From Planctomycetota bacterium (lineage in GTDB: Bacteria; Planctomycetota; UBA1135; GCA-002686595), in assembly GCA_029259635.1 (NCBI GenBank), contig JAJDEU010000001.1, forward strand, positions 62,001-126,000: a stretch of 64,000 bases of DNA, in the 5' to 3' direction. This document shows positions 1 to 64,000 of this stretch, one piece after another (within the stretch, counting starts at the first letter, position 1; every line of letters starts with the position of its first letter). A program made the translations under genes and the position numbers. The notes under the pieces are model-generated. The model made no database searches, was not told where the DNA came from, and worked only from the letters and a program-made list of their open reading frames with translations.

Positions 1-1
1 G

Positions 2-2095
2 CGCAAGCTCGATCGAGCGGTGCGCGCTTTCGTGGGGGCCGGACAGAAAGAGCGCCAGCGCGCTGTGCCCGCGGAAGACCTGAAACAACACGGCGCCGAG
101 CGGGTGCGCTGGACGGCACTCAAGGAGGCGGGCTATCGAACTCTCGCCGACCTCGCCGGCGTCTCCGCCCGTCGACTGGCCGCGGTCAAGGGGGTCGGTG
201 ACACGACGGCGGAGCGCATTGCGGCTGCGGCCCGCGATGCTCTCGCCGCGCTGCAGAGCGAACCACCGCGACTGCCGGACGCCGACCTCGAGGCGCCCTG
301 TGCACCAGAAGCCGCGGCGGGGGCGTTCTCGCTGATTCTGTTCGGCGACGCTCTCGGCGAGGACTATCCGCGTATTTGGAAGAACCTGGCCGAGCTCGAG
401 GTCGAGTGGCGAACGCTCTCGCCGGAGCTCTCTTTCCGACGCTGGCTACTCTCGATCTTCTCGAAGAAGCGAATCGAGAGCGCGACAGAACGCGGCGCCG
501 AGCTCGCGCTCGCTGTGGACACGGTAGTGCTCGCTCCCAGTTTTTCGGAGCTCGGCGCACGACTGAAAGGCGCGCGCAAGACTCGCGCGCCCAAGAAGAG
601 CGCACTGCCGAGAATGGCCGCCTCGCGGTACGCCGAGCTGTGCGCGGTTTTAGAGCAGGCCTTCGCGCGGCTGGGGCTCGCCGAACCCGAAGAGGGGCGC
701 GGAGTGCGCGGCGGCCTTCCGACCAAGATCGCCGAACGCGTCGAGCTCTTTCCCCTCGACGTTCGCGAGCTGCGACTGACTCTGCGCGGCTACCAAGCCT
801 TCGGCGCCAAGTATCTGCTCGAGCAACGGCGAACCATTCTCGGCGACGAGATGGGACTCGGAAAGACGATCGAGGCGCTGGCCGCCATGGCTCACCTCCA
901 TGGAGAAGAGAACGGCGCGCACTTCTTTGTCATTGCGCCGGCGGGCTTGCTCTGGAACTGGCAGCGCGAGATCGAAAAGTTCGTTCCCTTCGACGCCTTC
1001 GTGGTTCACGGCGACGAAGCCGAATCGTCGCTCGCCGCGTGGCGCGACTCCGGTGGGGCGGCGATCACGACCTACGCGACGCTTCGCAATCTCGAGGAGG
1101 AGGAGCTGATCCTGCCGGGCGAGGATCGAATCGAGCTCCTCGTTGCGGATGAGGCGCACTATCTAAAGAACCCCAAGGCGCTGCGGACGATCGCTGCACG
1201 GAAACTCATCGAGAGCGCTCGGCGCGTGGCGCTCATGTCGGGGACGCCGCTCGAGAATCACCCCGAGGAGTTCGTGAGCTTGATTCGAATGGTCCAGACG
1301 GACGTCGTGGCGAAGCTCGAGCGCGAAGGCGTCTCCGCCGAGTCGCGGGCCGATGCTCACTCCTTTCACCACCTCGTCGCGGGCGTCTACCTTCGCCGCA
1401 ACCAACGCGAAGTCTTGTCCGAGCTGCCCGAGCGCCTCGAAGTCGAAGAGTGGGTCGATCTCGACGGCGAAGGGGAGCGCCAGGCCTACGCCGCGCAGGT
1501 ACGCGACTCGGACTTCATGGGCATGCGCCGAGCGACCAGTGTGACCGGAACGGCCCTCGCTCCCTCGAAGCTCGAGCGCATGGAACAGCTCTTCCTCGAT
1601 CACCGCGAATCCGGACGTAAGGTGATCGTGTTCTCGTTCTTCTTGCAGGTCTTGGAGCTCGTGGCCGCGCGCTTCGATGCGATCGGAACCATCTCCGGAT
1701 CGGTCAGTCCGAAAGACCGCATGGCACTCGTCGATCGGTTCAACCGAGCGGAGGGCCACGCCGTGATCACGATTCAGATCGACGCGGGCGGCACGGGACT
1801 CAACCTGCAAGCCGCGTCCGCCGTCGTGTTGATGGAGCCACAGCTCAAGCCGACCACGGAAGCGCAGGCGATCGCTCGCGCTCATCGTATGGGGCAGACC
1901 GAGCGCGTCATCGTTCACCGCATGCTGGCGCGCGGCACGATCGACGAACGCCTGTCGCAAATGCTCGCCGATAAGACCGAGCTCTTCGACGCCTACGCGC
2001 GCGAGAGTGCGACGAATAGCGCGAGCCAAAAAGCGCGCGAGAGGAGTGTGCTCCAAGCGCTCGTCGACGAAGAGCGACGGGCGCTCTCGGTCTAG
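2..2095 (+). CDS. SNF2-family DEAD/DEAH-box helicase (5' end outside window)
   Basis: Superfamily 2 ATP-dependent DNA translocase of the SNF2/Rad54/HepA type, expected to remodel protein-DNA or polymerase complexes in the cytoplasm. The frame is open to the window edge, with no stop upstream of the GTG at 20, so the protein probably starts earlier. Numbered from that GTG, residues about 25-75 form helix-hairpin-helix-like DNA-binding segments (LADLAGVSARRL, VKGVGDTTAERI). The ATPase follows: motif I GDEMGLGKT near 275-283, motif II DEAH near 377, motif III SGTPLENHPEEF near 407, and a C-terminal helicase lobe with AGGTGLNLQ and the motif VI region AIARAHRMGQ near 620. A final Ala/Arg-rich tail ends at 2095. 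It has no obvious operon partner in the window; the next gene converges on it. Family assignment is firm; the specific role is unknown. Confidence 0.9.
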   Translation, partial: RKLDRAVRAFVGAGQKERQRAVPAEDLKQHGAERVRWTALKEAGYRTLADLAGVSARRLAAVKGVGDTTAERIAAAARDALAALQSEPPRLPDADLEAPCAPEAAAGAFSLILFGDALGEDYPRIWKNLAELEVEWRTLSPELSFRRWLLSIFSKKRIESATERGAELALAVDTVVLAPSFSELGARLKGARKTRAPKKSALPRMAASRYAELCAVLEQAFARLGLAEPEEGRGVRGGLPTKIAERVELFPLDVRELRLTLRGYQAFGAKYLLEQRRTILGDEMGLGKTIEALAAMAHLHGEENGAHFFVIAPAGLLWNWQREIEKFVPFDAFVVHGDEAESSLAAWRDSGGAAITTYATLRNLEEEELILPGEDRIELLVADEAHYLKNPKALRTIAARKLIESARRVALMSGTPLENHPEEFVSLIRMVQTDVVAKLEREGVSAESRADAHSFHHLVAGVYLRRNQREVLSELPERLEVEEWVDLDGEGERQAYAAQVRDSDFMGMRRATSVTGTALAPSKLERMEQLFLDHRESGRKVIVFSFFLQVLELVAARFDAIGTISGSVSPKDRMALVDRFNRAEGHAVITIQIDAGGTGLNLQAASAVVLMEPQLKPTTEAQAIARAHRMGQTERVIVHRMLARGTIDERLSQMLADKTELFDAYARESATNSASQKARERSVLQALVDEERRALSV

Positions 2096-2117
2096 CGCTG
2101 GGCACCGAAGCACTTCG

Positions 2118-2144
2118 GGGGCGGCGCCGGAAAGATGCCGCCCC
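2118..2144. terminator. GC-rich hairpin between convergent genes
   Basis: GGGGCGGC (2118-2125) and GCCGCCCC (2137-2144) form a perfect 8-bp stem with an 11-nt loop, sitting between the ends of the helicase and peptidase genes. There is no T-run on either strand, so it would be an atypical bidirectional terminator or only an mRNA 3' stabiliser. Confidence 0.45.
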
Positions 2145-2158
2145 GAGAGCCTCGCCGG

Positions 2159-3889
2159 CTATTCGGTCGTCGCGGGCTGCGCTTCCTCGGGCGCTTTCTC
2201 GACGGCCTTCTCCTTGCGCGACTTCCGAAGCGCTTTCATGCGCTGGGCTTCATCGGCGTCACCGGTGTAGTCGAGTGCGGTCTCGATCTGCTCTTCCTCG
2301 CGTTGAATCAGAACGTTGACCTGGCTATCCGCCTGCTGAAGAAAACGAACGATCTCGCGTTGGCTGGTGACCTTGCGTCCGTCGATCTTCAGGAGGACGT
2401 CGCCAGCTTTCCATCCGGCTTCCGCGGCCTTGCCCTCGCGAACGACGCGAGTGATCGAGGTTCCATCGAGAAAGACTCCGAGCTTGCGAGCGGACGGAGC
2501 GATCAAGCCCTCACGACTGAGCTTATTGTCGAGCATGGCCAAGTTGTAAGCCGTGACCGCGACGACGATCGCTGAGTGACGCAGGTGCTCGGGTCGAGCT
2601 TGATCCATCGTGTCGTACTGCGTGTGGTGAACCCAGTCGTAGTTCGCGTCGTCACGGGCTCCGCCTTGACGCCAAAAGAAACCGGGCACGCCCGCGGCCA
2701 CGAATGAGGAGTGGTCACTGGCACCGCTGCGTCGAAGACCGAGATTCTCGGCGATGCGGAAGGGAAAGTCCGAGTGGAGGCCTTTGAGCGGGGCAGTGGC
2801 AAAGCGCAAGTCCTCCGTCAGAGCGGGGGGACCGGCGAGGCCGGAGAGCACGTTGGTTCCGCCATCGTGCACGAGCACGGCACTGATGTTCTCCATCAGC
2901 TCCGGGTGGGCTTCGACGTAAGCACGCGAGCCGAGTAAGCCCTGTTCCTCGCCGCTCCAAAACATGAAACGAATCGTTCGGCGGGGCTGGGCTCCCGCTT
3001 TGACGAGGAGCCGTGCTGCTTCCATGGTCGTCGCCATGCCGGTGCCATTGTCCTGCGCGCCATCCGAGCCGTCCCAGGTGTCGTGGTGCCCACCGACGAT
3101 GACGTACTCATTCGGAAACTCGCTCCCGACGAGATCCGCGATAACGTTGAACTGCGGAACGGGGCCGGTCAAAAAGCGGTTGTCGATATCGAACTCGAGT
3201 TCGACGTGCTCTTCGTTGGAGAGGCGCATCACGAGCTCTTTGTGTTGATCCGAGCGCAGGCGAATTCGAACGTCTGTCGGCAAATTGTCCGGCTTGATGC
3301 GATGGCGACCGAAAGTGAGGATCGGCTCGCCGCCGTCAGCGATCTCGCCGGCGATCTCCACATCGGCGATCAGCTCGCGAGCGCGCTGGGAGAGCCCTGA
3401 ATCTGCGCGCTTCCGAGAGCGGCGAACGAACCACGCGCCGGCGAGCTCCTCGGTCATCTCCGTCAGGAGCTCGGGGTCTTCGGGCTCGAGCACCGCGAGA
3501 GCGCGCACTGGGCCCGGTGTCCCCGGCGTCCAAGACGGAGTTCCGAAGACCAGCTCCTTGCGGTGCGGCCGAACCATCGCGCCGGTCTGCTCGTGGCGGT
3601 CGAAGCCGACCGGAAACTCGCCCCAGCGCTCGAGGCGGGCCTCCAATCCGAAGGCCTGAAATTGGGCCACTGCCCAGCGCTCTGAGCGCTCGATATTGGT
3701 CGAGCCCGTCAGGCGATGCCCGATCTCCTCGGAGAGGTAGGTCAGGTGGTCCATGACGCGGTTCTCGGTTCGACCGAGGTGGATGACCTCCTCGACCACC
3801 GCATCGCGTTGAGCGGAGAGCGCGCCTGTAGCGAGCAAGAGACCGGCGAAGAGACCGGCAGAAAGACGGGTGAGCTTGGTGATGCGCAT
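2159..3889 (-). CDS. Exported M28-family metallopeptidase with C-terminal PDZ domain
   Basis: Predicted secreted, co-catalytic zinc aminopeptidase or glutamate-carboxypeptidase-like enzyme. I take the ATG at 3889 (576 aa) because it begins a clear signal peptide (residues 1-26, LSAGLFAGLLLATGALSA); the frame itself runs on to 4138. A PA-like region spans about 125-195. The M28 core follows: GGHHDTWDGSD at 266-276 with D280 in the QDNGTG motif, the general-base pair in WSGEEQG (E314/E315), HDGG at 341-344, SDHSSF near 391-396 and HHTQYDTMD near 421-429. A PDZ domain (about 465-530, GWKAGDVLLKIDG) is followed by a Lys/Glu-rich tail. Fusion of M28 to PDZ suggests substrate or partner tethering in the periplasm. 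It is transcribed alone, divergently from the deacetylase. The family is sure; the substrate is unknown. Confidence 0.88.
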   Translation of the reverse strand: MRITKLTRLSAGLFAGLLLATGALSAQRDAVVEEVIHLGRTENRVMDHLTYLSEEIGHRLTGSTNIERSERWAVAQFQAFGLEARLERWGEFPVGFDRHEQTGAMVRPHRKELVFGTPSWTPGTPGPVRALAVLEPEDPELLTEMTEELAGAWFVRRSRKRADSGLSQRARELIADVEIAGEIADGGEPILTFGRHRIKPDNLPTDVRIRLRSDQHKELVMRLSNEEHVELEFDIDNRFLTGPVPQFNVIADLVGSEFPNEYVIVGGHHDTWDGSDGAQDNGTGMATTMEAARLLVKAGAQPRRTIRFMFWSGEEQGLLGSRAYVEAHPELMENISAVLVHDGGTNVLSGLAGPPALTEDLRFATAPLKGLHSDFPFRIAENLGLRRSGASDHSSFVAAGVPGFFWRQGGARDDANYDWVHHTQYDTMDQARPEHLRHSAIVVAVTAYNLAMLDNKLSREGLIAPSARKLGVFLDGTSITRVVREGKAAEAGWKAGDVLLKIDGRKVTSQREIVRFLQQADSQVNVLIQREEEQIETALDYTGDADEAQRMKALRKSRKEKAVEKAPEEAQPATTE

Positions 3890-4235
3890 GGGGGGCTGAC
3901 GGGAGGCTGACGGGGCTGGGATTGTGGATCTGGTCGTGATGAGGGGGGGGCAATTGGCCGCGAACCTCAAAGGCCGCTCGCCAGGATAGCAAGAGGATGG
4001 AGGAATCCCCGGGGTGTCGCGGAGGGGAACAAGTGAGGAATTGACCGGAGATCGCTCGCGATTAATCGGGATCTCATTATTCTCCAGACGACAGGCGAAA
4101 AGCGTCGACGAGAAGTCGAGAGCTTCGTTCCCACCCATGATTGGCCCTCCGCTCGTCCTCGGTCATCCATGGGTTCGCCAAACTTCTACCGAATGGGCCC
4201 CGAGAGAGCCCGTGAGCTTCCACCGCTAGACCCCC
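3890..4235. other. Divergent intergenic region
   Basis: 346 bases between the divergently transcribed peptidase and deacetylase genes, so it should hold both promoters. It contains a run of eight G at about 3943-3950. I see no convincing operator, RNA gene or coding sequence. Short open frames here lack recognisable protein features. Confidence 0.5.
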
Positions 4236-5237
4236 ATGTCCCCGCGTCTCGTCGTCGTTATTGATACAGAAGAGGACTGGTTCGACGAGTGGGACCGTCC
4301 TGTCTCGGTCGAAAACGTTTCTGCGTTGCCCGGGGTTCAGGAGCGCTACTTCGACCCGCTCGGAATCCGGCCGACCTACATGGTGACGCACCCGGTGGCC
4401 ACCGACCCGGAGTGCGCGCCGATTTTTCGGAGCTTTGCGGAGCGCGATGTCTGCGAGGTGGGAACGCATGTTCACAACTGGACTTCGCCGCCCTTTACCG
4501 AACACGACCGCCGAGAGAAGACCTATCACTGCTCGATCGACCCCGCGCTCGAGAAAGCAAAGATCTCCGACCTGACGGACATCCTCGATCAAGCGGTCGG
4601 CATTCGTCCGACTTCATTCAAGGGCGGACGCTGGGGTGCCAGTGGTCAGACGATTCGCGGGCTTCACGAGTTGGGCTACAACGTCGACACGAGCGTGTGT
4701 CCGATCACCGACTTCCGTCCCTATCAGGACGGTCCCGACTTCACCGACGCACCCTTCGACTGCTACTTTCCGTCGCACTCGGGCATCCTGCAGGCCGATG
4801 CGAAAGCCAACCCCGACGATGCCGTTCTTGAGATCCCCGTCTCGGTCGGGTTTGCGAATCCGAACTTTGAGACCCAGCTGCGACTGTGGAAGCGAGTGAA
4901 CGAGAACGCGCTGCTCAAGAACCTGAAGGGGGTCGGCATCCTGAATACCTTGGGGGTTATGCGGCGAATCAAGCTCAGCCCCGAGCAGTCGAATCTAGAG
5001 GAGATGAAGCAGCTCGTGGATGCGCTACTCAAGCGCAACCACAGCGTCATCAACCTGACCTTCCACTCCTGCATCCTGGCGCTCGGCTGTTCGCCCTACT
5101 CTCAGACTCAGGCGAACCTCGACCGAGGACTCGAACGCATTGCCGGGATTCTCGACTACATCGTGAACGAGAAGGGCATCCCTTCGGTGACCTGTCGCGA
5201 GCTGCGCGCTTCGTTCGACAGGTCGCTGCCGATCTGA
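4236..5237 (+). CDS. Polysaccharide deacetylase-like (NodB-fold) protein
   Basis: Likely a carbohydrate esterase family 4-type or related metal-dependent deacetylase, 333 aa, without a visible signal peptide. NodB-like landmarks are present: an acidic motif near the N-terminus (VVVIDTEEDWFDEWD, residues 6-20), a metal-binding GTHVHNW near residue 85, FKGGRWGASG near 128 resembling the conserved Arg motif, and a late LTFHSC near 272 supplying a His. The second residue of the usual Asp-Asp pair is replaced by a TEED context, as in several surface-polysaccharide deacetylases. The ATG at 4236 has no Shine-Dalgarno. Its stop lies 4 bases from the convergent cusA stop. The family is fairly sure; substrate and cell location are unknown. 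Confidence 0.75.
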   Translation: MSPRLVVVIDTEEDWFDEWDRPVSVENVSALPGVQERYFDPLGIRPTYMVTHPVATDPECAPIFRSFAERDVCEVGTHVHNWTSPPFTEHDRREKTYHCSIDPALEKAKISDLTDILDQAVGIRPTSFKGGRWGASGQTIRGLHELGYNVDTSVCPITDFRPYQDGPDFTDAPFDCYFPSHSGILQADAKANPDDAVLEIPVSVGFANPNFETQLRLWKRVNENALLKNLKGVGILNTLGVMRRIKLSPEQSNLEEMKQLVDALLKRNHSVINLTFHSCILALGCSPYSQTQANLDRGLERIAGILDYIVNEKGIPSVTCRELRASFDRSLPI

Positions 5238-5241
5238 GCGC

Positions 5242-8200
5242 TTATTTCGAGGGACGCCACTTCCATTCCAGCTCGCGCGCCAGGCAAAAGAGCACCGGAA
5301 CGACGAGCATCGTCAGGAGCTCAAAAGCCATTCCGCCAACCGACGGAATCGCCATCGGAATCATGATGTCGGAGCCGCGGCCGGTCGACGTGAGGATGGG
5401 AAGCAGAGCGAGGATGGTCGTCGCGGTCGTCATCAAGCAGGGACGAATGCGGCGCTTGCCGGCAACGATCGTGCTCTCTCGAATCGCGTCGATACTGTTC
5501 GGCTTGTCGCGTTCAAAGCTCTGCTTCAGGTAGGTGCCCATCACAACGCCGTCGTCGGTGGCGATTCCAAACAGCGCGAGGAACCCGACCCAGACCGCAA
5601 CGCTGAGGTTGATTGGTCCGATCTGGAATGTGTCGCGCATCGAGCTCCCAAGCACCTCGAAGTCGAGGAAACCCGCGCGTCCGAAAAGCCAGAGCAGAAC
5701 GAAGCCGCCAGAGCAAGAGACCAAGACGCCCGACCAGACGATGAGCGTGGTGGCGACGGATTTGAATTGGAGATACAGGATCAAGAAGATGATCAGGAGT
5801 GAGAGTGGAACGAGGACGGACATCGTCTTCTGTGCGTGCAGCTGATTCTCATAGGTTCCGGTGAAGGCGTAGCGCACACCGGCGGGTAGTGAGAGCTCGC
5901 CGCTCTCGATACGCTCGGCTAAGTACTGCTCGCAGTTTTCAACGACGTCGACCTCCGCCCAGCCGGGCAGCCTGTCGAAAATGACGTAGCCGATTAAGAA
6001 AGTGTCTTCGCTCTTGATCGCTTGAGGGCCGCGCTCGAAGCGAATTTCTGCCAATTGACGCAGTGGAATTTGCGCGCCGGTTGGAGTGGGAATGAGAATC
6101 TGTTCGAGACCTTCGAAGTCGTCGCGCAGCTCGCGCTGGTAGCGAACACGAACGGCGTAACGCTCGCGGCCTTCGACGGTGCGCGTGAGCTCTTTGCCAC
6201 CGACCGCAACTTCAATCACTTCCTGAACAGCCCCGACCGTCAGACCGAATCGAGCGAGCTCATCGCGATCGAGCTCAATCTCCAAGTAGGGTTTGCCAAT
6301 CGTTCGATCGGCGAGGACGGCCTCGGCTTTGACACCCGGGACCTCCTTCAAGAGGCGCTCCAGGTCCAGCCCGACCGCTTCGATGGTCTCGAGGTTCGGG
6401 CCGAGGATCTTGATCCCCATCGGTGCGCGCATTCCGCTCTGCAGCATGACGAGGCGCGCCGCGATCGGCTGCAGCTTGGGAGCACTGGTACTTCCGGTAA
6501 TCGCCCCCCGGTCCGCGATTTCGCGCCAGATGTCATCCGTCGATTGAATCTCGTCGCGCCACTGACGGAACGGACGCCCATCCTCATCTGGGATTAGCAA
6601 CCCTTCTTCGTCACGCTCGAAGGTCGAGGTTTCCACGTTGAACGCGAAGGTTTCGTGATCCCCGTTCTCGTCGGTTCGGTACTCCGGAAGGTAGTTGACG
6701 ATCGTCTCGAACATCCCGATGGGAGCGGGATCGAGCGGCGAGTCGACGCGGCCGAGCTTTCCGATGACCGACTCGACCTCGGGGATCGAGTTGATCGCTC
6801 GGTCCTGGAGCTGCATGACATCCAGGGACTCGCCGATGGAGGCGTGGGCCATGGTGCTCGGCATCCACAGGAATGAGCCCTCGTCGAGGTCGGGCATGAA
6901 CTCCTTGCCGAGCCCTGGGAAGGCGTCCGCAAGGCGTTGCCAGAGGACGGTATTTCGAAGGCCCGCGGGGGCTTCTGCTCTGGACTCAGGCACGAACGAG
7001 AAGACGCGCTCAAACCCAAGCCAGACCGAGAGGCCCGTTACGAAGAGCAGAGCGGGTGCGCAGAGGAAGAGCAGCTTGTGATCGAGGCAGAACCGCAGGA
7101 CTCGTGGATAGACCACCTGAACGAGGCGGAACACGAGGAGGAGGCCAATGACTAAGCCCGCGGCAAAGATGAAGTTGGACAGCTGGCTCTTGTCCACGCC
7201 GAGGGGCGACCAGTGATCGGCGAGACGAACGAGCACGTAGCCGACTACCGCGATGTTTGCCGCAATCGGAATCCACTTGCGAACGAAGTTGGGCAGCTTG
7301 GGTGCGACGAGCGTCCAGAGCGCGAGAAGACCGAGCGCGGAGCCCGACAGGTACCAACCGAGAGCGAGGAGGAGCGCGGCGCCGAGGAGGAGTGTGGCGG
7401 CGAGGATGCGACGGAGCGGGTTGGGGGCATCGGGCCGCCGGCTCAGCGGTGACCGGAAGAGAATATGGGCGGCGGGGGGGATGAGAATCAGCGCAACCAC
7501 GACCGCTGAGATCAACGCAAAGGTCTTGGTGTAGGCCAGCGGTTGAAAGAGCTTGCCCTCCGCGCCGGTCATGGCGAAGACCGGCAAGAAACCGACGACG
7601 GTGGTGGCCACTGCCGTGACGACGGCGCCCCCGACTTCGGAAGCGGCACGGTGAATGACCTCGAGTCGATTATCTTCGGGCTTGGCTCTCGAGAGGTGGC
7701 TGAGAATGTTCTCGCACATCACCACGCCCATATCGACCATGGTTCCGATCGCAATCGCAATACCGGAGAGCGCGACGATGTTCGCATCGATTCCGAACAG
7801 CTTCATCAGAACGAAACACATGCCGATGGCGAGCGGAAGGATGCTACCGATCAGCAGCGAGCTCGACAGGTGCATGACCATCAGAATGACGACGATCAAG
7901 GTGACCATCAGTTCGTCGTACAGCGCGTCGGAGAGCGTTCCGAGCGTCTCCTGAATCAACCCCGTTCGATCGTAGAACGGGACTAAGGTGACGCGGCTCT
8001 CGGTCACCCAGCTCGGACGATCCGAGGGAGGCGACATTCGGTACCACTTGAGCCAGGCTTCCTGATTGAGGCTGGCGCCGTCGTAGGCTTCGAATCCCAG
8101 CGAGGAGGCGAAGGCGCGTACCTCTTCCCGAGACACGACGCGATCATCGACCAGAATCTTGACCGGTAGCCCGGGAGCCATTCGCGCGATCTCGAGCTTG

Positions 8201-9192
8201 ATGTTGTCGATCGCCTCCAGCGGGTTGTAGCCATAGCGAACCACGACAACTCCACCGACGGCTTCGACGCCATTCTTGTCGAGCGCGCCGCGCCGCAGCG
8301 CGGGTCCGAGCGAGACGTTCGCCACGTCTTTGACCCGGATGGGGACGTTGTCGTTTGCCTGAACAACCGTGCGCTCCAGGTCTTCCACCGAGCGCAAAAA
8401 CCCGAGCCCTCGAATGACGTACTCGACGCGATTGATCTCAACGGTTCGAGCGCCGACGTCCTCGTTCGACATGCGCACCGACCGGAAGACATCCTCCAGA
8501 CTGACGCCGTACGCTCGCATCGCGTCGGGGTCGACATCGACCTGATACTCGCGGACGAATCCCCCGATCGAGCTGACTTCACTGATTCCTTCGGCAGAGG
8601 CGAGCGCGTAGCGCGCGATCCAGTCCTGCGTACTGCGCAACTCATCGAGTCCCCAGCCACCCGTCGCGTTACCCTCGGGATCTCGACCCTCGAGGGTGTA
8701 CCAGAAGATTTGACCGAGCGGCGTAGCGTCCGGTCCGAGAGCCGGTTGAACGCTGCTCGGGAGCGTGCCCGAAGGCAAGCTCGAGAGGCGCTCTAAGACG
8801 CGGCTGCGCGACCAGTAAAACTCGACATCCTCCTCGAAGATCACGTAGATCGACGAGAAGCCGAACATCGAAAAGCTGCGTACCGTTCGCACGCCCGGTA
8901 CGCCGAGCAGGGAGACGGTCAGCGGATAGGTGATCTGGTCTTCGACGTCCTGCGGCGAACGCCCGGGCCACTTGGTGAAGACGATTTGCTGGTTTTCGCC
9001 GAGGTCCGGAATCGCGTCGACGGCAACCGGATCACGGGGGAAGTTCTTGAGGTCCCAGTCGAAGGGAGCGCTCCGAACCCCATACCCGATCACAAGAACG
9101 AGGAAGACGAAGATCACGAGCTTTTGCTCGAGACAGAATCGAATCAAGCGCGAGATCGGGCCGCTGGTAGGGGAATCACTCATCGCTGTCAT
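5242..9192 (-). CDS. cusA: CusA/CzcA-type heavy-metal efflux RND permease
   Basis: Inner-membrane proton-driven pump of the heavy-metal RND family, 1316 aa. The N-terminus shows TM1 (about 20-40) and the conserved start of the porter domain (VAVDAIPDLGENQ, then TYPLTVSLLGVPGV). The TM4 proton-relay region reads GIAIAIGTMVDMGVVMCEN, the hallmark of the CusA/CzcA group. The second half repeats the architecture (PGLGKEFMPDLDEGSF; SVAVWVGFLALFGIATDDGV). It is about 250-280 residues longer than E. coli CusA, mainly because of an extra hydrophobic block between TM6 and TM7 (about residues 590-710) and a charged insert near 870-910. ATG at 9192 or 9183 is possible; both overlap the cusB end, so translation is probably coupled. 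Last gene of the efflux operon. Metal specificity (Cu/Ag or Zn/Co/Cd) cannot be fixed from sequence alone. Confidence 0.93.
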   Translation of the reverse strand: MTAMSDSPTSGPISRLIRFCLEQKLVIFVFLVLVIGYGVRSAPFDWDLKNFPRDPVAVDAIPDLGENQQIVFTKWPGRSPQDVEDQITYPLTVSLLGVPGVRTVRSFSMFGFSSIYVIFEEDVEFYWSRSRVLERLSSLPSGTLPSSVQPALGPDATPLGQIFWYTLEGRDPEGNATGGWGLDELRSTQDWIARYALASAEGISEVSSIGGFVREYQVDVDPDAMRAYGVSLEDVFRSVRMSNEDVGARTVEINRVEYVIRGLGFLRSVEDLERTVVQANDNVPIRVKDVANVSLGPALRRGALDKNGVEAVGGVVVVRYGYNPLEAIDNIKLEIARMAPGLPVKILVDDRVVSREEVRAFASSLGFEAYDGASLNQEAWLKWYRMSPPSDRPSWVTESRVTLVPFYDRTGLIQETLGTLSDALYDELMVTLIVVILMVMHLSSSLLIGSILPLAIGMCFVLMKLFGIDANIVALSGIAIAIGTMVDMGVVMCENILSHLSRAKPEDNRLEVIHRAASEVGGAVVTAVATTVVGFLPVFAMTGAEGKLFQPLAYTKTFALISAVVVALILIPPAAHILFRSPLSRRPDAPNPLRRILAATLLLGAALLLALGWYLSGSALGLLALWTLVAPKLPNFVRKWIPIAANIAVVGYVLVRLADHWSPLGVDKSQLSNFIFAAGLVIGLLLVFRLVQVVYPRVLRFCLDHKLLFLCAPALLFVTGLSVWLGFERVFSFVPESRAEAPAGLRNTVLWQRLADAFPGLGKEFMPDLDEGSFLWMPSTMAHASIGESLDVMQLQDRAINSIPEVESVIGKLGRVDSPLDPAPIGMFETIVNYLPEYRTDENGDHETFAFNVETSTFERDEEGLLIPDEDGRPFRQWRDEIQSTDDIWREIADRGAITGSTSAPKLQPIAARLVMLQSGMRAPMGIKILGPNLETIEAVGLDLERLLKEVPGVKAEAVLADRTIGKPYLEIELDRDELARFGLTVGAVQEVIEVAVGGKELTRTVEGRERYAVRVRYQRELRDDFEGLEQILIPTPTGAQIPLRQLAEIRFERGPQAIKSEDTFLIGYVIFDRLPGWAEVDVVENCEQYLAERIESGELSLPAGVRYAFTGTYENQLHAQKTMSVLVPLSLLIIFLILYLQFKSVATTLIVWSGVLVSCSGGFVLLWLFGRAGFLDFEVLGSSMRDTFQIGPINLSVAVWVGFLALFGIATDDGVVMGTYLKQSFERDKPNSIDAIRESTIVAGKRRIRPCLMTTATTILALLPILTSTGRGSDIMIPMAIPSVGGMAFELLTMLVVPVLFCLARELEWKWRPSK

Positions 9193-11209
9193 TCAAGTCA
9201 GAGAGTTCGCCGAGAACGGTTCCGCAGGCTTTCATATAGCCGTCGAAGTAGGGGTTCTGAACAGCGTCGGAAGATTGCAGCCAACGCGCTCCATCGTCGA
9301 AGGCCATGGGGCACTCGGCCTCGTAGGTCTTGGCGTCCAGGTCGAACTCTTTGAGAAGGGAGCGCATCACGCTGGAGAGTCGAACGAACTCCGTGCGGGC
9401 GCGCGCGACATCGATCGAATCACCGATGGCCTCGAACGATTCGATGAGGTCGGGCTCGAGCTGATTCCATGCCTCACGAGCCTCGATCGAGGGAATGATG
9501 GTCCGCGTGCGCTTAACGCTTGCCGCTCCCATCGTGGCCCAGAGTTTGGCCGACGCGTGGTCGTCGGTGAAGAGCGAGAAGTGCACCTCAAAGTAGGCCG
9601 ACCGCATCTCGAGAAGCTCGGCTCGGAAGCGCACTTGATCTACGGTCAAGTCCTCCGCACGCAAGAAGTCTCGATTGATACGAACGTCGTGCCGGAGCTC
9701 GTCCTCGCCTTCGTGTTCATGGTTATGGTCGGTATCCGACATCATGCTCGGCTTGGCGAGAATCTGAAGAGCGCTATCGAGCTTGAAGTTTCCGTTCGTG
9801 ACGACTCGATCGCCTTCCTGAAGCCCACTCTCGACGAGGTACCAGTCTCCGGCTCGCGGACCGAGCATGATCTCTCTTCCCTCGTAAACCGGACCGTCCT
9901 CCGTCTCGAGTTCGAGGTAGACAATCGCTCTTCGCCCGGTTCTGAGAGCTGCTGTCACAGGAATGACCAGCGGCATCTCTTGATCATCGGGATTGGCCGG
10001 CACGTAGCCGAGCGATTCTGTCGTCACCAAGTCCATCTCACACAAATCGCAGTGCCCGAACTCCGACCTCACGATTTCCGGGTGCATGGAGCAGATCCAC
10101 TTCCCGGTCAGGCTCCGATCCATGACGCGGCCTCGGGTGGCGACTTTCGTTCGAACGACGGCGCGAGCGAACATGCCCGGCTTTAGGCGTCCTTCCGAGT
10201 TGTCCAGGTTGACCCTCACCTTGACCGTTTGCGTCTTGGGGTCGAGCTCTCGCGAGATAAAGGAGATGGTTCCGACAAAGACTTCGCCGGGGTAGGCCTC
10301 CGCGGTGAACTCGACGACCTGCCCGTAGTGGAGCCAAGCCAAGTCGGACTCATAGGCATCGAGTAGGAGCCACAAACGCGAGAGATCGGCGATCGTGTAG
10401 ATGCGCGTACCCTCTTCCACATACATGCCCGGTCGACCATTCTTGTGCACAACGACGCCACCGATGGGCGCGTTGATCGTGATGTGATCCGAGGGCGTTC
10501 CCCGCTCTTCAATCTCTTTCAGTTGTTCCGCGCTGAGCCCGACTTGGCGCAGCCGTTCGCGCGCTGCATCGACCGTCGCCGAGACTGCAGTGGATTCGGC
10601 ATTGATGACATTGAGCGGTAGAGAGCGCTGCGCATCGAGGGCGGACAGAAGTGCCGTCTGGTCGGTGTAGATCTTCGGGCTGTAGAGGCTGACCATGTGC
10701 TCGCCAGCCGCAACCTCGACGCCGGTGTAGTCGACAAACAATCGATCCAGCCGACCCGGTGCCCACGCGGTGAGCGAGGCGAGTCGACTCTCATCGACTT
10801 GGACCTTTCCGAACAGGCGAATATCGGCTTCTACGAAGCGACGCTCTACGGGCTCCGATTGAATGCGAATACGGGCGCGGTCCGTAGCGGAGAGCTTGAT
10901 CTGCCGCTCGGCCTCGGACTCGTCAGAGTTCGCACTGCGTTCGATGGGAATCAGGTCCATGCCGCAGAGTGGGCATGGACCGAATTCGCTCAGCTGAATC
11001 TGCGGATGCATCGAACAGCTCCAGACGGTGCTCGATTCGGCTTCCTGCGCGGCATTCGGGAGAGCGCTCGAACTCGCATCCTCGGTAGTCGTTGCGGTTT
11101 GAACCGGAGCGAGTCCCGCTCGTAGATACCAACCGCCAACCAGAGCGACGACGATGAGAAGGAAGGTCCGCAATCTCTTGCCGAGATTCTGAGTTTTGGA
11201 GTGGGTCAT
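9176..11209 (-). CDS. cusB: CusB-type RND periplasmic adaptor with two heavy-metal-binding domains and DUF3347-like tail
   Basis: Membrane-fusion protein that links the CusA-like pump to the outer-membrane channel and delivers metal ions, 677 aa. Residues 13-32 form the N-terminal membrane anchor. A heavy-metal-binding domain (CSMHPQIQLSEFGPCPLCGM, 65-84) precedes the adaptor core (about 110-360). A second copy (CSMHPEIVRSEFGHCDLCEM, 373-392) is inserted before the C-terminal membrane-proximal part. A His-rich linker (DTDHNHEHEGED, about 492-503) leads to a DUF3347-like domain (about 515-670, with ECPMAFDDGARW and NPYFDGYM). The second metal domain has Glu in place of Gly in CGM. Start and stop overlap the neighbours (4 bp with cusC, 17 bp with cusA), so the three are co-translated. 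Identification is firm. Confidence 0.92.
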   Translation of the reverse strand: MTHSKTQNLGKRLRTFLLIVVALVGGWYLRAGLAPVQTATTTEDASSSALPNAAQEAESSTVWSCSMHPQIQLSEFGPCPLCGMDLIPIERSANSDESEAERQIKLSATDRARIRIQSEPVERRFVEADIRLFGKVQVDESRLASLTAWAPGRLDRLFVDYTGVEVAAGEHMVSLYSPKIYTDQTALLSALDAQRSLPLNVINAESTAVSATVDAARERLRQVGLSAEQLKEIEERGTPSDHITINAPIGGVVVHKNGRPGMYVEEGTRIYTIADLSRLWLLLDAYESDLAWLHYGQVVEFTAEAYPGEVFVGTISFISRELDPKTQTVKVRVNLDNSEGRLKPGMFARAVVRTKVATRGRVMDRSLTGKWICSMHPEIVRSEFGHCDLCEMDLVTTESLGYVPANPDDQEMPLVIPVTAALRTGRRAIVYLELETEDGPVYEGREIMLGPRAGDWYLVESGLQEGDRVVTNGNFKLDSALQILAKPSMMSDTDHNHEHEGEDELRHDVRINRDFLRAEDLTVDQVRFRAELLEMRSAYFEVHFSLFTDDHASAKLWATMGAASVKRTRTIIPSIEAREAWNQLEPDLIESFEAIGDSIDVARARTEFVRLSSVMRSLLKEFDLDAKTYEAECPMAFDDGARWLQSSDAVQNPYFDGYMKACGTVLGELSDLNDSDE

Positions 11210-12654
11210 TGGGAGATCTCCTTAAGCGATTCGGGGGCGGATGGGCGGGTCACCACATCGCCGACCAGAGCTTCGAGTCGGGCATGTGCCAGCGCTTGAT
11301 CGGTTCGCGCGCGTTGAAGGGATAGGTGGAACTCGAGCAGAACGCGTTCGGAGTCGATCAGCTCGAGGAAGTTGGCTTCGCCGCTCTTGAACGCGGTCTC
11401 GGTGGCTTCGAAGGCTTGGCGGGCGCGCGGCAAGAGAGTGGTTTGATAGAGCTCGATCTGGCGTTCGGCATCGCGGGCCACGAAGTGTTCCGCTTCCAGT
11501 TCGGCGCGCAGGCGGTCGAGTGCGGCTTCAAGATCGGAGTTGACCATTCGGCTGCGCGCCCGCGCTTCACGGCTCGCCGCGTTGTAGCGACTCCGATGAA
11601 TGGGGAGGTCGACCGAGAACATTGCGATCAGCGGGTCGTCGCCGCTGCCCGGTGTGCCCGCGCCGATCGCGGAGCCGGTCTCGATGTACTCGAGCCCGAG
11701 CGAGAAGGCCGGTCGACTCTCAAACTCCGCGCCCCTCTGATTCTGTTCGGCGGCTTGCTTCTGATGGCGAAGGCCGGCCAGTTGCGGGCTCGCGACTTCC
11801 ATGCGCTGGATCAGCTCGGCGGAGGGCAGCAACTCTCCCGTGGCACTCAGCTCGGTGGGGGTTGGAACTTCCGCAAGGACGGAGCGGTGCAGCGCAGCAT
11901 TCAAGCGCGCGACGGCGGGACGACGTTGATCTTGCAGCCCGGCCAGGCGATTCTCCGATCGACCGAGCTCGACCTGGGCGCGAATCAGGACCGCATAAGG
12001 CGTCCGGCCGGAGGAGTAGTCCCGGCGCACGACCGCTTCCAGGGAGTTCAGGCGATCGCGATCTTCTCGCACGCTCTCTATCGCTTGGCCCCAGTAGTAG
12101 AGCTTGTTCCAGGCGAGCTTCACTTCGCGTGAGACCTCGAGGATGGTGCGGTCGAGATTCGCGCGCTCGGCATTGGCCTGCGCGTCGGCTGTCTTGCGTT
12201 TGGAGTCCAGCACACCGAAAGCCGGAAACTGTTGCTCGATTCCGACGGCCCACTCTTGCGGTCCGACGCGAGTCTCGACTTCCTCTAGGAAGAGCTTCCC
12301 ACGCAAGCGAGGGTTCGGGAGTCCTCCGACTTGCGGCGCTCGTTCGAGGCTCGCTTCGAGTCTCTCGCGTGCTGCTCGAACGAGGGGACTCTCTCGAACG
12401 GCGTACTCGATGAGCTCATCCAGGGTGGTCGGTAGCGCTGCAGCTTCGCCTACCGTTGAGTTGGGCTGGTTGGCGGCGCGGTTGGCGCGCGCCGCTTCGC
12501 GCCACTCGCGGGGAGCAGCTCGCGGCGCTTCCGCTCGAGAGGCGGGGACCGCGCAGGCGGCGGGCAAAAGGTTGGCACACCCGAGGATTGCGCAGAGGTA
12601 GAACGCGCGGGTGCGGAATTCCACGCGACGAGCGCGGAGGATGGCTGAGAACAT
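11206..12654 (-). CDS. cusC: TolC-family outer-membrane efflux protein (CusC-like)
   Basis: Outer-membrane channel of the metal efflux complex, 482 aa. The ATG at 12654 is chosen over longer options because an AGGAG lies 6 bases upstream and an export signal follows (AFYLCAILGCANLLPAACA), possibly a lipoprotein signal with Cys in ILGC. Two OEP repeats are visible: the first from about residue 85 (LDELIEYAVRESPLVRAARERL) and the second from about 295 (ELIQRMEVASPQLAGLRHQKQ). Long Ala/Glu/Arg-rich helices typical of the TolC tunnel separate them. The stop overlaps the cusB start by 4 bases. Family is firm; the gene symbol is by context. Confidence 0.88.
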   Translation of the reverse strand: MFSAILRARRVEFRTRAFYLCAILGCANLLPAACAVPASRAEAPRAAPREWREAARANRAANQPNSTVGEAAALPTTLDELIEYAVRESPLVRAARERLEASLERAPQVGGLPNPRLRGKLFLEEVETRVGPQEWAVGIEQQFPAFGVLDSKRKTADAQANAERANLDRTILEVSREVKLAWNKLYYWGQAIESVREDRDRLNSLEAVVRRDYSSGRTPYAVLIRAQVELGRSENRLAGLQDQRRPAVARLNAALHRSVLAEVPTPTELSATGELLPSAELIQRMEVASPQLAGLRHQKQAAEQNQRGAEFESRPAFSLGLEYIETGSAIGAGTPGSGDDPLIAMFSVDLPIHRSRYNAASREARARSRMVNSDLEAALDRLRAELEAEHFVARDAERQIELYQTTLLPRARQAFEATETAFKSGEANFLELIDSERVLLEFHLSLQRARTDQALAHARLEALVGDVVTRPSAPESLKEISQ

Positions 12655-12733
12655 GAGAAGCTCCTGTCGGAGTGCTGAAGAACGAAATCGAAAACGACGC
12701 TCCGCGCGAGTCACGCGGAGAGAAGTGACGAGG

Positions 12734-13369
12734 TCAGATCAACAAGCAGGAGATCTCTGCGAGCAGGCGCTGTGCGCCGCCTTGCGCCCAGCGAGCGGCA
12801 ATCAGAGAACCGGGCGGCCGTGCGGCGGTCGGTTCGCTCGAGCGAATCGCTCCAGGCGGCGAGTTCGCCCGATGCGGAGACAGAAGCCTCCATGCGGCGG
12901 AGTCACCTAAAGCCTGAGTGTGTGCTGCGATGTACTGATTGCGGCCCAGCGTCTCGCTCAGTCGTTCAGCGCCATTGCCCAGAATCAAATCGACGGACAG
13001 TTGGTCGTCCGCGTCATCGGGAGTTAGGCGGCAATCGCAGCCGCTTTTCCCGGAGGAGGCGCTCTCCTCGCTTGCCGGTTTCATCGGGCAGCCGCTGGTC
13101 GCAAGTGCGGCGGGATCGGAGGTGCCCGGCTCCGAACTCGTCAGCTCAACCTCTTCTGAATTGCCACAGCAGCAAGAGCCGAGCATGGGTTCGCTGCGCA
13201 CGTCGCTCATCCCCGCACATCCTTCGCCGATCTGGCGACTGTAGCTGTGAGCGAGCGGAAGCTGCGAACCGAGCATCGCGACGACCAGACACAGAGCGGA
13301 GAATCCGCTTCGCAACGTGCGAAGCGGGCGGCGCTCGGATGAGGAAGGGTGTCGTGGTTGCGGCAACAT
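12734..13369 (-). CDS. Cys-rich exported small protein heading the efflux operon
   Basis: Not recognised as a named family. Of the possible starts the ATG at 13369 (211 aa) is preferred because AGGGGG lies 7 bases upstream. It begins with a basic segment and a hydrophobic export signal (GFSALCLVVAMLGSQLPLAHS, about residues 25-45). A Cys/Met cluster follows, with CAGM, MLGSCCCG, GCPMKP and CDCR within about 65 residues, which would suit soft-metal binding. The C-terminal part is Arg/Ala-rich and ends in CLLI. The gene stops 79 bases before cusC on the same strand. Position and Cys content suggest a periplasmic metal sensor, chaperone or leader protein for the efflux system; this is inference. 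Confidence 0.6.
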   Translation of the reverse strand: MLPQPRHPSSSERRPLRTLRSGFSALCLVVAMLGSQLPLAHSYSRQIGEGCAGMSDVRSEPMLGSCCCGNSEEVELTSSEPGTSDPAALATSGCPMKPASEESASSGKSGCDCRLTPDDADDQLSVDLILGNGAERLSETLGRNQYIAAHTQALGDSAAWRLLSPHRANSPPGAIRSSEPTAARPPGSLIAARWAQGGAQRLLAEISCLLI

Positions 13370-13619
13370 CGAAGTTCCCCCTGTATCAGGGGAAGCGGGC
13401 AAGCACAAGCCTAGCTTGAGGGCGAGAGCTTCCGACCGCTTTCATCGGCTTCTACGACGCGAAACAGAACCCGGAGACGTCCAAAGACGATTTATGGCCT
13501 GCGACGTGGCTGATGGTGCCCCGGCGCGCTTCGAAGCGGGCGAGAGCTAACCGCAGTTTAAGGGAGCGAACGAAGCGACGGGACGGCTAGGTCGGCGAGT
13601 CGCGCGCGAATGCCCGCTC
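13370..13619. other. Promoter region of the metal efflux operon
   Basis: 250 bases upstream of the Cys-rich gene and downstream of the DUF4863-like gene. It should carry the promoter for the cus-like operon. I find no clear palindromic operator such as a MerR- or CusR-type box by eye, and no supported coding sequence. Confidence 0.4.
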
Positions 13620-14069
13620 TTACAGGAACTCCATCTCACCGTCCGGGAGTAGGTAGACGATCAGCATTTTGCCGCCGCTTACCGTGGGAACGTGAACCGA
13701 GCCTTCGGGCAAGACCACCCAGCCGGGCTGTCTTCCGTCGAAGGTCGGCTCGCCATCGAGAGCGATGCAGTAGTCGATCTCGCCACGCGGGTGGCGGTGC
13801 TTCGGGCCCGGTCCCGTCATGAGAACGACGTCGATGGAGAAGCCGCGAGTCTCGGGCGAGGGCTTGGCAACGCGGCCCCACATCACGGGAAGCTCGCCTC
13901 GATTCGCAATCTCACCATCCGCGAGCAACTGGTTGAGCTTGGCATGCATCGCTTGCGCAACATCTCCGTTCGGGTCGAACCGCTCTCGGAGAGCGGCTTC
14001 GGCCTGATTTGCGTCGGCTAAATCGAGATCTTGAGCGGCGTCGAGTAGGGGCTGAAAGGCTTCGAGCAC
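13620..14069 (-). CDS. Cupin-like protein resembling DUF4863 / 4-hydroxylaminobenzoate lyase
   Basis: About 149 aa from a GTG at 14069; the frame stays open to 14318, but the upstream part covers a tandem DNA repeat and does not look like protein. The N-terminal half is helical (LEAFQPLLDAAQDLDLADA). The C-terminal half is a small beta-barrel-like region with a His-rich motif (GPGPKHRHPRGEIDYC) and a final strand set (GWVVLPEGSVHVPTVSGGK). This layout matches what I recall of the DUF4863 family, which includes p-hydroxylaminobenzoate lyase of nitrobenzoate degradation. No other nitroaromatic genes are nearby, so the substrate is doubtful. Transcribed alone on the minus strand. The start is the least certain point. 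Confidence 0.55.
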   Translation of the reverse strand: MLEAFQPLLDAAQDLDLADANQAEAALRERFDPNGDVAQAMHAKLNQLLADGEIANRGELPVMWGRVAKPSPETRGFSIDVVLMTGPGPKHRHPRGEIDYCIALDGEPTFDGRQPGWVVLPEGSVHVPTVSGGKMLIVYLLPDGEMEFL

Positions 14070-14100
14070 GGGGGATTCTCTTTCGAAGGGTAAGGACGGG

Positions 14101-14140
14101 TTGATAAAGCCCAAGCGTGGTTGATAAAGCCCAAGCGTGT
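14101..14140. repeat. 20-bp tandem duplication
   Basis: Two adjacent 20-bp copies (14101-14120 and 14121-14140) starting TTGATAAAGCCCAAGCGTG differ only at the last base. They lie in the upstream region of the DUF4863-like gene, between it and the divergent DUF3825-like gene. Confidence 0.9.
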
Positions 14141-14275
14141 GGGACTTGGCGAAGCTGCAAACTATACTTCGCTCGCCGCAAGGGTGGAGCTTCATTGATT
14201 TCTCCGCCTGCAGGTCGGAGGAGAGTTCGGCCTGGCTCACCCGTCTCTTGATCTGAACCCCTGGCACCACGATCC

Positions 14276-15103
14276 ATGACCGCAACCGATACCGAACTCG
14301 AGTCCCGCTTGCGCCCAACGCGGGAGGAGCTCCTCGCCGAGTTCGGCGGCTCGGACTTTTCGGTGCAAGCGCTCTTCGGTTTTTGCTTCGTCCCGACTCG
14401 TCGCTTGAGCTTGCTCAAGCAGTTGACCTTCGAAGAGGACTGGGGCGCCGGTGACTCGGTCTTGCTCAATTACCTTGCCCTACAGCTCCGGCTCTCGATC
14501 GAGCAGGATAAGTTCGCCTGGAACGACGGTCAGCTCCTCCTGACGGCGGGCAATCTCTCGACCCTCTCCGGCATACCGATTTATGTCGGCTTGGTCCGGA
14601 ACCAGACTTCGGACGAGAATCCGTGGGCATTGAACTGGGTCGGCGATCGCCCCAGTTGTTCCATGCCCCCGGAGGCGCCATGTCTGGAGCCAGGGCTTCC
14701 CATCGACCCGGCGGCCGAGATCGTTCTCGGTGTCGAGCTGTCGGAATCGAATCGCCTTCAGCGGGTACCCATGCTCGACGGCGCGACTCCCGCATTCCGG
14801 ACCCGAGCCTTAGTGGGGGCGTGCCACTTCGCGCTCCATCGCGGTCTCGCCGTGCCGCACAATTACGGCGGAGTTCCCAGCTACTTCCTGCCCGTCTACT
14901 TGGAGAGCGACTCCGACTTGGGCGCCGCGCCCGACCTGGTCTGCTCGGTTCTCGTGCAGGAGCGGCGGCTCTTGATTCGGTCCGTTCTCGATCCCGAAGT
15001 GGCTTACTCCCATGCACGCGCGGTCGTCGATCGATGCGATCAGCTGCCCGGATGGTTGCTGGAGTCCTGGGCATTAACCGAAACCGAAGGCGAGGAAGAC
15101 TGA
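14276..15103 (+). CDS. DUF3825-like cytoplasmic protein
   Basis: 275-aa soluble protein. It resembles the DUF3825 family as I know it: an opening block with LFGFCFVPTRRLSLLKQL (about 33-50), EEDWG, then LLNYLALQLRLSIEQDK, a central GIPIYVGLVRNQ, and a later block around ACHFALHRGLAVPHNYGG (about 183-200). The biochemical role of DUF3825 proteins is not established. There are no membrane segments or signal. It lies 4 bases before the GTG of the next gene, so the two form an operon. Divergent from the DUF4863-like gene. Assignment is moderate; the function is unknown. Confidence 0.5.
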   Translation: MTATDTELESRLRPTREELLAEFGGSDFSVQALFGFCFVPTRRLSLLKQLTFEEDWGAGDSVLLNYLALQLRLSIEQDKFAWNDGQLLLTAGNLSTLSGIPIYVGLVRNQTSDENPWALNWVGDRPSCSMPPEAPCLEPGLPIDPAAEIVLGVELSESNRLQRVPMLDGATPAFRTRALVGACHFALHRGLAVPHNYGGVPSYFLPVYLESDSDLGAAPDLVCSVLVQERRLLIRSVLDPEVAYSHARAVVDRCDQLPGWLLESWALTETEGEED

Positions 15104-15107
15104 GCCC

Positions 15108-17375
15108 GTGCCCGCCTGGCTTCGAAGAACGCTCACGATCGTTGGGCTCTGTGTTTTGGCCGCCCTGGCTCACGGTCCGCTCGTGCGAGCGGGCTTCGAC
15201 GCAGAAGATCACGGAATGCTGGTACGTGCGGGCGCACCCGCCGGCGAATCCGCCAATGCGCTCGATGCCGTCGCGCCCCGAACGCCGCCGCCGCTCACTT
15301 CGCTCTCTCTCGGCGATCTCTTCGCCGTCGAGGGGGGCGAGGGGTGGTTTTTGTCGGGCTTGTCTCTAGCCGTCTCGCGCCGCGTCTGGGGACTTCCCGG
15401 CGCAGAGGGCGTGATCCCCGCGGGCTATCGACTCGAGAACTTATTGCTCCTCGGCTTGTGCGCCGTCGGATTGCACCGACTGCTCCGCCGGATGTTGATG
15501 CCCTGGCTCGGCAGCGAACAAGCCGCCGCCGCGTCACGCACCGCAGCCGCTCTGCTCTTCTTGCATCCACTCGGCGCAGCGACCGTCTCCTCCCTGCACG
15601 GCCGCGGCGACCTCTTGAGCTTTTTGTTCTTCATCTGGACAGCGGCCGTCTTTCTGCGCGGTCGCCAAGATCGAAAGATCGTCCTGACCTCGGTCGCCTT
15701 CGCGGGAACTCTCCTCGCCTGTCTCTCCGGCGGCTTGGGGCTCTGGCTACCGCTCTTTCTCGCCTTCGTGGAGTTCGTCTCTTCGCACCGCTATCGCCCG
15801 TTTAGGAGTCGGCTCCGAACGGCGGGCTCGACCATCTTGATTTACGGCGGCGCGCTCGGCATCGCCGTGTTCCTACGTGTCTTCGAGACCGGTATCGGAC
15901 CCGCGCACGGATTGAACCAGAGCTTGTCCTCCGTTCAGACTCCGCTGGACGCGGCGGAGCTCGCGCTCTGGGCCGTCGAAAAGCTGGGCGTGCTGATTCT
16001 TCCCGCAAGCTCCCATGGCCCCGGCATATTCGGCACCGCGCTCGCCGGGCTCTTGTTCTTGTTCGCGATGCAGCCCGCACTCGTCGCCGCTCGTTCGGCA
16101 CCGCGACTCTGGGGCTGGCTACTCTTTTGTTGGTTCATCGCGCTGTTCATCTCTGGGACGAATGGCCTCGATGTGCGCGTGCATCCCGGTCACCTGGGCA
16201 GCTCGCGCATCTTGTTCGGCGCCTCCGCGGTGATGTGCGTTGGGCTCGCGATCTCGGTGACGGCGGTTTCGGGGCTGGCGCGACGCCTGCGGCCCGTGAT
16301 TCTGATCGTTGGATTTGCCGTGTTGGCACGCGGCAACGCGATGCCTTGGGTCGATGCCGGTCAGTGGGTGTCCGAGCTGCGCCGCGACATCATGGATGCC
16401 CGCGAACGCAATGGGCGCGAGAGCCGAGTTCTGCTCGTCGATCCGCTTCGACCGGTGAGTGGAATCCATCCCTTGGGAGCTCGAGTCTCCGGACTGGAGT
16501 GGGTCCTACACCCGGAGTTTACCGGTGAGCGTCTGAGCGCTCCCGTTCGTATTCAGGCGACGACGGAGCCGGGCTTCTTAGCGCTTGCCCGCGAGCCCGA
16601 GTTGGAGGAGATGCGCAGGGGATCCCTCTTGGTCGTATTCGCGACCGATGAACGGGCCGATCTTCGCGTCGGCCCGATTCGGCAGTCCAAACTTTTAACC
16701 GAGCTCGAGCCTTCTCGCGGGACGCGCAGTTGGCGACGCGAGAGTCGCTCGCCCGATCTGGATTTGGACGCGCTCTCGATCGGAGCACTTCAACTCTCGG
16801 CGACCGTGGGCAGCGAGCTACCTACGGATCCCCTGGAGCTCAGCTGGCGAGCGCGCTATCCCATCGAGTTGGAGTCTTTCGCAACCGGGGCTTGGTGGAC
16901 GGACAGTCCCGTTGCGCGCGCCAGCTTCGATTTGTCGAGTTCGCTCGCCTGGCGACTCTCGGGTCGCATCCGGCGCGTCTGGTTCGAGAGCGGCCTGGCC
17001 AATATCGGCGAGGTCGAGCTGCTCGAAGGCTTGCCCGCTCTCGGCGATCGACTCGAGCCCGAAGCTCTGGACGACGACTGGTACTTCCGGCTCGACTTGC
17101 CCGAAGCTCTCGCGGTTGCCATCCAGAGCTCGACTACCGAAGGAGTCTGGGTGACGGGCTTGCTCGACCTGGAGACCCTCGCCTACATCGAGCTCCCCGG
17201 CACGACCATGAAATCCGGTACGATCCACGTCGAGGGAGCCGCGGCTTGGGTTCGCGATGTCGTGCGTTCCACGGGTGGTCCGGTCGCGTGGCTTCTCGAC
17301 TACCGGGTCCGCGGTGTCGCGGTCGCGCGCTCGCAGGGTCGCAGAATCGGTCGCGCACCGGCGCCTGCGGATTAA
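15108..17375 (+). CDS. Multi-spanning membrane protein, GT-C glycosyltransferase-like
   Basis: 755 aa from a GTG 4 bases after the preceding stop. The first about 420 residues hold roughly 9-10 membrane segments (for example 8-20, 140-160, 175-205, 300-320, 335-352, 368-385, 395-412). The loop FLHPLGAATVSSLHGRGDLL (about 145-164) resembles the HP...GR-D-LL signature of bacterial TMTC/PMT-like mannosyltransferases, with an acidic FDAEDHG motif near 29-35 where GT-C enzymes carry catalytic acids. The C-terminal 330 residues are soluble and probably periplasmic, rich in beta-strand pattern. A lipid-linked sugar transferase is plausible but not proved; it could be an uncharacterised GT-C relative that has lost activity. 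Confidence 0.5.
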   Translation: MPAWLRRTLTIVGLCVLAALAHGPLVRAGFDAEDHGMLVRAGAPAGESANALDAVAPRTPPPLTSLSLGDLFAVEGGEGWFLSGLSLAVSRRVWGLPGAEGVIPAGYRLENLLLLGLCAVGLHRLLRRMLMPWLGSEQAAAASRTAAALLFLHPLGAATVSSLHGRGDLLSFLFFIWTAAVFLRGRQDRKIVLTSVAFAGTLLACLSGGLGLWLPLFLAFVEFVSSHRYRPFRSRLRTAGSTILIYGGALGIAVFLRVFETGIGPAHGLNQSLSSVQTPLDAAELALWAVEKLGVLILPASSHGPGIFGTALAGLLFLFAMQPALVAARSAPRLWGWLLFCWFIALFISGTNGLDVRVHPGHLGSSRILFGASAVMCVGLAISVTAVSGLARRLRPVILIVGFAVLARGNAMPWVDAGQWVSELRRDIMDARERNGRESRVLLVDPLRPVSGIHPLGARVSGLEWVLHPEFTGERLSAPVRIQATTEPGFLALAREPELEEMRRGSLLVVFATDERADLRVGPIRQSKLLTELEPSRGTRSWRRESRSPDLDLDALSIGALQLSATVGSELPTDPLELSWRARYPIELESFATGAWWTDSPVARASFDLSSSLAWRLSGRIRRVWFESGLANIGEVELLEGLPALGDRLEPEALDDDWYFRLDLPEALAVAIQSSTTEGVWVTGLLDLETLAYIELPGTTMKSGTIHVEGAAAWVRDVVRSTGGPVAWLLDYRVRGVAVARSQGRRIGRAPAPAD

Positions 17376-17600
17376 GCTGCCGAGTAAGCTCTCGCTGCCC
17401 CCCTTTTCCGTGTGTCCGAGCTAGCAGCCCGTGGTAAAAGTCATTCACTCTATAAACGGCCGATTTTTCGCCAGGTCGGCACCCGAAATCCTCCCCGAAT
17501 CTATGGATTCGGCTTCGTTTCCGGGAACCAACCCGACCAAAAATTTGCTGCTAATAGAGCAAAGCACTTTCACCACGGACTGCTAGGTCTACTTCGAGCT

Positions 17601-17966
17601 ATGTCTACAGAGTCCCAAAAAGCACAGCCCAACAAAGCTCTCGAGTTTTTTCCGAACCCCGCGCCCGAGCGCGACTACGAGATTCGCTTCGAGGCTCCCG
17701 AGTTCACCTGCGTCTGCCCCAAGACCGGCCAGCCCGACTTCGCCACGATTCGCATTCACTACGTCCCGGACGAGAAGTGCGTCGAGCTGAAGAGCTTAAA
17801 GCTCTACCTGTGGTCCTTCCGCGACGAAGGCCACTTCCATGAAGCGGTGACAAACATGATTCTCGGCGACCTCGTCGAGCTCTTGGCGCCGCGTCGCATG
17901 ACGGTCATCGGAGACTTCTTCGTGCGCGGTGGAATCAAGACCGTGATCGAAGCGAGCTATCCCTGA
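17601..17966 (+). CDS. queF: NADPH-dependent 7-cyano-7-deazaguanine reductase (preQ0 reductase)
   Basis: Reduces preQ0 to preQ1 in queuosine tRNA biosynthesis; cytoplasmic homo-oligomer of the tunnelling fold. The 121-aa product from the ATG at 17601 matches the short, single-domain QueF type. Visible hallmarks are [16 protein letters not shown] (about 32-47) with the catalytic Cys in the VCP position, and the QueF motif [20 protein letters not shown] (about 61-80) that binds NADPH and substrate. The frame is open upstream to 17412, but that part has no QueF similarity. The last 10 bases overlap the convergent deoC stop. No preQ1 riboswitch pattern is visible upstream. Identification is firm. 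Confidence 0.95.
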
Positions 17967-18664
17967 TCCGCGAGCTCGCGAACAAGCGCGACCGAACGCG
18001 AACAGCCGAGCCGGCTCGCACCCGCGCGTAGCAGCTCGTTCGCGAAGCTGAGCGTCGCGATGCCGCCGGCCGCTTTGACGCCGCGCTCGGGCCCGGCCAT
18101 TTCGCGCAATAGTCGAACGTCTTCGACGGTGGCGCCCCCGGTCGAAAAGCCGGTCGAGGTCTTGAGGAAGTCGGCGCCGGCGTCGAGAGCGAGCTCGCAG
18201 GCCAGGCGTTTTTGATCGTTGCTCAAGAGGCAGGTCTCGAGGATGACTTTGAGCAGCGCATCCGCATCGTGACAGAGCTCGGCAACCGTTTGGATGTCGC
18301 GAGAGACCGCGCGCCGATCGCCCGCTTTGAGCGCTCCGAGCTGAATCACCATGTCGATCTCGAGCGCGCCGCGTTCCAGCGCATAACGAGTCTCGCTACA
18401 TTTCGCTTCGGTGCCGCAGCCGGAGAGCGGAAAGCCGACGACTGAGCAAACGCGAGTCTCGGAGCTCGCGAGGAGGCGCGCGCACTCTTCGACGTAAACG
18501 GCGTTCACACAGACGGAGAAAAAACCGTGCTCGCGCGCTTCGCGGCAGAGCGCATCGATCTCGAGCGGCGTGGCGTCGGCGCGGAGCCGCGTGTGGTCGA
18601 TTGAGCTCGCGAGCTCGGCGCTCGTCAGATCGGTCTTGGGACCGACCCTACCTTCGGCGCTCAT
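17957..18664 (-). CDS. deoC: Deoxyribose-phosphate aldolase
   Basis: Class I aldolase that splits 2-deoxyribose 5-phosphate into glyceraldehyde 3-phosphate and acetaldehyde. 235 aa from the ATG at 18664, which overlaps the upstream esterase stop by 4 bases. Key residues are in place: D104 in [10 protein letters not shown], the Schiff-base Lys168 in [14 protein letters not shown], and Lys197 in GVKAAGGI. The length fits the family. It is the third gene of an operon with adenosine deaminase and an esterase, consistent with breaking down deoxynucleosides for carbon. A longer frame to 18928 runs inside the esterase gene and is not supported. Identification is firm. Confidence 0.95.
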
Positions 18665-19698
18665 CGGTTCGAATCGGCGAGCGCCGATGCGAGCTTGGCG
18701 AGGATCTCTCCATAGCGACCGTCGAGCCCGCCATGGCTCCCGGCGTGCTCGACGTGTTCGCAGTTGACCTCGAGCTCTCGCAGCTTCTTTACCAGCCGCC
18801 GCAGTCCCCACTGCAGATTGAACTGATCGGCCAGCCCGGCCTCGACGTACAAGAGATCGAGCGATTGCAGCGCTTTCGCGTGAGTCTCGCTGGCTCGCAG
18901 CGGATCGAAGGCGAGCCAGCGCTCCCACACTTCCGGAAGGAGCTCGCCGGTCTCCAAATCCATCGGCAGGTCGAAGCCGAGCGCGGAGCTGGGATTGGGG
19001 GAGTAGCAGGCGGACATGGCCAAGATGTTGAGGACCGCGTGGCCGTTGCCCTTGAGCTCGTGAGTCTCGCGGAAGGCCGCCAGGAACTTTGTTGGGTCAC
19101 CCTCAAAGGGCACCAGGCCGCGCATCGCTTCGAGCATCTCACCGCCGAAGCAGTACTCGAAGCAGCAGTCGCCGCTGACCGAAGCACAGGCGGAGAAGAG
19201 ATCGGGATGGTGCATCGAGAGGTGCAGCGCGCCAAATCCTCCCGAAGAGGTTCCGACGACTCCGCGCCGACCGGGCAAAACGGGAAAGCGTTCGTCGACG
19301 AAGGGCACAAGCTCCCCGGTGACATAATCCTCGTAGCGCCCAACCGCACTCGAGTTCACGTACTGGCTGCCGCCGAGGGACGTGAAGCAGTCGGGCATGA
19401 CGAGAATCGCGGGCGGAGTCTTGCCCTCGGTGATCGCGCGATCGAAGTGGCTCACGATGCCGCGCTTCCAAGGATGCGTGGAGAGGTACTTGGTCGCATG
19501 ACCGGTGAGGCCCGGCAAGAGGTAGATCACCGGGTAGAGCTTGCCCTCCGTGTCCCAGCCCGGTGGCAGATAGACGGGCAGCTCACGCTCGCTGGGGTCA
19601 CCGAGCGCATTGCCTTGGAGCACCTCGCTCGAGATCCGATGAAGCTCCACTCGGCCGCTGTAAGCGAGCGGATCCGCGAGACCGACAACGCTCGTCAT
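18661..19698 (-). CDS. Esterase D/Fes-like alpha/beta hydrolase
   Basis: 345-aa serine hydrolase of the putative-esterase (esterase D, enterochelin-esterase-like) family, apparently cytoplasmic because no signal peptide is seen. The fold is marked by LPVYLPPGWD (about 40-49), YPVIYLLPGLTGHATKYL (about 55-72) with the oxyanion region, the nucleophile elbow VGTSSGGFGALH (about 147-158, central Ser), and the late His in HAGSHGG (about 322-328). ATG at 19698 overlaps the adenosine deaminase stop by 4 bases and its stop overlaps deoC, so all three are translationally coupled. Its substrate in a nucleoside-salvage operon is unknown; an acylated nucleoside or sugar is one possibility (inference). 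Confidence 0.82.
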   Translation of the reverse strand: MTSVVGLADPLAYSGRVELHRISSEVLQGNALGDPSERELPVYLPPGWDTEGKLYPVIYLLPGLTGHATKYLSTHPWKRGIVSHFDRAITEGKTPPAILVMPDCFTSLGGSQYVNSSAVGRYEDYVTGELVPFVDERFPVLPGRRGVVGTSSGGFGALHLSMHHPDLFSACASVSGDCCFEYCFGGEMLEAMRGLVPFEGDPTKFLAAFRETHELKGNGHAVLNILAMSACYSPNPSSALGFDLPMDLETGELLPEVWERWLAFDPLRASETHAKALQSLDLLYVEAGLADQFNLQWGLRRLVKKLRELEVNCEHVEHAGSHGGLDGRYGEILAKLASALADSNR

Positions 19699-20828
19699 GA
19701 CGGGCTCTCGCCGCGCGCCCGTCGCGCTCCGATTTCATACTCGGCACGCAAATCGTCGAAGCTGGCCTTGATGCGCTGATAGATAAACTCACAGCGCGTT
19801 TCGTAGTGAGCGAAGGCGGACTTCATCCCGTTGATCGAGAGCGTCTCGAGGTCGTCGAGGCGACAGCCGAACTTGTCGACGGCGAGCATGTACTCGTCGG
19901 TAAGCGTCGTCGAACTCATCAGGCGATTATCGGAGTTCAAGGTCAGCCGAAAGCCGAGCTCGTGGAAGAGCGGAAAAGGATGTTCATCGAGAGTAGCTAC
20001 GGCGCCCGTGTGCAGGTTGGAGGAGAGGCAGATCTCCAGCGGAATGCGATGGTCGAGGATGTACTGTGCGAGCAACCCGACCTTGATGATCTTGCCGTCG
20101 TAGATGACGAGGTCCTCGATCAAGCGCGTGCCGTGCCCGATGCGATGTGCGCCGCAGTACTGGAGCGCTTGCCAGATACTCTCGGGACCGAAACTCTCGC
20201 CAGCGTGAATGGTGATGGCAAAGTTCATGCGCTTGGCGAGCTGGAACGCGTCCAGGTGATCCTTCGCGGGGTGACCGGCCTCCTCGCCCGCCAGATCGAA
20301 ACCGACGCAGCCCTGCTCGCGGTAGGCGAGGGCGAGCTCGACCAACTGAAGGGAGAGATCGCGCGGTTGGTTGCGCAGGGCGCAGACGATCAGACCGGTT
20401 CCGATGTTGAAGTCTTTGGAGCCACGCCGCAGGCCGCGCAAAACCGCGAGCATCACGGCGTCCAGACCGAGTCCGTCGAGGGTGTGGAGGTGCGGAGCGA
20501 AGCGCGCTTCGGCGTAGACGATGTTCTCGGCGGCCAGGTCTTCGCAGAACTCATAGGCCACCCGCTCGAGGGCTTCCTTCGTCTGCATGACCGCGCAGGT
20601 GTGCCGGAAGCCTTCGAGGTATTGGGGCAGGCTGCCGCGATCGGCTCCTTCGAAGAACCACTTGGCGAGCGCTTCGGGCTCGGACTCGGGAAGCTCGTCG
20701 TAGCCCTGATCCCGCGCAAGGTCCAGGACGGTTTGCGGTCGGAGCCCGCCGTCCAAATGCTCGTGAAGCAGAACTTTGGGAACTCGAGCAACGAGCTCGC
20801 GGCTGGGCACGGGATTCTGATCGGTCAT
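19695..20828 (-). CDS. add: Adenosine deaminase
   Basis: Zinc enzyme converting (deoxy)adenosine to (deoxy)inosine, 377 aa, cytoplasmic. Metal and catalytic residues are visible: H22 and H24 in LLHEHLDGG, H208 and the proton donor E211 in ITIHAGES, H232 in RIGHGTRL, and D300 in LTLNSDNRLMS. The residue after D300 is Asn rather than Asp, a variation I recall from other bacterial deaminases of this type. First gene of a tightly overlapped operon with an esterase and deoC; divergent from gltX, with 225 bases between. Related 6-aminodeoxyfutalosine or adenine deaminases are possible, but the deoC linkage favours a nucleoside substrate. Confidence 0.9.
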   Translation of the reverse strand: MTDQNPVPSRELVARVPKVLLHEHLDGGLRPQTVLDLARDQGYDELPESEPEALAKWFFEGADRGSLPQYLEGFRHTCAVMQTKEALERVAYEFCEDLAAENIVYAEARFAPHLHTLDGLGLDAVMLAVLRGLRRGSKDFNIGTGLIVCALRNQPRDLSLQLVELALAYREQGCVGFDLAGEEAGHPAKDHLDAFQLAKRMNFAITIHAGESFGPESIWQALQYCGAHRIGHGTRLIEDLVIYDGKIIKVGLLAQYILDHRIPLEICLSSNLHTGAVATLDEHPFPLFHELGFRLTLNSDNRLMSSTTLTDEYMLAVDKFGCRLDDLETLSINGMKSAFAHYETRCEFIYQRIKASFDDLRAEYEIGARRARGESPS

Positions 20829-21053
20829 CCGTGAATCCTAGTCGTCTACACTGTCGGTTTCTATGCAGCCCGTGGCGATCGGGAAGACGAATCGGCGCGG
20901 ACTTGACCGAAAGCTCGTGGAATCGGGAGTCGGGCGCGTTGAGGCTCGGCGGCGTCGGGCGTATCGTGGTCGCCCCGTTCACCACCGGGCGCAGTCACCG
21001 GGCTTCCACTGCCCAACCGAGCTGCAGAAGAGCGAGGAGCTCTCGATCAAGCC
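20829..21053. other. Divergent promoter region add / gltX
   Basis: 225 bases separating the add operon (minus) and gltX (plus). It must hold both promoters. Several reading frames cross it, but none shows protein-like composition. No clear operator is seen. Confidence 0.4.
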
Positions 21054-22529
21054 ATGTCCGAAAACGTACGCGTTCGCTTCGCCCCGAGTCCCACCGGCAG
21101 ACTTCATATCGGCGGGGCGCGCACCGCTCTGTTCAACTGGGCCTACGCCCGGCGACACGGCGGCAAGTTCATTCTGCGAGTGGAGGACACCGACAGGGAG
21201 CGCTCCACCGCCGAGTTCGAGTCCGCCATTCTCGAGGGAATGAGCTGGCTGGGAATGGACTGGGACGAAGGCCCGGTTGTCGGGGGGGACTTCGGTCCTT
21301 ATCGGCAGTCGGAGCGGTTGGAGGCACATCTCGAGGTTGCCGAAGAGCTTGAGAAGGGAGGCCACGCGTATCGCTGTTTCTGCACATCCGAGCGGCTCGG
21401 TGAGCTGCGCGAGAAGCAGATTGCTACGAAACAGACCGCCGCCTACGACCGGAAATGCACAGCGCTCACGCAGGACGAGGTGACGCACAACCTCGCGGCG
21501 GGCTTGCCGAGTGTGCTGCGCTTTCGAGTGCCGGAAGGGGAGACGAAGTTCACCGACGAGATTCGCGGAGACGTGTCCTTCTCCAACAAAGAGGTCGACG
21601 ACTGGATCATGTTGCGCGCGGACGGCTCGCCGACCTACAACTTCGTCGTGGTCTGCGACGACTCGGCGATGAAGATCACGCACGTGATTCGCGGCGAAGA
21701 GCACCTGACGAATACACCCAAGCAAGTGCTCCTCTACCGAGCGCTCGGACTCGAGGCGCCGAGCTTCGCGCACCTCCCGCTGATTCTCGGTACCGACAAG
21801 AAGAAGCTGAGTAAGCGCACCGGCGATACCGCCCTCGACGACTACCGGGAGCGGGGCTTCCCTCCGGAAGCGGTGATGAACTTCCTCTGCTTACAGGGCT
21901 GGGCACTGGACGGAGAGACCGAGGTTTTTTCGATCGATCAGCTGGCGAAGAACTTCGCGTTCTCCGCTGTCTCGAAGGGCGGATCGGTCTTTGACCTTCA
22001 GAAGTTCTTGTGGCTCGCTGGCGAGTACACGCAGAAGGGCGAGCTGGAGGCGCTCGTCGAGCGGGCGAAGCCGTTTATGGTGAGCGCGGGCTTGATGACG
22101 CAAGCCGAGCTCAGCGAGCGCGGCGAGTGGCTGAAGGCGGCGATCGGCAGCGTGCAGGAGCGCGTTCGCATCTACAGCGAAATTCCCGAGCAGCTCGCCT
22201 ATCTCTTCGCGACCGACGCGGAGGTCGTCTACGACGAGAAGGCCGTCAAGAACGCGAAGAAGCGCGGCGTGGATGCCATGTCGAACTACTTTGAATGGGT
22301 TCGCCCGCGGCTGGAGTCGAGCTCCACTCCCGCTGAGCTGCGCGAAGAAACGCGCACTTGGATCGGCGAGAACGGCTTCAAGTTTCCCGATCTCTTTCAG
22401 CCGTTGCGCTGCGCGTTGACCGGTGCCGCGGGTGGGCCCGATCTCTTCGACGTGATGGAGCTGCTCGGTCCGGAGAGCAGCCTCGCTCGGATCCAGCACG
22501 GACTTTCGCGCTTGGTCGACTCGGAATAG
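21054..22529 (+). CDS. gltX: Glutamyl-tRNA synthetase
   Basis: Class I aminoacyl-tRNA synthetase charging tRNA-Glu, cytoplasmic, 491 aa (normal length). The ATP-binding HIGH-type motif appears in FAPSPTGRLHIGGARTAL (about 9-26) and the KMSKS-type loop as KKKLSKRTG (about 249-257). The editing-free Glu-specific features include RVEDTDRERS near 42. The C-terminal anticodon-binding region includes the final ALTGAAGGPDLFDVMELLG. The start ATG at 21054 matches the conserved N-terminus. Transcribed singly. Whether it is discriminating (Glu only) or also charges tRNA-Gln cannot be settled here. Confidence 0.95.
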   Translation: MSENVRVRFAPSPTGRLHIGGARTALFNWAYARRHGGKFILRVEDTDRERSTAEFESAILEGMSWLGMDWDEGPVVGGDFGPYRQSERLEAHLEVAEELEKGGHAYRCFCTSERLGELREKQIATKQTAAYDRKCTALTQDEVTHNLAAGLPSVLRFRVPEGETKFTDEIRGDVSFSNKEVDDWIMLRADGSPTYNFVVVCDDSAMKITHVIRGEEHLTNTPKQVLLYRALGLEAPSFAHLPLILGTDKKKLSKRTGDTALDDYRERGFPPEAVMNFLCLQGWALDGETEVFSIDQLAKNFAFSAVSKGGSVFDLQKFLWLAGEYTQKGELEALVERAKPFMVSAGLMTQAELSERGEWLKAAIGSVQERVRIYSEIPEQLAYLFATDAEVVYDEKAVKNAKKRGVDAMSNYFEWVRPRLESSSTPAELREETRTWIGENGFKFPDLFQPLRCALTGAAGGPDLFDVMELLGPESSLARIQHGLSRLVDSE

Positions 22530-22570
22530 AGCGGCGTCGCGTCCGCGAGTCTCCGCCGAGTCGAACCTCG

Positions 22571-23635
22571 CTAGCGAGGACTCGCGATCCCGAGTCTTTC
22601 GAGAGCGCGCTGCAAACCATCCGACGCGATGCGATGGTGGATCGGGCTCGGGTGCGGATCCGCTTCGCTGACGGTGAGCTCGGAACCGCGGTAGCGCTCG
22701 ATGTCGTGCTCGCGCATGTAGTTCTCCAGTCGAGGCGCGAGGTTGCAGGTTGCGAAGCCGCGAGAGCGAGCGGCGTCGAGCGCGCGCTCCGAATATTCGC
22801 TCTCGCGGTGAGAGAAAAACAGGACGCGAAAACCGTGCTCCTCTGAGAGAGTTGCGAGCTCGTCCAGCGCGCTTTCGACGGCTGTCCAACCGACGAGGTG
22901 CCGCCATTCTGCCGGGATCTTTTCGGGATCGGTTTCCACGCGAAAGATTCGCTCGGCCTGCGTCGGTGCGGGAGCGAGCATGGCGCCAGACGTTTCGTCC
23001 TCGCCCCGAAACCACTCCAGCAAGGCCGATCGATTCAAGCTCCACGGATCAAAGGCGCGGTGGAGAAAGCTGGGCAGGTTGACGTCGTTGGAGACGAAAC
23101 CGAGCACCACGAGGTCAGGCTGGAACTCGAGTCCCCGCGACTTCAAGTAGGCCAGCTCTTGGGCGGTGTTGTAGCCGGGAACGGCTGCGTTCAAGACTTG
23201 CCAGTCTCGACTGGGATCATCCTCGTTCAGGTTTTTTTCGAGCCGCGCCAGGTATTCGCGCCCGTCCGAAACCCCTTGCCCGAACATGACCGAGTCGCCG
23301 AGGCCGAGGATCCGATAGGTCTTGTGGGTGCGCTCGCCGACGGCGCCTTCGCGGCGAAGGCCGTCCGAATTGGTGGTCACGGCAGCCCCCGCGTAGTCCA
23401 CCCCTCGAAGGTCGGGGCGCAGCTCATAGATCAGGTCGGGCTGATCGTTCGCACGAATCAAATCACCGAGGCCAAGCGTGCCTCGGGGAATCGGGCGATC
23501 GGCGCCGAAGCGGTCCTGATCGAAGAGCGCCTCGTCCGCCTGGCCGCGAACCACCCGGGCTCCGACTTCGGCGGCGAGCAGTGCGAGCAGCAGACTGCCA
23601 CAGGTGATGAGGAGGCGTGAAGTGACGCGGGACAT
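22571..23635 (-). CDS. Membrane-anchored SGNH/GDSL hydrolase
   Basis: 354 aa from the ATG at 23635, which has GGAG 5 bases upstream. An N-terminal hydrophobic segment (LLITCGSLLLALLAAEVGA, about 7-25) anchors or exports it. The SGNH blocks are present: block I LGLGDSVMFGQGV (about 112-124) with the nucleophile Ser, block II Gly in NAAVPGYNTAQE (about 152-163), block III Asn in GFVSNDVN (about 181-188), and a late Asp-His pair in DPHPSP. Proteins of this kind act as esterases or O-acetyl(transfer) enzymes on surface carbohydrates. Convergent with gltX, 41 bases apart. Substrate unknown. Confidence 0.8.
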   Translation of the reverse strand: MSRVTSRLLITCGSLLLALLAAEVGARVVRGQADEALFDQDRFGADRPIPRGTLGLGDLIRANDQPDLIYELRPDLRGVDYAGAAVTTNSDGLRREGAVGERTHKTYRILGLGDSVMFGQGVSDGREYLARLEKNLNEDDPSRDWQVLNAAVPGYNTAQELAYLKSRGLEFQPDLVVLGFVSNDVNLPSFLHRAFDPWSLNRSALLEWFRGEDETSGAMLAPAPTQAERIFRVETDPEKIPAEWRHLVGWTAVESALDELATLSEEHGFRVLFFSHRESEYSERALDAARSRGFATCNLAPRLENYMREHDIERYRGSELTVSEADPHPSPIHHRIASDGLQRALERLGIASPR

Positions 23636-23748
23636 GGGGCTCCGAGCATAGCGCCAGAAGCTGTCCATGCCCGGGCCACCGTTCCCCAAAAGCCCGTTTA
23701 GAGAATTTTAGATTCGGTCGAAGAGTTCTTCGGAACTACCGTCCAGTC

Positions 23749-24564
23749 ATGACCTCTTCCCCCGAATTCAGTGGCGCCTCCGGTGCGCCTAAGAAAGTCG
23801 CAACTGAGATCGAGTGCGCCGATGCAGCGCGGCTGACCGCCGCTTTTGTCGACGGTGGGCTGGAGCGAAAGGCCGTCCGGCTTTTGCGCGGGCACTTGGA
23901 TGGCTGCGAGGAGTGTCGATCCAATTACCGCACGGCTCTTGAGGCGGCCGGTCGATTGGGAGCAAATCTGCGGGAGAGCCGCAACGCGCCGGAAGGGCGC
24001 GAGTCGGCGAAAGAGCGAAACCAACGAATTGTTGCGCGTGCGAGCAGTGTTCAGGAGCGCAAGCGAAGGCCGTTTGCGTTGCGGGCGCTGATGCTGACGG
24101 CGGGAATGATTTTCGTGGCCGGTTGGATCGGGAAGGAAATGGACTTCCCCAATCCGGCCGTCGTCTATTGGGAATCCGGTGATGTCGGAGTGGCGGACGC
24201 GGTTCTCGGTTCCGAAACCGATGGTGAAGAGCTGGTTGCCGCGAACTGGTGCTGGACGGCCGCTGGCTCCTCCGCGCGTATTCTCGTCGCCGGTACTGAG
24301 CTTCACATGGGAGGCGAGACCCAGGTCCTTCTCGAGAATCGGAAGGACCTCAGCTTTCGGCTTCGCAACGGCAAGCTGGAGATCGACGGAGCCTGCGAGG
24401 TGCTGACTTCAAAAGGGCTGGTTCGCATTCACGATGGAGAGGCGACGATCGAGCTCCGAGCGCAAAAGCTCGTCGTCGAGAATCGCGGAGGCACGGTCGA
24501 GTTTGTGAGCTCCCTCGGCACTCGCGTGGTTGAGGCCGATCAACCTCCGCTCGTCGTCGAGTAG
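23749..24564 (+). CDS. Zinc-finger / transmembrane / FecR-like protein (anti-sigma-like)
   Basis: 271 aa in three parts. An N-terminal anti-sigma-like zinc finger has H-x3-C-x2-C in GHLDGCEECR (about 54-63). A single membrane segment follows (LMLTAGMIFVAGWIG, about 114-128). The periplasmic part has FecR-like beta repeats (ILVAGTELHMGGETQVLLE; IHDGEATIELRAQKLVVEN). This architecture is that of membrane anti-sigma factors or FecR signal transducers, yet no ECF sigma gene is adjacent. It lies upstream of the sulfatase-like gene on the same strand, 73 bases away, so it may be co-transcribed with it. Role inferred only. Confidence 0.6.
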   Translation: MTSSPEFSGASGAPKKVATEIECADAARLTAAFVDGGLERKAVRLLRGHLDGCEECRSNYRTALEAAGRLGANLRESRNAPEGRESAKERNQRIVARASSVQERKRRPFALRALMLTAGMIFVAGWIGKEMDFPNPAVVYWESGDVGVADAVLGSETDGEELVAANWCWTAAGSSARILVAGTELHMGGETQVLLENRKDLSFRLRNGKLEIDGACEVLTSKGLVRIHDGEATIELRAQKLVVENRGGTVEFVSSLGTRVVEADQPPLVVE

Positions 24565-24637
24565 CAGCGCTACAAATTTCGAGCTTCTCGGTCCGCGACT
24601 TCACGCTGCTCGCCGTGGTCCGTATCGTGTGGGAACG

Positions 24638-26137
24638 ATGACTCCGCCTCGATTGACGTTCCGAAGAGCCCTCGAGCTCCGATGGCCAGCCGCCCTCTCT
24701 CTGCTCGCCCTGATCTCGCTCTCCTGCTCGACGAGCGTAGAGACGCCTCCGAACCTGGTGCTCATCTCGATCGACACGCTCCGGATGGACCACACGACGG
24801 TCGGCGGATATGAGCGCGATACAACACCGGCGCTCGCCAAATGGGCGGCGGGGGGGACGGTCTTCGAGCAGTCCTACTCCGCCAGCTCGTGGACACTGCC
24901 GGCGATGAGCATGTTGCTCACGGGGCAAGTTCAGGTGAAGAATGAAGGTCGCATCTTTCCCAACCAGTCTCCGCTGGCCGAAACTCTGCGCAGTCGCGGA
25001 TATCGAACCGGCGCCATCATGTCGAATGCGCTCTTGACCGCCGAGCGCGGTTTCGATCGAGGCTTCGATACCTTCGACATCAAGACCGAACACAACTCGG
25101 CAGGACAGAACTGGCTGGCTCCGGATGTAACCGACCGCGGTATTGCGTTCATGAAGATCGAGCGCGAGCCGTTCTTTCTCCTGCTGCACTACTTCGATCC
25201 ACACGACCCTTACTCGCCGATCGATGGGCAGGCTTTCCCGCCGATTCGCAGTGAAGAACGTGAGAGCGCCTATCGGGCTGCACTTCCCGCCGAGCAAAGA
25301 GAGCGCCTGACCACGGACGTCTACGAAGGCATCGAAGAGAGAATTTCTCAGTACGACTCGGAAGTACTCCAGACCGATCGAAGCTTGGAGCGGTTGTTCG
25401 CGTGGCTGGAGGCCGAGGGCCTCGCGGAGAACACGATCGTTGTCGTCACGGCGGATCACGGAGAAGGTCTCTGGCAACGCGCTGCGACGATTGGTGAAAA
25501 GCCCAAAGAGGTGTTCTTTCCCGAGCTGTACTTCGAGCACGGCATTCAGCTCTACGGAGAGCAAGTTCATGTACCGCTGTGCCTGCGCGGACCCGGTGTC
25601 CCCGTCGGTGTTCGAAGCGACCTCGCGGTCTCCCTACTCGACGTTGTTCCCACGGTCCTCTCGCTTCTCGGCGTACCCCGCGAGTCGGCTCTCTCGGAGA
25701 CCGCCGGTACGGGACAAGCCCTGTTGCCCGAAATTCCCACGAGTCGCGGTCAGCCCGTGTTTGCGATTTGCTCGCGGGGCACTTCGGTAACCGTCGACGG
25801 GCGCTACCGCTTGCACCTACCGCGCGAGTACAAGCTCGAGCAAGGCGCGGTTGTGGAGTTGTTCGACTTGAAGTACGACCCGCTCGAGCTGAATGCCCTC
25901 GACGATCCAGAGCGCTCGGCAGAATTGCGCCAATTGATCGAAGACTGGATCGCGTTCAATAAAAAGATCGAGTGGGGCGAAGTGAAGGCGATTGACGCGG
26001 AGCAAATTCGCAAGGAATTCAGCAGCATCGGTTACGCCGCGGAGGAGATGCTCGGAGAGGATTTCGAGGACAGTGATGAGGCGGGGGATGAGGAGCAGCG
26101 CGCTGGTGATTCGGGCGAATCCAAGAGCGATCGATGA
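24638..26137 (+). CDS. Sulfatase-family lipoprotein lacking the formylglycine Cys
   Basis: 499-aa alkaline-phosphatase/sulfatase-superfamily hydrolase. The ATG at 24638 starts a signal ending in LLALISLSC, a likely though not perfect lipobox. The core motif NLVLISIDTLRMDH (about 40-53) supplies metal-binding Asp. At the activating position, where true sulfatases have C/S-x-P-x-R, the sequence is SWTLPAM (about 85-91), giving Thr as the probable nucleophile. LHYFDPHDPYSP and VVVTADHGEGLW complete the metal site. A Thr nucleophile recalls LTA synthase and phosphotransferases rather than sulfatases, so a phosphate ester or phospholipid headgroup may be the substrate. The acidic C-terminus overlaps the next gene by 4 bases. 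Confidence 0.75.
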   Translation: MTPPRLTFRRALELRWPAALSLLALISLSCSTSVETPPNLVLISIDTLRMDHTTVGGYERDTTPALAKWAAGGTVFEQSYSASSWTLPAMSMLLTGQVQVKNEGRIFPNQSPLAETLRSRGYRTGAIMSNALLTAERGFDRGFDTFDIKTEHNSAGQNWLAPDVTDRGIAFMKIEREPFFLLLHYFDPHDPYSPIDGQAFPPIRSEERESAYRAALPAEQRERLTTDVYEGIEERISQYDSEVLQTDRSLERLFAWLEAEGLAENTIVVVTADHGEGLWQRAATIGEKPKEVFFPELYFEHGIQLYGEQVHVPLCLRGPGVPVGVRSDLAVSLLDVVPTVLSLLGVPRESALSETAGTGQALLPEIPTSRGQPVFAICSRGTSVTVDGRYRLHLPREYKLEQGAVVELFDLKYDPLELNALDDPERSAELRQLIEDWIAFNKKIEWGEVKAIDAEQIRKEFSSIGYAAEEMLGEDFEDSDEAGDEEQRAGDSGESKSDR

Positions 26138-27003
26138 GTGAGCGCGGGGCTCTCAGTCTGCCCCCTCGGCGCTATAGCAAACTCTGGCTGGCTTTTGCCC
26201 GCACCGTCGAGAGGACGGCAGCAGGCCTCGGCGGGCGAGTCTTTTACCGACGATGGTTCTTGGGACCCGGGCGCTTTCGGGTGCGTGAGGAAGTCGCGCG
26301 CGTGAAAGCGCTGCCGATCGGACTGCACGGTTTTTGCATCGTGCAACTCTCCGATCTACATGGCGGGCGATTCATGGGCGAGGGGGATTTGAAACACGTC
26401 ATCGCCGCAGTTCTAGAGCAGCGCCCCGACGTGGTGGTTCTGACCGGAGATTACATCACCAGTCGTTGGCAGGAGGTACTCGGGCTCATGTCCGAGCTGC
26501 GAAAGCTTGAGGCTCCTTATGGCGTTTTCGCGATCTTCGGCAATCACGACTATCGCGGCCGCAACGAGCATCGAATCGCCGAGCTCTTCCGGGATGCTGG
26601 CATTGTTGTATTGCGCAACCAGAGCGTTCGAATCGACACGGGCAACGGGACGCTCGGCCTGGTTGGACTGGAGGACCTGGAAGAAGCGAAGCTCGTCGAC
26701 GAGCTTTCAGCGCGCGCCGCCGTGCGCCCCGAAGACGTCGAGGTCGTGCTCTGCCACAATCCGAATATGGCGGAAGAGCTGGCGCGGCCGCAATGCGCCG
26801 CTGTGCTCTCTGGCCATACCCACGGTAATCAGATCGATCTCCCCGGCTTTCGGCACTTGGGGCCCGAGCACGCGGGGGAGCGACGCCAGTTCGGAGCAAC
26901 GGCCGCGATCACGAATGTGGGACTCGGCGTCATCGGGCTGCCTCTTCGCATCGGAGCGCCTGCCGAAATCGTTCGACTAACGCTTGTCGCCGAGTCGGTG
27001 TAG
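26134..27003 (+). CDS. Metallophosphoesterase (YkuE/YaeI-like)
   Basis: 289-aa calcineurin-like phosphoesterase. All metal motifs are visible: D-x-H in QLSDLHGGRF (about 71-80), GDYITS (about 107-112), GNHDY (about 132-136), a His in LCHNPN (about 206-211) and GHTHGNQ (about 227-233). The N-terminal about 60 residues are basic and amphipathic but lack a clear membrane helix; members of this subgroup often sit at the membrane and act on phospholipid or diphosphate substrates. ATG at 26134 overlaps the sulfatase-like stop, so the two are coupled and may share a pathway in envelope lipid or polymer turnover (inference). Confidence 0.85.
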   Translation: MSERGALSLPPRRYSKLWLAFARTVERTAAGLGGRVFYRRWFLGPGRFRVREEVARVKALPIGLHGFCIVQLSDLHGGRFMGEGDLKHVIAAVLEQRPDVVVLTGDYITSRWQEVLGLMSELRKLEAPYGVFAIFGNHDYRGRNEHRIAELFRDAGIVVLRNQSVRIDTGNGTLGLVGLEDLEEAKLVDELSARAAVRPEDVEVVLCHNPNMAEELARPQCAAVLSGHTHGNQIDLPGFRHLGPEHAGERRQFGATAAITNVGLGVIGLPLRIGAPAEIVRLTLVAESV

Positions 27004-27012
27004 GATTTTGTC

Positions 27013-27885
27013 GTGCACGGAAGCGTGAGTTTGCATGACGGAGTCCTGTGGGTGGGGCGGCATGAAAAGACCGCTCACGTCGCGGCCTTTGACCTCGATG
27101 GAAGGCCGCTCGGCCGCAGGTTTTCCTTTCGTAATAGCGAGCTGGATCGCGCCGCCGTAAGCGGTTTAGTCGTGGACCAAGATCACCGCATTTGGGTAGC
27201 GGATACGCCATCGGGAAAGCTGCTCGGTTTCAATCTCTTCGGCCGGCAATTGGCTTCCATCGGAGGAGGCGAGTGGACTGAAGATGAGGGTAAGAGCCTC
27301 ACGGAACCGGTCGATGTCGACCTCTTCGGCGAGGTCGATGACAGCTTGCTCGTTGTCGCATCCGGGGGCAGACGCCGGCACGCGGTCAGGCTCTTCTCCC
27401 CGACTGGTGAGCTCGTGCTATCGCTGCGTCCGCTCGGCGATCCGCGCGGGAAGTTCTTCGGAGTTCGTGGAGTAGCCGCGCTCGGTAGGCTGATCTTCGT
27501 CGCCGAGGCGAGCGCCGAACGCGTGCAGGTCTTCCGCGACGGCGACTTTCACTTCGCCTTCCGTTGTTCAGTTCCAGGTTTCGGTCCCCGGCCGGTGGCA
27601 ACGGCGCCCCTCGCGGACGGACGCCTTGTCGTCGCGGTGAGGGGCGACGGCGATAAAGAAGAGAGTGGGCTGCTTCTTTATGACCAGAGCGGTCATTTCT
27701 TGAATGTCCTCGCTCACTCGGGCCGTGACGATGGACGAATCTGCGAGCCGGATGGGCTAGCCGTCCTCGACGCTGGCCGGGACCGAGAGAGTCGGCTCTT
27801 TGTCATCGATTGCGATGGAGAACGGGTCCAGGTCTTCAATCTCGAAGGAAATTGCTACGGGGCCTTTGAAACCCTAACGGGATGA
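27013..27885 (+). CDS. NHL-repeat beta-propeller protein
   Basis: 290 aa from a GTG 9 bases after the phosphoesterase stop. It consists of NHL/6-bladed propeller-like repeats, seen in segments such as VSGLVVDQDHRIWVADTPSG (about 50-69), GVAALGRLIFVAEASAERVQ (about 154-173) and DGLAVLDAGRDRESRLFVID. No signal peptide is visible, and no catalytic motif can be named. Such propellers serve as binding scaffolds. It is the last gene of the sulfatase-like / phosphoesterase operon. Function unknown. Confidence 0.65.
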   Translation: MHGSVSLHDGVLWVGRHEKTAHVAAFDLDGRPLGRRFSFRNSELDRAAVSGLVVDQDHRIWVADTPSGKLLGFNLFGRQLASIGGGEWTEDEGKSLTEPVDVDLFGEVDDSLLVVASGGRRRHAVRLFSPTGELVLSLRPLGDPRGKFFGVRGVAALGRLIFVAEASAERVQVFRDGDFHFAFRCSVPGFGPRPVATAPLADGRLVVAVRGDGDKEESGLLLYDQSGHFLNVLAHSGRDDGRICEPDGLAVLDAGRDRESRLFVIDCDGERVQVFNLEGNCYGAFETLTG

Positions 27886-28195
27886 ACGGGTTGCTCCCTC
27901 CCTGAACATCTTTCCTACCGAGGCGGGCCTGTGGGCGGAGGGAGCGGATCTCGCCGCAGTCGGGCGAACAGACGCCTTAGGTGCGCGGTCTTTCGTTCTC
28001 GCCGGTTCCATCCTTTCGCTGATTTTTCGCCCGCGATACCGGCATCCGGAAGGTATTTTTGAGTCGAACTCGCGGCGCCGCAGCTCGCAACCACCTTTTG
28101 GGAGTGAAAACCTCCTTCGCGGCACCGACAGACGCCTTTTTGCTGGGGATTCATTGGAACCCTTAGGAATTTATTAGCGTCTACAGCTATCAGCA
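27886..28195. other. Upstream region of the giant repeat protein
   Basis: 310 bases between the NHL gene and the giant gene on the same strand. It presumably holds the giant gene's promoter and leader. I find no supported coding sequence, RNA gene or obvious operator. No clear terminator with a T-run follows the NHL gene. Confidence 0.4.
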
Positions 28196-31100
28196 ATGCA
28201 TCCCAGTATTCACCTCCTGCTCGCGGCGGGTCTACTCTTCCCGGGTGCACCTTTTCAAGCCGAAGATGACCAGCCAACGGTCGAGACTAGTGTTCTCGTT
28301 GGCGGTCAAGGGGGGCAGGGTGCAAACGGGGGGGCAAAAACGCCCGTTGTCGGCAATCAAGCAGGGTCCAAGCTGGGTCCGGGCAAAGGCCTGGGCGTTG
28401 GTGGTGCTAACGGGAACTTTGGAAAGCAGAACCCCAACGACAAGGCGATCAACGCGCTGCTCTTCAACGAGCACGCTCTGATCAAAGGCGGTTCGAACGT
28501 GTTCGGCGGCGAGGATGCCATCATTCGCGCGGGACCGTTCGAGATCATTCTGCCCGGCGAACCGTCGATCGTGACGTCCCCCGATCTCTTGCTCGTCACG
28601 CTGACCGACACGGCCTCTGGCAATGATGAGACCATCATCGTCGAGCTTCCGCCGACACTGGTTCGGGGCGATAAAGTGCCCATGTTGGTGGCCTTCCACA
28701 AGTGCTGCAACACGCAGTTCGACATCAGCGCGAATACGACCTTTCCGGCGGAAGCCCGAGCCCGTGGCTGGTTGCTGATGGCTCCGCTGGGAGCGTTCAA
28801 GCCGAACTTTTCCTCGCTTGCCAGCCAGTCCAACACAGAAGAAGCGCTCGACTTCGTTCTGAACCGATTCAGTAGCTATATCGATCTTGACCGGATCTAC
28901 GGCGTTGGTTTTTCCATGGGAGGGGGCTCTGCACTGAGCTTTGCGGCGCGCCATTTGGATCCGGCCAAACCGATGTTTGCGGCGCTGGTCAATCACACGG
29001 GCGGCCTCGACCTGATTAACACCTACGAGAATGAAGGGACCGGCATCCGGGACATTCTCGAGTTCCTCTTCCGGGGAACTCCCGGCGCTAAGCCGTTCAA
29101 TTATCAGCGCTCCTCCCTGGTAGTGAAGAGTGGCGGTCCCAACGGGTTCGACCCGGATGTGAGTATGGCGTGGAACCTCACCCATATTCCAATTCTCGAT
29201 GTGCGCGCGCAGTTCGATGAACCCGCTACGGCCTATCTCCTCGATCAGAACACGTTGTTCGAAACCGCGATGAGCCTGTTTGGGGGCATCGTCACCGTGG
29301 ACATCAAGCCTGGGGTCAGCGTGCACAATTGGAGCACCCTGCCCGAGAGTCAGGCGCTCGATTTTCTAGAGCAGTTCACTCTCGAGCTTCCGACGAGTGC
29401 CCATACTCTCGCGGACCGAGACGATCGATTCTTCTACTTCGATATTGTTCAGGACGCGCCGGACGCCTTTTCGCCGTTTACTTGGTCGATTCGGAGAGGC
29501 GCGAATGAGATTCGCTTCAGCGAAACCGCGAACATGTCGGAGATCCACTTCGACCCTTTTGAGGTGAAGCTAGACCCGAGTCAGACCTTGGTGGTCTGGA
29601 CCGACACCACCGATGGGATCGCGGATACGATCGTTCTTGAGGGCTTTCCGTTCCAACCCGTGGAGGTCCTGCGAGACGGTCTCGCGACCACCGCATGGTC
29701 TCACGACATTTCGACGAGCACGCTCTCGCTGAACGAGACCGATGGATCGGCCAATCACATCTGGCACGTGACTTCGCGGCAGGCCGCCTCCGATGTCGGA
29801 GTCTCGATCTTTATCGACGAAGCGAATCCGACCGAGGGCGACACGGTCGACCTTACGGTTGTTGCACGGAACTTCGGCCCGTCGATTACGAGTGGGGTCG
29901 AGGTCGCGAGCCTTCTGCCCACGGGCTTGACCTACGTCGGGAGCTCGGTGGATGTAGGAACCTACGAGGCGGGCACGGGGGTGTGGGAGCTCGGCTTGCT
30001 CGAGGCGCCCCAGATCGCGACTCTCGTCATCCAAGCAACCGTCGATGTGGGCACAGGCGGTCAGATGCTTCTCGGCTCGGCGGCGATGAGCGGCTTGACT
30101 CAGGTCGATCTCAATTCGGCCAACGATTCCGATTCGGTGGCTCTCACGGTCTCCAATGATGCGGACCTGGTCCTCACGAAAACCGTAGACAACGATCGTC
30201 CTAAAGAGGGGGAGCAGATCGTCTACACCCTCTCGGTGACGAACCTCGCTCCGGGTGCCCAAGTCAGCACCTTGACGATTAGTGATTCCCTGCCCGCTGG
30301 CGTGACGTACGTCTCGGACGTGGCCTCGCTGGGGTCGTACAGCGACGGCACGGGGATCTGGACGATCGGGACTTTCGATTCCGGCGCGACCGCGACTCTC
30401 GACATCACCGTCGCCGTTGATGTCGCAACCATCGCGCAGACGATCGTCAACAACGCCTCCGTCCTGACCTTCGATCAAAACGATCCCAACCTCACCAACA
30501 ACGCGGACTCGGCATCGATCTTGGTCGTCGATGATGTGGACTTCTCCGTTGGAATCGTCGTCGACGATGCGACGCCGAACGAACAAGACCAGGTCGTCTA
30601 CACGATTACCGTCACCAACGGTTCCGGCTCCATCGCCGGATCCGGAATCGAGCTCACCGACCTCTTGCCGGCCGGGGTTTCCTATGTCTCCGACGTTCCC
30701 AGCCAGGGGAGCTACTCAAGCATCTCAGGACTGTGGCAAGTGGGCGGCCTCGGAGCTGGCGCCAACGCAACGCTCGCGATCACCGCACAGGTCGATGTGG
30801 GTACCGGCGGGCAAGCGATCGTCAATTCGACGACTGCACTGAGCGCTGATCAACCCGACCCGAATGCGAGTAACGATTCGGATTCCGTCCAAATCGACGT
30901 CGATGACAACGCGGACCTCTCGGTCACCAAGGTGGTCGATGATGCGACGCCGATCGAACAAGCTCAGGTGGTCTACACGATTACCGTTGCCAACCCGAGC
31001 GGCGGCGCTCAGGCTACGGGTGTCTCGCTGGTGGACTTGCTGCCCGCGGGAGTGACCTACTTCTCCGACACTCCCAGCCAGGGCAGCTACGTCAGTGGCA

Positions 31101-34100
31101 CTGGCGTCTGGACTGTCGGCGTTATCGATGCGGGGAATGACGCAACGCTGGATATCACGGCGACCGTCGACGTCGGCTCCGCCGGAATGGCGATTGTGAA
31201 CACGGCATCGGGCTTACTCTCGGATCAACCGGATTCGAATGCGTCGAACGATAGCGACACGGCGCAGATCGACGTCTCCGACTTGGCGGACCTGTCCGTC
31301 TCGAAGGTCGTCGACGTGGGCTTCCCGGAGGTCAGCGACAGCGTCGTCTACACGATCACGATCTCGAATCCGCTCGGTGGGGCTCAGGCAACGAACCTTT
31401 CGCTTACCGATCTCCTTCCCTCCGGTGTGACCTACGTGAGCGATACGCCGAGTCAAGGCAGCTACGTCAGCGGGACGGGAGTCTGGACGATCGGCTCGCT
31501 CGCCAGCGGCGCGGTCGCAACGCTTGATATTACCGCCAGCGTCGACCCCGGCACGGTGGGCATGACGATCGCCAACACCGTCGCGGGTTTAACTCTCGAC
31601 CAGACGGATCCCAACGCGAGTAACGACACGGACATGGCGTCCTTCTTAGTCGTCGCGGATGTCGACCTGTCGATCACGAAAACCGTCGATGATGCGACTC
31701 CCTCCGAGCTGGGTACCGTGGTCTACACGATCACCGTCGCGAACACCTCCGGCACCGTGGCGGCATCCAATGTCAGCCTCGTCGACCTCTTGCCGAGCGG
31801 CGTCACTTTTGTCTCGGACAACCCGAGTCAAGGCAGCTACGTCGATGGCACCGGCGTCTGGACGGTCGGTTCCATCGCAGCGTCCTCGAACGCGACCTTA
31901 GATCTGACGGCCACGGTCGATGCCGCTACCGGCGGAACCATGATCGTCAATACGGCAAATAGCCTGGCCGCCGATCAACCCGACGCGAACGCAGCGAACA
32001 ACAGTGACTCGGTTCAGATCGACGTAGACAATGGCGCCGACCTCGCCGTGTCGAAGATCGTGGACGACGCGACCCCCGAAGTCGGCGACACGGTGGTCTA
32101 CACGGTCACGGTCTCGAATCCCGGCGGCGGAGCTCAGGCGACAACTGTTTCAGTGACGGACCTTCTGCCGAGCGGCGTGACCTATGTCTCCGATTCGCCG
32201 AGTCAAGGTACCTACGTCAATGGCACTGGCGTGTGGACGGTCGGCACGATCAATGCGGGCGCGAACGCTACGCTCGGCATCACGGTCACGGTGGACGCGG
32301 GGCAAGCGGGGAACCTGATCACGAACACGACCACGGCGCTGTCGCTCGATCAGGCCGACGGCAATGCGACGAATGACGTCGGGACCATCGGCATCAACGT
32401 CGTGCCCGACATCGATCTATCGGTCGTCAAGACGGTGGACGATGCGACGCCGAATGAGCAAGACACGATCGTCTATACGATCACGCTGACGAACAACGAT
32501 GCGAGCGAGGGCGCGACGACGATCACGTTGACCGACGTCCTGCCCGCAGGCGTGACTTATGTCTCCGACGTCGCGAGCCAAGGCACCTACGTCAATGGAA
32601 CCGGCGTGTGGACGGTCGGTACGGTCGCCGCGCTGGGCGTGGCGACACTCGACATCACGGTGACGGTCGATGTCGGAACCGGCGGCGACGCGATCGTCAA
32701 CACAACCTCGGCGCTCGGCTTCGACCAGACGGATACGAACGCGGCGAACGATGTCGGCTCGGTGCAGATAGATGTCGACAACGGCGCGGACTTGGCGGTT
32801 AGCAAGATCGTCGACGTCGCGACGCCCGAAGTCGGCGACACGGTGGTCTACACGGTCACGGTCTCGAACCCGGGCGGCGGAGCTCAGGCCACGACGGTTT
32901 CAGTCACGGACTTGCTGCCGAGCGGCGTGACCTATGTCTCGGATTCGCCGAGTCAGGGTAGCTACGTCAACGGCACCGGCGTGTGGACGGTCGGCACGAT
33001 CAATGCGGGCGCGAACGCGACGCTCGGCATCACGGTGACGGTGGACGCGGGACAAGCGGGCAACCTGATCACGAACACGACCACGGCGCTGTCGCTCGAT
33101 CAGACCGATTCGAACGCGACGAACGACGTCGGCACCATCGGCATCAACGTCGTTCCTGACATCGATCTCTCGGTCGTGAAGACGGTCGACGATGCGACGC
33201 CGAATGAGCAAGACACGATCGTCTATTCGATCACTCTGACGAACAATGATGCGAGCGAGGGCGCGACGACGATCACATTGACCGACGTCTTGCCCGCTGG
33301 CGTGACTTATGTCTCCGACGTCGCGAGCCAAGGCACGTACGTCAATGGCACGGGCGTGTGGACGGTCGGCACGGTCGCAGCGCTCGGCTCCGCGACACTC
33401 GACATCACAGCAACGGTCGATGTCGGAACCGGCGGCGACGCGATCGTCAACACGACCTCCGCGCTGAGCTTCGACCAGACGGATACGAACGCGGCGAACG
33501 ATGTTGGCTCGGTGCAGATCGACGTCGACAATGGCGCGGACTTGGCGGTTAGCAAGATCGTCGACGTCGCGACGCCCGAAGTCGGCGACACGGTCGTCTA
33601 CACGGTCACGGTCTCGAACCCGGGCGGCGGAGCTCAGGCGACGACGGTATCGGTGACGGACCTGCTGCCGAGCGGTGTTACCTACGTCTCGGACTCGCCG
33701 AGCCAAGGCACCTACGTGAACGGCACTGGCGTCTGGACGGTCGGCACGATCAATGCGGGCGCGAACGCTACGCTCGGCATCACGGTCACGGTGGACGCTG
33801 GGCAAGCGGGGAACCTGATCACGAACACGACGACGGCGCTGTCCTTGGATCAGACGGACGGCAATGCGACGAACGACGTCGGCACGATCGGAATCAACGT
33901 TGTCCCGGACATCGATCTCTCGGTAGTGAAGACGGTCGACGACGCGACTCCGAATGAGCAAGACACGATCGTCTATACGATCACTCTGACGAACAACGAT
34001 GCGAGCGAAGGGGCGACGACGATCACGTTGACCGACGTCCTGCCCGCAGGCGTGACTTATGTCTCCGACGTCGCGAGCCAGGGTTCGTATGTCAATGGAA

Positions 34101-35407
34101 CCGGCGTGTGGACGGTCGGTACGGTCGCCGCGCTGGGCATGGCGACACTCGACATCACGGTGACGGTCGATGTCGGAACTGGTGGCGACGCGATCGTCAA
34201 CACGACCTCCGCGCTGAGCTTCGACCAGACGGATACGAACGCGGCGAATGATGTCGGCTCGGTTCAGATTGACGTGGACAACGGCGCAGACCTCGCCGTG
34301 TCGAAAATCGTCGACGACCCGACTCCCGAAGTCGGCGACACGGTGGTCTACACCGTCACGGTTTCGAACCCGGGTGGCGGGGCGCAAGCCACAACGGTAT
34401 CGGTGACGGACCTTCTGCCGAGCGGCGTGACCTATATCTCCGACTCGCCGAGTCAAGGCACCTACGTCAACGGCACTGGCGTGTGGACGGTCGGCACGGT
34501 CAACGCGGGCGCTAATGCTACGCTCGGCATCACGGTCACGGTGGACGCTGGGCAAGCGGGGAACCTGATCACGAACACGACGACGGCGCTGTCGCTGGAT
34601 CAGACCGATTCGAACGCGACGAACGACGTCGGCACCATCGGCATCAACGTCGTTCCGGACATCGACCTCTCGGTCGTGAAGACGGTCGACGATGCGACGC
34701 CGAATGAGCAGGACACGGTCGTCTATACGATCACGCTGACGAACAACGACTCGAGCGAGAGCGCGACGACGATCACCGTCACGGACGTCCTGCCCGCGGG
34801 CGTGACCTACGTCTCCAACAATCCGAGCCAGGGTAGCTTTGCGAGCGGCACGGGCATCTGGACTGTCGGCACGGTCGCAGCACTCGGCTCGGCGACACTC
34901 GGCATCACCGTCACGGTCGATGTCGGAACCGGCGGCGACGCGATCGTCAACACGACCTCGGCGCTGGGCTTCGATCAGACGGACACGAACGCGGCGAACG
35001 ACGTCGGCTCGGTTCAAATCGACGTCGACAATGGCGCGGACTTGGCCGTGAGCAAAGTCGTCGACGACTCGACGCCCGATGAGCTTCAATCGATCGTCTA
35101 CACGATCACGGTCTCCAATCCGAGCGGTGGTGCGCAAGCGACGACGGTCTCGCTGACGGACGCTCTGCCCGCTGGAGTCACTTACTCCTCGGACACGCCG
35201 AGCCAAGGAAGCTTTGCGAGCGGTTCAGGCGTCTGGACGGTGGGGACCATCAACGCGGGTTCGAACGCAACGCTCGCGATCACGGTCTCGGTCGATAGCG
35301 GAACCAGCGCGACGATGATTACGAATTCGACGTCGGGTCTCTCGTTGGATCAGACCGACGGGAACAGCGCGAATGACATCGGGTCGGTGACGGTCACCGT
35401 CAACTGA
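28196..35407 (+). CDS. Giant exported protein: alpha/beta-hydrolase head plus 15 DUF11-type repeats
   Basis: 2403 aa. Residues 1-22 are a signal peptide (LLLAAGLLFPGAPFQA). A Gly-rich linker with GGQGGQGANGGAK covers about 35-95. Residues about 115-400 form an alpha/beta-hydrolase domain like PHB-depolymerase/feruloyl-esterase (LVAFHKCCN oxyanion region; nucleophile Ser240 in GVGFSMGGGSA; late His in VHNWSTLP). A linker domain covers about 400-530. From residue 533 run 15 DUF11/TIGR01451-type Ig-like repeats: the first 124 aa, the next 13 exactly 125 aa (375 bp), the last 122 aa. Each has YTITV, LLPSGVTYVSD, SQGSYV, GTGVWTVG and DQTD landmarks. Repeats 7-14 alternate two types in a 750-bp unit. 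There is no C-terminal anchor or sorting motif. A long secreted or surface stalk carrying an esterase is the likely picture. Confidence 0.85.
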   Translation: MHPSIHLLLAAGLLFPGAPFQAEDDQPTVETSVLVGGQGGQGANGGAKTPVVGNQAGSKLGPGKGLGVGGANGNFGKQNPNDKAINALLFNEHALIKGGSNVFGGEDAIIRAGPFEIILPGEPSIVTSPDLLLVTLTDTASGNDETIIVELPPTLVRGDKVPMLVAFHKCCNTQFDISANTTFPAEARARGWLLMAPLGAFKPNFSSLASQSNTEEALDFVLNRFSSYIDLDRIYGVGFSMGGGSALSFAARHLDPAKPMFAALVNHTGGLDLINTYENEGTGIRDILEFLFRGTPGAKPFNYQRSSLVVKSGGPNGFDPDVSMAWNLTHIPILDVRAQFDEPATAYLLDQNTLFETAMSLFGGIVTVDIKPGVSVHNWSTLPESQALDFLEQFTLELPTSAHTLADRDDRFFYFDIVQDAPDAFSPFTWSIRRGANEIRFSETANMSEIHFDPFEVKLDPSQTLVVWTDTTDGIADTIVLEGFPFQPVEVLRDGLATTAWSHDISTSTLSLNETDGSANHIWHVTSRQAASDVGVSIFIDEANPTEGDTVDLTVVARNFGPSITSGVEVASLLPTGLTYVGSSVDVGTYEAGTGVWELGLLEAPQIATLVIQATVDVGTGGQMLLGSAAMSGLTQVDLNSANDSDSVALTVSNDADLVLTKTVDNDRPKEGEQIVYTLSVTNLAPGAQVSTLTISDSLPAGVTYVSDVASLGSYSDGTGIWTIGTFDSGATATLDITVAVDVATIAQTIVNNASVLTFDQNDPNLTNNADSASILVVDDVDFSVGIVVDDATPNEQDQVVYTITVTNGSGSIAGSGIELTDLLPAGVSYVSDVPSQGSYSSISGLWQVGGLGAGANATLAITAQVDVGTGGQAIVNSTTALSADQPDPNASNDSDSVQIDVDDNADLSVTKVVDDATPIEQAQVVYTITVANPSGGAQATGVSLVDLLPAGVTYFSDTPSQGSYVSGTGVWTVGVIDAGNDATLDITATVDVGSAGMAIVNTASGLLSDQPDSNASNDSDTAQIDVSDLADLSVSKVVDVGFPEVSDSVVYTITISNPLGGAQATNLSLTDLLPSGVTYVSDTPSQGSYVSGTGVWTIGSLASGAVATLDITASVDPGTVGMTIANTVAGLTLDQTDPNASNDTDMASFLVVADVDLSITKTVDDATPSELGTVVYTITVANTSGTVAASNVSLVDLLPSGVTFVSDNPSQGSYVDGTGVWTVGSIAASSNATLDLTATVDAATGGTMIVNTANSLAADQPDANAANNSDSVQIDVDNGADLAVSKIVDDATPEVGDTVVYTVTVSNPGGGAQATTVSVTDLLPSGVTYVSDSPSQGTYVNGTGVWTVGTINAGANATLGITVTVDAGQAGNLITNTTTALSLDQADGNATNDVGTIGINVVPDIDLSVVKTVDDATPNEQDTIVYTITLTNNDASEGATTITLTDVLPAGVTYVSDVASQGTYVNGTGVWTVGTVAALGVATLDITVTVDVGTGGDAIVNTTSALGFDQTDTNAANDVGSVQIDVDNGADLAVSKIVDVATPEVGDTVVYTVTVSNPGGGAQATTVSVTDLLPSGVTYVSDSPSQGSYVNGTGVWTVGTINAGANATLGITVTVDAGQAGNLITNTTTALSLDQTDSNATNDVGTIGINVVPDIDLSVVKTVDDATPNEQDTIVYSITLTNNDASEGATTITLTDVLPAGVTYVSDVASQGTYVNGTGVWTVGTVAALGSATLDITATVDVGTGGDAIVNTTSALSFDQTDTNAANDVGSVQIDVDNGADLAVSKIVDVATPEVGDTVVYTVTVSNPGGGAQATTVSVTDLLPSGVTYVSDSPSQGTYVNGTGVWTVGTINAGANATLGITVTVDAGQAGNLITNTTTALSLDQTDGNATNDVGTIGINVVPDIDLSVVKTVDDATPNEQDTIVYTITLTNNDASEGATTITLTDVLPAGVTYVSDVASQGSYVNGTGVWTVGTVAALGMATLDITVTVDVGTGGDAIVNTTSALSFDQTDTNAANDVGSVQIDVDNGADLAVSKIVDDPTPEVGDTVVYTVTVSNPGGGAQATTVSVTDLLPSGVTYISDSPSQGTYVNGTGVWTVGTVNAGANATLGITVTVDAGQAGNLITNTTTALSLDQTDSNATNDVGTIGINVVPDIDLSVVKTVDDATPNEQDTVVYTITLTNNDSSESATTITVTDVLPAGVTYVSNNPSQGSFASGTGIWTVGTVAALGSATLGITVTVDVGTGGDAIVNTTSALGFDQTDTNAANDVGSVQIDVDNGADLAVSKVVDDSTPDELQSIVYTITVSNPSGGAQATTVSLTDALPAGVTYSSDTPSQGSFASGSGVWTVGTINAGSNATLAITVSVDSGTSATMITNSTSGLSLDQTDGNSANDIGSVTVTVN
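32039..35038 (+). repeat. Four tandem 750-bp super-repeats (two DUF11 types, A-B)
   Basis: Units begin at 32039, 32789, 33539 and 34289, each of exactly 750 bp and encoding one A repeat (starting DLAVSKIVD) plus one B repeat (starting DLSVVKTVDDATPNEQD). The copies are nearly identical at the DNA level, with many shared synonymous codons. The fourth B unit is the most diverged. This indicates recent duplication or continuing gene conversion of the 750-bp module. Confidence 0.9.
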
Positions 35408-35464
35408 GACCTTTCGCGGCTCTCCAAGTCCGGTCGCACGAGCGCGGCTCCCGTTAAAGTTAGG

Positions 35465-35494
35465 GGGCCGGAGATTCGTGAGAATCACCGGCCC
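35465..35494 (+). terminator. Long hairpin with GTGA tetraloop after the giant gene
   Basis: GGGCCGG (35465-35471) pairs with CCGGCCC (35488-35494). Inside, after one A-A mismatch, GATTC (35473-35477) pairs with GAATC (35482-35486), leaving a GTGA loop (35478-35481) of GNRA type. A purine stretch rather than T-run follows, so termination would be non-canonical; it may protect the mRNA 3' end. Confidence 0.55.
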
Positions 35495-35612
35495 GAGGGA
35501 GAGAGGAGGACCTGTCAGGCTTCCCGGGTGTTCGTGCCGCTCGCAAAGCACAATCACCTCCCAACAGGCTCTTCATTGATGACTGTAGCTCTCAGCGACC
35601 AAGAGCACAGCG

Positions 35613-35649
35613 CCTAGATGCAGGTTTTTTCGCTCCTCAGACATCTAGG
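35613..35649. terminator. 8-bp inverted repeat with downstream T's
   Basis: CCTAGATG (35613-35620) and CATCTAGG (35642-35649) are perfect inverted copies with a 21-nt spacer containing six T's; GTTTTGA follows on the plus strand. It could act as a second, weak terminator for the giant gene. Confidence 0.35.
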
Positions 35650-35905
35650 GTTTTGACCCGGGGGTGACTGGCTGGCGGGAGAGATTGGGCTACCTAGAGT
35701 CGATCGGACGAGGGGAGAGCGGGAAAGCTAAGGGGCGGAGTCTAGATCTGGGTTTTCCTCCGCCTGTGACCGAAACCGGCGGACCGAGAGGGGGCGGGTT
35801 CTCGGGAGAGTTCGAGCAGCGGGTGATTAAATCGTAATCTCCAAAGCTCGATCCCAAGCCTGCGGGGGAGCGTGACGTTCGACGTCTCTCGACCCCGAGG
35901 ACCGA

Positions 35906-37027
35906 TCAACTCGGCGGAATCCAGATCTGAAATCGCGTCCCGCGCACAGGGAGGTGCTGCACCAGAAGTTCGCCGCCAGCTTGATGGACGATCGCGTTGA
36001 CCGCCGCCAAGCCGGAACCCGCGCCGGGCTGAAGCTTGGTCGTGACGCCCTCTTCGAAGAGCTTTTCACGAATCCCAAGCGCGACGCCGGGACCGTCATC
36101 CTCAATTGCGAGAACCAAACCGTCGCGTCCGGACTTGTCCGACTGCAACTCGACCAGGACGTGTGTCGCGGGCCCCGCAGGCGAGGCACAGGCTTCCCTG
36201 ATGTTGACGAGGAGATTGCGAACAACTCGGCTGAAATCGAACGCGGTGAGTTTGTGGGAGTGCTCGCCGGGCAGCTGCTCGATGCGAACACACAGTTCAG
36301 CGTTGGCCTGTCGATACGCGGCTTCCTCGGAAGCGAGCACGTCTCGAAGTGCTAACACGAGATCGGAATCCACCGCCCTGTGCGCAGCTTCGCTGGTTAA
36401 GTCCACTTCGAGCGCACTGGCGAGCAACTCACCGGCCCGCCGACACTCGCGCTTCATGACGGCGCCGTAGTGATCGCGCTCGTCTTCCTCCAGTTCATCC
36501 TCGAGCACTTGCAGTACATCGCAGACGGTGCGCAGGCCCGCCAGGTGATTGCGCAAGTCGTGAAAGAGTTCTCGTTCCCCGGAATCAACTTGTGGAGCGG
36601 GAAGCGCCGCTCGGGGTTGGCCGTCGTCCACATCGGGCCGGAAGGAACGGGCACACAGTTCGAGCAGAACATCGGCGGCTTCCATGTCTTCGGGAAGGTT
36701 TTGGTCAAAGAGGACCAGAACGATCGCGGACTCCTGATGCGCGTCGCCGGTGGAAGCGTGGACGACGTGATAGTCCGAACCCAGTCGGCTTGTGCCGGCT
36801 AGGTGGCGCTCCAACTGTTCCCGCGAAGGGGGAAAGTTCTCGGCGCCCGAAGTCAGGCAGGTCTGAAGCTCGCCCCGCTCGTCGATGCGCCAGATCGCGA
36901 CTCCCTCCGCGAGCTCGAGCGAGTGAATGGCGTCGAGCAGGATGTGGTCGAGCACCGCGTCGTCGGCACCGTCGATGAGCAACTGAACCAGGCGCTCAAG
37001 GGCGGGGGATTGTTGGGAGCGCGACAT
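35906..37027 (-). CDS. Soluble sensor histidine kinase
   Basis: 373 aa from the ATG at 37027; the longer frame to 37189 lacks domain content. Residues about 10-130 look like a GAF-type sensory domain (LLDAIHSLELAEGVAIWRID). The phosphorylation site is H156 in ELFHDLRNHLAGL, followed by a dimerisation helix pair. The ATPase part shows the N box RNLLVNIREA (about 270), G1 IEDDGPGV, and G2 GAGSGLAAVNAIV. There are no membrane segments, so it should sense a cytoplasmic or partner-borne signal. It has no response regulator beside it. Divergent from the ChrR-like cupin gene. Confidence 0.85.
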   Translation of the reverse strand: MSRSQQSPALERLVQLLIDGADDAVLDHILLDAIHSLELAEGVAIWRIDERGELQTCLTSGAENFPPSREQLERHLAGTSRLGSDYHVVHASTGDAHQESAIVLVLFDQNLPEDMEAADVLLELCARSFRPDVDDGQPRAALPAPQVDSGERELFHDLRNHLAGLRTVCDVLQVLEDELEEDERDHYGAVMKRECRRAGELLASALEVDLTSEAAHRAVDSDLVLALRDVLASEEAAYRQANAELCVRIEQLPGEHSHKLTAFDFSRVVRNLLVNIREACASPAGPATHVLVELQSDKSGRDGLVLAIEDDGPGVALGIREKLFEEGVTTKLQPGAGSGLAAVNAIVHQAGGELLVQHLPVRGTRFQIWIPPS

Positions 37028-37281
37028 ACAGGGCTGGTTATCGGCTGATCCCGCCGGGACCTGAGGGGGCAGCGCGCGCCTTCCGACCACCGCGAGCGGC
37101 ATAGAAAGCCCGTCGAGGGCCAGGGTCGGTGGGCGGGGCAGAATCGCTGGACCGCTCGGGAAGCCTTTTCCCGACTTGCCCGGGCTCATTCGACGGGTTC
37201 ATGGGGGGTAGTCCGGGTTTTCCGTCTCGAAGCCGCGCACTTCCATGGCCCTCGGAGGGGATTGCCGTACCCTCGGCGCCC

Positions 37282-37662
37282 ATGAAGATCCCCGGACTCG
37301 CGATCCAACTCGACGCCTCGGATTTGCCTTGGCGAGAGACCAAGCAGGAGGGCGTGGCGTGGTTGCCGCTCTTCCTGGAGGGAGAGTCTGGCGCCGCCGG
37401 AGGGGATGCGACCGTCTTGATTCAAATGGCACCAGGAGCCGGCTATCCCGCTCACCGCCATATCGGCGCCGAAGACGTCTTGGTTTTGGCAGGCGGCTAC
37501 CGCGATGAGCTCGGTGAATACAGAGTCGGAGAGCACATTCGTTACCCCGCGGGCAGCTCTCATGCCCCCGTCGCTCTCGGAGATCCAAGCCAAGCCGTCA
37601 CTTCTCAAAACCCCGCCTGCGTTCTCTACGCCGTTGCGCAAGGCGGCGTCGAGCTTCTCTAG
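37282..37662 (+). CDS. ChrR-type cupin protein
   Basis: 126 aa from the ATG at 37282. A single cupin barrel like the C-terminal domain of the anti-sigma factor ChrR: the metal-binding motif reads GYPAHRHIGAEDVLVLAGGY (about 54-73), followed by YPAGSSHAPV with a further His (about 94-103). It lacks the N-terminal zinc anti-sigma domain of ChrR, so it is a stand-alone cupin, either a metal-dependent enzyme or an acetylacetone-dioxygenase-like protein. It precedes the cysteine dioxygenase gene by 110 bases on the same strand and may be co-transcribed with it. Confidence 0.7.
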   Translation: MKIPGLAIQLDASDLPWRETKQEGVAWLPLFLEGESGAAGGDATVLIQMAPGAGYPAHRHIGAEDVLVLAGGYRDELGEYRVGEHIRYPAGSSHAPVALGDPSQAVTSQNPACVLYAVAQGGVELL

Positions 37663-37772
37663 CGGCCGCAGTCGAGTCGAATTGGGGCTCCTCCTAATTC
37701 GTCGATTCCCTGAACGCACGGACGCGCTAAAATAATGCGGTCCCTCCTCTCAACTACTTTTCCCCATCCTCT

Positions 37773-38342
37773 ATGACTGCCGTTTTGATGCCGAGCTTAG
37801 TGCGCTCGCTGACCGAAGAATTCGAGCGACCCGAGCCGAGTGGCCGCCGAATCGCGAATCTCCTTAGCGACTACGCCTCATCCAGCGACGACTGGCGCTC
37901 CTACGCTCTAACTTCTCCCCGCTGCTACACGCGCAATTTGGTCGAGCTCAACGAGCACTTCGAGCTGCTCGTCCTGTGTTGGGATAAGGACCAGTGCAGC
38001 CCCGTTCATAATCACGAGGGGCAGGACTGCTGGATGGCGGTTCTCGAAGGCCCGATGGAAGAGCTGCACTACGAGTGGCCGAAAGCCGTGGGGCCGCTGG
38101 CTCCCGGTCCAATACGGCGGTTCGAGACCGGCCAGGTCGCCTACATCTCGGACGAGATCGCCCTGCACTTAATCCGAGCGGGAGCGGCCGCCCCCTCGGT
38201 CTCCTTGCACCTCTACGCCAAGCCCTATGGCGAGTGCAATTCCTACTGCGAAGAGACCGGCGACGTCACGCGCAAACAGCTCTCCTACTACTCCGTGAAC
38301 GGCGTTTTAACCGGAGCCAGCGAGTGCCCAGAGCCTTGCTAG
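37773..38342 (+). CDS. Cysteine dioxygenase
   Basis: Non-haem Fe(II) cupin that oxidises cysteine to cysteine sulfinate, the first step of taurine/sulfate formation; cytoplasmic, 189 aa. The metal ligands fit the family: H79 and H81 in SPVHNHEGQDCW and H132 in DEIALHLIRAG. C86 stands where mammalian enzymes have Cys93, and Y148 in SLHLYAKPYGEC stands at Tyr157, so the thioether cofactor could form. The N-terminal part contains YTRNLVELNEHFELLVLCW, typical of CDO I. A T-rich hairpin follows the gene. It lies after a ChrR-like cupin and before a tRNA gene. Identification is strong; a 3-mercaptopropionate dioxygenase is less likely. Confidence 0.9.
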   Translation: MTAVLMPSLVRSLTEEFERPEPSGRRIANLLSDYASSSDDWRSYALTSPRCYTRNLVELNEHFELLVLCWDKDQCSPVHNHEGQDCWMAVLEGPMEELHYEWPKAVGPLAPGPIRRFETGQVAYISDEIALHLIRAGAAAPSVSLHLYAKPYGECNSYCEETGDVTRKQLSYYSVNGVLTGASECPEPC

Positions 38343-38422
38343 TCGTCCGAAGCTACTGGACCGCCCTTGCACCGATCGGCGCACCCGGCTAGATTTCTCG
38401 GCCCGTAAGTACGGTGAATCGC

Positions 38423-38447
38423 CGCCCTCATCGGGCGCTTTTCTTTT
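38423..38447 (+). terminator. Rho-independent terminator after cysteine dioxygenase
   Basis: CGCCC (38423-38427) pairs with GGGCG (38433-38437) around a TCATC loop, followed by CTTTTCTTTT running up to the first base of the tRNA. The T-run on the plus strand makes this the most canonical terminator in the window. Confidence 0.65.
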
Positions 38448-38524
38448 GGCGGTGTAGCTCAGTTGGTTAGAGCAGCGGAATCATAATCCGCGTGTCGGGG
38501 GTTCAAGTCCCTCCACCGCTACCA
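38448..38524 (+). tRNA. tRNA with CAU anticodon (elongator Met, or Ile2)
   Basis: 77 nt including an encoded CCA. The acceptor stem GGCGGTG pairs with CACCGCT (a G-T wobble at the first pair). The D arm has AGCTCAGTTGGTTAGAGC. The anticodon stem GCGGA/TCCGC closes a 7-nt loop ATCATAA, giving anticodon CAU. The T arm is GGGGG-TTCAAGT-CCCTC. A D-arm with GG-TTAGAGC suits elongator tRNA-Met, but the lysidine-modified Ile2 type cannot be excluded. Position 32 is A rather than the usual pyrimidine. Confidence 0.93.
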
Positions 38525-38584
38525 CCACTTGCGCGAGGTCGATCCTCGGCGAACTTGGGCCCCAGAACTCCTGGGCTGACGCGC

Positions 38585-38824
38585 TTACCAGCGCGATTTG
38601 CGGCCGGGGTTTTGGCTCTGTAGATAGAACTCTTCGACTCGCTTGCGCGCCCAATCGGTCTTGCGCAGGAATTTGAGAGTCGAGTTGAGACTGGGGTCGT
38701 GGGTGAAACAGCGAATGTTGATCTTGCTTCCGAGCTCTTCCCAGCCGAAGCGGTCGACGAGCTCTTCGATGATGGACTTGAGCGTCTTTCCGTGGAGCGG
38801 GTTTTTTGGCTGTTCTTGGGTCAT
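38585..38824 (-). CDS. VF530/DUF2132-family small DNA-binding-like protein
   Basis: 79 aa. It matches the VF530 family along its length: [20 protein letters not shown] (about 8-27), [18 protein letters not shown] (about 28-45), and [20 protein letters not shown] (about 48-67), with a basic C-terminus. The family is a compact helical fold proposed to bind DNA; the cellular role is not known. Transcribed alone on the minus strand between the tRNA and the UvrA-like gene. Confidence 0.88.
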
Positions 38825-38907
38825 CGCTTGGTGAGTTTAGTCGGTTGGAGCTAGGCGCGGGAATTTTGCACTTCGAAATCGGAGTGAGGCGCGACGGGCG
38901 TTCTGAC

Positions 38908-41900
38908 TCACGCGTGACGAGCGCGCAGCGCATCAGCCGTGTGCCCGCTCGTTAGAGAAGCTGGCGGGCCTTGCGCGATCAGACGTCCACCGAAAGGCCC
39001 GCCTTCCGGACCGAGATCGATTACCCAGTCGGCGGCGGCGATCATTGAGAGTCGGTGCTCGGTGACGACGACTAAGTCTCCGCGCTCTCCGAGCCGTCGG
39101 AACGCGGCGACGAGCTTGATGAGATCCTGCTCGTGAAGTCCCGTCGAAGGCTCATCGAAGAGATAGAGAGCGGGCGTACTGGAATGAACGAGACAGCTCG
39201 CTAGAGCAACGCGCGCAGCCTCACCACCGGAGAGTTCTGAGCTGGCGCGGCCGAGCGGGATGTGAAGGGCAGCGACTTCGTCGAGCGCAGCGAGCGCTTT
39301 GCGCAGCTTCGAATGTGATTTGTCGCGCTCGGAGGACGGAAGCCTGTCGAGCGCCTCGGCGAGGAGAGCGGCGGGCTGGGCGAGCCACTCGGCGATGTTC
39401 TTCTCGCGCCACTTGACCTCCAGGACCTCGGCGCGAAAGCCGGTTCCTCTACAGGTCTCACAGGGCAACCTGAGGTCGGCCAAGATGTCCATGGCGACCC
39501 GTTCTTGTCCCGTTCCGCGGCAGGCGGAACAGCGCCCGGCCGCGTCGCCGGGCTTGAAAGCTCGGCGGGGGAGTCCGGCACTCTCGAAGAGCGCCGCGAG
39601 TTCGCCCTCGAGCTTGAGTGTGGCCAACGCGGAACGCCTTCCAGCGAACACGCGCGCGTCGTGGACCGCGGCGAATGTGCCCGACTCTTGAAGTCCCTCG
39701 ATCGAATCGCAACCGACGGGCGCATTCGCATTTACCGACGCACCGAGGACGTCGAAGACCAGGCTGCTCTTTCCACTTCCCGAGACGCCGGTGACGGCGA
39801 CGAAGCCGGCCGAAGGTAGCGCGATGTCGATGTTCGCGAGGTTGTGGATGCGTGCGCCTCGCACGTAAAGACTCGGCTGGACGTCCGTTGCCAGTGCGGT
39901 AGTCGAGAGCGGAAGTTCGCGCGCTGTGAAGTCCTTCGGCGGGCCGGCGGCGACGATTCGTCCTCCAGCCTCGCCAGCACCGGGTCCGACTTCGATGCGA
40001 TGATCTGCGCTTGCTAAAACGGACGGTCGATGGGAGACGATTACGATCGTGTTGCCCTCGGCCTGGAATTGGTCGAGTCGCGCCAAGAGCAGGGCGACAT
40101 CGCGTTCGTGCAGGCCCGCGGTCGGCTCGTCGAGCGCGAGCGTGACGCCGGAAAGGCCGGAGCGGAGCACGCTGGCCAAACGAACGCGCTTGAACTCTCC
40201 CGACGAGAGCGTTCGCGTTTTGCGGCCAAGCGCAAGGTGGCCGAGACCGAGAGCCGTGAGCTCGTGGAGGCGTTCGGCCAGGCGCGGTAAGAGAGCGGCG
40301 ATCGTCGCGCGGATCTTTTCCTCCCGGCAATCCTTAAGACCGTCGGCCAGAGTCCTTTCAACTTGATCGAGCGGGAGCTCTTCCAACTCGAAGAGCGTCG
40401 AACCCAAGAGGCGGGTCTCGCGCGCTTCTTGTTGAATGCCGGCACCGTCACAGGTCGGACAGTGCCCGTCCCTGTGAGCGGCGGTCCACTCGGCGGCCTT
40501 CTTGGAGCGCACCCGTCGCACGGCCTCGCGGTCGACGAGTGATAAGAAGCCACTCCACTCGTCTTCGAACTCGTGAACGCCCTCACCTTCGGCTTTCGAT
40601 TCAAAGCTCCACTTCACCCGATAGCGCGCCGAGCCAGTACCGAAGAGCGCGAGCTTCTGAAGCTCTTCCGGGAGTTCCCTCCAAGGCGTCGACGACAAGA
40701 GTGTCGCGTAGTCGCATGTCGCGTCGAGCTGCTCGCTCGCAGCGGCGATCAGAGTGGCGATGTGCTGGCCCGCTCGTTCGGAAAAGAAACGCCCTCCGCG
40801 AGTTCCGCCCAGCGCCGAAGCACCTTTCGCCGTTTTCGGAACGAGCGGCAACTCGGGGTGAGTGAGGAGCAGTTTCGGATCGCACTGCGCCAGCAATCCC
40901 GTGCCGGTGCATTCGACACAAGCGCCGAGGGTATGCTCGCGACTGAAGTGCGAAGCGCTGAGCGTCGACGGGCGATCGTCGACGATCCCAGCGCGTGAGA
41001 ACAAGAGCCTGAGAATCGGACCGCACTCGGTCTCCGTCGCCACAGTGGAGCGCGCGCTCGGCCGACCCATGGACTGTTGCAGACTGATTGTCGGAGTGAG
41101 CCCGCTAGCCCGATCGAGTGACGGCGCGGGGAGCTTGCGCAGAAAGCGGCGCACTTGAAAAGGCAGGCTCTCGGCGAACAGACGTTGGGCCTCGGCGGCA
41201 AGCGTATCGAAGACGAGCGAGGTCTTTCCGCTCCCCGAGAGACCGCCGACGACCGTGCGCTGTCCGCGCGGAAAACTCACATCGACGTTTTTTAGATTGT
41301 GCGTTCGAACACCGCGAAGCGAGAGCGGACAGGCGGCGTCGGCTTGGGGAGAGCGCGCGCTCCGTCGCTCGCTGATCGGATCGAGGTGGATCGTGGGGGA
41401 GTGATTCGTCACTCCCCCTCGAACTTCAATCCGACGATCGGCGGTCGCCCAGACCTGCCGGTGATGGGAGATCGCGACGATCGTGTGGCCCGCATCGACC
41501 AGCGAATCGAGCGCGGCGAGCAATGCAGAAACATCGCAAGGAGCCAAGCCGCGGTCCGGCTCGTCGAGCAACACGATGCTGTTCCCCTTGCGCTTGGTTC
41601 CGAGCAGAGTACCGAGCTTGATGCGCTGGGCTTCGCCGCGGCTGAGGCTCCCTGAAGACTGACCGAGCGTGAGGTACCCGAGCCCGAGGGTGACCATGGC
41701 GCTCGCCAATTTCAGAGCGGCGGGCTCGTCTTCGAAAAAGTCCAGCGCTTGCTCGAAGGTCATCGACAGGACTTCGGCGACAGTCTTTCCGTTCCAGCAA
41801 ACCTCCAGGATCTCATCGGAGTAGCGAGTGCCCTTGCAAGCCGCGCAAGTGAGCTCGACATCTTCGAACAGGTGCAAGCTCAACCGCGTGACGCCGAGTC

Positions 41901-43716
41901 CCTCGCACTCGGCGCAGCGACTGTGACCACTGTTGAAGGAAAAGTGGCTGGCTGTAAAGCCACGGCGCTTGGATTCCTCGATCTGACCGAAGCGCTTGCG
42001 CACGATGTCGAACAGTCCGCACCAGGTGGCGGGCGTGCTCCGCGGAGTCTTGCCGATCGGACGCGCATCCACAGCGCTGGTCTTCGAATCTCCAGCGGCG
42101 CCTTCGAACTCGAGGTGCTCGAAGGGCCCGCCGGATTCCCCAGTCAGTGCGGGCAACAACGTGCCGAAGAGAAGTGAGCTCTTGCCCGCACCCGACGGGC
42201 CCATAATCACGTTGAATTGGCCGAGCCCGAGATCGAGTTCAGCTTCTTCAAGGTTGTTGAGCGTTGCGCCGGTGAGCCGAAGCATTCCGCGTGCTTTGCG
42301 GGCGGGCCGCTCGCTCGGGACGAGTCGTCCGAGCGGGTGTTCCTGGCGCGTGTCCGTGAGTGGGTGGCCGGGCAAGTCGGTGGAGATGACTCGGCCGCCC
42401 GCGGTTCCGGCGTTCGGTCCGAGCGCGATGACGTAGTCGGCGTAGCGAACCATGTCGGGGTCGTGCTCGACCGTGATCAGACTGTTTCCGCGCTCGACGA
42501 GCTCGTCCAGTACCGCGCGCATTCCCGGTTGGCTCTCCGGGTGGAGGCCGAGCGTTGGCTCATCCAAGGCGAAGAGCACGTCGGTCAAGCCGGCGCCCAG
42601 TTGCGCCGCCAGTCGGACGCGGCCCGCTTCGCCGCCGGACAGTGTTGTACTGGAGCGGTCGAGGCTGAGGTGTCCGAGCCCGAGCTTGACCAATCGCTCG
42701 ATGCGCTCTTCAACGGAGGTTTTGACGCTCTCCCACACGGGGCCATTCGGCAGTCGCTCGGTCTCGCTAAGCCAGCGCTCGACCGGAATCGCGAGCAGCG
42801 CCGGCAGTGTCCAATCGCCAAGCTGCGCGTCGCGGCCAGCCTGCGCCAACCTGGTTCCCGCGCACTCGCGGCACTCCTCGGAGCTGACGAAGCGGAGGAT
42901 GTTGGGATTGCGATTGCGCTTTAGCGTTTCCGTTATGACCGGGACCAAGCCGGGGTAAAAACCCTCTTCGCGCGGACGCGCGGTAATGCCTTCCCACTTC
43001 ATCCGCGACTCGATGGCGTGCTTTCCGAAGGGGACCTTGAGCGCGCGCGTGCCGTTCAGGATGACGTCTCGTTGTCCGTTCGTGAGCTCACTCCACGGAG
43101 TGTCGACGTCAAAATCGTGCGCTCGGCAGATCTGATCCATCACCTCGAGCGTGACTTGGCTGTAGACCGTGTAGCCACTCTTGAGCGTCGGAACGAGCGC
43201 TCCCTGCCTCAAGCTTTTCGTGGCGTCCGCGATGAGCTTCGCGGGATCCACACGATCCTCAACTCCGAGACCTCGGCAGACTTCGCACTGGCCGAGCGGG
43301 TTGTTGAAGCTGAAGTGTCCGCGCGTGAGTTTCGCGCCGCTCGGCGACGCGGCTTCGCGTGCGAAGGCGAGCCGCAACAGGTCGAGAATGCCGGAGAGTG
43401 TTCCGACGGTTGAGCGAATATTCCCTCGGGCCGCTTCGCTGCCGACGGAGATCGTTGCGGGCAGGCCACGGAGGCTCGCAACCTGGCTGGGTCCGAGCTT
43501 GCCAAAGAAGTGGCGAGCGCGAGGGGTGAGACTGCCGAGGAATCGCCGTTCGCCTTCCTTGACGAGCGTGTCGAAAACTAGCGAGGTCTTGCCCGAGCCG
43601 GAAGGACCGGTGACGGCGATCCAGGTGCCGCGCGGAAGGTCGAGGTCGACATCGACGAGGTTGTTCTCGTTTGCGCCGCGAATTCGAAGGACGGCGTTGG
43701 AAGAAGGTGAAGGCAT
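38908..43716 (-). CDS. Double-length UvrA2-like ATPase with four ABC modules
   Basis: 1602 aa from the ATG at 43716 (a GTG at 43803 is the upstream alternative), against about 940 for UvrA. It is two UvrA-like proteins in tandem. Walker A sequences: GPSGSGKTS (about 37), GPSGAGKSS (about 504), GLSGSGKTS (about 825), GVSGSGKSS (about 1309). ABC signatures: LSGGEAGRV, LSRGEAQRI, LSSGEFKRV, LSGGEAARV. Walker B: ALDEPTLGL, LLDEPDRGL, ALDEPTAGL, LFDEPSTGL. Zinc-finger CxxC pairs remain (CEVCRG, CRECAG, CAECEG, CAACKG, CVECTG, CPTCDG, CSACRG, CETCRG). In both halves the stretch between Walker A and the first zinc motif is too short for the UvrB-binding domain, as in UvrA2/DrrC-type proteins. A role in DNA-damage or DNA-binding-drug tolerance without classic UvrB handover is likely. 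Confidence 0.85.
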   Translation of the reverse strand: MPSPSSNAVLRIRGANENNLVDVDLDLPRGTWIAVTGPSGSGKTSLVFDTLVKEGERRFLGSLTPRARHFFGKLGPSQVASLRGLPATISVGSEAARGNIRSTVGTLSGILDLLRLAFAREAASPSGAKLTRGHFSFNNPLGQCEVCRGLGVEDRVDPAKLIADATKSLRQGALVPTLKSGYTVYSQVTLEVMDQICRAHDFDVDTPWSELTNGQRDVILNGTRALKVPFGKHAIESRMKWEGITARPREEGFYPGLVPVITETLKRNRNPNILRFVSSEECRECAGTRLAQAGRDAQLGDWTLPALLAIPVERWLSETERLPNGPVWESVKTSVEERIERLVKLGLGHLSLDRSSTTLSGGEAGRVRLAAQLGAGLTDVLFALDEPTLGLHPESQPGMRAVLDELVERGNSLITVEHDPDMVRYADYVIALGPNAGTAGGRVISTDLPGHPLTDTRQEHPLGRLVPSERPARKARGMLRLTGATLNNLEEAELDLGLGQFNVIMGPSGAGKSSLLFGTLLPALTGESGGPFEHLEFEGAAGDSKTSAVDARPIGKTPRSTPATWCGLFDIVRKRFGQIEESKRRGFTASHFSFNSGHSRCAECEGLGVTRLSLHLFEDVELTCAACKGTRYSDEILEVCWNGKTVAEVLSMTFEQALDFFEDEPAALKLASAMVTLGLGYLTLGQSSGSLSRGEAQRIKLGTLLGTKRKGNSIVLLDEPDRGLAPCDVSALLAALDSLVDAGHTIVAISHHRQVWATADRRIEVRGGVTNHSPTIHLDPISERRSARSPQADAACPLSLRGVRTHNLKNVDVSFPRGQRTVVGGLSGSGKTSLVFDTLAAEAQRLFAESLPFQVRRFLRKLPAPSLDRASGLTPTISLQQSMGRPSARSTVATETECGPILRLLFSRAGIVDDRPSTLSASHFSREHTLGACVECTGTGLLAQCDPKLLLTHPELPLVPKTAKGASALGGTRGGRFFSERAGQHIATLIAAASEQLDATCDYATLLSSTPWRELPEELQKLALFGTGSARYRVKWSFESKAEGEGVHEFEDEWSGFLSLVDREAVRRVRSKKAAEWTAAHRDGHCPTCDGAGIQQEARETRLLGSTLFELEELPLDQVERTLADGLKDCREEKIRATIAALLPRLAERLHELTALGLGHLALGRKTRTLSSGEFKRVRLASVLRSGLSGVTLALDEPTAGLHERDVALLLARLDQFQAEGNTIVIVSHRPSVLASADHRIEVGPGAGEAGGRIVAAGPPKDFTARELPLSTTALATDVQPSLYVRGARIHNLANIDIALPSAGFVAVTGVSGSGKSSLVFDVLGASVNANAPVGCDSIEGLQESGTFAAVHDARVFAGRRSALATLKLEGELAALFESAGLPRRAFKPGDAAGRCSACRGTGQERVAMDILADLRLPCETCRGTGFRAEVLEVKWREKNIAEWLAQPAALLAEALDRLPSSERDKSHSKLRKALAALDEVAALHIPLGRASSELSGGEAARVALASCLVHSSTPALYLFDEPSTGLHEQDLIKLVAAFRRLGERGDLVVVTEHRLSMIAAADWVIDLGPEGGPFGGRLIAQGPPASLTSGHTADALRARHA

Positions 43717-43887
43717 CGCGAGCGAAGCGGGGAATCGGGTGGGAGGAAGTGCGCCCTCTGCGGGCTCTCCCGGCCGCGCTCGTAGTCTAGGGATTGTCCC
43801 CACAAGCCGACTCGCGATCCTCTACGAGTCGGGCATTTTCGTCGAGCTCTAGAGCGATGCTCGCCGTGTGCAGCTACTCTGTCATGG

Positions 43888-44403
43888 ATGACACAGCTGC
43901 CCTACCTCGCCGGATATTCGTCGGCAATTCAGGCGCAGGCCTTGGAGCTGCTTGAGTCGGGCGAGCTCGGCCCGCACTTGGCGAAGCGCTACCCGAAAAA
44001 GCATCAGGTGCGCACGAATCCGACCCTCTGGAAGTACGTGGGGGAGCTCAAGGCGGAGTGCATGCGCACCGCTCCGCCGCTTCGTTCGGTCGTCTTCGAC
44101 GATCGCTTACGACTCGTTCATCGCGCGCTCGGGCTGCAGACGACCTCCGTGCGGGTCCAGGGCTCCCAGCTCCGCAAGCGACGGGAAATACGAATCGCCA
44201 GCCTCTTCAAGGATCGCGCGCCGGAGTTTCTGCGCATGATCGTTGTCCACGAACTAGCGCACCTCAAGCACGCGGATCACGATCGCGACTTCTACCGGCT
44301 GTGCGCCCATATGGAGCCGGACTACCAACAGTTCGAGCTCGACCTACGCCTCGCGCTGACCCTGGCTGATTGGCAGGCCAGCGAGTTGCCTCTGGGGGAA
44401 TAG
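43888..44403 (+). CDS. YgjP-like (DUF45/WLM) zinc metallopeptidase
   Basis: 171-aa soluble protein of the YgjP/SprT-like gluzincin group. The zinc site reads VVHELAHLKHADHDRDFY (about 119-136) with HELAH and a third His two turns later. The preceding IRIASLFKDRAPEFLRMI fits the helix before the active site. N-terminally there is a short helical part with SGELGPHLAKRYPKKH. No export signal. Divergent from the UvrA-like gene with 171 bases between. Cellular substrate unknown; the E. coli relative has been linked to a nucleotide pyrophosphatase activity, which I do not rely on. Confidence 0.78.
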   Translation: MTQLPYLAGYSSAIQAQALELLESGELGPHLAKRYPKKHQVRTNPTLWKYVGELKAECMRTAPPLRSVVFDDRLRLVHRALGLQTTSVRVQGSQLRKRREIRIASLFKDRAPEFLRMIVVHELAHLKHADHDRDFYRLCAHMEPDYQQFELDLRLALTLADWQASELPLGE

Positions 44404-44610
44404 TCTGGACGAGTGCGTAGCTAGCCTCGCCGTGACTATTTGCCGTGATGATCGCTCCGCGGCGGACGGCTGGAAATCCATCATTAAAGAGACACTATTT
44501 CGCGGAGACGACTATCCGAGGAGCTGGGGGTTTGGCTTCTCGGTTGGGCGCATGCGGAGGTTAGACTTTGAGGTGCTCGCTGGATCTAGAAGAACTCGGG
44601 GTAAAACGCA

Positions 44611-45279
44611 TTGCGTATATTGGTGATAGAAGACAACCCGGTTGTCGCGGAAGCTGTTCGCGACGGTCTCCAAGAAGTTGGACACTCCGTCGAAGTGGAG
44701 ATGGAAGGAACGAGCGGCTTTGAACGCGCGACTAGCGAAGTGTTCGATTTGCTGGTCTTGGACCGGATGTTGCCCGGGCTCTCCGGTGACGAAATTTGCC
44801 GGCGACTGCGGAGCCAAGAGTCCACGCTTCCGATCCTCATGTTGACAGCGCGGGCGGCCGTGGGGGATTGCGTTGAAGGACTGGATATCGGCGCGGACGA
44901 CTATCTGACGAAGCCCTTCGCCTTTTCCGAGCTGCTCGCCCGTGTACGCGCGCTGCTCCGGCGTGGAGAAGTGGCGACCCCGCCCATTCTCACAATTGAC
45001 GACCTTGAACTCAATCCGTCGGCGCACACTGTCGAGCGAGCGGGCAAACGCATTTCGCTCAGCGCTCGGGAATTCACTTTGCTTGAGTTTCTCATGCGCA
45101 ACGGCAATCGGGTGATGTCTCGAAAGTCGATCGTTGCGCACGTGTGGGGCGACGAGCTCTCGTCGAATGCGGTCGAGGTCTACATGACCTACATCCGCAG
45201 AAAAATCGACAAGGGACACAAAGTTAAGCTGATCCAAACGGTGCGCGGTGTGGGCTATGTGATCCGGAAGGACCCTTGA
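44611..45279 (+). CDS. OmpR/CusR-type response regulator
   Basis: 222 aa, receiver plus winged-helix DNA-binding domain. The start is a TTG at 44611: a TAA lies three codons upstream in frame and the conserved opening RILVIEDNP follows at once; GGGG lies about 10 bases upstream. The phosphoacceptor is D51 in LLVLDRMLPG, with acidic E7/D8, T79 in MLTAR and Lys near 101 in YLTKPF. The C-terminal domain ends with YIRRKIDKG and TVRGVGYVIRKDP, the wing typical of the family. It is followed after 4 bases by its kinase gene. Regulated genes are unknown; the cus-like operon 31 kb away is a possible target. Confidence 0.92.
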   Translation: MRILVIEDNPVVAEAVRDGLQEVGHSVEVEMEGTSGFERATSEVFDLLVLDRMLPGLSGDEICRRLRSQESTLPILMLTARAAVGDCVEGLDIGADDYLTKPFAFSELLARVRALLRRGEVATPPILTIDDLELNPSAHTVERAGKRISLSAREFTLLEFLMRNGNRVMSRKSIVAHVWGDELSSNAVEVYMTYIRRKIDKGHKVKLIQTVRGVGYVIRKDP

Positions 45280-45283
45280 GAGA

Positions 45284-46690
45284 TTGGTAAAGGCTCGCCG
45301 GTCACTCCTCAAGCGCTTGCTGATTTGGCAATCGGCGACGATTGTCATCACGCTGACGCTCCTGACCTCGACGCTGTCGTACACGGTCACCACGCGACTG
45401 CGGCAGCACCACGATGAAGAGCTTATTCGTGCATGCGAAGATGCGATTCTGATCCTTCGCGACCTGAACGAAGAGGTCGACAGGGAGGCCTGGGAGAGCG
45501 CGTTGGAGGGAGTACCGCACGACATTCAGGTTCGAGCGCTTCAGCCGAGTGACCCTCCAATCAGAATGGGCATGGAGGAGGGGCTTGTCGCGCTCTCGAA
45601 CCGTGCCGCTCGGCGCTTGGGAGCCGCAGGCGCGGACGGAGAGCACGGACATGAAGCGATCGGCTCGCTTCGGATCGCGAGCAGCCTCATCCGGACGAAG
45701 TCCGGGAAGCCCTACCTGATCGAGGTGAGCGAGAGCCTCGGCGACTTGGACTCGACTCTCGGAAGCCTCAAGCAAGTCATTCTGACCGTTGCTCCCCTCG
45801 TACTGCTGCTCTCGGTCGGTGTGGGGGGAGTCATTCTCGTGCGCGCGCTCCGGCCGCTCCGCTCGCTGGTTCGTTGGGCAAGCACGCTGGAGGTCGAGCG
45901 CTTGGGTTCTCGCATCGACCTGGAGGAAGGGTTCGAAGAGACCCTGGTTCTGGTCGACGCCTTCAATCAAATGACCGAACGATTGGCGGTCTCGTTTCGC
46001 CAAATCTCCGAGTTTGCAACCAACGCATCCCACGAGCTGCGCACGCCGCTCACCTCTCTGACGAGCAGCTTTGAAGTTGTCCTCGGAAGGGAAAGAACTC
46101 TCGAGGAGTATCGCGAAGCTCTGCTTCGTTCGCTTCCCGAGGTGCGCCGCCTCAATCGGATCGTTGAGAACCTACTCGTGATGGCTCAGGTCGATGCGGG
46201 TGACGTCGAGCTCAAGACGAATCCGGTTGAAATCGATGCGATTCTGCTCGAGAGCTACGAAGCGATGCACATGGGCGGGGCGGCGGCCGGAATCACAATC
46301 GAGTTGGGTGATATGGATGTGGGTTCGGTGGAGGGCGATCGGCACTGGCTGCGGCAGTTGTTCGACAATCTGATCGGCAATGCCGTGAAGTACAGCTCTC
46401 CCGACGGCGTTGTTCGTGTCTTCGCTACTTCGACCGAGGACGAGGTTGTCATCTCCATTGAAGATGAAGGGCTGGGGATTCCCGAAGAGGAGCGACGGTT
46501 CGTGTTTCATCGCTACTACCGCGTGCAGTCCGAGGGAAGCCGCAGGGTCTCCGGCGTTGGCCTGGGTCTCTCCATCGCGAAGTGGGCCGTGGAGGCTCAT
46601 GGCGGAAAGATCGAGATCCACGGGGGCGAACCGCACGGCACGCGCTTCGACGTAACGCTTCCTCGATGCCAGCCCATACGAGCGAGCTAG
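45284..46690 (+). CDS. Membrane sensor histidine kinase
   Basis: 468 aa, partner of the preceding regulator. It starts from a TTG at 45284, just after the regulator stop. TM1 (about 13-37) and TM2 (about 165-187) enclose a periplasmic sensor of about 125 residues (LRDLNEEVDREAWESALEG; ESLGDLDSTLGSLKQ) resembling the CusS/heavy-metal sensor kinase layout. HAMP (about 188-240) leads to H250 in ATNASHELRTPLTSL. ATP-binding boxes are N (NLIGNAVKYSS), G1 (IEDEGLGIP), F and G2 (GVGLGLSIAKWAVEAHGGK). The ligand is not predictable from the sequence. Identification is firm. Confidence 0.93.
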   Translation: MVKARRSLLKRLLIWQSATIVITLTLLTSTLSYTVTTRLRQHHDEELIRACEDAILILRDLNEEVDREAWESALEGVPHDIQVRALQPSDPPIRMGMEEGLVALSNRAARRLGAAGADGEHGHEAIGSLRIASSLIRTKSGKPYLIEVSESLGDLDSTLGSLKQVILTVAPLVLLLSVGVGGVILVRALRPLRSLVRWASTLEVERLGSRIDLEEGFEETLVLVDAFNQMTERLAVSFRQISEFATNASHELRTPLTSLTSSFEVVLGRERTLEEYREALLRSLPEVRRLNRIVENLLVMAQVDAGDVELKTNPVEIDAILLESYEAMHMGGAAAGITIELGDMDVGSVEGDRHWLRQLFDNLIGNAVKYSSPDGVVRVFATSTEDEVVISIEDEGLGIPEEERRFVFHRYYRVQSEGSRRVSGVGLGLSIAKWAVEAHGGKIEIHGGEPHGTRFDVTLPRCQPIRAS

Positions 46691-46799
46691 GGGGGCGTCG
46701 ACTCGCGATTAGCTCGGCGCAGTCGCTCGCCGAACTGAGTTCGAGGCACCGGGCTGCTCGTCTCGGGAGAGCAACTCGGAGGATCGGATCCGCGGAGTC

Positions 46800-47144
46800 T
46801 TAGGAGTTTTGCTTGGGACGCGGGCCCTTCGGCAGTCGCGCCTTGGGCAGCTTCAGACCTTGCTTCTCGAGGTAGCCCGCGAGGCTCCTGCGCGCATCGG
46901 CGAGTGCATGGCGCAGGTGGGTATTGTTCTCGCCAGCAGCGGCGTGAAGCGCTTTGTCGATATTACGCAGCGACGTCAGAGTCAGCTTGACGGAAGGCGA
47001 CTCTTTTATGGCACGCGCAGTTGACTTTGCACGCAGCCGTTTGATTTCCAACTGAAGGTCATCAATGATCTCTTCAGGAGAGCGGCGGTGTCGCTTTTTG
47101 GCGCTGCTGTTTTCGGAGCTGCGCGTAGTTTTCTTTTTGGCCAT
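46800..47144 (-). CDS. Small basic hypothetical protein
   Basis: 114 aa from the ATG at 47144; a longer frame to 47210 is possible. The N-terminus is very basic and Ser-rich (MAKKKTTRSSENSSAKKRHR), followed by a predicted coiled or helical segment (SPEEIIDDLQLEIKRLRAKS) and a helical core to about 95, ending in a Lys/Pro-rich tail (LPKARLPKGPRPKQ). This composition suits a nucleic-acid-binding or nucleoid protein, but no family is recognised. Convergent with the kinase gene. Real coding is likely from the codon pattern but not proved. Confidence 0.5.
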   Translation of the reverse strand: MAKKKTTRSSENSSAKKRHRRSPEEIIDDLQLEIKRLRAKSTARAIKESPSVKLTLTSLRNIDKALHAAAGENNTHLRHALADARRSLAGYLEKQGLKLPKARLPKGPRPKQNS

Positions 47145-49532
<2,388 letters not shown>

Positions 49533-49550
49533 CCCTTCGGGTTCAGACGC

Positions 49551-50204
49551 GTGACGAAAAAATCACAAGAGCGCGAGGGCGCCGGGGAAGCTGCACACGA
49601 CTCGCCCGAGCATCGAGCTTGGCTGGTCGACCTGGACGGCACGCTCTATAAGCCGCTCTTCGTCAAGCTCGCTATGGGCGCGGAGCTCGCTCTCTTCGGT
49701 CGCCGTCACATCTCCGCAATTCGCGCCTTTCGTCGTCAACACGAGTTGATAAGAGACGCGGAGCGCGAGTACTTGCCGAGTCCCTATGAGCACCAGCTCA
49801 AGCTCGCCGCCGATGACTGCGGCTTGCCTCTCGGTGAGCTTCGCGGAGTGGTCGCGGAGTGGATGGTCGAGCGCCCTGGAAAGTGGATTCGTCGATTCGC
49901 GCGAAGCTCTTTGCTCGAAGAGATTTCGGCCTACCGAAGAGCGGGAGGCAAGACCGCGCTCGTCTCGGACTATCCCGCCAGTTCCAAGTTGAAGGCCCTC
50001 GGCCTAGCGAGCGCCTTCGACACGGTCGTCTCCAACGGAGAGCCGAGCGGACCCAGTCGATTGAAGCCTGCGCCGGATGGATTCCTGTTGGCAGCGGAGC
50101 GCCTGGACGTTCCCCCCCAAGAGTGCCTCGTAATCGGAGACCGCAAGGATGCGGACGGTCTCGCGGCGAGCCGAGCGGGCATGGCCTTTCGGCTGATCGC
50201 CTAG
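49551..50204 (+). CDS. HAD-superfamily hydrolase
   Basis: 217 aa from a GTG at 49551, 18 bases after thiC. Motif I is LVDLDGTLYKP (about 25-35) with the nucleophile Asp; motif II the Ser in LVSDYPAS; motif III the Lys in RLKPAPDGF; motif IV GDRKDAD (about 197-203). A helical cap lies between motifs I and II, as in phosphoglycolate-phosphatase-like enzymes. The position suggests a phosphatase acting on a thiamine-pathway phosphate, but this is inference; the substrate cannot be read from the sequence. Convergent with the following gene. Confidence 0.8.
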   Translation: MTKKSQEREGAGEAAHDSPEHRAWLVDLDGTLYKPLFVKLAMGAELALFGRRHISAIRAFRRQHELIRDAEREYLPSPYEHQLKLAADDCGLPLGELRGVVAEWMVERPGKWIRRFARSSLLEEISAYRRAGGKTALVSDYPASSKLKALGLASAFDTVVSNGEPSGPSRLKPAPDGFLLAAERLDVPPQECLVIGDRKDADGLAASRAGMAFRLIA

Positions 50205-50216
50205 CGCAGAGATTCG

Positions 50217-52451
50217 CTAGAGCTCTCGCGTGAGCTTGCGGACGTGCTCCTTGACGCGCTCGTCCAAATCGCCGATGTCGAGCAGGCTCTCGCCCAGCTT
50301 TGCCGGATTGCCGCCGACGGAGAGCTCTTTGAGGAACCGCTGCATAAGCTGTGCGGTACTCCGGTCCGCGTTCTGGATCCAGTGAACGAGCGCCCAAGAC
50401 TGAGCGTACTTGCCACTCGAGTCTCGGTAGAACTCATCAGTGGGCATCGCGAAGAGCTCGCGATAAGGGATCCACGGATAGCCCTCGGCGCTCAAGATCG
50501 CGAGGTGATGAAGGTCGGGTTGGCCCGGAGTGGAGACTCCGCGAATGAGCTTGGTGTTCTCGAAGTACTCGGCGAGGCCCTCATTGAGCCAAGTCGGTAA
50601 GCGCCCCAAAAGTGCGTCGAGAAACTGATGCAGGCCCTCATGCCGCAATGTCTGAAAGAGCTGATCTCGTTCCGGCGGAATCCAAACGAGGATCTGTTTG
50701 AGAGCGGGACTGAAGAGCCCGGCCGTCGCTTCCGGCGCGTTGCTAAAGAGATCTCCGGCGTAGCTGTCGTAACCCGCTCGTCCCGAGAAGATGTAGACCA
50801 ATGCTCGGGCGCGATCGCGAGTCGCAAAGCCCATGCGATCCAGTCGCATCTGATAGAGCCGTAGAGCCGCTTCGAGTTCTTGTGCGGCGTCGAAGCAAAT
50901 CTGACGGTCGATGTCGCTGTGAACCGTGAAGTTTCGAGAGCTGTATTCAAAAGTTTGTTCCCACAGTGGCCCCGAGAGTGCGCGGGTCACCAAGCTCTCC
51001 GTCTCGCGCAAATAGCTGCCGGGAATGCCCGCGCTCAGTGCGCGCTCCATGACTTGTTGTGCCGCTTTGGGCTGACCGAAGCGAAGACACCAAGCCGCGT
51101 ATTCCGCCCAGGCCGTGGGCACGCTGGGGAGCTCCTCAACGAACTCTTCAAAGACGGAGAGCGTCTCTTGTTCGAGCCCGAGCTCACCGAGGATGCGTCC
51201 ATGGAGCAGCCGCGCTTCGAAAAAGTCGGGCGTCTGTTCGATCGCGTGCTCAATCGTTTTGCGGGCCGCGCTCTTTCGTTCTAGGGAAAGTTGAAACAGC
51301 GCCTTGAGGAACAGCTGCAGCTCGGGTGCGAGGTCGATCGACGAGAGCGATTCAATCTCGCGCAAGCCGTTCTCGAATTGGCCCAGTGCCAGATGCGCGC
51401 TGACCCGTTGCAGGGTGGGGAGCTGAGCCTCTGTCACGCGCAGTTGGAAAGGGAGAGTGAGCGGAGCACTCGGACTGCGCTCGTTTTGAAGACGCTCCGA
51501 GATCCATGAAGGGAGTTCATCCTCGACTCGCCAAGTCTCGCGGAACTGGCGCCAGGCTTCCTCGCGAGCGCGGTCTTGTAGTTGGTTGGTCCACGAAGGG
51601 TGCGCCGTTCCTCTGAGCGAGATTCTTGTCAGTCCCGGTATGTCGACCACCGCCATCGAACCGAACAGTTCGGGATCTTTGGACGCCGACAGAATCAGCT
51701 GGCCATCGACCGTGGCCGAGATGGTCGATGCATCGACTTCGATGACAAGCTTGAAGCGCTCTTCGAACTGAAGCGGAACCACCGCCGCTTCGTCGAGTAC
51801 TTTCGCCGAGCCGAGACCGTTGGCAATGATCCGCGGCGGAATCCACTGCGTACGGTTCTCTACCGAAAACTGGGGGTGCCCAAAGGAGAGCTGCACGGAT
51901 TCTCGTCCGCGAATTGCCACCAAGATTTGGGGCGCTCGTGGTACAGCGCTCAAACTCGTAGGAGCGGAACCCATACGCCCGTGAACTTCGATGCGATAGG
52001 GTCCGCTAAACTCCAAGGGATGCACCATCGCGCCCGCGCCGTCATCGGTGAACTCTGAGAGGTCGGAGTAGGTCACTCCGATCTGGCCGCTTCTCTCGTT
52101 CCAAGCCGTCACCTGTCCTCCGACAAGCTCGCGGATCGAAACCGGGGGATTGGATTCGAAAAAGGAACAGCGCCTGTAGAGCTCGACCACTTCGGAGAGA
52201 TGAGCGACCAGCTCGCTCTCGTTTTCGCGAGACGCGAGGAGTCGATCAAGCTCGGTCTTCGCCTGAGACCAGCGCCGGGTATTCGCGAGCTTCTTCGCCG
52301 CCTGGAGTCTGCGGTCGAACTCGACCTTGCCTCCGGAGACCCTGCCGCCGGAGTTTGCCGAGAGGTGAGCGGGCACCGTCAGGGGCCAAGCCGTCGCCCG
52401 GGGACCCGATGCGATGGAGACGAGCGTGAGGAGGAGCAGGCGGAGCTTCAT
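50217..52451 (-). CDS. Exported DUF1570-type metallopeptidase-like protein with TPR region
   Basis: 744 aa from the ATG at 52451 that opens a signal peptide (LRLLLLTLVSIASGPRATA). Residues about 110-280 form a beta-rich, lectin/concanavalin-like domain. TPR-like helices follow (about 340-470; GRILGELGLEQETLSVFEEF). The C-terminal part is a gluzincin domain: HEGLH (near 605) with the third ligand Glu in WLNEGLAEYFE, and a long helix ending in the C-terminus. This combination matches DUF1570-containing proteins known mainly from Planctomycetota. The proteolytic role is inferred. Minus strand, 142 bases from the radical SAM stop. Confidence 0.75.
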   Translation of the reverse strand: MKLRLLLLTLVSIASGPRATAWPLTVPAHLSANSGGRVSGGKVEFDRRLQAAKKLANTRRWSQAKTELDRLLASRENESELVAHLSEVVELYRRCSFFESNPPVSIRELVGGQVTAWNERSGQIGVTYSDLSEFTDDGAGAMVHPLEFSGPYRIEVHGRMGSAPTSLSAVPRAPQILVAIRGRESVQLSFGHPQFSVENRTQWIPPRIIANGLGSAKVLDEAAVVPLQFEERFKLVIEVDASTISATVDGQLILSASKDPELFGSMAVVDIPGLTRISLRGTAHPSWTNQLQDRAREEAWRQFRETWRVEDELPSWISERLQNERSPSAPLTLPFQLRVTEAQLPTLQRVSAHLALGQFENGLREIESLSSIDLAPELQLFLKALFQLSLERKSAARKTIEHAIEQTPDFFEARLLHGRILGELGLEQETLSVFEEFVEELPSVPTAWAEYAAWCLRFGQPKAAQQVMERALSAGIPGSYLRETESLVTRALSGPLWEQTFEYSSRNFTVHSDIDRQICFDAAQELEAALRLYQMRLDRMGFATRDRARALVYIFSGRAGYDSYAGDLFSNAPEATAGLFSPALKQILVWIPPERDQLFQTLRHEGLHQFLDALLGRLPTWLNEGLAEYFENTKLIRGVSTPGQPDLHHLAILSAEGYPWIPYRELFAMPTDEFYRDSSGKYAQSWALVHWIQNADRSTAQLMQRFLKELSVGGNPAKLGESLLDIGDLDERVKEHVRKLTREL

Positions 52452-52593
52452 GGCGTCGGCCGCCAAGCGAGGAAGCCTTACGCTGTTTCGGCTCGGTGGA
52501 GAACGCGTCTGAAGAGCGGTGCCGAGAAGACTGGAGCCCAGTCCGAGAGCACCTCACGGAGCCCAGGCGGGGGGGCGCTCTCTCTGGAAACGC

Positions 52594-54696
52594 CTAGGAG
52601 GCGACGGCGATTTCGGGCTTGCCGGCCCGCTCGGGCAGCGGAACCAAGAGTTGCCCGCGGCGGACGAACTCGAACAAGCGCTCTTGAATCGCTGCGGTAT
52701 CGCCACCTGCGGCGGTCGCGATTTCCTGAGCCGTGCGAGTGCCGTCGGCAAGTTGAATGAGGCGATAGTCCGAATCATCGAGCGGATAGACCACCGAAGA
52801 ATTCGATATGTAGATTGCGCGAGTCGGCTTCTTCGGCAATGGCGCGGGCTTCTCCTCGGAGAGGCCTTGCTCTTCGGGATCCGTGAACAGATCGAAGTCG
52901 AACTCCGCGATGTGATTGCCAATCGGCCGGAATGGCTTGAGGTCTGCCATGTCCTCCCACCCGTCGGGCAGGACTCCACCCTGGTCGAAGTTGGAGACCT
53001 TGTGAGCGAGCTCCGGCTTCTCCGTGAGGTAGATGTAGAACGCCATGCGTGTGACGGACTCCGCATCACCGCGACTTAAGAAGGCGGCGTCGAGACCGCT
53101 GCGGTCGTAGTGAATCTTGCCGTCGCGATGCTGGAAGTCCCACTGGCCGGAGGGCTTCTGATACAGATCGATGTCGTAGAGATCACCGCCGGACAAGAAG
53201 ATGTCATCGTCCGGCGAGATGGCATAGGTGCCCATGTACGAGGAGAGAAGAACGGTACCGCGGTGCTCTTCTAAGTAGCGATAGCTCTGCAGGTCGTCCG
53301 CTTCGACGGCGCCGGGGAAACCGATGAACCACTGCACGCTGACCTTGATGTTGGAGCGCTCCATCGCGCCCAGCATGAGGTGGACTCGCGTCAGATCGTT
53401 GCCCTTCACCATCAGGTCGAGTACCCGCTGGCTTCCGGACTCGTAACCGAACTGCAGAAAGCGCGCGCCGCCCTCATAGATCTTGTCGGTGAAGTTTTGA
53501 TCGGTGAAGACCTTTTCAAACTTGGTCTCCGCGCCCCAGTAGAAGCGCTTGTCTTCCGGCTGAGCGACGTTGAACTTGGAGAAGTCGCGCATCAGCCGCG
53601 GCGGGGTGAGCGGATCCCAGAACATGATGTGCCGGAATCCCGTCTGCTCTTGAATGCGCTGAAGGTCGCTGAATACGAGCGATGCTTTGCGCAGGCGGAA
53701 GTTTTGCTTGATGTCAAAGGAGCAGAAGGTGCACTTGCCGTAGTAGCAGCCACGCGAGGTCTGGTAGTTAACGACCAGGTGCGGAATGAAGTAACGGTCG
53801 TTCGGCATCCGCGAAAAGTCCGGCGGAGCGATTTTGTTCATGTCCGGGAGCGGTCGGCTCGCGGGGGCGTGAACCACTCCGGCGTCATCGCGCCAATACA
53901 GGTTCGGCATCGTCGAGATGTCCTCACCTTTCTCGAGCGCCGTGACGAACTGCGGGAAGCTCTCGTCGGACTCGCCGGGCATGACGTAGTCGACCCACTG
54001 CCACATGCGGTCGTCACTGGTGAGCAACTTGTGAAAGGCCGAGACGATGGAGCCGCCGATAATCGTCTTTACGTGCGGCGCGCGCTGCTTGAGCTTCTTG
54101 AGGATCGTAAAAGCCTCGACCATCTGCTCGTTGAACGGGATCGAAAGCGCAACCAGCTCGGGGTCGCACTCCAGAATTCGATCGATAATCTTCTCTTCGA
54201 GGACCGACGAAACGGGATTCACGAACTCGGTCGCCATGTAACCGAACAGGTCGTCGAGGTAACCCGGTGCCAGCGGGTAGAAGACCGGGTTCATCGCGTA
54301 CATGGCACGCAACAGATTCGTGATGACGTCGTAGGCCCAGTTCACTCGATCGGGGTCGAGAAACTCTTCCTTCGAGCGAAGAATGCGCACGGCCTCTTCC
54401 GAGTTGAAGAGGTAGTCGAAGGAGACGATCGAGAGGTTGGCGAGACCCTGAAGGTGGCGGGCTTGTTGCGGAGTGAGCTCGTCGAGCCCTCGGAGGTACT
54501 CCCAGGATTCGTCGAAATAAGCCTTCGCGCGCTCGAGGGCGGGGCGCGTGATGAGCTCCTCAACGACCTCCAGGTTGGCATCGACCATGTGCACGTCGTG
54601 ACCCGCGGCTCCGAGACAGCCCGCAAGCAGCGGCAAGCCGCTGTAGGGCGTGCTTGGGATGTTCCGGTTGGGGGGGAATACGAGAGAGACTTTCAT
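52594..54696 (-). CDS. B12-binding radical SAM protein with PqqD-like tail
   Basis: 700 aa from the ATG at 54696. The N-terminal part is a cobalamin-binding-like Rossmann domain (VSLVFPPNRNIPSTPYSGLP; GAAGHDVHMVDANLE). A middle helical part leads to the radical SAM core with C-x3-C-x2-C in RGCYYGKCTFCSF (about 311-323) and GYESGSQRVLDLM. After the barrel comes a C-terminal small winged-helix region with RLIQLADGTRTAQEIATAA (about 645-663), which resembles PqqD/RiPP-recognition-like folds. No precursor peptide or methyltransferase neighbours are visible. It probably modifies a lipid, sugar or peptide, but the substrate is unknown. Confidence 0.75.
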   Translation of the reverse strand: MKVSLVFPPNRNIPSTPYSGLPLLAGCLGAAGHDVHMVDANLEVVEELITRPALERAKAYFDESWEYLRGLDELTPQQARHLQGLANLSIVSFDYLFNSEEAVRILRSKEEFLDPDRVNWAYDVITNLLRAMYAMNPVFYPLAPGYLDDLFGYMATEFVNPVSSVLEEKIIDRILECDPELVALSIPFNEQMVEAFTILKKLKQRAPHVKTIIGGSIVSAFHKLLTSDDRMWQWVDYVMPGESDESFPQFVTALEKGEDISTMPNLYWRDDAGVVHAPASRPLPDMNKIAPPDFSRMPNDRYFIPHLVVNYQTSRGCYYGKCTFCSFDIKQNFRLRKASLVFSDLQRIQEQTGFRHIMFWDPLTPPRLMRDFSKFNVAQPEDKRFYWGAETKFEKVFTDQNFTDKIYEGGARFLQFGYESGSQRVLDLMVKGNDLTRVHLMLGAMERSNIKVSVQWFIGFPGAVEADDLQSYRYLEEHRGTVLLSSYMGTYAISPDDDIFLSGGDLYDIDLYQKPSGQWDFQHRDGKIHYDRSGLDAAFLSRGDAESVTRMAFYIYLTEKPELAHKVSNFDQGGVLPDGWEDMADLKPFRPIGNHIAEFDFDLFTDPEEQGLSEEKPAPLPKKPTRAIYISNSSVVYPLDDSDYRLIQLADGTRTAQEIATAAGGDTAAIQERLFEFVRRGQLLVPLPERAGKPEIAVAS

Positions 54697-54859
54697 GGGG
54701 AGATCGATGTTGAGAGGGCGAACCAGCAATACCTTACCCGCACGTTAGAGTTCCCGGAAGGTGGGGACGCTCGGGAGAAGCAGGAGAGAGGTGGTGGAGC
54801 AGAGGCGGGCCGCTCCGTAAAGGCTTTCAAGAGAGGGATCGGGAGCCACCCTCGGCCGC

Positions 54860-56044
54860 CTAAAGCCGATTTCGATCCTCTGCCGCGCATTCGTGGAGAG
54901 TTGAGCTGTCCGCCGCCGAAAAGGGGCTCGTCCCAGCAGCTTTGGACGGGGAAAAGTCCTCCCGAAAGAGAGCGCCGGAGTCCATTCCGAGGAGTTCGCG
55001 AGCAGCCAGGTCGCCCGCAGGAGCGCCGCAGACCATGCCGTGTCCGCCCAGGCCTGCCACCCAGTACAGATCGCGGAGGATCGGATCGGGTCCGATGACG
55101 AAGTGATGATCGCGTCCGAAGGTCCGCATGCCCGCCCAGAGGCTGGAGATTCCGGCCTGGGCAAGGCTTGGCAAGTGTGCGCTGGCTCGATCGGCCAGGA
55201 GCTCGTGAACCTTCGGGTCGACGGAGCAGTGGTCCGGATCGACGACTTGCTCGTCACAAGCGCAGAACAAGAGCCCGCCGCTTTCGGGGCGCGCATAGAA
55301 CGGCTCGCGGCCGTGATGCCAAATCACGGGCAGGCCCGGGTCCAGCTCCGCGGCGCGCGTGGTGACCATCAAGTGGCGCCGGCGAGGTTCGAGCTCCAGA
55401 GGCGATCCCGCTCGCCGACCCAGCGCTCCGGCCCAGGCGCCCGCTGCCAGCACGGTCTTCTCTGCCAGGCGGCGTTCTCCGCTTTCGAGTCGTACTCCGC
55501 AGACGCTGCCATTCTCGACGAGTAAGTCGGTGACCGAACAGTGGGTCTCGATCGTCGCTCCGCCGCGCCGAGCGCCGCGCTCAAAGCCGGCCATCAGCGC
55601 CGCGATGTCGATGCGTCCTTCGCGGGGAAACCAGAGCGCGAACTCGAACTCGAGCTCGAGGGCGGGAAACAATTCTCGGAGCCGCTCGCGATCGATCGGG
55701 ACTCCACCCGAGTCGGGTCCGGCGGCTTGAAAGGACTCTTTGAGTTCCCGGCTCGCGCTCGCGTCGGCGGTAAGCACGAGACCTGTAGTGTGCACCAAGG
55801 GGACGGGGGAGAAGTCCGTCGGCGGCGAGTGAAGGAAGTCCGCGCCGCGGCGAGAGAACTCGTTGAGGGCTCGTGAACTCGAGAGGGTCCGCAGGATGGC
55901 TGCATTGAGGCCGCTCGACTGCGCGCCCAGTGTTCGCTCGCGTTCGAGCAAGGTGACGCCCTCGGCTCCGAGTTGCGTCAGCGACCAGGCAGTTGCTGCG
56001 CCCGCTACTCCGCCGCCGATGACTAAGATACTTGAGTCGGACAT
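54860..56044 (-). CDS. FAD-dependent D-amino-acid/glycine oxidase-like oxidoreductase
   Basis: 394 aa of the DAO superfamily. The N-terminal dinucleotide fold reads ILVIGGGVAGAATAWSL (about 6-22), with the acidic end of beta-2 in LLERERTLGAQSSGLN. The FAD ribityl/C-terminal motif is WVAGLGGHGMVCGAPAGDL (about 337-355). The middle part (LVHTTGLVLT; WFPREGRIDIAALMAGFER) is typical of sarcosine/glycine-oxidase relatives. No signal or anchor. It starts 18 bases downstream of the DUF885 gene on the same strand, so both may be one operon. The amine substrate is unknown. Confidence 0.82.
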   Translation of the reverse strand: MSDSSILVIGGGVAGAATAWSLTQLGAEGVTLLERERTLGAQSSGLNAAILRTLSSSRALNEFSRRGADFLHSPPTDFSPVPLVHTTGLVLTADASASRELKESFQAAGPDSGGVPIDRERLRELFPALELEFEFALWFPREGRIDIAALMAGFERGARRGGATIETHCSVTDLLVENGSVCGVRLESGERRLAEKTVLAAGAWAGALGRRAGSPLELEPRRRHLMVTTRAAELDPGLPVIWHHGREPFYARPESGGLLFCACDEQVVDPDHCSVDPKVHELLADRASAHLPSLAQAGISSLWAGMRTFGRDHHFVIGPDPILRDLYWVAGLGGHGMVCGAPAGDLAARELLGMDSGALFREDFSPSKAAGTSPFSAADSSTLHECAAEDRNRL

Positions 56045-56062
56045 AATCCTCCGCAGCGAGCT

Positions 56063-58057
56063 CTATTCGTTCTCGAACGAAGAGTTGTCCGCAACGACAA
56101 CCGCAGAATCTTCGATCCACTTGCGGATGACTTGGGTCAGGATCGGAAGAGTCACCCCGCCGTTCTCAAGAACTCGGTCGTGAAAAGTTCGAATATCGAA
56201 CTGGGCTCCGAGCGCTTCGCGTGCTTCGTCGCGTAACTGGAGAATGCGCCGTTGACCGAGCTTGTAGGCGAGTGCCTGGCCCGGCCACGCGATATAGCGA
56301 TCGACTTCGTTCGCAATGTTGTTCTCGGCGAGCAGGGTGTTGTCGAGCATGTACTCGATGGCGCGCGCGCGGCTCCATCCAAAGGCGTGCATGCCCGTGT
56401 CGACGACGAGACGCGATGCGCGCCAGGCGTCGTAGGAGAGCATGCCGATGCGATCGAGGTTGCTGCTGTAGAGGCCCATCTCGTCGCACAAGCGTTCCGT
56501 GTAGAGCGCCCAGCCCTCAATGAATGCCGTCGAGCCGGAGTGGCGCCGAATGAGCGGGAGTGATTCGAGCTCCTGTGCAATCGCGATCTGGAGGTGGTGA
56601 CCCGGAACGGCCTCGTGATAGGCGAGCACTTCGGCCTCGTACCTCGTTCGCGTCTCCGGCGCGAAGGTGTTGATGTAGTAGATACCCGAACGACTGCCAT
56701 CGGCGGCGGGCTCTTGGTAGTAGGCGATCGTGCTGTAGGGAGCTTCGTGTTCCGGGACGCGCTCGACGGTGCACTCCGCAACGGGCAGAAGTCCGAACCA
56801 CTGCGGCAGCGTTAAGCGCGCACGTTCCACGGCATTGATCGCCTTGGCTTCGACCTCGTCACTGGTCTCAAAGTGCATCGCGGGATCGTTTCGCAATCGA
56901 TCCTGGATCTCCGCGATATTGCCGGTACCGAACAGCTCTTGGCCGAGGTCCGACATCTCCGCCCGAATGCGCGCAATCTCGTCGAGACCGAACTGGTGAA
57001 TCTCCTCCGGCGAGAGGTCGAGCGACGTGTGCTGCCTGATGCGCGTGTGATAGGCCTCGCGGCCGCCGGGGATGTGGGCGAGTCCGGGCTGATCGTCTCC
57101 ACGGGCGGCGGGCAAGAGCTCGTTGGTGAGTGCGCGGCGCATCTCCGAGAAGGCCGGGTAGATCTGTTCGCGAAGGGCGTTCATGACATCGCTTACGAAA
57201 CGACCGCGTTCGCGCGGACTGAGCGGGTCACCTTCTGCCGGCAGCAACACGCGCGTACCCAGTGCGATGGCGCTGCCTTCCTGTAGGTGCAGGTTGACGA
57301 GGCGCAACTCGTGCTGGCGCGATGCACTCCCCAAGTACTTGTGCGCGACAGCGGAGACCGTCTCGCCGCGCGCGAGCGGAACCCACTCACCGCCGCCGAG
57401 CGCCGACCTCATCAACGGACTGTCCATCGTCGAGGTCGCCAAAATATTGTCGAGCTGCGAAATCGTCGTCTCGATGGCGGACTGCGAGGAGACTTTTCCA
57501 TCGCGCAGCCCGCGCTTTAGATTGGCGGTCTCCTGGCGAATGTAGGGTCCCATGGCTTGCCAGCGCTGAACCAACTGCGCGCGCTCTTCGGGTGTCTCTG
57601 TCGGCTGAAACTCAACCATGGAGAGCAGGCTGCTCTGCGGACCTCGAATCGGATCGACCACCCAGCCGCGAAGTCCGAGGTCATCGACGGCGATCCGGGT
57701 CTCGAGGTTATCGCGCAGCCAGGTGAGCGTAATTCGCTCCGCGTCACTGAGCTGGCTTGTCGGCAGTTCATTCAATCGCTCGATCAGCTTGCGCCGTGCT
57801 TTGGTGCGGCCGCGCACCGCACCCGGCGAGTTGTCCGAGAGCATGCCGTAGTAGCGCTCGTCTTTTTGCATCGATGCGAACTCCGGCATCGACTGAAGTC
57901 GGAGCTCCCAGGCCTCGCGACAGATCGTGGCGAGGCTCTGATTCTCGACACCGCCCGCGGCGTCCGACCATGTGGGACCCGGGCTCGGGATCGAGGTCGC
58001 GCAACCTGAAAGGAGGACGAGGGAGACGAGAATGGCGCGAAATACTGGATGAAACAT
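56063..58057 (-). CDS. DUF885 lipoprotein with LysM-like insertion
   Basis: 664 aa. The lipoprotein signal has a good lipobox LLSGC with C19. The DUF885 core has NSPGAVRGRTKARRKLIERL near 76 and the zinc motif HEAVPGHH near residue 477 with a following FIEGWALYTERLCDEMG, as in this peptidase-like family. Between residues about 224 and 274 lies an insert with LysM pattern (EWVPLARGETVSAVAHKYLG; LVNLHLQEGSAIALGTRVLL), which would tether the enzyme to peptidoglycan. The gene is preceded by a 9-bp inverted repeat. Peptidase activity is not shown for all members, so this is a family-based assignment. Confidence 0.78.
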   Translation of the reverse strand: MFHPVFRAILVSLVLLSGCATSIPSPGPTWSDAAGGVENQSLATICREAWELRLQSMPEFASMQKDERYYGMLSDNSPGAVRGRTKARRKLIERLNELPTSQLSDAERITLTWLRDNLETRIAVDDLGLRGWVVDPIRGPQSSLLSMVEFQPTETPEERAQLVQRWQAMGPYIRQETANLKRGLRDGKVSSQSAIETTISQLDNILATSTMDSPLMRSALGGGEWVPLARGETVSAVAHKYLGSASRQHELRLVNLHLQEGSAIALGTRVLLPAEGDPLSPRERGRFVSDVMNALREQIYPAFSEMRRALTNELLPAARGDDQPGLAHIPGGREAYHTRIRQHTSLDLSPEEIHQFGLDEIARIRAEMSDLGQELFGTGNIAEIQDRLRNDPAMHFETSDEVEAKAINAVERARLTLPQWFGLLPVAECTVERVPEHEAPYSTIAYYQEPAADGSRSGIYYINTFAPETRTRYEAEVLAYHEAVPGHHLQIAIAQELESLPLIRRHSGSTAFIEGWALYTERLCDEMGLYSSNLDRIGMLSYDAWRASRLVVDTGMHAFGWSRARAIEYMLDNTLLAENNIANEVDRYIAWPGQALAYKLGQRRILQLRDEAREALGAQFDIRTFHDRVLENGGVTLPILTQVIRKWIEDSAVVVADNSSFENE

Positions 58058-58159
58058 GGAGCTGTTTTTCGAAAGTGGCGGCAGAGCGGCGACGCCAAAG
58101 TGGTGGAACCACCCGAATCCTAGTTCGGCGGGGACGGAGCACCTAGCGGCCGTGCCGGA

Positions 58160-58190
58160 AAGTGAGGCGCACCTCGGTTAAGCCTCACTT
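58160..58190. terminator. 9-bp inverted repeat downstream of the transporter gene
   Basis: AAGTGAGGC (58160-58168) and GCCTCACTT (58182-58190) are perfect inverted copies with a 13-nt loop. They lie 22 bases past the EamA transporter stop and about 100 bases before the DUF885 start on the minus strand. No T-run follows, so a terminator or an operator for the DUF885 gene are both possible. Confidence 0.45.
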
Positions 58191-58211
58191 ATGTGTGCTC
58201 GACAGGGCGCG

Positions 58212-59213
58212 CTAGCGAGTACTGCCGGGCCCTTCCGTACGGAGCTCGGCGGCGGCGGGGGCGAGTCTCTTCGGGACTTTACGTGAGCGCCTTGAGGAGC
58301 CCGAGAGCGCGACGAGCACGGACCCGGCGATCACCGCAAGAGCGCCGACCCATGCCCAAGGCGCGATCGGATCGGCCGGAAAGAGTTCGGGGGCGAAGCC
58401 GTTGGCGAGGCGTGAGAAGGCGATGGTCGCGAGCGGAGTGAGCGAGAGAATCGCGCTGACTCGGGAAGCCTCGAGGTGCTCGAGCGCTTCCGAAAAAGCT
58501 CCGTAGGCGAGGACGGTATTGAGCGTGGCGAAGGCGAGTAGCGCCCACTCGAGACTTGAGAGCTCGAAGAGGGCGGTCGTGCTGGACAGCGGGACGAAGA
58601 AGAGCGCGCAGACGATGTAGACGCACAGCATGATCGACTGTGAGCTCATCTGCACCAAGAGCTGCTTCTGAGCCATGCCGTAGATCGCCCACAGCAAGGC
58701 GGCGCCAGCTACCCACAGAACGCCGATGTAGTAAGCGCCGAGGTCGTCCGCTCGAATCTCGATTTGCGCATAGAAGAAGAGGCCGAGGCCCGCGAGCAGA
58801 ACCGAGAAGCCGAGCCATTGGAGCGGAGTGAAGTGCTCGCGGAAGTAGAGAAGAGATCCGAAGGTCAGGATCGGGGGCGCGAGCTGAATGATGACTTGTG
58901 CGATGGCCGGGGAGGTCAGATTCAGACCGACCATGTAGGTCATGTAGTTCCCGCCGAGGCCGACGATGGCGATTACGAGCAACCACCAGCCGGATCCGCG
59001 CAGGGCGCCGAGTCGCGGGAGGCGGCTCCGCGAGGCGAGCAACAATCCGACCAGGAGCGCGGAGCACAGAAAGCGAAAGCCCACGATGGTGGTCGAGTCG
59101 AGCTTTTCAAGTAGCGCTTTGAGGGCGAGGGGCAAGAGCCCCCAGAGGGTCATGGTGGTGCCGGCCAGGGCGAGGCCCAAGCCGCGTCGACCGGAGGTGC
59201 TGTGCCGAACCAT
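58212..59213 (-). CDS. EamA/DMT-family transporter
   Basis: 333 aa from the ATG at 59213 (a longer frame to 59396 has no membrane protein character). It has ten predicted membrane segments in two EamA repeats: the first from LGLALAGTTMTLWGLLPLAL (about 12-31), the second from YIGVLWVAGAALLWAIYGMA (about 167-186). Characteristic loops include SPAIAQVIIQLAPPILTFGS. Such carriers export amino acids, nucleobase sugars or other metabolites; the substrate is not predictable. The basic C-terminus (SSRRSRKVPKRL) lies in the cytoplasm. Divergent from the second sulfatase-like gene. Confidence 0.82.
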   Translation of the reverse strand: MVRHSTSGRRGLGLALAGTTMTLWGLLPLALKALLEKLDSTTIVGFRFLCSALLVGLLLASRSRLPRLGALRGSGWWLLVIAIVGLGGNYMTYMVGLNLTSPAIAQVIIQLAPPILTFGSLLYFREHFTPLQWLGFSVLLAGLGLFFYAQIEIRADDLGAYYIGVLWVAGAALLWAIYGMAQKQLLVQMSSQSIMLCVYIVCALFFVPLSSTTALFELSSLEWALLAFATLNTVLAYGAFSEALEHLEASRVSAILSLTPLATIAFSRLANGFAPELFPADPIAPWAWVGALAVIAGSVLVALSGSSRRSRKVPKRLAPAAAELRTEGPGSTR

Positions 59214-59473
59214 CGCTAGCCGTCGGAGGGGAGTGGGTTCGAACTCGCGGGGAGGGCAGTCGCAGCGAGGAACTCGAAAACGAAGCGGCTCGCACAGGTA
59301 ACACGCATCGGTAGGGCTGGCTCTGCGATCGTTCGAACGCGGTAGAGAGGCGATCGATGGCCAACGCGGTGGCGTATCGACAGAGCTTTTTCGCACCTGG
59401 ACATTCCCGTCAGCTTAGCAGGCTAGTCGTGACTGCCGTGCAAAACCGTTGGGCTGTCTTGTACTCTTTCGCC

Positions 59474-60898
59474 ATGAAATTGTCGGGAAAGCGCTTCCTT
59501 CGGAGTTCGGGAACACGATTGGCCGTGCTCGCTCTGCTCAGCTGTGCAAGCTGCGCGCCCGAAGTTCCGCAGCGAATTGTGCTCGTCACGATCGACACTC
59601 TGCGCCTGGACACCTTTGCCGGTCGTCCGCGCGGAGAGCTGATCGACATGCAATTGCCAGAGGACTACGCGGGCTACTTCACGCAGGACGGAGAGCCTCT
59701 CGTCACGGCCATGCCGCTTACGCGTCAATGGGCAGAAGCTGGAGCGCGCTTCGATCGGTGCTACACGGTCTCGCCCGTCACGCAGCCCGCTCATGCTTCG
59801 CTCTTTACGGGACTCTTCCCTTGGCAGCACGGAGTGACTCGCAACGGTCAGGTACTCGGTACAGAGTTTCAGACGGTCGCCGAGATTCTCAACGAGAACG
59901 GTTGGGAGACATCAGCGGTCGTCGCCTCCTATCCCTTGACCAAGGTGATGGGCTTCGCCCAAGGCTTCGACCAATACGAAGAGAAGTTTCGACTGAGTCG
60001 ACCCGCATCGGAGTGGAACGGTGTGGAGATCGATAAGTTTTATTCGCTGGGCAAGTCCGTGACGGACCGCGCGCTGAAGCTCTTGAACGGCTTTCAAGGA
60101 GAGCGCCAGTTTCTTTGGGTTCACTACTTCGATCCGCACGCTCCCTACGGCGACACGGAGTCGGTGGCGAAAGGCATTCCGCTCGCGAAGTTGACGAAGA
60201 CCGTCGCCGCCGCGAAGCGCATCGACGTTGCGAAGGGCGGAATCAAGCGCGCGCAACGTGCTTATGAAGCGGATTGCTTTTCGCTCGATGGCGAGCTCGC
60301 TCGATTGCTCGATCGTCTCCGCGCCGACGAGAAACAATTCGACACCCATGTCATTCTCGTGGCCGACCACGGAGAGAGTTTCGGCGAGGACAACTCGCTC
60401 GGTCACGGACGGCGATTGACCGAACCGCAGTTGCGCATTCCTCTGGTGATTCACTCGCCGCGCGCGACCAAGGGGCTCTACGGCGAGCCGGTGGGCACAG
60501 TGGATGTGGCGAAGACGCTTCTCACATTGGCGGGGCGTAGCTCCGCTCAGTTTCAGGGCCGTGATTTGACCGCTCCGCTGAATGCCAATCAACTCGTGGC
60601 GGGAATGCGCACGAGCTTTAAGGGCTCGGTAAAGGATCGGCGTGTCGAGGGCGAGCCGGTCACGCTCGTCGGGGAGCGCTGGTTCTTGTTCGAAGAAGGA
60701 AGACTCGTCTCCGGCGATCGTGACGCGGTCTATTGGGGAGACAATGAAGCGAATCCTGCTTCCGGCTCGGGAGCCACTCGCGCCACCGCGCTATTCGGAC
60801 TGTTCGCCGACCAAATGACCGGGGCCGTGGAGCTCGACGACGAAGAAGCGCGCGCGACGCTCGAGGCGATGGGGTACGCCGGTAACGACTCCGATTAG
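59474..60898 (+). CDS. Second sulfatase-family lipoprotein lacking the formylglycine Cys
   Basis: 474 aa from the ATG at 59474. The signal (LAVLALLSCASC) has a lipobox-like LLSC. The superfamily core is IVLVTIDTLRLDT (about 33-45). At the activating position the sequence is VSPVTQPAHASLFTGL (about 98-113), with Thr instead of Cys/Ser. WVHYFDPHAPYGD and VILVADHGESFGEDNSLGHG provide the metal and catalytic His set. It is related in design to the sulfatase-like gene at 24.6 kb, though the sequences differ. A role on surface polymers or phospholipids is probable; sulfatase activity is doubtful. Convergent with the response regulator, 9 bases apart. Confidence 0.76.
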   Translation: MKLSGKRFLRSSGTRLAVLALLSCASCAPEVPQRIVLVTIDTLRLDTFAGRPRGELIDMQLPEDYAGYFTQDGEPLVTAMPLTRQWAEAGARFDRCYTVSPVTQPAHASLFTGLFPWQHGVTRNGQVLGTEFQTVAEILNENGWETSAVVASYPLTKVMGFAQGFDQYEEKFRLSRPASEWNGVEIDKFYSLGKSVTDRALKLLNGFQGERQFLWVHYFDPHAPYGDTESVAKGIPLAKLTKTVAAAKRIDVAKGGIKRAQRAYEADCFSLDGELARLLDRLRADEKQFDTHVILVADHGESFGEDNSLGHGRRLTEPQLRIPLVIHSPRATKGLYGEPVGTVDVAKTLLTLAGRSSAQFQGRDLTAPLNANQLVAGMRTSFKGSVKDRRVEGEPVTLVGERWFLFEEGRLVSGDRDAVYWGDNEANPASGSGATRATALFGLFADQMTGAVELDDEEARATLEAMGYAGNDSD

Positions 60899-60907
60899 AG
60901 CTGCCGA

Positions 60908-61381
60908 CTAGTTAGGCGTATCGTCGGGCTTGATGCCGAGGATGTGTTCGATTCGCGCAATCACTTCCGAGTGAGCGATCGGCTTGCTCAGGAACTCCGT
61001 CACGCCGAGCAGGCTGGCTTCTTGCTCGAGCGCAGGGCTGGCGTCGGTCGCCAACAAGATGACGGGGACGCTTTTCATTCGTTCGAGGTCGAGGAATCCG
61101 CCGAGGAATCCAGAGTCCGCGAGGTTGGGTCGCACGAGGTCGATCAGGACCAGGTCGGGGCGGTGGTAGCCGGTTTGTTGCAGGCCGCTGAGGGCGTCGA
61201 ACGAGGACACCACGAAAAAGCCCGCTTGTCGAAGCTGGCAGGAGAGCGCGTAGTTGAGGTCCTCCTCGTCTTCGACAACGAGAATGCTCTTGCGATGCGC
61301 TTGAATCTCTTCATCAGCAGCTTGCTGATCAAAGGTCGGCATCGAATCCTGCAGGCGATAGGTCCGCTTCGGCTCGTTCAT
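60908..61381 (-). CDS. Single-domain response regulator (REC only)
   Basis: 157 aa from the ATG at 61381. A 30-residue N-terminal tail precedes the receiver: acidic pair in ILVVEDEEDLNY (about 33-44), phosphoacceptor Asp in LVLIDLVRPN (about 74-83), Thr in LLATDASP and Lys in FLSKPIAHS (about 131-139). There is no output domain, so it probably works by protein contact, in a phosphorelay or chemotaxis-like circuit. The usual turn after the phosphoacceptor is LVRPN rather than D-x-x-M-P. No kinase adjoins it; the orphan soluble kinase at 36 kb is one possible partner (speculative). Confidence 0.85.
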   Translation of the reverse strand: MNEPKRTYRLQDSMPTFDQQAADEEIQAHRKSILVVEDEEDLNYALSCQLRQAGFFVVSSFDALSGLQQTGYHRPDLVLIDLVRPNLADSGFLGGFLDLERMKSVPVILLATDASPALEQEASLLGVTEFLSKPIAHSEVIARIEHILGIKPDDTPN

Positions 61382-61504
61382 GGGGAGTCTCTTGGTGAGA
61401 ATGGAGCAAGCGTTTGGGATCGCTCCCAAATCATCATCTGGGCGCCCATTCGTCCTGCCGCTCCCTCCTTCTTGAACAACTCCACCATTTATCGAAGCCA
61501 GCGA

Positions 61505-61527
61505 ACCCCGTGCTCTTGCAGCGGGGT
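61505..61527 (-). terminator. Hairpin at the end of the SenB-like gene
   Basis: ACCCCG (61505-61510) pairs with CGGGGT (61522-61527); inside, TGC (61511-61513) pairs with GCA (61518-61520) around a TCTT loop, with one bulged G at 61521. It lies immediately after the SenB stop on the minus strand. No T-run follows. Confidence 0.5.
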
Positions 61528-61528
61528 A

Positions 61529-62488
61529 CTAGAGCGCGAGCTCGTTCAGCAGTGCGCGCCAAGCTTGGCTCTCGCTCTGCGGCGTGAAGGCGACCGCGAT
61601 TCGCTCGCTGCTTGCCAGTAGACGGCCATAGAACTTCGCATCCGACTCCGCCCGCCACAGGAGCTGAGCGAGGGCATCGGTCTTGCCGAACTCGAAATAG
61701 CCCGGGTGGCGCGCTCCCAGCAAGCCCCGATTGCCAGGCACGTCGGTCGCCAGGATTCCGACGCCCGCCGTTGCGGCCTCTCCGATGACATTGGCTCCGC
61801 CCTCGAGCCGCGAGGAGATCACCAGCAGTCGGCTCGCGGAGAGCAGCCGCATCGCGTCTGGGTGAGCGCGCTCTCCGAGCCACTCGTAGCGCGGATTACT
61901 CTTCGACTCTTGAATCGCGCGAGCTTCAAGTCTCGGTTCGAGCGCGCGGCCGAGATGACGAACGAATAGCTTCGATTCCGCGGGCAGTACACGTGCAGCC
62001 AGGGCGGTTCGCAGTGGGTCTTTGACCGCTCGCAGATGACTGAGCACGCAGACGTCAAAACGATTCTTGGCCGGAGTTCGGAGGCGCTTGGGCAAGCGCA
62101 CGGACTGATGGATGATCCGCGTCTTGCGCCGGACTGCTTTGGGTAAATCGAGCTTGGCCTGGGAGTGCAGGACGATCAGGCGATCCGCCAGCTCGAGCGA
62201 GCGCTTTGCCGCTCGGTTCCCCTCGGTTAGGTCTTTGTAGAGATCCGTCCCGGTCAGAGCGACGACCAGTGGACGCTCGGGAAAACGCCGCTTGAACTCC
62301 GCGGCGGCGGCGGCGCTGCGCCTGGCATGAAGAGCGACAAGGACCTCGGGGTTCCCCTTGAGCTCCGGCGCGAGGGTCGCGCGGTATCCCAGCTCGCGTA
62401 GAATGCGAGCCCAGCGCAACGCGGTCACGCGATTGCCCTGCGTCGATCCAGCCGGGGCTGGGCAAGCCAGCTGAATCTTGCGCTGCAT
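61529..62488 (-). CDS. senB: SenB-type selenosugar synthase (TIGR04348 glycosyltransferase)
   Basis: 319 aa from the ATG at 62488, which has GGAAGGA about 7 bases upstream; the frame to 62692 is longer but runs into the selD region. GT4-like fold: N-terminal PAPAGSTQGNRVTALRWARI (about 11-30), LVALHARRSAAA (about 50-61), VVALTGTDLYKDL (about 75-87), and the C-terminal nucleotide-sugar site SRLEGGANVIGEAATAG. These motifs match what I know of SenB of selenoneine biosynthesis, which uses selenophosphate and a UDP-sugar to make a selenosugar. Divergent from selD, 118 bases apart, which would supply selenophosphate. No SenA-like gene is seen. The family is likely but rests on motif recall. Confidence 0.75.
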   Translation of the reverse strand: MQRKIQLACPAPAGSTQGNRVTALRWARILRELGYRATLAPELKGNPEVLVALHARRSAAAAAEFKRRFPERPLVVALTGTDLYKDLTEGNRAAKRSLELADRLIVLHSQAKLDLPKAVRRKTRIIHQSVRLPKRLRTPAKNRFDVCVLSHLRAVKDPLRTALAARVLPAESKLFVRHLGRALEPRLEARAIQESKSNPRYEWLGERAHPDAMRLLSASRLLVISSRLEGGANVIGEAATAGVGILATDVPGNRGLLGARHPGYFEFGKTDALAQLLWRAESDAKFYGRLLASSERIAVAFTPQSESQAWRALLNELAL

Positions 62489-62606
62489 GTCTGTATCCTT
62501 CCGCCTGATCTCTTCCGATCCAAGCATCCCGTTCAAGATGTGTTGCCGGAAGAGCTTGGAAGAACTCACCCACGTTTCGGGCAGAGACCCGACTCCTCGA
62601 TCCATC
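62489..62606. promoter_or_regulatory. Divergent promoter region senB / selD
   Basis: 118 bases between the start codons of the SenB-like gene (minus) and the full-length selD (plus). It must carry both promoters and possibly a common operator. No clear palindrome is seen by eye. Confidence 0.5.
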
Positions 62607-63659
62607 ATGTCCGAAATCAGACTGACGCAGCTCGTTCCAGCCGGCGGCTGAGCACGTAAATTTGGTGCGGAGGACCTCGTGCAGGTTCTCAAGAAAATTT
62701 CGCCCTTCGATCATTCGTGGATTGACCAAAACGTCGGATCCATGGACGACGCAGCGCTTCTGCGTCCCGACGGAATCGACCAAGGCTTCGTCTTCACTGT
62801 CGACTTCATCACGCCGCTGGTGGATGACCCCTATGCCTTTGGTGCGATCGCTGCCGCGAACTCGATCTCTGACGTCTATGCGATGGGTGGGCGCCCGCAG
62901 GTTGCGCTCTCTCTGTGTGGATTTCCCGACGACCTGGTCTCGAAGGAGCGCCTGGGCGAGATCCTGAAGGGCTGCCGTGACAAAGCCGCAGAAGCGGGCG
63001 TCGCCATCGTGGGTGGCCATACCGTCATCGACCCGGAGATGAAGATCGGTCTGTGCGTGCTCGGAACGGTCGATCCCAAGCGAGCGTTTCGTCAGACCGG
63101 CGCGAAGCCCGGCGATGTGCTGGTGCTCTCCAAGCCGATCGGTACCGGCATTGCCGCGCAGGGGATGAAGAAGGACCTCTTGACTCATGAGCAAATCGAG
63201 CGCGCGATTGCCTCGATGTCGATGCTCAATGCGGGCGCTTGCGAAGCCGCTCTAGCGGTGGGAGCGCAGTCGGCGACCGATGTGACGGGCTTCGGATTGC
63301 TGGGGCACCTCCACAACATCGTGATGGCGTCCGGGTGCTCCGCGCGTCTCGATCATAGCGCTGTGCCCGTCTTTGAGTTCTCGCGCGAACTCGCGCACCA
63401 GGGCGTCATTCCCGGAGGCACGAAGCGCAACCTCGAGTTCGTCGGGCCATTCGCGACCTTTGACGATTCGATCGAGCCCGCAGAGCGCTTGATCCTGGCC
63501 GACGCGCAGACTTCGGGCGGCCTCTTAATCGCCTGTCCACCGGACAAGGTCGACGAACTGGTCGCCGGCCTGTCCGCCGAAAACTGCCTCGCGGCAGCCG
63601 TCGTCGGAGAGGTACTCGAAGGCCGCGCCGGCTCGATTCATGTCAGCGCGGCCGACTAG
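62607..63659 (+). CDS. selD: Selenide, water dikinase; selenocysteine-containing, in-frame TGA
   Basis: Makes selenophosphate from selenide and ATP for Sec-tRNA, selenouridine or SenB. True start is the ATG at 62607; the TGA at 62649-62651 is read as selenocysteine. Translation: MSEIRLTQLVPAGG, then U15, then ARKFGAEDLV, running into the open frame from GTG 62679. Total 350 aa, the normal SelD length. U15 and K18 sit with the same spacing as the catalytic Cys17 and Lys20 of E. coli SelD. Further SelD motifs: VGSMDDAALL (about 43-52), ISDVYAMGG, VGGHTVIDPEMKIG, SATDVTGFGLLGH, QTSGGLL. A start at GTG 62679 would lose the catalytic site. A SECIS-like hairpin follows the TGA. Divergent SenB neighbour. 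Confidence 0.92.
62649..62682 (+). promoter_or_regulatory. Candidate bacterial SECIS element with its UGA
   Basis: Begins with the selenocysteine TGA (62649-62651). GCACG (62652-62656) pairs with CGTGC (62678-62682); GGT (62664-62666) pairs with ACC (74-76 of the same block, 62674-62676) and leaves an apical loop GCGGAGG about 16-22 nt past the UGA, the distance expected for a SelB-bound bacterial SECIS. The asymmetric internal loop is unusual and the fold was drawn by eye. Confidence 0.55.
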
Positions 63660-63671
63660 ACCGCGCTGACA
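63641..63671. terminator. 11-bp perfect hairpin across the selD stop
   Basis: TGTCAGCGCGG (63641-63651) and CCGCGCTGACA (63661-63671) are perfect inverted copies with a 9-nt loop that contains the selD TAG. It separates selD from the convergent nhaA-like gene and can serve both strands as a terminator, although no T-run is present. Confidence 0.6.
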
Positions 63672-63684
63672 AGAGTCCGCGGGC

Positions 63685-64000
63685 CTACGGCTGCGACTGC
63701 TCGCTCTCGGCTTCCTGTTCGGATTCCAAGCTGGCGAAGGCGGGATTGGCACCGCCGGGCAGAGCGCCGGGATAGACGTCCGGATTCGCCGGTGCACGAT
63801 CGTGATTGTGCTCGGGCAAGTACTTGTCCGACGCGGGATCGGAGTCCGGAATTGCGGGATCGCTGGCTTTGGACAGACCGAAGGCGCGCCCGAGAACGAT
63901 TGCGGCGACGGCCACGAAGGCTGAGAAGAGCGCTCCCATCTTGGCCTGGCCCTGAAGGTCGGCGTTGGCGGGGAAAGCGGCTCCCGAGACGAACAGCGCG
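63685..64000 (-). CDS. NhaA-like Na+/H+ antiporter, C-terminal end only
   Basis: Only the 3' end of the gene lies in the window; the frame is open to the right edge, with no need for the internal ATG at 63939. The visible protein begins ALFVSGAAFPANADLQGQAK and continues MGALFSAFVAVAAIVLGRAF, which resembles the last two membrane helices of NhaA (pattern SLFIxxLAF...AKLGIL). A hydrophilic, acidic tail of about 60 residues follows, with His in LPEHNHDRAP and ending ESEQEAESEQSQP, which is longer than in E. coli NhaA. Identification rests on about 45 residues, so it is tentative. Confidence 0.55.
   Translation of the reverse strand, partial: ALFVSGAAFPANADLQGQAKMGALFSAFVAVAAIVLGRAFGLSKASDPAIPDSDPASDKYLPEHNHDRAPANPDVYPGALPGGANPAFASLESEQEAESEQSQP

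Follow-up and report, generated by a model that had tools for sequence, protein, structure and literature searches.

The locus under study raises two questions: whether an in-frame TGA near the start of a selD gene is read as selenocysteine (Sec), and which selenium pathways the enzyme would then supply. The window, by which we mean the whole stretch of 64,000 nucleotides that was analyzed, corresponds to C1:62001-126000 of a 5.5-Mb Planctomycetota genome that is 89.5% complete. Elsewhere in the window, a very long ORF of 2403 amino acids occupies 28196-35407 on the + strand.

An in-frame TGA occupies the catalytic position of selD

The ORF list of the window, made with translation table 11, gives an ORF of 326 amino acids at 62679-63659 with a GTG start. 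As the first-pass annotation had stated, this frame lacks the SelD N terminus, and reading from ATG 62607 through a single TGA restores it. With TGA 62649-62651 read as Sec, the protein has 350 residues and begins MSEIRLTQLVPAGG-U15-ARK18; it matches TIGR00476 with 332 bits (cut-off 125) over model positions 1-310 of 311. The earlier remark that U15 and K18 are spaced like the catalytic Cys and Lys of this family also holds, as U15-A-R-K18 fits UxxK (catalytic Sec, then Lys), the motif given for selenophosphate synthetase in Table 1 of PMC13188914. The features of the gene are as follows.

62607-63659, + strand: selD, predicted Sec-containing selenophosphate synthetase; 350 codons plus TAG; TIGR00476; AIRS and AIRS_C domains
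62649-62651, + strand: TGA, predicted Sec codon 15 at the catalytic position of UxxK; G021 and most of the relatives retrieved have it in the same position
62658-62660, + strand: AAA, Lys18 of UxxK, from the sequence and its translation
62679-63659, + strand: shortened ORF with a GTG start, expected from a table-11 gene caller (ORF list)

Standard gene calling would shorten the protein, as had been predicted, since the table-11 ORF begins at GTG 62679 and contains neither U15 nor K18. Standard annotation would thus remove the active site of a key enzyme, which for selD is a known case. Judged by its sequence, the gene is that of a Sec-containing selenophosphate synthetase (SelD); selenophosphate production by its product is predicted from the family match and UxxK, and we infer that Sec is inserted at U15 in vivo.

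The TGA is kept in relatives

An initial scan of named genomes with SelD found no relatives. The closest relative found, G021, belongs to the same family as the window genome; its SelD is 70% identical to that of the window and keeps the TGA. Before the TGA, 5 of 14 codons differ between the two genes, changing one amino acid only, and over the whole gene dN is 0.23 and dS is 1.27. SelD matches at E <= 1e-18 were obtained in 58 of 61 genomes (the window's own included), and 53 of the 58 contain an in-frame TGA, by a row count over the 61 genomes searched. Five had no reported TGA: two carry Cys at the site (L026 and L041), one has a TGA upstream of the reported match (L044), one lacks the N terminus (L040), and the fifth, from G012, was not fetched. 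One match, L036 (the SelD of G022), holds one TGA and one TAG. In the alignment of N termini that had been proposed as a check, the homologues keep the N terminus and have U or C at the TGA site.

A SECIS-type hairpin lies downstream of the TGA

The bSECIS rule, as given in the excerpt available from PMC13188914, specifies a loop of 3-9 nt with G within the first two positions, a stem of 4-16 bp, a spacing of 16-37 nt, and an MFE <= -7.5. A hairpin with these properties (5-nt loop, 8 bp, spacing 26, -10.7 kcal/mol) is present in the window gene, and a conforming hairpin as stable appeared in 0 of 500 dinucleotide shuffles.

62670-62690, + strand: SECIS-type hairpin; 8-bp stem 62670-62677/62683-62690, loop CGUGC at 62678-62682, 26 nt after the TGA
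62652-62668, + strand: weak 4-bp stem immediately 3' of the TGA; pairs 62652-62655/62665-62668

The first-pass annotation had described a hairpin of SECIS layout beginning directly after the TGA. Its presence downstream is borne out; its position is not, because only the 4-bp stem lies there, probably not the SECIS element itself, and the SECIS-like element is at 62670-62690. Folding of 62640-62700, which had been suggested as a check, was unremarkable (z -0.77, equaled by 45 of 200 shuffles), and an Rfam scan of the window returned only a tRNA.

The hairpin is kept in G021. Among codons for identical amino acids, 6 of 7 inside it are unchanged between the two genes versus 114 of 231 outside, and with p 0.06 this codon conservation is not significant. 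At -5 kcal/mol or better, a line of our own choosing, a hairpin of this kind was found in 32 of 36 distinct Sec-SelD genes and also in 3 of 5 Cys-SelD genes.

The genome encodes the Sec machinery and markers for three uses of selenophosphate

The prediction that selA, selB, and selC would be found elsewhere proved correct: the genome contains selA (488 bits), selB (363.5 bits with its neighbors in frame), and tRNA-Sec (71 bits; reported by ARAGORN as tRNA-SeC). It also holds mnmH, for selenouridine (245.9 bits, cut-off 219.75), and, on another contig (C30:3971-5209), senA (465.6 bits, cut-off 420). Together with senB, these are markers of three selenophosphate uses, namely Sec, selenouridine, and selenoneine. 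One SelD exceeds the cut-off in the genome; at 89.5% completeness, a second could be missing.

These data bear on two readings in which the TGA does not encode Sec. If it were a real stop or a sequencing error, the protein would start at GTG 62679 without the catalytic loop; the one point in favor is that translation with table 11 yields this shortened ORF. The form so obtained would contain neither U15 nor K18, however, and the TGA recurs in an independent genome behind a conserved N terminus, as well as in most relatives, alongside Sec machinery in the window genome; we therefore regard a stop or error as very improbable. A reassigned code, with TGA read as another residue, has nothing for it except the open frame, and SelA, SelB, and tRNA-Sec are present and the TGA stands at a catalytic position where homologues have Cys. 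We judge reassignment unlikely, even more so than a stop or error.

selD is divergent from senB

A feature absent from the first-pass annotation is the neighbor of selD, a divergently oriented senB.

61529-62488, - strand: senB, divergent neighbor of selD, encoding the selenosugar synthase for selenoneine; TIGR04348 354 bits, cut-off 300
62489-62606, no strand: 118-bp region between the start codons of the divergent senB and selD
62048-62050, - strand: codon for Cys in SenB (FDVCVLSHLRAVK); five SenB genes of Poribacteria have TGA at this site

The gene order in G021 is selD(-) senB(+) senA(-), and in Candidatus Anammoxibacter (L080, the same locus as L249) senA, senB, and a Sec-SelD gene follow one another on one strand. 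The Anammoxibacter row is in itself a selenoneine cluster with a Sec-containing SenC. SelD occurred within the fetched flanks of 3 of 52 SenB loci of the phylum sample (window, G021, and Anammoxibacter) and of 13 of 80 named SenB loci, two of the latter being the same G021 and Anammoxibacter genes. At these 13 named loci the adjacent SelD has TGA at the Sec site in 10 and Cys in 3, all three from Pseudomonadota. Because SelD is uncommon near SenB, the neighborhood alone gives weak support for shared use.

Most SelDs listed for the family share 39-45% identity with that of the window. A tree of 42 SelDs placed the window and G021 sequences on a branch of their own (100/100) and united 27 of 28 further SelDs, drawn from the same family and order, in one clade (99/96) that excludes them. 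The 28th, L041, is a long-branched Cys form that falls apart from this clade, and the fork below is weakly supported (90/77). The remaining senB-adjacent SelDs were scattered over several branches of this tree, in which the SenC of Variovorax paradoxus was not included. These placements suggest that the inherited SelD of the family was replaced by a senB-linked one.

The preferred reading is that the window gene encodes a Sec-SelD that supplies selenophosphate generally and also acts as SenC in selenoneine synthesis, and we consider this highly probable. It draws on features of the sequence: the frame, the TGA, the hairpin, the Sec machinery, the neighbor, and the single SelD. With selenium available, SelB would deliver Sec-tRNA to UGA codon 15 with the aid of the downstream hairpin (spacing 26 nt), and the complete enzyme, with U15 and K18, would convert selenide and ATP to selenophosphate; without Sec-tRNA, translation would end after 14 residues. 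The enzyme would then supply Sec-tRNA and tRNA selenouridine and, as SenC, feed SenB and then SenA. Such shared use for Sec, selenouridine, and selenoneine is most likely because this SelD is the only one over the cut-off in the genome and adjoins senB.

A dedicated SenC is the main competitor. Here, the Sec-SelD of the window would supply selenoneine synthesis alone, with Sec and selenouridine left to a second SelD encoded in the tenth of the genome that is not assembled; adjacency to senB, separation in the tree from the SelDs sampled from the family and order, and a genome completeness of 89.5% all speak for this. Against it, no second SelD over the cut-off was found in the window genome (G000), and G021, 90% complete, has one full SelD, its second match being only 29% identical and confined to residues 66-185. 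We hold a dedicated SenC to be unlikely and retain the dual-role Sec-SelD.

SenB genes of relatives carry an in-frame TGA at two sites

The SenB genes of 15 relatives contain a single in-frame TGA at one of two sites; 8 are from Planctomycetota, 5 from Poribacteria, and 2 from Latescibacterota. In the window's family, SenB was matched at E <= 1e-40 in 49 of 81 genomes, and 9 of these 49 SenBs have one in-frame TGA. Eight of the nine TGAs come shortly after a conserved Gln-Ser in the interdomain loop (loop site; genes L088, L201, L109, L202, L203, L204, L200, and L188), distributed over genera g5 (two), g26 (four), g33 (one), and g24 (one partial gene, G023). Another g24 genome, G453, has Cys where G023 has TGA. 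Latescibacterota (the phylum of L236) have SenB in 5 of 64 genomes, two of them with the loop TGA (L306 and L307; QSFTUPP and QSCTUPP). SenB is present in 15 of 84 genomes of Poribacteria (the phylum of L247), and in five (L288, L289, L297, L298, and L300) the TGA is at a strand site, FEV/I-U-V, just before HLRxVK.

Of the 144 SenB genes that could be placed (of 159), 84 have Cys at the strand site and 3 have TGA there; Cys homologues are few at the loop site. In an alignment to PDB chain 8jjq_C, the loop and strand sites fall at R136 and V149, counted by hand; the excerpt available from PMC10891094 assigns residues 131-145 of V. paradoxus SenB to a connecting loop and identifies residue 158 as the key lysine. 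Three other TGAs share no site and were treated as noise: those of L119 (the SenB of G016) at residue 26, L229 at residue 169, and L250 at residue 4 of the stretch that was aligned. The single TGAs of L119 and L229, at such unshared positions, may reflect error or decay.

The SenB TGAs show signs of readthrough

In six SenB pairs compared, dN was below dS after the TGA in every case (one dS before the TGA was not computable). A pseudogene reading of the TGA-SenB genes was rejected on this ground, and on the grounds that there is one TGA per gene and that the frame is open on both sides.

Hairpins following the SECIS rule were stronger downstream of a TGA than at the corresponding positions of SenBs that lack one: p was 1e-7 for 7 TGA versus 137 other SenBs at the loop site (2e-6 when GC-matched; L187 and L188 lie outside the 7) and 1e-4 for 3 versus 141 at the strand site. 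Relatedness among the genes and the post hoc choice of some limits mean that these p values overstate the difference; the spacing limit of 30, the loop limit of 7, and the arm length were chosen after the sequences had been viewed. Only this local hairpin test, and not whole-region folding, separated TGA from non-TGA SenBs. Even with the best constrained folds, the whole regions did not surpass shuffles, 8 to 29 of 60 of which folded equally well (two stray TGAs included).

The five Poribacteria TGA-SenBs use the same codon throughout at four hairpin positions, R-P-V-K, compared with 12 of 163 other amino-acid-invariant codons in these genes (p 6e-5); a fifth hairpin codon varies, and counting it in gives p 3e-4. 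The exact hairpin core is present in 5/5 Poribacteria TGA genes and 0/7 of the others read (three more were unread). In Latescibacterota, the hairpins are either weak or, judged by eye, have a spacing of 10.

selB exceeded the cut-off in 10 of the 12 TGA-SenB genomes tested (three others lay outside the test) and was not found above it in G025 and G023, both of which have a TGA-bearing SelD. As it was also found in 17 of 20 genomes without TGA-SenB, selB permits Sec decoding of SenB and neither discriminates nor supports it. We consider it very likely that SenB is a selenoprotein family unlisted so far, with two alternative Sec sites, one in the loop after Gln-Ser and the other in the strand before HLRxVK.

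Discussion

Sec-containing SelD has long been known: the excerpt available from PMC1794560 has a 2006 table that lists 38, and that from PMC4561486 treats the form as established knowledge. The selD of the window is therefore ordinary by itself. Gene order and the one-SelD genome, however, tie a Sec-SelD to selenoneine synthesis, and SenB is indicated as a selenoprotein in three phyla. Neither SenB nor a glycosyltransferase appears in Table 1 of PMC13188914, a 2026 listing of prokaryotic selenoproteins in a review that counts 119 families or subfamilies; a term search of PMC12013277 returned neither; and the literature searched, which excluded the original sen-cluster report and supplements, yielded no SenB described as a selenoprotein. 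The work on senB and its product points, then, to a probable unlisted selenoprotein family in the selenoneine pathway.

If this is true, selenium activation and the use of selenium for selenoneine would in such bacteria both rely on enzymes that depend on Sec decoding, and the selenium-inserting enzyme would itself require genetically encoded selenium in the vicinity of its catalytic lysine. A Sec codon in SenB would tie its synthesis to selenium supply, and the SenB selenol, near the lysine that cleaves Se-P, might serve as a selenium carrier or in protection of the site. A tentative guess, which we consider doubtful, is that selenoneine synthesis runs only when selenium is plentiful, gated by Sec decoding. 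Questions would also arise as to how the C-Se bond is formed and how selenium is split among proteins, tRNA, and small molecules.

Comparison with known systems

With SelD/SPS2 (TIGR00476), the window protein shares a near-full model match, the catalytic Sec, and a Lys three residues on, together with a rule-fitting downstream hairpin and Sec machinery in the genome. It differs in that its gene adjoins senB rather than lying in a selA/selB operon, and in its separate tree branch. Like SenC of the V. paradoxus senABC cluster, as described in the available part of PMC10891094, it is a SelD-type protein encoded beside senB; unlike in that cluster, senA is in the same genome but on another contig (C30). 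The three senB-adjacent SelDs of Pseudomonadota have Cys, whereas the window SelD is predicted to have Sec. Finally, the neighboring gene product shares EGGANV and HLRxVK, the catalytic Lys position included, with SenB (TIGR04348; PDB entries 8fbx and 8jjq). It has Cys at the strand site; in the SenBs of 15 relatives, a TGA stands in the interdomain loop or just before HLRxVK.
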